22,945 nucleotides of DNA from a virus. Positions 1-22,945 of this stretch are shown in pieces. The stretch spans positions 1 through 22,945 of the IMG/VR virus record IMGVR_UViG_3300034407_000244; one strand, 5' to 3'. A program made the translations under genes and the position numbers. The notes under the pieces were generated by a model. That model saw only the letters and a list, made by a program, of their open reading frames with translations, was not told the origin of the DNA and ran no database searches. Position 1 is the stretch's first letter, and each line of letters starts with the position of its first letter.

Positions 1-215
1 TGAAGACGAACAATTGTGAGTATACAGCCTGCAGCAGGAGGCTGGAGCCCGATCCGATCCCGATACCAGGAGCTTACCTACACCTGAAAGCGAACAATTC
101 TACGCATTGGCAGCGTAAAACAGCCCGATCCAGCCCTCCGATCCCGATGCTACTGGAAATTGTTCGGTAACTCCGTCAGGCGACACGCCATGTGCAGAGC
201 CCGATTATCCCACTC
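1..215. other. Structured non-coding region downstream of terS
   Basis: No open reading frame of useful length is visible on either strand, although a gene beginning to the left of the window cannot be excluded. The stretch is visibly richer in G and C than most of the window. It carries three exact copies of CGAACAATT (7-15, 91-99, and inverted at 158-166). It also carries a duplicated block: AGCCCGATCC at 46-55 and 122-131, a third partial copy at 198-206, and CCGATCCCGAT at 54-64 and 138-148. A short hairpin pairs CAGCCT (25-30) with AGGCTG (39-44) around the palindrome CTGCAG. It lies directly after the small terminase gene, so a packaging (pac/cos) site or replication origin is a reasonable inference, but nothing in the sequence proves either. 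Confidence 0.55.
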
Positions 216-728
216 TTAACTATTTTTGCCTATCTTTTTTGGGTGTATATGGGTGACGTTAGCTTTTTTCATTCTATCCTGTGCTTTTCGTTGCAGATTC
301 TCCAGTTCAGCAAGAATATCCTCCTTCGTCATGCTATCTACTTTCTCATGTAGTACATGAGCCTTGTTTACAAGCAGTCCAGAAGCCTTTAAGCGTAATT
401 CTTCAGCCCGAATAGCTTCGCTATACCTTTCACGCTCCAGAGCCTCGTTACGGATCTTTAAAAGATCCCGAAGCGACTTATCAAGCGTTACACCAAACCT
501 TGACCTGTTCTCTTCCTGCATTTCTTGCCATCGCTCCTGCACCACAGGATTTCTGAGCAACCTCACTGCATCAACACTTGGATTACTATATCCAGCTTGT
601 CTGGCTGCATTTGTCTGCGTCATATCCTTATGGATAAAATTATCGAGAAAATCCTGTTGGCGTTGCGTTAACCTTTTCAGTCCTTTGTCTCTTTGTTCCT
701 TTGGTAAATTTTCGCCTACTTTTGGCAT
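216..728 (-). CDS. terS: Terminase small subunit
   Basis: 170 aa. The protein recognises the packaging site on concatemeric phage DNA and loads the large terminase onto it. The N-terminal part (about residues 20-75) matches the Terminase_2 pattern: LTQRQQDFLDNFI, then TQTNAARQAGYS, then RLLRNPVVQERW, which is the helix-turn-helix DNA-binding region of this family. The C-terminal half is charged and helical, as expected for oligomerisation and contact with the large subunit, and ends in a basic tail. The ATG at 728 follows AAGGAG by 9 nt. The large subunit would be expected next (to the left) but is not in the window. The two non-coding stretches on either side of this gene are the repeat-rich ones. 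The family assignment is strong; the site it recognises is unknown. Confidence 0.88.
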   Translation of the reverse strand: MPKVGENLPKEQRDKGLKRLTQRQQDFLDNFIHKDMTQTNAARQAGYSNPSVDAVRLLRNPVVQERWQEMQEENRSRFGVTLDKSLRDLLKIRNEALERERYSEAIRAEELRLKASGLLVNKAHVLHEKVDSMTKEDILAELENLQRKAQDRMKKANVTHIHPKKIGKNS

Positions 729-776
729 ACGTTTTCACTCCTTGTCGTTACGTTAAATAGGGTTGGGGGAGGTGGG

Positions 777-825
777 TTACTTACCACCCCCCTATACCCC
801 CTATAGGGGGGGAAGTTCGGTAAGT
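777..825. repeat. Strong G/C-run hairpin upstream of terS
   Basis: CCCCCCTATA (787-796) and TATAGGGGGG (802-811) form a perfect 10-bp stem around the loop CCCCC. An outer pair, ACTTACC (779-785) with GGTAAGT (819-825), can extend it. It stands between the zinc-finger gene and terS in about 180 nt without a credible gene. There is no T-run after the stem on the minus strand, so it is not a typical intrinsic terminator. A protein-binding, packaging or translational-control structure is more likely. Confidence 0.6.
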
Positions 826-986
826 TGGTAAGTAGCAATAAAATCAATGACTTACAAGCTAAAATCAACTTACCATGATAAACGGGAAGTTCCGTAAGTA
901 AATCGAATTTATTCAATAATATCAACAACTTCCGACTTCCCGTCAAATTTACTTCCCGTGGAAGTTGGTAAGTTGGTAAGTAAATC
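811..986. repeat. Cluster of GGAAGTT/GGTAAGT direct and inverted repeats
   Basis: GGAAGTTC followed by GGTAAGTTGGTAAGTA begins at 811. A copy lacking only one C begins at 960. A shorter relative, GGGAAGTTCCGTAAGTA, spans 884-900. Inverted copies are AACTTACC at 867-874 and AACTTCC near 927. The cluster runs from the non-coding gap upstream of terS into the last codons of the zinc-finger gene (909-1271), so it constrains both. Repeated short units of this kind are typical of binding arrays such as iterons or packaging sites; the function here is inferred. Confidence 0.6.
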
Positions 987-1271
987 ATCATAAATCCGAA
1001 CAATTTTCGAGTTTGAGGTGCACCTGTACCAGTTACCTGTTTGAGTCTGTTTATAGTCCATTTTACCCAGTGCTTTGGTAAACGCAAATTCACATTCAAA
1101 GCAATATTTTTCCGAACAATTCATGTAATGCTCAATGTCCAGATCCAAGTTCTGGGCTAATCCAAATTTAACAAAGCAACCCATACACAGGCTTTTGTCC
1201 ATTAATGGAAACGCCATACCCCGAACAATTCTCTCGTTACAGTTGCAGCATCTTTTACTTTTAGCTTTCAT
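909..1271 (-). CDS. Small cysteine-rich zinc-finger-like protein
   Basis: 120 aa, function not recognised. Cysteines come in metal-binding spacing: C8/C9 with C11, C29-x2-C32, then C52-x4-C57-x2-C60. One or two zinc ribbons in the first half are therefore likely, suggesting DNA, RNA or protein binding in the cytoplasm. The second half has no motif I can name. The ATG at 1271 is preceded by GGAGG with a 6-nt spacer. The start overlaps the end of the 79-aa gene by 11 nt, so the two are translationally coupled in one leftward operon. Three exact copies of CGAACAATT lie inside this gene (997, 1113, 1222), the densest coding cluster in the window. The last codons lie in the GGAAGTT/GGTAAGT repeat cluster, so the C-terminus may be shaped by DNA-level selection. 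Confidence 0.7.
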   Translation of the reverse strand: MKAKSKRCCNCNERIVRGMAFPLMDKSLCMGCFVKFGLAQNLDLDIEHYMNCSEKYCFECEFAFTKALGKMDYKQTQTGNWYRCTSNSKIVRIYDDLLTNLPTSTGSKFDGKSEVVDIIE

Positions 1272-1500
1272 TTACGACCTCCTTCCCAAAAGTTCCATCT
1301 TTTACTTTATTTATTTTGTCCCAATATTCCTTTTCATACTTTTTTAATTGTTTAACAGTTATGCCAAAATCGGCACAAACTCTTCTAATGACTTCTTTTT
1401 GAGACTCTCTTCTATATCCAAACCTACTGATTAATAATGAAGCTCTGGAACATTTATAATATAAAGAGTTTGGATCTCTTAAATCATCTATTCTGCTCAT
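1261..1500 (-). CDS. Small hypothetical protein, possible HTH
   Basis: 79 aa, not recognised. The middle (about residues 37-60, containing RRVCADFGITVKQLKKYEKE) has the helix-turn-helix look of a small DNA-binding protein: a helix, a glycine turn and a second basic-aromatic helix. The ends are polar and charged, and there is no signal peptide or membrane segment. The ATG at 1500 has GGAGG 7 nt upstream, placed inside the end of the 42-aa gene. It overlaps that gene by 17 nt and the zinc-finger gene by 11 nt, which fixes it as a member of a tightly coupled operon. A role in DNA binding is inference only. Confidence 0.65.
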   Translation of the reverse strand: MSRIDDLRDPNSLYYKCSRASLLISRFGYRRESQKEVIRRVCADFGITVKQLKKYEKEYWDKINKVKDGTFGKEVVNES

Positions 1501-1612
1501 AAGCTAACCTCCGATCCAATTGACGTTGCGATTTCTTAGCCTTTTTCTTCATGCTCTTCTCCCATTTACGGGATGTAGAGTGCGTTTTTGATAACATATC
1601 CTTGTGCTTCAT
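1484..1612 (-). CDS. Very small basic protein (42 aa)
   Basis: Found by reading the gap between two genes. The frame opens with MKHKDMLSKTHSTSRKWEK and closes with DRRLAYEQNR and TGA. It is strongly basic, with a KKKAKK run in the middle, and probably one long helix. Support for its reality: the ATG directly abuts the TAG of the 76-aa gene; GGAG stands 6 nt before the ATG; and its 3' end overlaps the next gene by 17 nt while containing that gene's ribosome-binding site. It has no recognisable family. The charge suggests nucleic-acid binding, but that is a guess. Without it there would be an unexplained 112-nt gap in an otherwise gapless operon. Confidence 0.6.
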   Translation of the reverse strand: MKHKDMLSKTHSTSRKWEKSMKKKAKKSQRQLDRRLAYEQNR

Positions 1613-1843
1613 CTACGACTCCATGACACAACTTGTATGAATTGATACAGACTCTGGTCGATTTCCAAACTCTTGTCTAATTCTAAGTCTAACCAACTTT
1701 TTAGAGTGCTTAATGTCATCTTCACACTCAGCTACAGTTTGATACTTGACCTGGCTTTGGTGCCACATACACTTCGTTATGCCACCATCGTGCCGACTTC
1801 CTGCGATCCATACCACACATATATACAAAATCATCTTCGACAT
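1613..1843 (-). CDS. Small probable exported cysteine-containing protein
   Basis: 76 aa, not recognised at family level. The N-terminus, MSKMILYICVVWIAG, is a short hydrophobic stretch of signal-peptide or membrane-anchor type, followed by a polar domain with cysteines at about 25, 40 and 72. Small phage proteins with this layout are common in marine phage accessory regions and are thought to act in the envelope or periplasm. It could be a lysis accessory such as a holin, but one short hydrophobic segment is weak evidence. Start at 1843; AAGG lies about 10 nt upstream, a poor ribosome-binding site. The gene abuts the 42-aa gene downstream. Confidence 0.6.
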   Translation of the reverse strand: MSKMILYICVVWIAGSRHDGGITKCMWHQSQVKYQTVAECEDDIKHSKKLVRLRIRQEFGNRPESVSIHTSCVMES

Positions 1844-1875
1844 AATTTAACTACCTTAATATAAATTTTATCTAA

Positions 1876-1906
1876 CAACGACAACTCCCGTTGGGGAGTT
1901 GCGTTG
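1876..1906. terminator. Hairpin in a 99-nt gap, possible terminator
   Basis: CAACTCCC (1882-1889) pairs with GGGAGTTG (1894-1901) around GTTG. CAACG (1876-1880) with CGTTG (1902-1906) extends the stem to 13 bp with one bulged A. It lies downstream of the metalloprotease gene and upstream of the 76-aa gene. On the minus strand the stem is followed only by an AT-rich stretch without a clean T-run, so termination would be partial; an mRNA-stability or processing structure is equally possible. Confidence 0.45.
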
Positions 1907-1942
1907 TGCATATGATTGATAAGATTTTTCATAAAAACCTTA

Positions 1943-2359
1943 TTAAACTGCGATTTGTTCTTCATCGTCCCTGTGACAGGGATTCCACCTTTGTTGGATC
2001 TCCCTACTTTCCTCTTCACTAACACCATAAGACGATAAAGCCCTCGACATGACACGATCTGCCGTATCTGTCCATACTTTTGCATTAAGCATTGCCCAAA
2101 TCCACGCACCAATTTCTCTCTCCTTTACTGTGTTGTTATAAGATTGATTTCTACCCATGATATGCCCAATTTCGTGCAAAGCTGACACATAATAGCCCGT
2201 ATTCTTAGTCGGTCTAATATGTATATGCCTTTGACTAGGGCTGGCATAGTAATTAGGAACGGCATCATCTAACGATTGATAAGTAACAGTTATGCCATGA
2301 TCTGCACACAACTGCTGAATATGTAAAGCCATATCAATACGCTTAACCAATGGTCTCAT
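1943..2359 (-). CDS. ImmA/IrrE-type zinc metalloprotease-like protein
   Basis: 138 aa. The zinc-protease motif is HEIGH (residues 62-66), giving two zinc histidines and the catalytic glutamate. A downstream glutamate in EREIGAWIWAM (about residue 82) is in the right place for the third ligand and has the E-x-x-A-W look of ImmA/IrrE-like domains. Family members cleave phage or mobile-element repressors, or regulators of stress responses. Here the substrate is unknown; it may be a host regulator or a toxin-antitoxin component. The frame is open upstream to 2449, but I chose the ATG at 2359 because GAGGAGG lies 6 nt before it and the longer form would bury the previous gene. It overlaps the 60-aa gene by 17 nt. 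No adjacent XRE repressor, the usual partner of ImmA, is visible. Confidence 0.72.
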   Translation of the reverse strand: MRPLVKRIDMALHIQQLCADHGITVTYQSLDDAVPNYYASPSQRHIHIRPTKNTGYYVSALHEIGHIMGRNQSYNNTVKEREIGAWIWAMLNAKVWTDTADRVMSRALSSYGVSEEESREIQQRWNPCHRDDEEQIAV

Positions 2360-2525
2360 ATTGTGCCTCCTCAGTTTCAATTTCGTCACGAACATATTCT
2401 GCCCAATGTTCGCCATGATCTTCATTAATTCTAGCGATAGCTTGATCATTTGTCATGCTATCATCAGTTAAATAGGAATAAAACTCTTGCATTATTCCCA
2501 TCATTTTATCTTTGTATCTACTCAT
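2343..2525 (-). CDS. Small acidic hypothetical protein
   Basis: 60 aa, function not recognised. It is acidic and mostly helical, with no cysteine, signal or membrane segment. The ATG at 2525 is preceded by GGGAG with a 7-nt spacer. The final codons contain the ribosome-binding site of the metalloprotease gene, and the two overlap by 17 nt, so co-expression and perhaps a functional pairing (inhibitor or cofactor of the protease) are plausible inferences. It is the first gene after a candidate promoter at 2555-2583. Confidence 0.65.
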   Translation of the reverse strand: MSRYKDKMMGIMQEFYSYLTDDSMTNDQAIARINEDHGEHWAEYVRDEIETEEAQYETIG

Positions 2526-2554
2526 CTACTTGCTCCCTTTGATAGTTAAAGATA

Positions 2555-2583
2555 TTATTACATTGTATTGATTGCAAGATCAA
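2555..2583 (-). promoter_or_regulatory. Candidate sigma70-type promoter
   Basis: On the minus strand, TTGATC (2578-2583) is followed by a 17-nt spacer and TAATAA (2555-2560). The spacer contains AATCAATAC, and the downstream leader contains TTAACTATC; both are also found in the stronger promoter at 4539-4566. The -35 box overlaps the stop codon of the 408-aa gene. It would drive the operon from 2525 leftward toward terS. Confidence 0.4.
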
Positions 2584-3806
2584 TTACTTTTTTGCAAATT
2601 ATAGTCATTGATCTTTTCACCATACGCTTTGCTACCAGCTTCACATTCAGCAACCCAAATTCTTTTGGTAATGTTACCTTGTGCATCACGATAGCGTCTC
2701 CAATGTCCACGTCTTTTATGCCACTTTTTAGGTGTACCATGACCACTGAAAATCTTTTCATATACAGTTTTACCTCTTGGTTTAGGTAATTCTATATTTA
2801 AAAGGCTATATTCGTTTGTAGGGACACTTCTACCAAACCTTATGTGCTTTATCTTATGTTTGGCAGGTTTCTGTACCTGCTTGACGATTAAATCGTAATT
2901 AAGGATAGATAATACACTAACAATAAATCGAATGTCTCCACCACTAATTAACTGCAAATGTTGCTCTGATATTTTTGTCATCGATTCTACACTCCATCCT
3001 TGTTTAAACTGTTCTTTTGGTATCATCCAATGCATGGCTCTACCTTGCACTGTTGTCACTCTTGAATAAATGTCGTGCATAATGCCATAATCTTCTCCTT
3101 TTTCATCTAAAGATTTGGCTTTAAATCTTTCCTTTTCTTCTGCAAAATACATTAATGTGTAAGGTGCTCCAATAATCTTCTGACTTTGAGCAACTGTCTC
3201 TTTATTAAAAGTGTCTGCATCTAACATATAATTTCTAAACTCGGTAGGTAAATCTTGTGCTTTTGCTTCATTAAATTTAAACTGACGAAAAGCTTTGTTC
3301 ATATCCCAATCTTCATCATTACGAACAATACTAGCTAAAGGTGAAGCAAACCATTTTTTATCAATCATTAACCACATCTCATACATAAACCAACTGTCAC
3401 CCGTTGGTGATTCATAATGGTATATGTGATAACCAATTCTCTCAGCATGATCCTCTGGAAACTTAATTTTATCTCTATACTGTGGCAAATATTTCTCATA
3501 CATATGCCATAAGGCATTAACACGATAATCTTCATCCCATTCAATAAACATATTCTTAAATGGTGGTATGGCACGTTTCATCATCTCTAATAAAACTTTT
3601 GGCTTTGACATAGAAGCTTCAACTGCATGATCAATAAGCTTATTAGACACAATAAACTTCTGAGCCTGCACCAATGCAGATTGAGTCTCCCTTATCTTGC
3701 CCTCAGCTATGGAACCCCCTACATAGTTATAAAAGGTTCTTCTTGGTTGCGACATAGCACCAATAATTTCACTTGCCATCAATGGTTTTTCAAATTTATC
3801 TTCCAT
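2580..3806 (-). CDS. Conserved-looking phage protein of unknown function (408 aa)
   Basis: I do not recognise a characterised family. The N-terminal third includes ASEIIGAMSQPRRTFYNYVGG. The middle is rich in Trp, Tyr and Met (FEW, WHMYEKY, WFMYEMWLMID), consistent with a compact soluble domain. The C-terminus is a basic tail with the pattern H-x-x-RGHWRRYR followed by IWVAECEAGS (about residues 362-393); I believe similar H..RGHWR...WV..c..G tails recur in uncharacterised phage proteins, which would suggest nucleic-acid contact. There is no Walker motif, HExxH or clear nuclease signature. Start ATG at 3806. A complete tRNA-Cys gene lies immediately upstream in the same direction. It is by far the largest gene in this accessory stretch, so it is not likely to be spurious. 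Confidence 0.75.
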   Translation of the reverse strand: MEDKFEKPLMASEIIGAMSQPRRTFYNYVGGSIAEGKIRETQSALVQAQKFIVSNKLIDHAVEASMSKPKVLLEMMKRAIPPFKNMFIEWDEDYRVNALWHMYEKYLPQYRDKIKFPEDHAERIGYHIYHYESPTGDSWFMYEMWLMIDKKWFASPLASIVRNDEDWDMNKAFRQFKFNEAKAQDLPTEFRNYMLDADTFNKETVAQSQKIIGAPYTLMYFAEEKERFKAKSLDEKGEDYGIMHDIYSRVTTVQGRAMHWMIPKEQFKQGWSVESMTKISEQHLQLISGGDIRFIVSVLSILNYDLIVKQVQKPAKHKIKHIRFGRSVPTNEYSLLNIELPKPRGKTVYEKIFSGHGTPKKWHKRRGHWRRYRDAQGNITKRIWVAECEAGSKAYGEKINDYNLQKSN

Positions 3807-3822
3807 AATAAACTCCTAATTT

Positions 3823-3896
3823 TGGAGAGGTAGAGGGGAATCGAACCCCTGTAAATGGTTTTGCAGACCATCTCCTAACCACTCGGACACTACCTC
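3823..3896 (-). tRNA. tRNA-Cys (GCA)
   Basis: A complete 74-nt cloverleaf. Acceptor GAGGTAG pairs with CTACCTC. D arm TCC/GGA encloses a 9-nt loop. The anticodon stem ATGGT/ACCAT encloses CTGCAAA, giving anticodon GCA. The variable loop is 4 nt and the T arm AGGGG/CCCCT encloses TTCGATT. The discriminator is T (U73, the cysteine identity base) and CCA is encoded. All stems are intact, so it should be functional. Its first base coincides with the last base of the stop codon of the 61-aa gene, so it must be cut from a polycistronic transcript. Confidence 0.95.
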
Positions 3897-4081
3897 TAAT
3901 ATTTTTTAACAATTGGTGCATTATAAATTTTAGACTGCTCCTCAGCAACTTTCATGGCTTTCTTATATGGAACGTCAAATGCTTTACCAAATGACATTCC
4001 ACTACCATTCTTCTCCCAAAGAACAACCTGGACATTATAATTTTTATCTTCCCAATGTTTTTCTATTCTGACCTCATACAT
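3896..4081 (-). CDS. Small hypothetical protein ending in the tRNA gene
   Basis: 61 aa, not recognised. The predicted fold is a short beta sheet (MYEVRIEKHW, YNVQVVLWEK) followed by an amphipathic helix (KKAMKVAEEQSKIY), a small soluble alpha/beta domain. ATG at 4081 with GGAG 6 nt upstream. Its TAG stop occupies 3896-3898 and shares one base with the 5' end of tRNA-Cys. Nine bases separate its start from the end of the 83-aa gene. Processing of the tRNA from the transcript would trim the message exactly at its stop codon. Confidence 0.65.
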   Translation of the reverse strand: MYEVRIEKHWEDKNYNVQVVLWEKNGSGMSFGKAFDVPYKKAMKVAEEQSKIYNAPIVKKY

Positions 4082-4090
4082 TTTATTCTC

Positions 4091-4342
4091 CTATGGTCTA
4101 TAAATTACATACTCATTCTCTAACTTGTGTTTTAAATCTTTTAACACAACGTAAGACTCTTGAGTATCTTGAGTACACTTCTTAACATCTCTCTTCTCAA
4201 TCACTTTTAAAATATGATCAATAGCTAAAATAGCATCGGATGTTAAAGAACTTGATGGGCGATCTAAGATCTCATTCTCGTGATCTAAAAAACGATCTAA
4301 ATCCTCCCAATCCTGTATTGACATTTCATTAGCTTTTACCAT
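4091..4342 (-). CDS. Small acidic helical hypothetical protein
   Basis: 83 aa, not recognised. It is acidic and almost wholly helical by composition, with a WEDLDRFLDHENEIL segment near the N-terminus and heptad-like leucine/isoleucine spacing later (AIDHILKVIE, VLKDLKHKLENE), suggesting a coiled-coil or helical bundle. The ATG at 4342 is preceded by GGAGGAG with 7-9 nt spacing. It overlaps the preceding 58-aa gene by 14 nt, so translation is coupled. An adaptor or inhibitor role is plausible for small acidic early phage proteins but is inference. Confidence 0.65.
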   Translation of the reverse strand: MVKANEMSIQDWEDLDRFLDHENEILDRPSSSLTSDAILAIDHILKVIEKRDVKKCTQDTQESYVVLKDLKHKLENEYVIYRP

Positions 4343-4505
4343 GTAACTTCTCCTCCAATAATTGGTTAATTTTCTCGATTTGTGGTGAAATCATTTTCAC
4401 CAAACTATTGACCTCGTCTGAATAATTCAAAGTCCTGGTCTTAATGATTTCAAAAAGCATATCGTCAAACTGCCTTTTTATTTCTAATGTTGTTTTTCTA
4501 CCCAT
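4329..4505 (-). CDS. Small helical protein (58 aa), first gene after the promoter
   Basis: Read directly from the sequence. It begins MGRKTTLEIKRQFDDMLFEI, ends QLLEEKLHGKS and stops at TAA (4329-4331). GGAGG stands 5 nt before the ATG. The gene ends inside the start of the 83-aa gene (14-nt overlap) and carries that gene's ribosome-binding site. It begins 33 nt downstream of a near-consensus promoter, making it the first early product of this operon. It is highly charged and helical with a basic N-terminus and could be a small nucleic-acid-binding or coiled-coil protein; I do not recognise it. Confidence 0.68.
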   Translation of the reverse strand: MGRKTTLEIKRQFDDMLFEIIKTRTLNYSDEVNSLVKMISPQIEKINQLLEEKLHGKS

Positions 4506-4538
4506 TCTGACCTCCTAAAAGATAGTTAATAATAGTTC

Positions 4539-4566
4539 AATATAGTATTGATTACATATATGTCAA
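4539..4566 (-). promoter_or_regulatory. Near-consensus sigma70 promoter with palindromic spacer
   Basis: Minus strand: TTGACA (complement of 4561-4566), a 16-nt spacer, then TATATT (complement of 4539-4544), 33 nt before the 58-aa gene. The -35 box and first part of the spacer form TTGACATATATGTAAT, identical to the promoter at 12248-12275. The segment contains the perfect palindrome ACATATATGT, a possible operator. It lies in a very AT-rich 190-nt intergenic stretch. Confidence 0.75.
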
Positions 4567-4595
4567 CAACTATTGTAATTTTTTTTTAATTAATT

Positions 4596-4623
4596 ATATT
4601 AGAAGAGAATAGAAAATTAACAA
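4596..4623 (-). promoter_or_regulatory. Possible second (tandem) promoter
   Basis: Minus strand: TTGTTA (complement of 4618-4623), a 16-nt spacer, and TAATAT (complement of 4596-4601), just upstream of the stronger promoter and downstream of the terminator. AT-richness makes chance matches likely, so this is a weaker call. Confidence 0.3.
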
Positions 4624-4676
4624 ACCACTACCTATGTAAGATTTGTTGATAACTATTCTTGTAAAGATAAAAAATG

Positions 4677-4696
4677 GGGGTGAAATTTTTCACCCC
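4677..4696. terminator. Rho-independent terminator, probably bidirectional
   Basis: GGGGTGAA (4677-4684) and TTCACCCC (4689-4696) form a perfect stem with a 4-nt loop. On the minus strand the stem is followed by CA and six T (complement of 4669-4674). On the plus strand it is followed by five T. It sits immediately after the last gene of the replication operon (stop at 4700) and closes that operon before the next promoter. Confidence 0.88.
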
Positions 4697-4699
4697 TTT

Positions 4700-4912
4700 T
4701 TAAATATCACTTAATGTACTTTTGGAAAAAACATGAGTCGGCTTTCTTCTGACTCGACCATATTCTTTTTCCTTCGCTGCCCTGGGATCGTCCTCGAATA
4801 ATTGTTCGGACTCATCTAGCTGGTTGGATTTTTCGTTGATTAATTTTTTTGTAAACGCAATCAGTTCGTTGTATTTTTTACTGTTCTTACTGTATTTGCC
4901 CTTCTTAGACAT
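4700..4912 (-). CDS. Small charged hypothetical protein closing the replication operon
   Basis: 70 aa from the ATG at 4912; a GTG at 4945 would give 81 aa. I prefer the ATG because it overlaps the primase-helicase stop by only 8 nt, although neither start has a good ribosome-binding site. The N-terminus is lysine-rich (MSKKGKYSKNSKKYNEL), the middle is acidic (LDESEQLFEDDP) and the C-terminus is basic again (YGRVRRKPTHVF). No family is recognised. It could be an accessory DNA-binding subunit of the preceding primase-helicase, by position only. The acidic part is encoded across one CGAACAATT site at 4800-4808. The strong terminator begins 3 nt after its stop. Confidence 0.6.
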   Translation of the reverse strand: MSKKGKYSKNSKKYNELIAFTKKLINEKSNQLDESEQLFEDDPRAAKEKEYGRVRRKPTHVFSKSTLSDI

Positions 4913-7073
4913 TATCCGTTGCTGTGGTTGCCTCGTATTCTCCACGAGACATCACGCCATCTGTTGTGCCAAGCCATTTACGACCACCCGATGCTGAGAA
5001 TGAATATTTCCCGATTCGTGATTCCTGGATAAGTTCACGAACAATTCCGTCAATGCTTCTTTGTGTAAGATTATTTAATACTCTTGGTGCATCAGCATCT
5101 GAAGCCATACGTTGTTGTATTGCATCTGCTCCCGATTGTTGTGTCAAGGCTCTTCCCTCCCTCTCACAGGTTGCTATCCAAGAGAACAAGGCATCTTTTT
5201 TAATCTCTCTATTTGTACCAGAGTGCAGTCTTTTAATCTCTTCAGTCTTGTCCTCTAATAATCCAGAGTAACTATTTCTGACGAAATGTCTAATATTTCT
5301 GTTAGCTGGTCCATTAGATTTTACAACTGCACCATCAAAACACCTGTTACGCTCATACTCCGTTCCGATGTCCATGCAACGTCTACGACCAGTAGCTTCA
5401 TCCACTTGCCATAATGCAAACGCACAACGCACACCATCTACTAACGCTGACGTACCTCTTATAAGTAACCTTGCTTGCTCTGGAGTATTGACCACTGTAT
5501 CATCTTTGATCTTTGTCATATGATGACACATCACGACTGACGCACCAGTTTCTGTTCCGATCTGTGCCAGTAAACCAGTTAAAGCAGCTCCTGCTGCTGG
5601 ATCAGCGTTGACATCAGCATGAACAAATGAAGCCAGAGGATCAAAAATAATGAGCTTCAAGTTATTCATTTGCAGTAATTGTTCGTAAAGTTTATCAAAT
5701 TCTTCACTGGTGCTGTAGCCATCTCTGGTATCCTGAAGTATTGGGAACACACCACCTACGTTAGGAAGTGACACGACTCGTAGCTCATGCTGGTACGAAA
5801 ATCTCAAATTGTTCGGATCCAAACGCTCAATCCTCCTGTGCATTTCTGCCTCGTCATCTTCTGCCGTGAAGATTACCACGTTGCCAAACTCCCCGATGGA
5901 GCTACCAAAACTCTCGGCTAATGGCTGACCTGAAGCTACTTTCATAGCTAAGTCCAGTGTCATCATTCCTTTACCAGCATCTCCTGCTGCAGAGAATATT
6001 ATTGGCACGCCCAGAGGAAATGTGCCATCGACCAGAAACTTTTGTTCGGGTGCATTACCTTCAAAACGGCTGACCAGTAAACTATCGTCCAGTAAATTTA
6101 TGTTACGTCTGGTATGCTTGACTGTTGTGTTTAAAAAATGTTGGACATCAAAGCTTTCCGATATGGCATCAACGGCATCCCAACCCTCTGGTTTACCTCT
6201 TGGTGGCGTTAATGTGGTTACCGATCTTGCACCAGCATTCAATGCCAGTTCCTGAACCAGTTCAGCTACCTTACGCCCAGCATTGTCATTGTCACCCCAT
6301 ATAATAAGTTCTTTGTCCTGTAATGGTGAGAAGTCAAACCTACTGGCTGACTTACGAGAAAGCATACCAGCTCCTCCCATTGTGCAAGTTGCAGTGTACC
6401 CGATCTCATTAAGTGCATCAGCACACTTTTCGCCCTCAACCCATATGACCTTTTCTGACGCAACAACATTCGGTAGGTTATATAAAGGTCTTACATCAGG
6501 TATCTTTGGATAAGAAGCATCTGTAAACTGCCTAAACTCTTTTTTAGGTTTGCCATGACTATCCATGACTGGATTGCCATTCTCGTCTTTAATGTTGTAT
6601 CTACGAACACGACATAAGAGTTCGCCATCAACTGACAGATATAAGTGCTCATGATCAAATGGCGTGTTTATGTCATATGTTTTTTTAAATGTTACGCTTA
6701 ATTCTTTTGGAATATCTGGCTCCGAAGGTGATGATTCGTCCAGATAGTTTCCGAACAATTCTTTGATTTCAGGCAATCTCATGTTCCTTCCCTCCATCAA
6801 AATCTTTACAATGCCACCTACACCTTCGGCTCCGTTGAAGTCCGATCCCTTCATAAAATAAGGTGATCTTGGATTAATATCTATCTTTAAAGATTTGCCA
6901 GGTTCACCATGTAGTGACCCGATGGTAAACACATCTCCTCTGATTTCTCCTTGTGGATAAGTATCCCGAAGAGCGTTAATTTGTACGCTGGCTGGGACTT
7001 TCTGACTAATCAAATCGACTAATTCATTGGCTGACATATCCCTATTCTTATTGCCAAATTTTATAATGTTCAT
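4905..7073 (-). CDS. TOPRIM primase / RepA-like hexameric helicase fusion
   Basis: 722 aa. The likely role is priming and unwinding at the phage replication fork. Domains in order: an N-terminal part (about 40-115) shaped like the primase zinc-binding region but lacking its cysteines; a TOPRIM domain with WVEGEKCADAL (catalytic E213), then IIWGDNDNAGR (D261 and D263); and a RecA-like AAA domain of the RepA/AAA_25 type with Walker A GDAGKGM (364-370) and Walker B LIIFDP (D478). MCHHMTKI and IRGTSALVDGVRCAFAL follow, as in RepA-type helicases. The C-terminus may be a winged-helix region. ATG at 7073 after GAGG with an 8-nt spacer, behind two abutting hairpins. Base composition is more GC-rich than in the virion genes, and it holds three CGAACAATT sites (5038, 5677, 5807) plus one at 6752, suggesting separate ancestry. 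Confidence 0.87.
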   Translation of the reverse strand: MNIIKFGNKNRDMSANELVDLISQKVPASVQINALRDTYPQGEIRGDVFTIGSLHGEPGKSLKIDINPRSPYFMKGSDFNGAEGVGGIVKILMEGRNMRLPEIKELFGNYLDESSPSEPDIPKELSVTFKKTYDINTPFDHEHLYLSVDGELLCRVRRYNIKDENGNPVMDSHGKPKKEFRQFTDASYPKIPDVRPLYNLPNVVASEKVIWVEGEKCADALNEIGYTATCTMGGAGMLSRKSASRFDFSPLQDKELIIWGDNDNAGRKVAELVQELALNAGARSVTTLTPPRGKPEGWDAVDAISESFDVQHFLNTTVKHTRRNINLLDDSLLVSRFEGNAPEQKFLVDGTFPLGVPIIFSAAGDAGKGMMTLDLAMKVASGQPLAESFGSSIGEFGNVVIFTAEDDEAEMHRRIERLDPNNLRFSYQHELRVVSLPNVGGVFPILQDTRDGYSTSEEFDKLYEQLLQMNNLKLIIFDPLASFVHADVNADPAAGAALTGLLAQIGTETGASVVMCHHMTKIKDDTVVNTPEQARLLIRGTSALVDGVRCAFALWQVDEATGRRRCMDIGTEYERNRCFDGAVVKSNGPANRNIRHFVRNSYSGLLEDKTEEIKRLHSGTNREIKKDALFSWIATCEREGRALTQQSGADAIQQRMASDADAPRVLNNLTQRSIDGIVRELIQESRIGKYSFSASGGRKWLGTTDGVMSRGEYEATTATDNV

Positions 7074-7085
7074 TATACTGACCTC

Positions 7086-7134
7086 ACTTCATTGGCTGAA
7101 GTATATGAGGGCGATGCTACCTTCGTCCTCATAT
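7086..7134 (-). promoter_or_regulatory. Tandem hairpins in the primase-helicase leader
   Basis: Read on the minus strand, ATATGAGG (complement of 7127-7134) pairs with CCTCATAT (complement of 7103-7110), extended past one mismatch by CGA/TCG, with an 8-nt loop. It abuts a second hairpin, ACTTCA-TGAAGT (7086-7102). The ribosome-binding GAGG and start codon of the primase-helicase follow directly. There is no T-run, so these are leader or processing structures rather than a terminator. Confidence 0.45.
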
Positions 7135-7896
7135 TTAATTACTCCAGCAAGTGTCTTGAAACTCACAATATTTGCAAGCGAAGTAGTCACGAGACTGTGC
7201 TATTCGTGGTAATACCTCATTTGCTTTTGTAGCTTCAAGTATTGATACTGCTTTGTCACTGATCTCTTGTGCTAAAGCTTTGTTAAAATTTACAAACTCA
7301 TAATAGATCTCACTTGTATTCTTATTCAATACAGTAAATAGACATGGATTATCTGTTAGCTCCATGTAAGCTTGATACAATGCAACTTGTGCTGCATACA
7401 CAGGATTTGCCAGTGCAACACCTTTTGACTGGAACTCTTTAAACTTCTTATCATTAGCTGACTTACATTCCCACAACATAGGATATTTAGCATTCAAAGG
7501 TCCTCCACAAATAACACCATCGATATGACCTTTGACCTCACCTTCAGCTATACTAAATCCAAATTGTTCGCCATTCTTATCCTGAACTCGCAAATCAAAT
7601 CCAGCTTGTCTAAGCCAACCAGCTACACTTAATTCTATTTCATGACCAAACTGGAATATTCGCAGTGTCCTTGCATCAAAATCCCGTTCATCATCGATGG
7701 GCTTTCCCATATATCGATATTGTATTTTCCTGGAACAGGAATCTCCTAAACTAGAAGCACCAAGATAGGTTCTTTGCTTAACTTCTTTGTTCTTTTTGAC
7801 GATAGCTTCGTCAATAATATTTGATATTTCTTGATCTAACATATTAGAACTCATTGCCTGATAAGGCTGACTTTGAATTAGAGTTGAAAATGCCAT
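7135..7896 (-). CDS. Cas4/RecB-like PD-(D/E)XK exonuclease with Fe-S cysteines
   Basis: 253 aa from the ATG at 7896, which has GGGGA 8 nt upstream; a TTG at 7929 would add 11 residues, and an ATG at 7854 is also possible. The nuclease core shows GHIDG (D126), then WECKSA (E143, K145), the PD-(D/E)XK active site. Later QVALYQAYM is the RecB-family Q-x-x-x-Y motif. One cysteine at 54 plus C241-x2-C244-x5-C250 reproduces the Cas4/AddB arrangement for a 4Fe-4S cluster. Expected activity is DNA end resection in phage recombination, together with the Sak4-like ATPase and SSB-like protein encoded upstream. There is no Cas1/Cas2 or CRISPR array, so a CRISPR role is not supported. One CGAACAATT (inverted) lies at 7562-7570. 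Confidence 0.82.
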   Translation of the reverse strand: MAFSTLIQSQPYQAMSSNMLDQEISNIIDEAIVKKNKEVKQRTYLGASSLGDSCSRKIQYRYMGKPIDDERDFDARTLRIFQFGHEIELSVAGWLRQAGFDLRVQDKNGEQFGFSIAEGEVKGHIDGVICGGPLNAKYPMLWECKSANDKKFKEFQSKGVALANPVYAAQVALYQAYMELTDNPCLFTVLNKNTSEIYYEFVNFNKALAQEISDKAVSILEATKANEVLPRIAQSRDYFACKYCEFQDTCWSN

Positions 7897-7962
7897 TGAT
7901 GTAATCCCCATTGACTGAATTAGTTCCAAAGATTATGGCAATAGCATTGCCTTGTGTCAAAT

Positions 7963-8256
7963 TCAATGTACTGTGTCTGTTCCCGACACCATGTTTTTCC
8001 ATTTCTTGTCTCCTTCTTCCATTACTATAAAATCAAAATAGTGACAAACTCCTAAAAATTCAGCCACTATCATACCACCTAATAACTCATCATCTGTGTC
8101 TTTAATGGCTTCTTCAATGTATGTATCTATGTGATCTAACACATGGTCTTTGTTATCTCCTAAAAATATAGGTATAACAATCTTGCCCTCACGAGTATAA
8201 TGCACATCACTTTTAGACTTCATGTTGAGTTGATAATCTACGTTAATTCTTGCCAT
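7963..8256 (-). CDS. Hypothetical protein in the replication operon
   Basis: 97 aa, not recognised. The first half looks beta-rich (EGKIVIPIFLGD), then a run of acidic helix (HIDTYIEEAIKDTDDE), then hydrophobic strands (GMIVAEFLGVCHYFDFIVME): a small soluble alpha/beta protein. The ATG at 8256 has GAGG with a 6-nt spacer and overlaps the previous gene by 14 nt. Its stop is followed by a small hairpin (GGCAAT-ATTGCC, 7937-7951) before the exonuclease start. Position between helicase and nuclease genes suggests a replication or recombination accessory, which is inference. Confidence 0.6.
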   Translation of the reverse strand: MARINVDYQLNMKSKSDVHYTREGKIVIPIFLGDNKDHVLDHIDTYIEEAIKDTDDELLGGMIVAEFLGVCHYFDFIVMEEGDKKWKNMVSGTDTVH

Positions 8257-8542
8257 CTTTAGCCTCTATCGCAAGTGCAGCATATCCAATAATATCTATC
8301 ATATTGTCATCTACCTTTGGATTTTGACGATTTCTAATTTGTTTTATTCCGATCATAGCCCTGTATACGTCATGCACATCTAATGGCTCTTTTAATTTGT
8401 TTTTGAGTAAAAGGCTCCACAACTGGGCTATGTCTGTATGTGTTTCAAAAGCATTGCCATGTGACTTTGCTCTTGCTCCATTAATTAGTAAATCTACCTT
8501 TTGTAAAGCTTCACTAGCTTTCTGATTAGGTTTATGCTGCAT
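8243..8542 (-). CDS. DUF6378-like small phage protein
   Basis: 99 aa. The pattern KVDLLINGARAKSHGNAFETHTDIAQLWSLLL, then VYRAMIGIKQIRN, then DDNMIDIIGYAALAIE matches a phage family I know as DUF6378: a helical domain with a G-R-x-K-x-Y/H-G start, a central metal-contact-like stretch and the D-I-x-GYAALA signature. Its molecular function is not established; the helical, all-alpha NTP-pyrophosphohydrolase-like look is suggestive only. ATG at 8542 after GGAG with 6-nt spacing, overlapping the helicase end by 11 nt and the next gene by 14 nt. Confidence 0.7.
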   Translation of the reverse strand: MQHKPNQKASEALQKVDLLINGARAKSHGNAFETHTDIAQLWSLLLKNKLKEPLDVHDVYRAMIGIKQIRNRQNPKVDDNMIDIIGYAALAIEAKDGKN

Positions 8543-10214
8543 TATTATCTCCTTCGTAATAATCTAAAACTTTGCCATCTATCTCTCGTTTATTCCACAA
8601 ATAATTTAACCAACAGGCAGCTTTATATTTACTGAAGCTTAAATCTAATGGACTAACAATTTTATTTTCTCTTGCTAAAGCTTCTCTTTGTCTTTCTGTC
8701 ATAGCTTGATTCAACCATCTTTTACCTTTCTTAGCTCCGTCACTATCTTCTATTTGCCTTAAAAAATCGTCAGCAGAGGCTAAAGCTTGTTCTTTAGTAC
8801 CTACACCTACAATTCTAATTTTGCCCTTTGTACGCTTAACTAAAGCTACAGAAACATCATCTAAATGTGCAACCAAACCAAATCCATTAAAGCCACTTGC
8901 TGACATACATTTGCCATTATTGAACAAGTCAATCCATCTAAATGGAGATCTATCGATAAGATCAATCTCTGTCATGTTAAATGTTTCAAGCAACTCTTTT
9001 GCCTGCATTTCGATTTCATGCCCACACATAGGACAGACACGAACACTCAATGGTATAAGGCATTTACAATTTGGACACACTTTCTCTGGTCCAGTTCCTG
9101 ATTGTGATTTATCTTTACCATCAAGATCAACGCCCTCATCAAGTGATCCATGTGTTAACACACTTGTGCCAAAGTCTAACACAATACAATCTTTTTTAAT
9201 TATTCCAGGATGTTCCTCTGGATCTATTGTTCGTAGTCCACGACCAATCATCTGCACCATTGTTGATTTGTATGAACATGGTCTTGTAAGCACAATACAA
9301 CTGACAGGTGGTGCATCAAAACCTTCTGTCAAAACTGCAACATTAACAACCACCTGGACATCTCCATGTTCTAAATCATGAAGTATTTGTTTTCTTTGTT
9401 CCGATGGCGTTTCACCTGTTACAATCTCTGCTCTAACTTGTGATCTTCTAAACTCATCACATAAATCTTGTGCATGAACGACTGTGCTACAAAATATTAC
9501 AGTCTTCCTATCTCCAGCTTTGTCTTGCCATTCCTCTACAATCTTTTCATTGATGGCACGTTTGTTCATGATCTGCTCGACTTCACTCATGTCGAAGTCT
9601 GAAACTGTTTTACGAACATTTTGTAAATCTTGTTGCACACCCACATCAACAACAAATGTTTTTGGTGGAACAAGAAAACCCTCTCGTATTAAGTTGCCTA
9701 TCTCAATCTGATGTGAGCAGTTATTGAATACACCTTTTAAACCTTTTCTGTCACCACGATTAGGCGTAGCCGTAAAGCCAACAATCTCTACAGACTCGTT
9801 AGCTTCTTTAACTCTTTTAATAATTCTCATGTATGTATCAGCTATGGCATGATGACTTTCATCTATGACCATCATGTCTACTTTCGACATATTATCTAAA
9901 TTGTTCGGTCTGGATAAGGTCTGCACCATGCTAAATACTGCACTACCATCCCAATTCTTTTGTGAAGCATCAACTACACTTGTTGATATTTTTGGATTAA
10001 CACGACTAAACTTACTTGCATTCTGTCCTACAAGTTCATCTCTGTGTTGTAATACTAAAACTTTTTTACCTTTGGAATATCGTTTGCCAATCAATGCCGA
10101 TAACATAATAGTTTTACCAGCACCAGTTGGTGCAACAACAATAGTATTTTTATGCTTATCTAAAGCATCTGAAGCATCTTGTACTGCTATCTCTTGATAT
10201 GGTCTTAAAATCAT
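8532..10214 (-). CDS. SF2 DEAD/DEAH-type helicase with C-terminal zinc ribbon
   Basis: 560 aa. An ATP-dependent DNA or RNA/DNA-hybrid helicase of the type phages use for replication restart and recombination-dependent replication (UvsW/RadD-like). Motifs in order: Q-type LRPYQ at the N-terminus, Walker A APTGAGKT (28-35), DESHH (118-122), TAT (148-150), motif V-like NVAVLTEGFDAP (291-302), and motif VI QMIGRGLRT (321-329). A zinc ribbon, C380-x2-C383 with C394-x2-C397, follows and is typical of RadD-like helicases. The last 150 residues are an uncharacterised domain. ATG at 10214 with GAGG 5 nt upstream. The leader upstream has mutually exclusive hairpins. One CGAACAATT (inverted) lies at 9899-9907. 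Confidence 0.9.
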   Translation of the reverse strand: MILRPYQEIAVQDASDALDKHKNTIVVAPTGAGKTIMLSALIGKRYSKGKKVLVLQHRDELVGQNASKFSRVNPKISTSVVDASQKNWDGSAVFSMVQTLSRPNNLDNMSKVDMMVIDESHHAIADTYMRIIKRVKEANESVEIVGFTATPNRGDRKGLKGVFNNCSHQIEIGNLIREGFLVPPKTFVVDVGVQQDLQNVRKTVSDFDMSEVEQIMNKRAINEKIVEEWQDKAGDRKTVIFCSTVVHAQDLCDEFRRSQVRAEIVTGETPSEQRKQILHDLEHGDVQVVVNVAVLTEGFDAPPVSCIVLTRPCSYKSTMVQMIGRGLRTIDPEEHPGIIKKDCIVLDFGTSVLTHGSLDEGVDLDGKDKSQSGTGPEKVCPNCKCLIPLSVRVCPMCGHEIEMQAKELLETFNMTEIDLIDRSPFRWIDLFNNGKCMSASGFNGFGLVAHLDDVSVALVKRTKGKIRIVGVGTKEQALASADDFLRQIEDSDGAKKGKRWLNQAMTERQREALARENKIVSPLDLSFSKYKAACWLNYLWNKREIDGKVLDYYEGDNNAA

Positions 10215-10235
10215 ATATTCCTCACTGGCTTAATG

Positions 10236-10273
10236 TTGGGTAGTTTTAGGGCACTCGTACTACCCAAACGAGT
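10236..10273. promoter_or_regulatory. Mutually exclusive hairpins in the helicase leader
   Basis: TTGGGTAGT (10236-10244) is exactly complementary to ACTACCCAA (10259-10267). ACTCGT (10253-10258), lying in the loop of that hairpin, is exactly complementary to ACGAGT (10268-10273). Because there is no linker to span a stem, the two cannot form a pseudoknot together and should be alternative folds. The element ends about 14 nt upstream of the helicase ribosome-binding site, in a gene-free stretch of 104 nt. Translational or attenuation control is inferred. Confidence 0.5.
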
Positions 10274-10318
10274 TGCAAGTAGACTAAGGTCAGTTAGCCC
10301 TTGCTATGCCTATCATCA

Positions 10319-10921
10319 CTACTTTGCCCAATTAGGTACAGTACCACCTGATGGTGGGGTCTGTGGTTGTGATGACGTATTCGTTGCTGGTGCAGAACCA
10401 TTAGGAATATATCCATCCATGCCTTGTGTCATAATAACTTTGACCTTATTTTTATCAGCATACATAGGATCATTAGACTTCTCAATGCCGATTTTAACAC
10501 ATACACTCATGCCATTAATTGAAGCTACACCACCTTGGGAAGCATCTAACTGCCTTACGGCTTGTGCCTCTGGTGAAGCATCATTGGCAGATATATTTTT
10601 ATGACTCTCCAACACTGCTTTTAACCATTGCAATCCAATCTTTTTCGACTTGGATACACCATTATCATCTCTAGCATCGCCATCAAAGAAATGATTATGC
10701 CAAAACCTACGTTTATCAAATTGACCACCAATGATGGTATATTCGACTTCAAGCCACTTAGCTGACGTGCTTTGTGAAGCTCTGAACAATGGTGCATTAC
10801 TCAACTCTGGTATTGTAACTGCATTAGGTTTAATTGTAATTATTGCTCTTGCAATAGTTCCATCTGGGATTAACTCAAAATCACTTGGTGACATATCCCC
10901 TACATTATTTAAATCAATCAC
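10319..10921 (-). CDS. Single-stranded DNA-binding-like protein (DUF669-type)
   Basis: 200 aa. The layout fits a phage ssDNA-binding protein of the DUF669 type: a short N-terminal segment ending in FELIPDGTIARAIITI, an OB-like beta region with AKWLEVEYTIIGGQFDKRRFWHNHFF, a second beta region (MSVCVKIGIEK), and a flexible Ser/Pro/Gln/Thr-rich tail ending in VPNWAK. Expected role: coat single strands made by the exonuclease and helicase and hand them to the recombination ATPase. The start is GTG at 10921 with AAGGAG 7 nt upstream. It overlaps the ATPase gene by 4 nt (GTGA), the mark of translational coupling. I see no acidic tail of the host SSB type. The family call is moderate. Confidence 0.65.
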   Translation of the reverse strand: MIDLNNVGDMSPSDFELIPDGTIARAIITIKPNAVTIPELSNAPLFRASQSTSAKWLEVEYTIIGGQFDKRRFWHNHFFDGDARDDNGVSKSKKIGLQWLKAVLESHKNISANDASPEAQAVRQLDASQGGVASINGMSVCVKIGIEKSNDPMYADKNKVKVIMTQGMDGYIPNGSAPATNTSSQPQTPPSGGTVPNWAK

Positions 10922-11772
10922 GATTTTTCTCCTTCCTTAATTGGTTGTGATTTAACTTTATTTAAATCGGTAACATGACTGCCGTTAAGCTTGGCTATTA
11001 ATTTGCCTAAATGTGGCTCTTCAATAACCTCAAGTTTACCCGATCTATCTTTGGCTGGGTACCCCCACTCATTAAGAGTTTGACATACAAAAGCTCTATA
11101 TGGTTGCACACCATCAGAACCACCCATCACTGTCATTGTAATAACTTCATCAACAATGCCAGGTAATTCTCGTGCAGTTTTAGAACCTTCTATTTGTAAC
11201 TCATAATTAGTTCGACCATAATCATCTAACTTAGAGTCAAGTATGCCAACTAATATAACATTCTTATCTCTAATATGTTGTAGATGTGTAAGCCAAGCCA
11301 TCATCTCTCTTCCGTGCATACCATAAGCAGCACGAGTATCGACTTTACCCGATCTTTCAGCAATGTTATCGGGATGAGACATACAATATTGAAAACATAA
11401 ACGACCTGCAACTGTAATACTGTCCACAAAAATTGTGTCGTATTTATTCATTTGCACAAGTTTATCTCCAAACTCTTGCATAACTCTCTCATGATGTAAC
11501 TTATCATAAGGCTCCCTTGTAAGGGATGGATTGACACCACCGATGTAGCAAACAAAATCACGACATTCTTGCCATGTTTTTGGTCTAATTACATCAATAG
11601 GAAAATCCTTAATAGCAGTATCTCCTGCCTCAAGATCAATAAATAAAGTCTTATCGGGATCAAGAGTACGAGCAAGAGTTGTCTTGCCCACACCACTTTG
11701 ACCACAGATGACCATCTTATGACCTCGCTTTTCTGCCATACGTTGTTCGGCAGTTATGATTTCTAAAGCCAA
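10918..11772 (-). CDS. Sak4-like RecA-fold ATPase (phage recombination)
   Basis: 284 aa. RecA-like core with Walker A GQSGVGKTT (24-32), a second strand with LFIDLEAGD (43-51), and Walker B YDTIFVDS (111-118). The layout and length fit phage AAA_24/Sak4 proteins, which promote single-strand annealing with a partner SSB; that partner is likely the next gene. The start is an unusual TTG at 11772, directly after the TAA of the preceding gene; GGAGG stands 5 nt before it, which makes the TTG credible, and the first in-frame ATG would remove 11 residues before the domain. Its stop overlaps the GTG start of the SSB-like gene. Confidence 0.82.
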   Translation of the reverse strand: MALEIITAEQRMAEKRGHKMVICGQSGVGKTTLARTLDPDKTLFIDLEAGDTAIKDFPIDVIRPKTWQECRDFVCYIGGVNPSLTREPYDKLHHERVMQEFGDKLVQMNKYDTIFVDSITVAGRLCFQYCMSHPDNIAERSGKVDTRAAYGMHGREMMAWLTHLQHIRDKNVILVGILDSKLDDYGRTNYELQIEGSKTARELPGIVDEVITMTVMGGSDGVQPYRAFVCQTLNEWGYPAKDRSGKLEVIEEPHLGKLIAKLNGSHVTDLNKVKSQPIKEGEKS

Positions 11773-12207
11773 TTAAGCCTCCTCTGTTTGTACAAGATCA
11801 ACATTAACTGTGCCTTGCTCGACAGTTCTGGCTGGCTGAAGCTTTGCAACAATAGCTGGAGGAGCATTAGTGTACTTCCTCTCGTCAACAGAATATGTGA
11901 CTTTTGCATAGTGTCTTGCATCTTCAGCATCCATGCTATCGAAAGCATCACGCAATGCTTGCTGATCCCATGTTACTTTTTTATTAATGGCGACCTTAAC
12001 TTTCTGGTCTTGCTCACTAAATATAGTGGTCGTACCAAAGTCTTTACCATCTCGTTGTAATTCGTCACGAGCTTCAGAAAAAAACCTTGCTTGCAATAGA
12101 GAGTTAAGTTCCTCCATCTCTTTTTTTTGACGATCAATGTCACGCTTCAAGGCAACCTTTGCCTGTAAAAGCTCTTGATCATTCATGTCATAGAAATTCT
12201 GTGCCAT
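11773..12207 (-). CDS. Coiled-coil-containing protein, first gene of the replication operon
   Basis: 144 aa, not recognised as a named family. Residues about 8-50 are a charged heptad-like helix (LLQAKVALKRDIDRQKKEM and on), probably a coiled coil. The second half (about 60-115) is a small alpha/beta domain containing VKVAINKKVTWDQQALRDAF, and the tail is polar. ATG at 12207 with GAGG 5 nt upstream, 40 nt below a strong promoter; its TAA is followed at once by the TTG start of the Sak4-like ATPase. Its position first in the operon suggests a recombination accessory or mediator, which is inference. Confidence 0.68.
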   Translation of the reverse strand: MAQNFYDMNDQELLQAKVALKRDIDRQKKEMEELNSLLQARFFSEARDELQRDGKDFGTTTIFSEQDQKVKVAINKKVTWDQQALRDAFDSMDAEDARHYAKVTYSVDERKYTNAPPAIVAKLQPARTVEQGTVNVDLVQTEEA

Positions 12208-12247
12208 ACTAACCTCGCTTTCTCATAAATTTCTACTTGCAAGGTTT

Positions 12248-12275
12248 AATATAGACATCATTACATATATGTCAA
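12248..12275 (-). promoter_or_regulatory. Promoter of the replication operon, twin of 4539-4566
   Basis: Minus strand: TTGACA (complement of 12270-12275), a 16-nt spacer, then TATATT (complement of 12248-12253). It shares the 16 bases TTGACATATATGTAAT, the -10 hexamer and the spacer length with the promoter at 4539-4566. It includes the same ACATATATGT palindrome across -35 and spacer. The first gene starts 41 nt downstream. Confidence 0.78.
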
Positions 12276-12286
12276 TACTTAAACTA

Positions 12287-12661
12287 TCATTTTTTTTTGT
12301 AAGACAGATGTATATCTATATTATGTATGGCTTTCATCATCTTCTGTTTAAGCTTAAATTCTGGTGTCAGTATGCCTTTCGCATCTTCAACAACTAATTT
12401 TGATAACCCATTTTCTTCTTCTAATAAATATCTAAAATCAGCTATATAATTACAAATTTTTACATCATTAATACTTAATTCATACTTTATTTGTCGTTCA
12501 AGTTGTGTTACTACACCAGCTTTTTCCATAGCTTTTAACTGTCCCCAACGCTCTGCTTCCCATTTAGAATCAAACTTCAATCCAAAAGCTAATGTTTTTT
12601 TAGCAAAATACTTGTTGGGTCTTCTAGTTTTTTTGGGTATAATTGGGTATTTATAAGTCAT
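12287..12661 (-). CDS. DUF1064 / PD-(D/E)XK-type phage nuclease
   Basis: 124 aa. The family (DUF1064) is a phage nuclease-like family related to Holliday-junction or VRR-type endonucleases. It matches in KFDSKWEAERW (residues 29-39, E36), NYIADFRY (D75) and VVEDAKG (E92, K95), followed by TPEFKLKQKMM, which together are the PD-(D/E)XK-like active site. A role in resolving branched DNA before packaging or in replication is likely. The start at 12661 lacks a visible ribosome-binding site: only 12 nt separate it from the start of the divergent RHH gene, and the RHH ribosome-binding sequence lies there. Transcription must come from within the RHH gene or by read-through from the lysozyme operon, so coupling to late expression is plausible. 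Confidence 0.8.
   Translation of the reverse strand: MTYKYPIIPKKTRRPNKYFAKKTLAFGLKFDSKWEAERWGQLKAMEKAGVVTQLERQIKYELSINDVKICNYIADFRYLLEEENGLSKLVVEDAKGILTPEFKLKQKMMKAIHNIDIHLSYKKK
12615..12643 (+). promoter_or_regulatory. Candidate plus-strand promoter and operator-like repeats for the RHH gene
   Basis: TTGGGT (12615-12620), a 17-nt spacer and a perfect TATAAT (12638-12643), 30 nt before the RHH start and inside the 5' end of the DUF1064 gene. TTGGGTAT is repeated at 12633-12640 and 12643-12650, 10 bp apart, the pattern of tandem sites for a ribbon-helix-helix dimer. This suggests autoregulation; the -35 box is weak. Confidence 0.42.
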
Positions 12662-12673
12662 GGAGGTAGTATA

Positions 12674-12886
12674 ATGACAGACACAACAAAATTCAAGTCA
12701 GTTGGTTTAGATTTAAAAAGCTATGAAAAGCTAAACAAAATATGTGAACATCAGAGAAGAAACATCAGACAACAGTTAGGTCTAATGATCGATAAAGAAT
12801 TTGAAAAAGAAGAGTATAACGATTACAGAGCTAAAGTTACAAGCCTAGGACTAGGTGCTATCAACAGACTTCATCCTAGAGATTAA
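12674..12886 (+). CDS. Ribbon-helix-helix (Arc/CopG-type) regulator
   Basis: 70 aa, the only plus-strand gene I accept. The RHH fold is visible: strand KSVGLDL (about 8-14), helix SYEKLNKICEHQ, a turn, then helix NIRQQLGLMIDKEFEKE. Such proteins bind the major groove as dimers and act as repressors. The ATG at 12674 has GGAGG with a 7-nt spacer, one of the better sites in the window. The gene faces the DUF1064 gene divergently (12 nt between starts) and runs convergently into the lysozyme gene, overlapping its last 36 nt, so late leftward transcription would make RNA antisense to it. It sits at the switch point between virion and replication modules and is the best candidate for an operator-binding regulator. 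Confidence 0.75.
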   Translation: MTDTTKFKSVGLDLKSYEKLNKICEHQRRNIRQQLGLMIDKEFEKEEYNDYRAKVTSLGLGAINRLHPRD

Positions 12887-13300
12887 ACGATTAGCACGAT
12901 TGGTTACCTGTCTGTGCCAACGGCTGTCCTCCATCTGGACAGCACATTCTTGCCAGTTTCTCTCAGCTACAGCTTTGCATAGCTTTCTAAATTTGGAGAG
13001 ACGAGGTCGACCAAGATTAAACATCATATTTGCCAAGATTTTTTGTACTTCTTCAGGTAAATCGTTAAAGTTTTCGTATAATTGTTCGCACTCAGACAGC
13101 GTAACTTTGATGTCCTGGTCGAATAATTCGTTAACTCTTTCGTCATCAACCACTGTTCCTACTGGCAATCCATGTTCTGGATCTGACTCTTTTATAAGAT
13201 GTCCTATGCCTACAGTGGGTAGGTTTAAATGATCTAAATATACGGAGTTGACCCGTCCCTCGTCATTCTGAATCTCTTGTCTGAGCTCATCTATGTTCAT
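12851..13300 (-). CDS. Endolysin, T4-type lysozyme (GH24)
   Basis: 149 aa, close to T4 lysozyme in length. Hydrolyses the MurNAc-GlcNAc bond of peptidoglycan at the end of infection. The T4 catalytic triad is present with exact spacing: E14 in NDEG, D23 in YLDH and T29 in LPTVGIGHLI (T4 E11, D20, T26). The C-terminal helical lobe follows, including ILANMMFNLGRPRLSKF and WHRQVTNRANRLI. No signal peptide or N-terminal anchor is seen, so a holin is needed to reach the wall; none is obvious nearby. ATG at 13300 overlaps the stop of the 1045-aa gene by 4 nt. The 3' end overlaps the RHH gene on the other strand by 36 nt. One CGAACAATT (inverted) lies at 13080-13088. Confidence 0.92.
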   Translation of the reverse strand: MNIDELRQEIQNDEGRVNSVYLDHLNLPTVGIGHLIKESDPEHGLPVGTVVDDERVNELFDQDIKVTLSECEQLYENFNDLPEEVQKILANMMFNLGRPRLSKFRKLCKAVAERNWQECAVQMEDSRWHRQVTNRANRLISRMKSVDST

Positions 13301-16300
13301 GCTGTGCCTCTTGTTCTCTGTGCTATAGCTATGTCAGATGGATTTAATCCTAATGAAAAAGCATTAGCTGGATTGGTTATATCTACACCAGCAATTTGAG
13401 TTCCTGCTGCTGGTGGATTTATAGTTGGTGCAGAAGCTACGTTTCTAACTTCATTAACACTTGTTCTAGCTTGATTAATAGCTGGTTGTATTTGTTGTGT
13501 AACATTTCTTATTTGATCTTTAACACCTGAACTTTCAAGAACTGCATCTACTTGATCTTCAACTTCGTTAACAGTGTTATCAATAGTCTGTCCAAGTGAT
13601 TGACTTAATAATTTACCCATCTTAGAGCCAAAATCTTTAGCTCTTTCTGCTGGGCTTCTGTATTGTTTTAAAGTTATGTTTCTATATTGAGCTATAATGT
13701 CATCATAATAGCTTTGAGATAATAATCTGTTACCTAAAACTGTAAATTTAGCAAGCTTACCTAAATTTTGAAATGGAGAAGCTGCTATGTTAGCTGCGAC
13801 AAGATCTCCACCTTCTGCTGCTCTTGCATTAAACTTTAATATTTTAGCAAAATCCTCCATACTTTTACCCATCGTGTCACCAAAAATTGTTCGTAGTTTA
13901 CCATCGGCTGAAGCATCTAACATTCTATCTGCAAAAGCATTTAAGGATTTACCATCTGTCATAAGTGACTCACCAAAATCATCTATCATACTATTCATAT
14001 AATAAGATCTAATTTTTTGTATCGCAGCATCGTCTCTATTCTTAAAGAAGTAATTCATTATAGGTCTGATTTCAGAGTTTTTAGTTTGTTTTTGTACTAA
14101 AAATCTTGAAGCCTCTAACGGATCTAAATCTAAAGTTTCATCTTGTAATTTTTTTATAATTCTATTCTTTTGTTCTCTTGCCAATATTTTTTGTGTATTT
14201 GACAAACCTCTTAATTTTCGCAATAGTCCTGGTATTGATTCTGTGTCACCAGCAGCATTGATGTATTGATTTAAAACTCTTTGTGATTCTAGCCCTGTTA
14301 TTTTAACTGAGCCTATTTCATCAGCGAGTTTTAATACCTCATCTGTTTTATCTCCGAACAATTCTTTAGCAGTTGTACCAAGTCCTTTAATAGATTTAGC
14401 AAACTGTGTTCCATTAAAATCTTTTACATTTTTAAAATTAAGTATGCCTGATCTTTCAATGGCATCTTCTAAAAATTGATTTGCAGCTCTAGCAACAAAT
14501 TCATCTGCAATTTGATCTCCAGTTCTGCCACCTTGTTTAGTGCCATATTGTCTTATAAACTCGTTAGCTCTTTGTAAAAACTCCTCATTATTAGGTTTTA
14601 CAACTTGTCGATATATATCTATGTTTGCTGGTATTCTATCTACTTCACCTGGAACTGGCTTATATAAGTCTAAATTTTTTATTGCAGTAGATGTATATAA
14701 ATCTTCTAAAAGTCTTTTACCTTCAAAAAATTCTGTTTGTGCATCTTTAAGTGTTTTACCAGCATTTTCAAATTTACGCATTGTTGCTGTATCATTTACT
14801 CTAGCTGTTAGATTTCTAAAAAGATTACTCTCTCTATCACCCATATCTTTAAATATTTTATCAATTTGATCTAATATTCCAGGTGATCCTTCAGGTCCAA
14901 CTAATTCTTTTTTAACAGTTTGACTAGATGTTAATCTTAAATCACTTATTGTTTTTCTTAAATTATAAAGTTGATTAAAGGACACTTTTTCTGTTAAACC
15001 TTCGTCTAATTTTCCAGCTATACTTTCAAATGCACCTATTATTTCTCGATAAGCTTGACCATCAGCATTTTTTGGACTTGCGATTTGTGGTGCAAAATCC
15101 TTTTTTATTCTTTGTAGTTGACTTGCAAAATCATTTAAAAATAGAAATCCTTGACGACCAGCACCATCAAGAGCAGGATCTCTTAATATATCATCAACTG
15201 CACTAAACTTCCCTGTAATAAATTCATCAAAATTATCTGTTGCTTCCTTAAATAACTTAAACAAATCACCATCAACAGAACCATTGACTTTTGCTGCTTG
15301 TTTAAATGAACCCACAGCACCTTCCATTTGCTTAATAATTTCTTTTATGGCTTTTGCCTCATCATCCATAAGTTTTTGATTATTATCTACCATGCCACGT
15401 TTTAAAATATCTCCAACGTCTATTGCATCTCCACCACCTAAGTCAAATTTTTCTTTGTAAGTATCAATCATGGTTTTAATTTTATCGTTGTTATTTTTTA
15501 ACCTGTCTGATGTTTTAAATATTTTTTCACCAATGGCTTGTACTCTTGCTACGATAGATGGTGCTCTTATAGCAGATAAGGTCGGCTTAATACCAAAGCC
15601 ACCTCTTTCTATTGCAGCGAGTTTTTCATCTGCTGACAATCTTTTAAAATCTTCAGGCTTAATAACATTACCAGCTTCATCAAGAGGATCAGATATGGAT
15701 TTACCAGCAATATCCATTTCTGCTTTTGTTAAATCTTTACCAGGAGTTACACCTCTTCTTACAGCTCTGAATGCTCCAGCAGCTAAACCAAAGGTTAAAT
15801 CACTGAAAAAACCTATTCCAGCTTCTTTGAGAACATCCATACCAACTTCGCCAATGTCTTGTTTTTGCACACCAGTAACAGCCTCGCCAATTTCTTCTAC
15901 AGCTTGACCTCCACCAGCTCCTAAACCAGCTCCAAGAGCAGCACCAAAAATGGGGATTGGAATAGCTATTTGACCAGCTATGGCTCCACCTATACCAGCT
16001 ACTAATTCTGGTGCTACACCTGCGAGATCTGAAAAGTCATAACGACTAAATCCTTCTTCATCTATAAGTATATTCTTATCTGTTTCTTGACCAAATTTAG
16101 CTGCACCAGAGGGTGTAAGAGCTAATCTTCCTCTGTTATCTCTAAGGTAATCATCATCAGTCAAATCAAATTTATTAAGAATTGCTTCTTCTTCATCATT
16201 AGTTTCAGCAAAACTTAATGCAGAACGAAGTGCGTTGCTTTTTATTCCTGTATTTTTATCGAACAATTGTTCGAGCTTATCACCAGTTGTGGGTTCATCT

Positions 16301-16434
16301 TTTGATATATTTTGTCCACCACGAGTTTTTCTAATTATATTATTGATCTGAATAGACTCTTCAATTGTAGGTTTTTCACCTGCGATTGTGATGTTTACTT
16401 TGCCTTGTGGCGTGTTTAAAACTACTTTGCCCAT
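13297..16434 (-). CDS. Large internal virion / DNA-ejection protein
   Basis: 1045 aa. The largest gene in the window, placed where podoviruses keep the big ejection protein (T7 gp16 or P22 gp16-like role: enters the envelope and makes a path for DNA). Residues about 138-180 form a glycine/alanine-rich hydrophobic stretch (AGIGGAIAGQIA, GAALGAGLGAGGG) that could insert in membranes. Long helical, coiled-coil-prone regions fill most of the rest, and the last 100 residues are Thr/Pro/Ala-rich. There is no lysozyme-like N-terminal motif, unlike T7 gp16; that job is on the separate lysozyme gene. ATG at 16434 with only a weak ribosome-binding site, 3 nt after the preceding stop. It contains the perfect palindromic CGAACAATTGTTCG (16260-16273) plus sites at 13885 and 14355. 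Confidence 0.72.
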   Translation of the reverse strand: MGKVVLNTPQGKVNITIAGEKPTIEESIQINNIIRKTRGGQNISKDEPTTGDKLEQLFDKNTGIKSNALRSALSFAETNDEEEAILNKFDLTDDDYLRDNRGRLALTPSGAAKFGQETDKNILIDEEGFSRYDFSDLAGVAPELVAGIGGAIAGQIAIPIPIFGAALGAGLGAGGGQAVEEIGEAVTGVQKQDIGEVGMDVLKEAGIGFFSDLTFGLAAGAFRAVRRGVTPGKDLTKAEMDIAGKSISDPLDEAGNVIKPEDFKRLSADEKLAAIERGGFGIKPTLSAIRAPSIVARVQAIGEKIFKTSDRLKNNNDKIKTMIDTYKEKFDLGGGDAIDVGDILKRGMVDNNQKLMDDEAKAIKEIIKQMEGAVGSFKQAAKVNGSVDGDLFKLFKEATDNFDEFITGKFSAVDDILRDPALDGAGRQGFLFLNDFASQLQRIKKDFAPQIASPKNADGQAYREIIGAFESIAGKLDEGLTEKVSFNQLYNLRKTISDLRLTSSQTVKKELVGPEGSPGILDQIDKIFKDMGDRESNLFRNLTARVNDTATMRKFENAGKTLKDAQTEFFEGKRLLEDLYTSTAIKNLDLYKPVPGEVDRIPANIDIYRQVVKPNNEEFLQRANEFIRQYGTKQGGRTGDQIADEFVARAANQFLEDAIERSGILNFKNVKDFNGTQFAKSIKGLGTTAKELFGDKTDEVLKLADEIGSVKITGLESQRVLNQYINAAGDTESIPGLLRKLRGLSNTQKILAREQKNRIIKKLQDETLDLDPLEASRFLVQKQTKNSEIRPIMNYFFKNRDDAAIQKIRSYYMNSMIDDFGESLMTDGKSLNAFADRMLDASADGKLRTIFGDTMGKSMEDFAKILKFNARAAEGGDLVAANIAASPFQNLGKLAKFTVLGNRLLSQSYYDDIIAQYRNITLKQYRSPAERAKDFGSKMGKLLSQSLGQTIDNTVNEVEDQVDAVLESSGVKDQIRNVTQQIQPAINQARTSVNEVRNVASAPTINPPAAGTQIAGVDITNPANAFSLGLNPSDIAIAQRTRGTA
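16260..16273. repeat. Perfect palindromic CGAACAATTGTTCG site
   Basis: This is the only full 14-bp palindromic version of the dispersed 9-mer, inside the large ejection-protein gene (encoding EQLF). Exact 9-mer sites begin at 7, 91, 158, 997, 1113, 1222, 4800, 5038, 5677, 5807, 6752, 7562, 9899, 13080, 13885, 14355, 16260/16265 and 19654. The site at 19654-19667 is the same palindrome with one mismatch. Confidence 0.85.
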
Positions 16435-16437
16435 TTA

Positions 16438-18174
16438 TTACTTCGCTGTTAAGTCTATGTTGATAACACCATCTTCACCAACACTAAAATTGTATGTATT
16501 TTCTGTTCCTGTGCGTATCGCTTTTTCGATTATGTCCATAGTTTTATTATACTCATCATCATTTCTAAAGTTTTCACGCATTGAGAACGCCTTAAATTGA
16601 CCCTCTAACGCTCTCTTAGGAGCTTCAAATATAGTTCTAAGTTCATTTAATCTATTAATATTGTCAGAAAGTGGTGATGTAAGTTCTATTTCACCAATTA
16701 ATTTTTTTAATCTATTGATGTCACCCTCTGATACACCATTACCTGTTTCTTTTGTTAAAAACTTTTTATATTGAGATATTAATCTATCTTGGATAGCTCG
16801 TACTTTTTGTTCTGCACTGATGTCTTGTTTGACAATTTCATCTATGCCTTTTGAATAATCAGTATCTCCTATACCAAGTGGTTTAAGAAACTTTTTAACT
16901 CTAGTAGCTAATAAATTGAAAGCTGTTGATCCTCCTTCTTGACCCACTGACCTAAGAATGTTTTGCATTTCTGTGATACTATTACCAGCTTCTAATACAT
17001 TGACATAAACTTCAGCGTGCTTTTGAGCTTGTTGAACTGGTGCTAAAAATACTCTGTTTCTTGATCCTGTAACAAAAGCTGTGTCTACTTTAAGAAAGTT
17101 ATTACCCTCAAGTGTGTTTACAGTAACTTTGCCTTTTGCATCTACTGGCTTCAAGTCCCCTTCAAGTAACTTAATTTGCATTTGATTGTTATGTTTAATA
17201 TATTCAAGCTCTCTTTGAAATTTTGCATCTCTAAATTGTTTTCCAACTTCAAGTAAAGCTTTTCTCTTTTCTTTTGCTGTGGCTAAAGCTGCTGCACGAT
17301 CTGCTTTCTGTTCTTGTAATGCAAATCGTCCTGCTGCAATTTGACCAGCTCTTGCTTCTTTTCTAGCTGCTTCAAACTTTGGCAAAGCAGCTTGACCAGC
17401 ACGACCAACTTCACCAAGTATATTTGATAAATCAAAACCCTTACCAGCTCTGTTCTGCATTAAGGATAAACCTAATGCCATCAATGCAGATCTATTATCA
17501 GGTTCACCAGATATATCTATGCCAGTTGCTTTAGCAAAATCAGCTTTGTAATCATCAAGAGTTTTATCTGTTTTTGTTTCACTGCCATCACCATACAATG
17601 TTTCTATTTCTTTCATGGCTTCTGTAAACAAATCTTGTTGAGCGTTCTTTTTCTTATTTTCCTCATCAGTGACTTCAGCAGCCATCTCATCAGCATACAT
17701 ATCTTCGTCTGGAGCTGTAGCTATATCAAATTCTTTTTGTTCGGCAACTTTGGCTGCCTCTGCTTCAGGATCTTGGAACAGAGGAGAAGATGTTGCGTCT
17801 ATTACATTTCCTTCTTCGGGTGTTCCTCCTGTGCCTATGTCAAATTCACTTGGAGGAGGTTTTGGTTTTTGTTTTGCTCTTTCTTTAATAATGTTTGGAT
17901 TTATGTTAGTATCGATGCCCTGTTCTAAAATTTGATCTAAAGTTGGAATGCCAGACGAATCAACTTTTACAGTAGAGATGTCTGGAGGTGTAAATAACTC
18001 TGTTTCTCTTTTTGTTTTTTCAAGTGCTTTTTGTACAGAAGGATTAACTGTTAAGATTCTTGGGTCAGGTTTACCAACAATTCCTTTACTTTGTAACTCT
18101 AAAAACTTTTGATTTATTTTATTTTGTTCTAATGGTGATTTTTTTAAACCTAATAATTCAGTTAATGTAGCCAT
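16438..18174 (-). CDS. Internal virion protein, helical
   Basis: 578 aa. No named domain is certain. The first 200 residues are disordered and rich in Pro, Glu and Asp. A helical middle follows, with GKGFDLSNILGEVGRAGQAALPKFEAARKEAR and AGQIAAGRFALQEQKADRAAALATAKEKRK (about 240-310), a pattern common in phage ejection or internal proteins. The C-terminal third is mixed helix and beta. There is no membrane segment. It lies 9 nt downstream of the 307-aa gene and 3 nt upstream of the 1045-aa gene, forming a three-gene ejection set by position. An inner core or tail-inserted role is inferred; sequence alone cannot separate it from a tape-measure-like protein. Confidence 0.62.
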   Translation of the reverse strand: MATLTELLGLKKSPLEQNKINQKFLELQSKGIVGKPDPRILTVNPSVQKALEKTKRETELFTPPDISTVKVDSSGIPTLDQILEQGIDTNINPNIIKERAKQKPKPPPSEFDIGTGGTPEEGNVIDATSSPLFQDPEAEAAKVAEQKEFDIATAPDEDMYADEMAAEVTDEENKKKNAQQDLFTEAMKEIETLYGDGSETKTDKTLDDYKADFAKATGIDISGEPDNRSALMALGLSLMQNRAGKGFDLSNILGEVGRAGQAALPKFEAARKEARAGQIAAGRFALQEQKADRAAALATAKEKRKALLEVGKQFRDAKFQRELEYIKHNNQMQIKLLEGDLKPVDAKGKVTVNTLEGNNFLKVDTAFVTGSRNRVFLAPVQQAQKHAEVYVNVLEAGNSITEMQNILRSVGQEGGSTAFNLLATRVKKFLKPLGIGDTDYSKGIDEIVKQDISAEQKVRAIQDRLISQYKKFLTKETGNGVSEGDINRLKKLIGEIELTSPLSDNINRLNELRTIFEAPKRALEGQFKAFSMRENFRNDDEYNKTMDIIEKAIRTGTENTYNFSVGEDGVINIDLTAK

Positions 18175-18183
18175 ATCCCTACC

Positions 18184-19107
18184 CTATGTAGACTTGCCAC
18201 CACCAAAAGGTGCAATCTGTGACAATGTTGTATAAGCACCAATACCTTGCAAAAATGGATTTGCACCAGGTGATGTAGCCTGTTGAAATGTCGAAGGTAT
18301 TGAAGCACTTGGCATACCTTGTAATAAGTTCTGTCCGAGTTGCAACCTTGTAAATGGTTCTTGTGCTTGTTGTAATAAATTCTGTCTTTGTGCATCAAGT
18401 TGTGCTTGTTGTTGTCCTTGTCTCATTGCACCAAGTTGAGTTAATTGTGATATGTCAGCTTGACCTAATGCTTGTTGTAATCTACCTAAATCACCTGTAG
18501 TACCAGCTAACGTACCAAACGCTTGTCCAAGACCACCTGACAAACGACCAGCATTCTGTGCAGCTTGTAACGCAGTTGAAAAGCCTTGTGAGAGTAATCT
18601 TGATAAAGTATCACCTTTAACTTGTTGTAAGCCTCTTTCTGTCTCAGCTCTCTGCACACCCTCTCTTGATCCACCAAAAGCTCCAGACCTAACTGCAGCA
18701 GCGTCTGCTCCAGCTCTTCTCATATCAGCTTGTCTATTAAGCTGATCCATAGTGGCATCAATCACTTGTTGTTGAAAAGGATTTTGAAACTGTTGAATAG
18801 CCTCTGGCTGTAAAAATTGCAATCCTGATGTTAAAGCTTGTTGTCCAGCAAGAGCTTGACCAGCAGCACCTTCAATAAAAGGTCTGAATGAACCAGCAAG
18901 ATTTTGACCAAGTGTAATAGCTTGTTGTCTTAATGGATCCATTCCAGCAATTTGAAATTGTGGTAAATTTAATGGGCTATCCAATAAGCCAGGTGTTGTT
19001 TGCGTTTCACCATCAAACGTGCCAAAGCCTGTCTGTAATAATCTTTTTTGTAAACCTTCTAAAAATGGAGGTAATCTTTGAATATTTTCAACTGTTTGTG
19101 TTGCCAT
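18184..19107 (-). CDS. Internal virion protein with GAFGGSR motif
   Basis: 307 aa, rich in glutamine, alanine and leucine. The stretch QQVIDATMDQLNRQADMRRAG followed by AVRSGAFGGSREG (about 112-150) is a motif I associate with internal or ejection proteins of marine podoviruses and siphoviruses. It is mostly helical with low-complexity QQAQ/LQQA runs and a short hydrophobic C-terminus. Expected location: inside the capsid or tail channel, released with the DNA. The ATG at 19107 shares one base with the stop of the preceding gene (TAATG), with GAGG 5 nt upstream. It follows the 271-aa structural gene and precedes the 578-aa gene. Confidence 0.68.
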   Translation of the reverse strand: MATQTVENIQRLPPFLEGLQKRLLQTGFGTFDGETQTTPGLLDSPLNLPQFQIAGMDPLRQQAITLGQNLAGSFRPFIEGAAGQALAGQQALTSGLQFLQPEAIQQFQNPFQQQVIDATMDQLNRQADMRRAGADAAAVRSGAFGGSREGVQRAETERGLQQVKGDTLSRLLSQGFSTALQAAQNAGRLSGGLGQAFGTLAGTTGDLGRLQQALGQADISQLTQLGAMRQGQQQAQLDAQRQNLLQQAQEPFTRLQLGQNLLQGMPSASIPSTFQQATSPGANPFLQGIGAYTTLSQIAPFGGGKST

Positions 19108-19922
19108 TACGCCCTCGCCTCTAATTCTTCCATCATATTATAAGCTCTTTGTATGCCTTTTCTTGAGTTGCCATCGCCTAACCCTTTTACAGCATCTTTT
19201 GTCAAAACAAACTCACCAGCCATAAGCATAGCTGGAACATCATCTTTTGTACCAGAACCTTCAGATGGATCTATACCACCTGTACGTCTTGGAAATCCCA
19301 TTTCTCCACCTTCTCTAGCAAAAGTAATTCCACCTAATTGACCACCAGGTCCCCCAAAACCAAAAGGTCTTTGTTCAAATTCTTTTTTCTGTTCTTCGTC
19401 ATCATCTCCAGCAACAAGTTGTGCTATTAATCCAGCAGTTAAACCCTCACCTAAAGGTGTGTTTAATAATCTTGTAAGTAAATTGTTTCCACTTAACCCA
19501 GCAGAACTTAGTAATTCTGCACTAAATGTTTTTGGCTTAAAAGTTTCTGCAATGCCTTTTGTCGCAGCTTCTGTAGGAACTTTTGATGAGCCTCCTCCAA
19601 CATCCATGCCACCACTGCCTGCTTTAGGATCACCACCTCCAGATCCAGATCCACGAACAATTGTTCCGTCTGCACCTTTTGTTACAGTTTGATCTGCTCC
19701 ACTAAATTTATCAAAAGCAGCACCACCAACTCCTGCAATTAAAGCATTTCTAAGTGCATCTTTTGTTTTGCCACCTAATAATTTAGATGTTAAGCCTCCT
19801 GTAATTGCTCTACTTATAAATGGACTTACTCCAGTTCCAGCTACAGCAGACCCAATGCCAGGTCCTAAAAAGCTACCAACTAGCACAGGTGCTATATCTT
19901 TTAATAATTTACCTAGGCTCAT
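19107..19922 (-). CDS. Structural / ejection-associated protein with glycine-rich membrane-active segment
   Basis: 271 aa. The N-terminus is hydrophobic and glycine-rich (LVGSFLGPGIGSAVAGTGVS, then GGLTSKLLGG), a small membrane-active candidate. The middle is a Gly/Ser/Asp linker. The C-terminal 70 residues have the pattern GGIDPSEGSGTKDDVPAML, MAGEFVLTKDAVKGLGDG and RGIQRAYNMM, a tail I recognise in marine-phage virion proteins of unknown exact role. ATG at 19922; the ribosome-binding site is weak, with AAGG 12 nt upstream. It shares a TAATG junction with the next gene. The imperfect palindrome at 19654-19667 lies in the linker. Confidence 0.62.
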   Translation of the reverse strand: MSLGKLLKDIAPVLVGSFLGPGIGSAVAGTGVSPFISRAITGGLTSKLLGGKTKDALRNALIAGVGGAAFDKFSGADQTVTKGADGTIVRGSGSGGGDPKAGSGGMDVGGGSSKVPTEAATKGIAETFKPKTFSAELLSSAGLSGNNLLTRLLNTPLGEGLTAGLIAQLVAGDDDEEQKKEFEQRPFGFGGPGGQLGGITFAREGGEMGFPRRTGGIDPSEGSGTKDDVPAMLMAGEFVLTKDAVKGLGDGNSRKGIQRAYNMMEELEARA

Positions 19923-19954
19923 GGCTTTATATTACCTTACTTTTCATAATTCGT

Positions 19955-20182
19955 CTATGTCTTTACCTTAATTGTGCCATTATCATTAAACAAAGCACCT
20001 ACTTCTAATCCTGAATCACTTGTCGGTAAGTCAGTCAAAGTAATCTTTGTACCTCTAAGCTCACCAGGATTTTGCAATTGTGTTACTAATTGACTTAAAC
20101 TTCTTACCATATCGTTAAAATATTGCACGTCATATTCCTCTGGTGGCAACGAAAAGGTTGGTGGTACTAATTGTCTACTCAT
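19955..20182 (-). CDS. Small virion-associated protein
   Basis: 75 aa. The first half is SRQLVPPTFSLPPEEYDVQYFNDMVRSLSQLVTQL; the C-terminus has LEVGALFNDNGTIKVK, a closing strand common in small phage adaptor or tail-attached proteins. It has no signal or membrane segment. Its ATG overlaps the stop of the tail-hub gene by 4 nt (ATGA), which ties its translation to that structural gene. A head-tail or tail-plug adaptor role is inferred from position only. A 32-nt gap follows before the next gene. Confidence 0.62.
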   Translation of the reverse strand: MSRQLVPPTFSLPPEEYDVQYFNDMVRSLSQLVTQLQNPGELRGTKITLTDLPTSDSGLEVGALFNDNGTIKVKT

Positions 20183-21720
20183 CTATCCCCATCTGCTCTT
20201 AAATCTACTCTTGGTGTACCAAGTCTCCAATTTACACCTTGTGTTGTGCTTTCTACTCTAAGTCCAAATGACCTTCCACGCAACCTTAAATGATTAAGTT
20301 CCGTGGTCGGTGATACAGTATTCGTAGATGTTTTGACAAAACCACCACTTGGACTACGTTGTGCTTTCAAAGAAAACACGGCTTGTTTATTATCGTTACT
20401 CAAACCACTATCACTGTTATCAAAGCTAACATCTGGTATCATACGTCTTAAAAAGACAAACTGATCTCCATCTTGCACATCTATTGGACTTGACTCTATG
20501 AAAGATGTAAATGCAGTTCCATCATTGTCGTTGCCTTTTTCATGGTTGTATACAAGGTTAGAGTCTGTTGCCATTGGATATTGATAAACACCTCTGTCTA
20601 TCCAAGAACTTCGTGCAAGACTGCCAACATACCAAATCTTTTGATCGTAATTATAAACTGCATATTTATCATTGTCACCAGTCCCACCATTTGATATTGA
20701 GTTTGTGGCTGATGGATAAAACCAAAACACTTCACCAAAAGCTGAATTAACACCTGCATATACTTTATCTGATTGTGTTTCGTTAAAATCTTGAAATATA
20801 TGATCTCTTACAGAACAAGGTAAAACTTGAACACGACCATCATATACATAAAAACGATCATATCCCATCCAAAATACTGCATCACCAACTGCAACTGCAC
20901 TATTAAATCCTCGTACAGTTGTATTACTTGCAAGTTGAGTAATACCAAATGTAAAAGGAGGACCTATGAACTGCATACTATGAACAGAAGTATCTGTTAA
21001 AACAATCATTTCTCTTCTTGTTTTTACTGCATTTATAATTTCTGAACCAGAACCTATCCTTAAATCACCTGCCGTATTAGTAGCAGTTGGAATCCATTGG
21101 AAAGGGTTTTCTTGTGTGCTAAATCTAATTAACAACCTGTCTTGTTCATTAGATCCTAAAGGATTAGAACCAAAACAAATAACATGACGATCTCTTTCAG
21201 ATACAATAACTTTTCTTGATTTTCTTGGAGCATCATCAGATTTTTCTATTAAATTTATAGCTCTTGTTGTAACTCCGTTTGTTTTATCCCAGTAAAAAAC
21301 AAAACCATCTCTTTCATTAAATATTAAATCCTCACCAAAATTGTCTTGTGACCATAATCTTAATGTTCCACCACCTACAACATCTGATGAAGCTGATCCC
21401 CATCCATCTGCACCCCAAGTACCTGCACCCCATCCATCGCCAGGTACAACAGTGTTAATACCTACGTTAAGTTGATACTCTGCATCTGCACTACCAGCAC
21501 TAGATAAAGCAGCGGCTGCATTTGCACTCAAAGTTATGACATAACTGTTATCGTTTGTAACAGAAGTCACAGAAAACTCGTTATTTAATTGAGTATTTAA
21601 ACTAGAATTACCTGTGTTAGCGTTACTAAATGTTACAAAGTCTCCTGCTATGGCTCCATGTAAGGTGTCATTTACAGTTACGCTTGTGCTATCAGTTGCC
21701 GATGTAAATGTTATAGCCAT
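20179..21720 (-). CDS. Tail hub / stabilization protein, C-terminal part (P22 gp10-like)
   Basis: 513 aa. Beta-rich and matching the larger part of the marine phage relative of P22 gp10, a packaged-DNA stabilization or tail-hub protein. Typical strings are HGAIAGDFVTFSNA near the N-terminus, NVGINTVVPGDGWGAGTWG, and GGTLRLWSQDNFGEDLIFNERDG (about 115-140), then VFWMGYDRFYVYDGRVQ and AVYNYDQKIW, repeats expected of a blade-like beta structure. The start codon ATG at 21720 shares one base with the stop of the 192-aa gene (TAATG), with no strong ribosome-binding site, so reinitiation is likely. The family is usually one polypeptide of 700-800 aa; here the N-terminal part is a separate gene. This is either true fission or a sequencing or assembly indel. 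Confidence 0.72.
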   Translation of the reverse strand: MAITFTSATDSTSVTVNDTLHGAIAGDFVTFSNANTGNSSLNTQLNNEFSVTSVTNDNSYVITLSANAAAALSSAGSADAEYQLNVGINTVVPGDGWGAGTWGADGWGSASSDVVGGGTLRLWSQDNFGEDLIFNERDGFVFYWDKTNGVTTRAINLIEKSDDAPRKSRKVIVSERDRHVICFGSNPLGSNEQDRLLIRFSTQENPFQWIPTATNTAGDLRIGSGSEIINAVKTRREMIVLTDTSVHSMQFIGPPFTFGITQLASNTTVRGFNSAVAVGDAVFWMGYDRFYVYDGRVQVLPCSVRDHIFQDFNETQSDKVYAGVNSAFGEVFWFYPSATNSISNGGTGDNDKYAVYNYDQKIWYVGSLARSSWIDRGVYQYPMATDSNLVYNHEKGNDNDGTAFTSFIESSPIDVQDGDQFVFLRRMIPDVSFDNSDSGLSNDNKQAVFSLKAQRSPSGGFVKTSTNTVSPTTELNHLRLRGRSFGLRVESTTQGVNWRLGTPRVDLRADGDR

Positions 21721-22298
21721 TATGACTCATCCAAAAAATCAGTTACTGTTATGTTTGTTGGCACAACTGTTGTTTCTATAGTTAAATCACCAACTTCACC
21801 TGTAGCTGAAGGAATAGGATTAGTAAGTGCAACTGTTGCTGTACCAATTTCTCCAGTGCCAGAGACTCCAGTTACAAGTGCTGGAGCTAATGTATCGTTA
21901 GCTAGTGCATTAATTGACACTGTTCCTACAGCAGTTGTTCCAGCATTTCCAGAAACTGAAGCAATTATAGTTTGCCCACCTAAATCAAAAACAACCTCTC
22001 CACTTACCACTTTTCTTCTAAGTGGTGTAATATCATTGTACCCTTGAGATTCTTCTATATAAAATTTAATCTCTGTACCTAATCCTAAATAATTATTGCC
22101 TTGTAAGTTTGCCCAAGCGTGTAGTGATCTTGAAGTCCCTAAAAAAGTAGAACCACTGTACTTCTCCCAACCACCTAGTTTCTCTGGATAGCCAAAACGA
22201 AAACGAACTTTATCACAATCGTTCCAACCACCTTTATTTGAGTAAGATGTTGTCTCTTTATTTATTCCTGGTCTGAACTTTAAAGACGTTATAGGCAC
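21720..22298 (-). CDS. Tail hub protein, N-terminal part with repeat insertion
   Basis: 192 aa. Residues 1-96 are the expected N-terminus of the tail-hub family: ITSLKFRPGINKETTSYSNK, GGWNDCDKVRFRFGYPEKLG, then AWANLQGNNYLGLGTE and ITPLRRK. Residues 97-192 are an extra segment of three short beta repeats: SGNAGTTAVGTVSIN, SGTGEIGTATVALT and ATGEVGDLTIETT. This ATG-x-VG type repeat is frequent in marine phage fibres. The frame then stops one base before the C-terminal part begins. The start is GTG at 22298, two bases after the stop of the 190-aa gene, with no good ribosome-binding site, so coupling is likely. The extra module may explain why the gene is split: it lies right at the junction. 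Confidence 0.72.
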   Translation of the reverse strand: MPITSLKFRPGINKETTSYSNKGGWNDCDKVRFRFGYPEKLGGWEKYSGSTFLGTSRSLHAWANLQGNNYLGLGTEIKFYIEESQGYNDITPLRRKVVSGEVVFDLGGQTIIASVSGNAGTTAVGTVSINALANDTLAPALVTGVSGTGEIGTATVALTNPIPSATGEVGDLTIETTVVPTNITVTDFLDES

Positions 22299-22300
22299 GA

Positions 22301-22873
22301 TTAAATCTCATCTGGAAAATCATATATTGGTGGATTACCCGTTGGGTTACCATCACTATCAAATGGTGTGTCAAACAATGCTTTGAATTGTGTTAAATTA
22401 GAACAATTATTTATAGCTGTTTCTATTGACGCACATTTTGTTCTAACAGCATCTCTATAGGTAGCTACATCACTATCTATAGCAGTATTTTTTTCGGACT
22501 TTCTAACAATTTGCCAATCCCATTTAGATAAAAGATTATATGCCCTTTCTTTTGTTTGATTTATCCAAATAGATTTTAAACCTAGAGTTATTATTTGTTT
22601 GCCAGTAATTGGGTCTAAAACTGCATTTCCATCATCATCAACTGCATTTACGTCTGCAAGATCTCGTTCTATTAATGAGCCATTTTCTTGCCTACCCAAA
22701 TAAAATCTATTATCAAAAGGTTCTTCTGATGCAGGAGGATCTTCCCAAGTTAAACCTTCTGATGTTTTCTTTTCACTTGACCACCTTGACCATGTTGCAG
22801 GATGCTGAGTGCCATTATCTGCTACCCATGCTTTTCCTACTTTTATTATTCTTCCATTATGTTTCCAAGGCAT
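22301..22873 (-). CDS. Tail-associated protein with tail-assembly-chaperone-like C-terminus
   Basis: 190 aa. The N-terminus (PWKHNGRIIKVGKAWVADNG, then HPATWSRWSSE) resembles the opening segment of marine phage tail proteins. Residues about 110-152 show RAYNLLSKWDWQIVRKSEKN and VATYRDAVR, the R-x-x-x-LL-x-x-x-DW-x-x-x-R and YR-x-x-(L/V)R pattern of phage tail assembly chaperones (Phage_tail_APC type). Expected job: folding or attachment of the fibre encoded just upstream. ATG at 22873 with GGGAG 7 nt upstream. The gene follows the receptor-binding tail gene by 11 nt and precedes the split hub, as in many marine podoviruses. Confidence 0.65.
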   Translation of the reverse strand: MPWKHNGRIIKVGKAWVADNGTQHPATWSRWSSEKKTSEGLTWEDPPASEEPFDNRFYLGRQENGSLIERDLADVNAVDDDGNAVLDPITGKQIITLGLKSIWINQTKERAYNLLSKWDWQIVRKSEKNTAIDSDVATYRDAVRTKCASIETAINNCSNLTQFKALFDTPFDSDGNPTGNPPIYDFPDEI

Positions 22874-22884
22874 AGTCTATCTCC

Positions 22885-22945
22885 CTATCTTGCATTACTA
22901 AATTTAAATGGCTGTTCTGCAAAAGCCATATAGATGTATGTTCCA
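22885..22945 (-). CDS. C-terminal end of a tail / receptor-binding protein (partial)
   Basis: Runs off the right edge; only the last 19 residues and TAG are present: GTYIYMAFAEQPFKFSNAR. The Y-I-Y-M-A-F-A-E-x-P-F-K-x-x-N-A-R ending is one I know from concanavalin-like or tail-fibre proteins of marine phages, so the gene upstream is very likely the receptor-binding tail protein. The frame is fixed by the stop at 22885-22887 and it lies 11 nt before the 190-aa gene. Confidence 0.7.
   Translation of the reverse strand, partial: GTYIYMAFAEQPFKFSNAR

Follow-up and report, generated by a model that had tools for sequence, protein, structure and literature searches.

A palindromic word forms an array 3' of terS and recurs across the genomes of a marine phage group

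What is the repeat-rich DNA at the edge of this viral contig, and which protein would read it? The window, by which we mean the whole 22,945-bp linear viral fragment that was analysed, opens with repeats beside terS, the gene for the terminase small subunit (Terminase_2; 216–728, minus strand), and an earlier note had taken positions 1–206 for a candidate packaging site or origin. Consistent with its description, we found duplicated blocks in this stretch (AGCCCGATCC at 46 and 122, CCGATCCCGAT at 54 and 138), and the repeat counts of 1–206 were matched by none of 5,000 dinucleotide-preserving shuffles. The composition differs as described, with a GC content of 0.544 compared with 0.372 for the window (rank 21 among 22,739 windows of equal size), and the stretch is indeed gene-free: its sole frame is an open-ended one of 55 amino acids, and a search for a gene crossing it found none. 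A coding role was rejected, as there is no frame and the indels in relatives, which include insertions of 10, 13 and 96 bp, are mostly not multiples of three.

The coordinates 1 and 206 themselves reflect the contig edge and not a natural boundary, and positions 1–206 are only the first 200 bp or so of an array of 450–600 bp, the remainder of which is cut off by the contig end. The array extends from the terS stop in the 3' direction and so reads on the minus strand; its truncated start occupies positions 1–215. The 9-mer CGAACAATT occurs three times here, as the earlier note had counted, twice on the plus strand (7 and 91), but the third copy is inverted (minus strand, 158–166). Each copy is the core of a 14-base palindrome site, at 7–20 (minus strand, CGAACAATTGTGAG on plus; core 7–15), at 91–104 (minus strand, CGAACAATTCTACG on plus; core 91–99) and, in the inverted orientation that is conserved in relatives, at 153–166 (plus strand; core 158–166). 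Between them lie two clusters of TCGGG or ATCGGG words on the minus strand, at 46–64 (CCCGA at 48 and 59), which we read as degenerate half-sites, and at 122–148 (CCCGA at 124 and 143), and a further TCGGG word at 200–204 (minus strand) adjoins the terS stop. The CCCGAT blocks reported earlier are these TCGGG words of the array.

Searching with terS yielded 75 related viral contigs, and searching with the paired-site DNA pattern yielded at least 120 viral stretches but only 2 stretches in 257 Gb of prokaryote genomes. Those two (L212 and L213) lie in an Alphaproteobacteria MAG and a Mariniphaga MAG, and no proteins of the phage group were found in either; the host search likewise found no TerS relative in prokaryote genomes. 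A TerS relative was present in 219 of 245 loci, giving 99 distinct TerS sequences. When about 95 distinct relatives were aligned on the terS stop, the array lay directly 3' of terS, and all three tiers of relatives carried it, down to those with TerS 46–52% identical to that of the window. The first 500 bp after terS contain 8–11 motifs per kb at a GC content of 0.56–0.59; motif density then declines over 3–4 kb from the terS stop and is essentially zero beyond, with no motif inside the terS of relatives and none in the late genes past terL. TCGGG words are similarly enriched in the arrays of the 95 relatives (11.8 per 500 bp versus a background of 1.3) and lie almost entirely on one strand, 1,048 in the terS sense and 72 opposite, with spacing peaks at 6 and 11–12 bp; they may be weak half-sites that all point the same way. 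Intervals between sites cluster at 52, 62, 74, 84, 95, 106 and 116 bp, and helical phasing at 10.5 bp is suggestive only (R of 0.38 over all intervals; 0.21, p about 0.08, with one interval per sequence cluster).

The motif is not a local repeat, as it had been presented, because 19 exact copies of CGAACAATT are spread over the window. This word is half of a palindrome, AAnnCGAACAATTGTTCGnnTT, and is the most over-represented 9-mer of the window, with 0.18 copies expected under a trinucleotide model; 10 copies are forward and 9 reverse, and the reversed word, used as a control, is absent from the window. Three relatives of 52.7–54.8 kb have 35, 45 and 39 copies, compared with about 0.4 expected. 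The 27 9-mers that differ from the motif by one step average about one copy each, which indicates that the motif is kept sharply and not as a cloud of near matches. In the site logo, which has the two-fold symmetry of AAnnCGAACAATTGTTCGnnTT, one half is usually the stronger, and many sites retain only one half and the central AATT. Of the 35 copies in the longest relative, whose terS is at 27.3 kb and terL at 34.9 kb, 31 fall within 8–31 kb.

Open reading frames of at least 100 amino acids hold 13 of the 19 window copies, and in-gene copies are found on both strands. A Cys-rich open reading frame of 120 amino acids (909–1271, minus strand), zinc-finger-like by eye and without a family match, has three copies (997, 1113 and 1222), the 109- and 116-bp spacing of which is conserved in relatives. 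Further minus-strand copies lie at the end of the primase-helicase region (4800–4808) and in the genes for a Cas4-like exonuclease (7562–7570), a helicase (9899–9907) and a lysozyme (13080–13088), and the primase-helicase gene itself (4905–7073, minus strand) contains four, at 5038, 5677, 5807 and 6752. A gene for a protein of 1,045 amino acids carries copies at 13885 and 14355 (13885–14363) and a perfect palindrome, CGAACAATTGTTCG, at 16260–16273; a near-perfect one, CGAACAATTGTTCC, lies within a gene at 19654–19667.

Sequence comparison indicates that these dispersed copies are under selection. When mapped by flanking DNA, 18 of the 19 window copies were identical in each of three relatives, whereas local DNA identities of 71–97% predict that only 7.5, 5.6 and 2.9 copies would be unchanged. 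In the primase-helicase gene, 8 of the 9 third codon positions within three clade-wide copies were invariant across ten sequences, compared with 26% of comparable third positions. Other clades have copies elsewhere in the same gene, which suggests that the word persists although individual sites come and go. Most likely, a phage protein involved in handling the viral DNA uses the copies as landing sites. We found no earlier description of this motif, or of similar dispersed motifs, in the literature available as open-licence full texts.

These results bear in two ways on the idea of a packaging site or origin. A conserved non-coding element fixed 3' of terS stands, and repeat-rich non-coding DNA that adjoins terS and is conserved in relatives is what a pac site would offer; but the dispersed copies within genes are not predicted by a plain pac, cos or origin, and the recognition sequence is not confined to a packaging locus, as it occurs in 35–45 copies genome-wide in the 54-kb relatives. 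The reading that we favour, at a probability of roughly 0.38, is that positions 1–206 belong to an array on which a nucleoprotein complex assembles to mark the phage genome for packaging, that they form its end nearest terS, and that TerS reads the array. It draws on the fixed place of the array at terS, from an invariant helix-turn-helix accompanied by an invariant motif and from same-direction half-sites that would suit a ring of helix-turn-helix domains. The strong units of the array would be palindromes of about 22 bp (AAnnCGAACAATTGTTCGnnTT), and the weak units same-direction TCGGG half-sites. Paired helix-turn-helix domains of TerS would take the palindromes, and successive domains of the TerS ring, all pointing alike along the wrapped DNA, would take the half-sites on the same strand. 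Once loaded, the ring would recruit the large terminase for cleavage, and packaging would start towards terL. The dispersed copies could serve as extra landing sites that help to load TerS and to tell phage from host DNA.

The window's TerS, the candidate reader, matches its family clearly (PF03592, 45 bits against a cut-off of 26.1; phrog_51, 1e-16). Profile searches match its N-terminal helix-turn-helix to the SF6 G1P DNA-binding domain (4zc3, 3zqp and 2cmp; E about 1e-7), and Foldseek aligned TerS with 4zc3 at a TMt of 0.86, but with an E of 0.058. Like the motif, the helix-turn-helix is nearly invariant over the 99 distinct TerS sequences. For packaging, SF6 uses a pac region that contains direct repeats (PMC4737164), and the SF6-like DNA-binding domain, together with the repeats that follow terS in the more distant phage HTVC023P, counts in favour of the packaging reading. 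Several observations count against it. The SF6 domain bound pac DNA without sequence preference (PMC4737164), and in SPP1 pac overlaps the gene 1 promoter and the beginning of that gene instead of lying 3' of it (PMC6316719). Dozens of selected copies within genes are also more than a pac site requires.

A change of motif in a sister clade offers a natural comparison of possible readers. In this clade (L062–L064; full record G009; TerS 62% identical), whose loci also include L090 and L091 from the same record, AATTGATCG replaces AATTGTTCG throughout the genome, with 27 copies of AATTGATCG and only 5 of AATTGTTCG in 39.6 kb. At TerS residue 50, all AATTGTTCG phages have P or A, and E occurs in the AATTGATCG clade alone; this position opens the predicted recognition helix and is one of two clade-unique positions among 125. 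On this predicted structure, the change would fit TerS as the reader. The covariation is a single event, and a clade-unique position could fall there by chance. The AATTGATCG sites are 0.5–3 kb away from terS and occur upstream of the gene as well, which counts against a TerS reading.

The same switch brings in a rival reader, a ribbon-helix-helix protein of 70 amino acids that is core in the group (12674–12886, plus strand). The motif may be the operator of this protein, an Arc- or MatP-like dimer that would coat and fold the early part of the genome from the dense nucleation array on the terS side, organising or segregating DNA or controlling early promoters; we regard this as possible but tentative. 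Residue 7, predicted to face DNA, is V in the AATTGATCG clade alone and F or Y in phages with AATTGTTCG, and this one clade-unique change equals that of TerS; the homologues in phages without the motif, however, keep the strand residues Y/W7 and S9. The protein was found in 10 of 12 long relatives, and the two that lack it are fragments that are also without the neighbouring core genes. Dimers of the Arc/MatP type recognise two-fold palindromes, which in the case of MatP are dispersed, so that such a protein suits the two-fold palindrome at least as well as TerS does; the frequent location of intergenic copies between terminators and promoters would also suit an operator. That the same genome encodes a ribbon-helix-helix DNA-binding protein is as expected of a MatP/matS-like system. 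The best solved matches to its model are Arc, MatP, CopG and ParG, and matches to MatP are weak (Pfam E of 0.021, NCBIfam E of 0.017); family and fold matches are under formal cut-offs, the MatP family score being 15.2–15.6 bits against cut-offs of 24 and 165. In addition, the gene lies far from the array. A third candidate, the MqsA-like helix-turn-helix protein by terL, is disfavoured as a reader, as phages with one and the same motif differ freely in the recognition helix of this protein.

Repeats also lie 5' of terS. This iteron-like region (779–985) consists of GGTAAGT/ACTTACC and GGAAGT/ACTTCC repeats and contains a CCCCCCTATA/TATAGGGGGG hairpin. Each clade has its own iteron word directly 5' of terS, GGTAAGT in the window and TTAACGTAA, CTACAGT or others elsewhere, accompanied by a CCCCTATAGGGG-type hairpin. 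The 5' repeats vary by clade while the helix-turn-helix of TerS is invariant, and TerS is therefore unlikely to read them. The region is a candidate origin or terS operator. It is at least as good a candidate for an origin as the array, and it lies nearer the textbook position of pac. Among clade-1 contigs, 24 of 48 left ends fall between −500 and +280 bp of the terS start, a pile-up that may mark genome ends but that assembly breaks at repeats would explain equally well, and to which the iteron region is nearer than the array.

An origin at the array is correspondingly doubtful. On this account, a phage initiator would start replication at the array and the AT-rich tract after its last site, and we consider this unlikely. 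A poly-A or AT tract does follow the array in relatives, and SPP1 origins contain an AT-rich unwinding element as well as direct repeats (PMC6316719). A G-quadruplex pattern, which 47 of 95 arrays show on the G-rich sense strand and not on the other, would also be in keeping with an origin. Against these points, an AT tract precedes other promoters too, in the manner of an UP element, the iterons 5' of terS are a more usual form of origin than the array, no initiator gene was found, and an origin leaves the dispersed copies unexplained. The GC-skew check that had been proposed for an origin gave no turn at the array; within the window, itself a fragment, skew is negative from 1 to 12.5 kb.

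The strong strand bias of TCGGG, nearly limited to the sense strand, could alternatively mean that the array acts as RNA or as single-stranded structure, either a structured 3' transcript or G-quadruplexes in the terS mRNA. Folding of single sequences was slightly better than that of shuffles (z of −2.2), but the consensus fold was poor (−46.6 kcal/mol, with a covariation term of −2.05), the window stretch folded no better than shuffles (z of −0.3) and in-gene copies of the motif occur on both strands, making this reading very improbable. A search for an Rfam family covering the array found none. The G-quadruplex pattern of runs of at least three Gs occurs on the sense strand in 47 of the 95 arrays, on the other strand in 2 and in about 2 of the shuffles, and may be a by-product of the TCGGG words.

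We also considered regulators of the host. The matched text of a paper on Mycobacterium tuberculosis LexA contains the exact CGAACAATTGTTCG (PMC8607333), and the sites might on that ground be host SOS boxes of the LexA type or decoys for a host regulator. Prokaryote genomes, however, yielded only 2 stretches with paired sites in 257 Gb, sites that keep one half and the central AATT are unlike a LexA box, and a single host regulator is unlikely to serve phages of 32–52% GC, so that we give this explanation almost no weight. Two other systems with dispersed sites fit poorly. No ParB match (PF02195), the protein expected of a ParABS system, was found in 10 long records. Stoperators belong to temperate phages with a repressor and an integrase and are asymmetric sites in one orientation relative to transcription; here no tyrosine integrase was found in the 10 long relatives, and the sites are palindromic and take both orientations in the window (10 forward, 9 reverse). 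With neither a tyrosine integrase nor ParB in ten long relatives, the group is likely to be lytic.

The closest annotated relatives by TerL (55–60% identity) are the Pelagibacter phages HTVC023P and HTVC027P, phage 023Pt_psg01 and phage DSL-LC04; the first 2.4 kb of the window had no DNA match among annotated phages. These four share with the group a block of small genes between terS and terL, and they lack the AATTGTTCG motif. HTVC023P has three direct repeats of about 34 bp (AATCTTGAGAATACATACCGAAAATTTTT) directly 3' of terS (L087:12466–12570), unrelated to the motif, and the DNA after terS in DSL-LC04 shows no repeat array. Several features of the terS–terL block are recorded here in their own right. 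Genes for a gamma-glutamyl cyclotransferase and an amidoligase-like protein are core in it (L006:8553–9056 and 9354–10586). An 86-amino-acid protein and the MqsA/HTH-like protein form a toxin–antitoxin-like pair upstream of terL that is conserved across the group (L006:10850–11498), and a 694-amino-acid protein between this pair and terL has no family match. Promoters of the small-gene cassettes (TTGACA and TATAAT-like; L006:7050–7110, 7850–7895 and 8490–8530) overlap a repeated word such as GTAATCATTACTATA or GCAATGATTGCTATA, which is preceded by poly-A tracts and is likely to be a second operator common to the clades. The window also carries a tRNA gene on the minus strand (3826–3896; Rfam tRNA, 63 bits).

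How the terminases of pac phages tell phage from host DNA is poorly understood, and small terminases often look non-specific in vitro. In the phages described here, nature provides some 100 distinct TerS proteins, every one of them paired with a legible array, and among them a single switch of motif with a matching change of one residue; specific recognition thereby becomes directly testable. If the ribbon-helix-helix protein were the reader instead, the virus would be folding or marking its own genome through a dispersed sequence code. Whichever protein reads it, the motif is a strong metagenome marker for this marine phage group.

The motif can be set beside several known systems. The pac of phage P1, with its TGATCA/G hexanucleotide repeats, and the R sites of lambda cosB are short, oriented, terminase-binding repeats near the small-terminase gene, but they are few, confined to one locus and not known to have the selected, genome-spread copies seen here. 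SPP1 and SF6 G1P resemble the present system in Pfam family (Terminase_2), in having the closest solved DNA-binding domain (SF6 G1P) and in repeat-rich DNA by terS. They differ in that pac lies at the promoter and start of gene 1 (PMC6316719, PMC4737164) and the array here 3' of terS, and the box repeats of SPP1 are not known as genome-wide dispersed copies. Cluster A mycobacteriophage stoperators are likewise dozens of short, phage-specific sites spread over the genome (PMC9283540). They are, however, asymmetric repressor sites of temperate phages, whereas the sites here are palindromic, lie in genes and on both strands, and belong to phages in which a tyrosine integrase was not found. MatP/matS of Escherichia coli shares a ribbon-helix-helix protein and a dispersed palindrome of about 13–14 bp with regional distribution, but it is chromosomal, has sparse sites and no array, and the phage protein scores below the cut-off of the family. 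The DNA uptake sequences of Neisseria and the Pasteurellaceae have a similar density (about 0.8 per kb), a sharply kept short word in and between genes, and intergenic inverted pairs; unlike them, the motif here is found in phages, not in known host genomes, and has a dense array linked to terS. Tentatively, a large and apparently lytic marine phage group may enforce one palindrome at tens of places in each genome, within genes as well as between them, and a phage-encoded protein may spread from a nucleation array at terS to identify and organise phage DNA for packaging. Such a system, its specificity switched once together with its reader, would be a viral counterpart of matS, parS or an uptake sequence.
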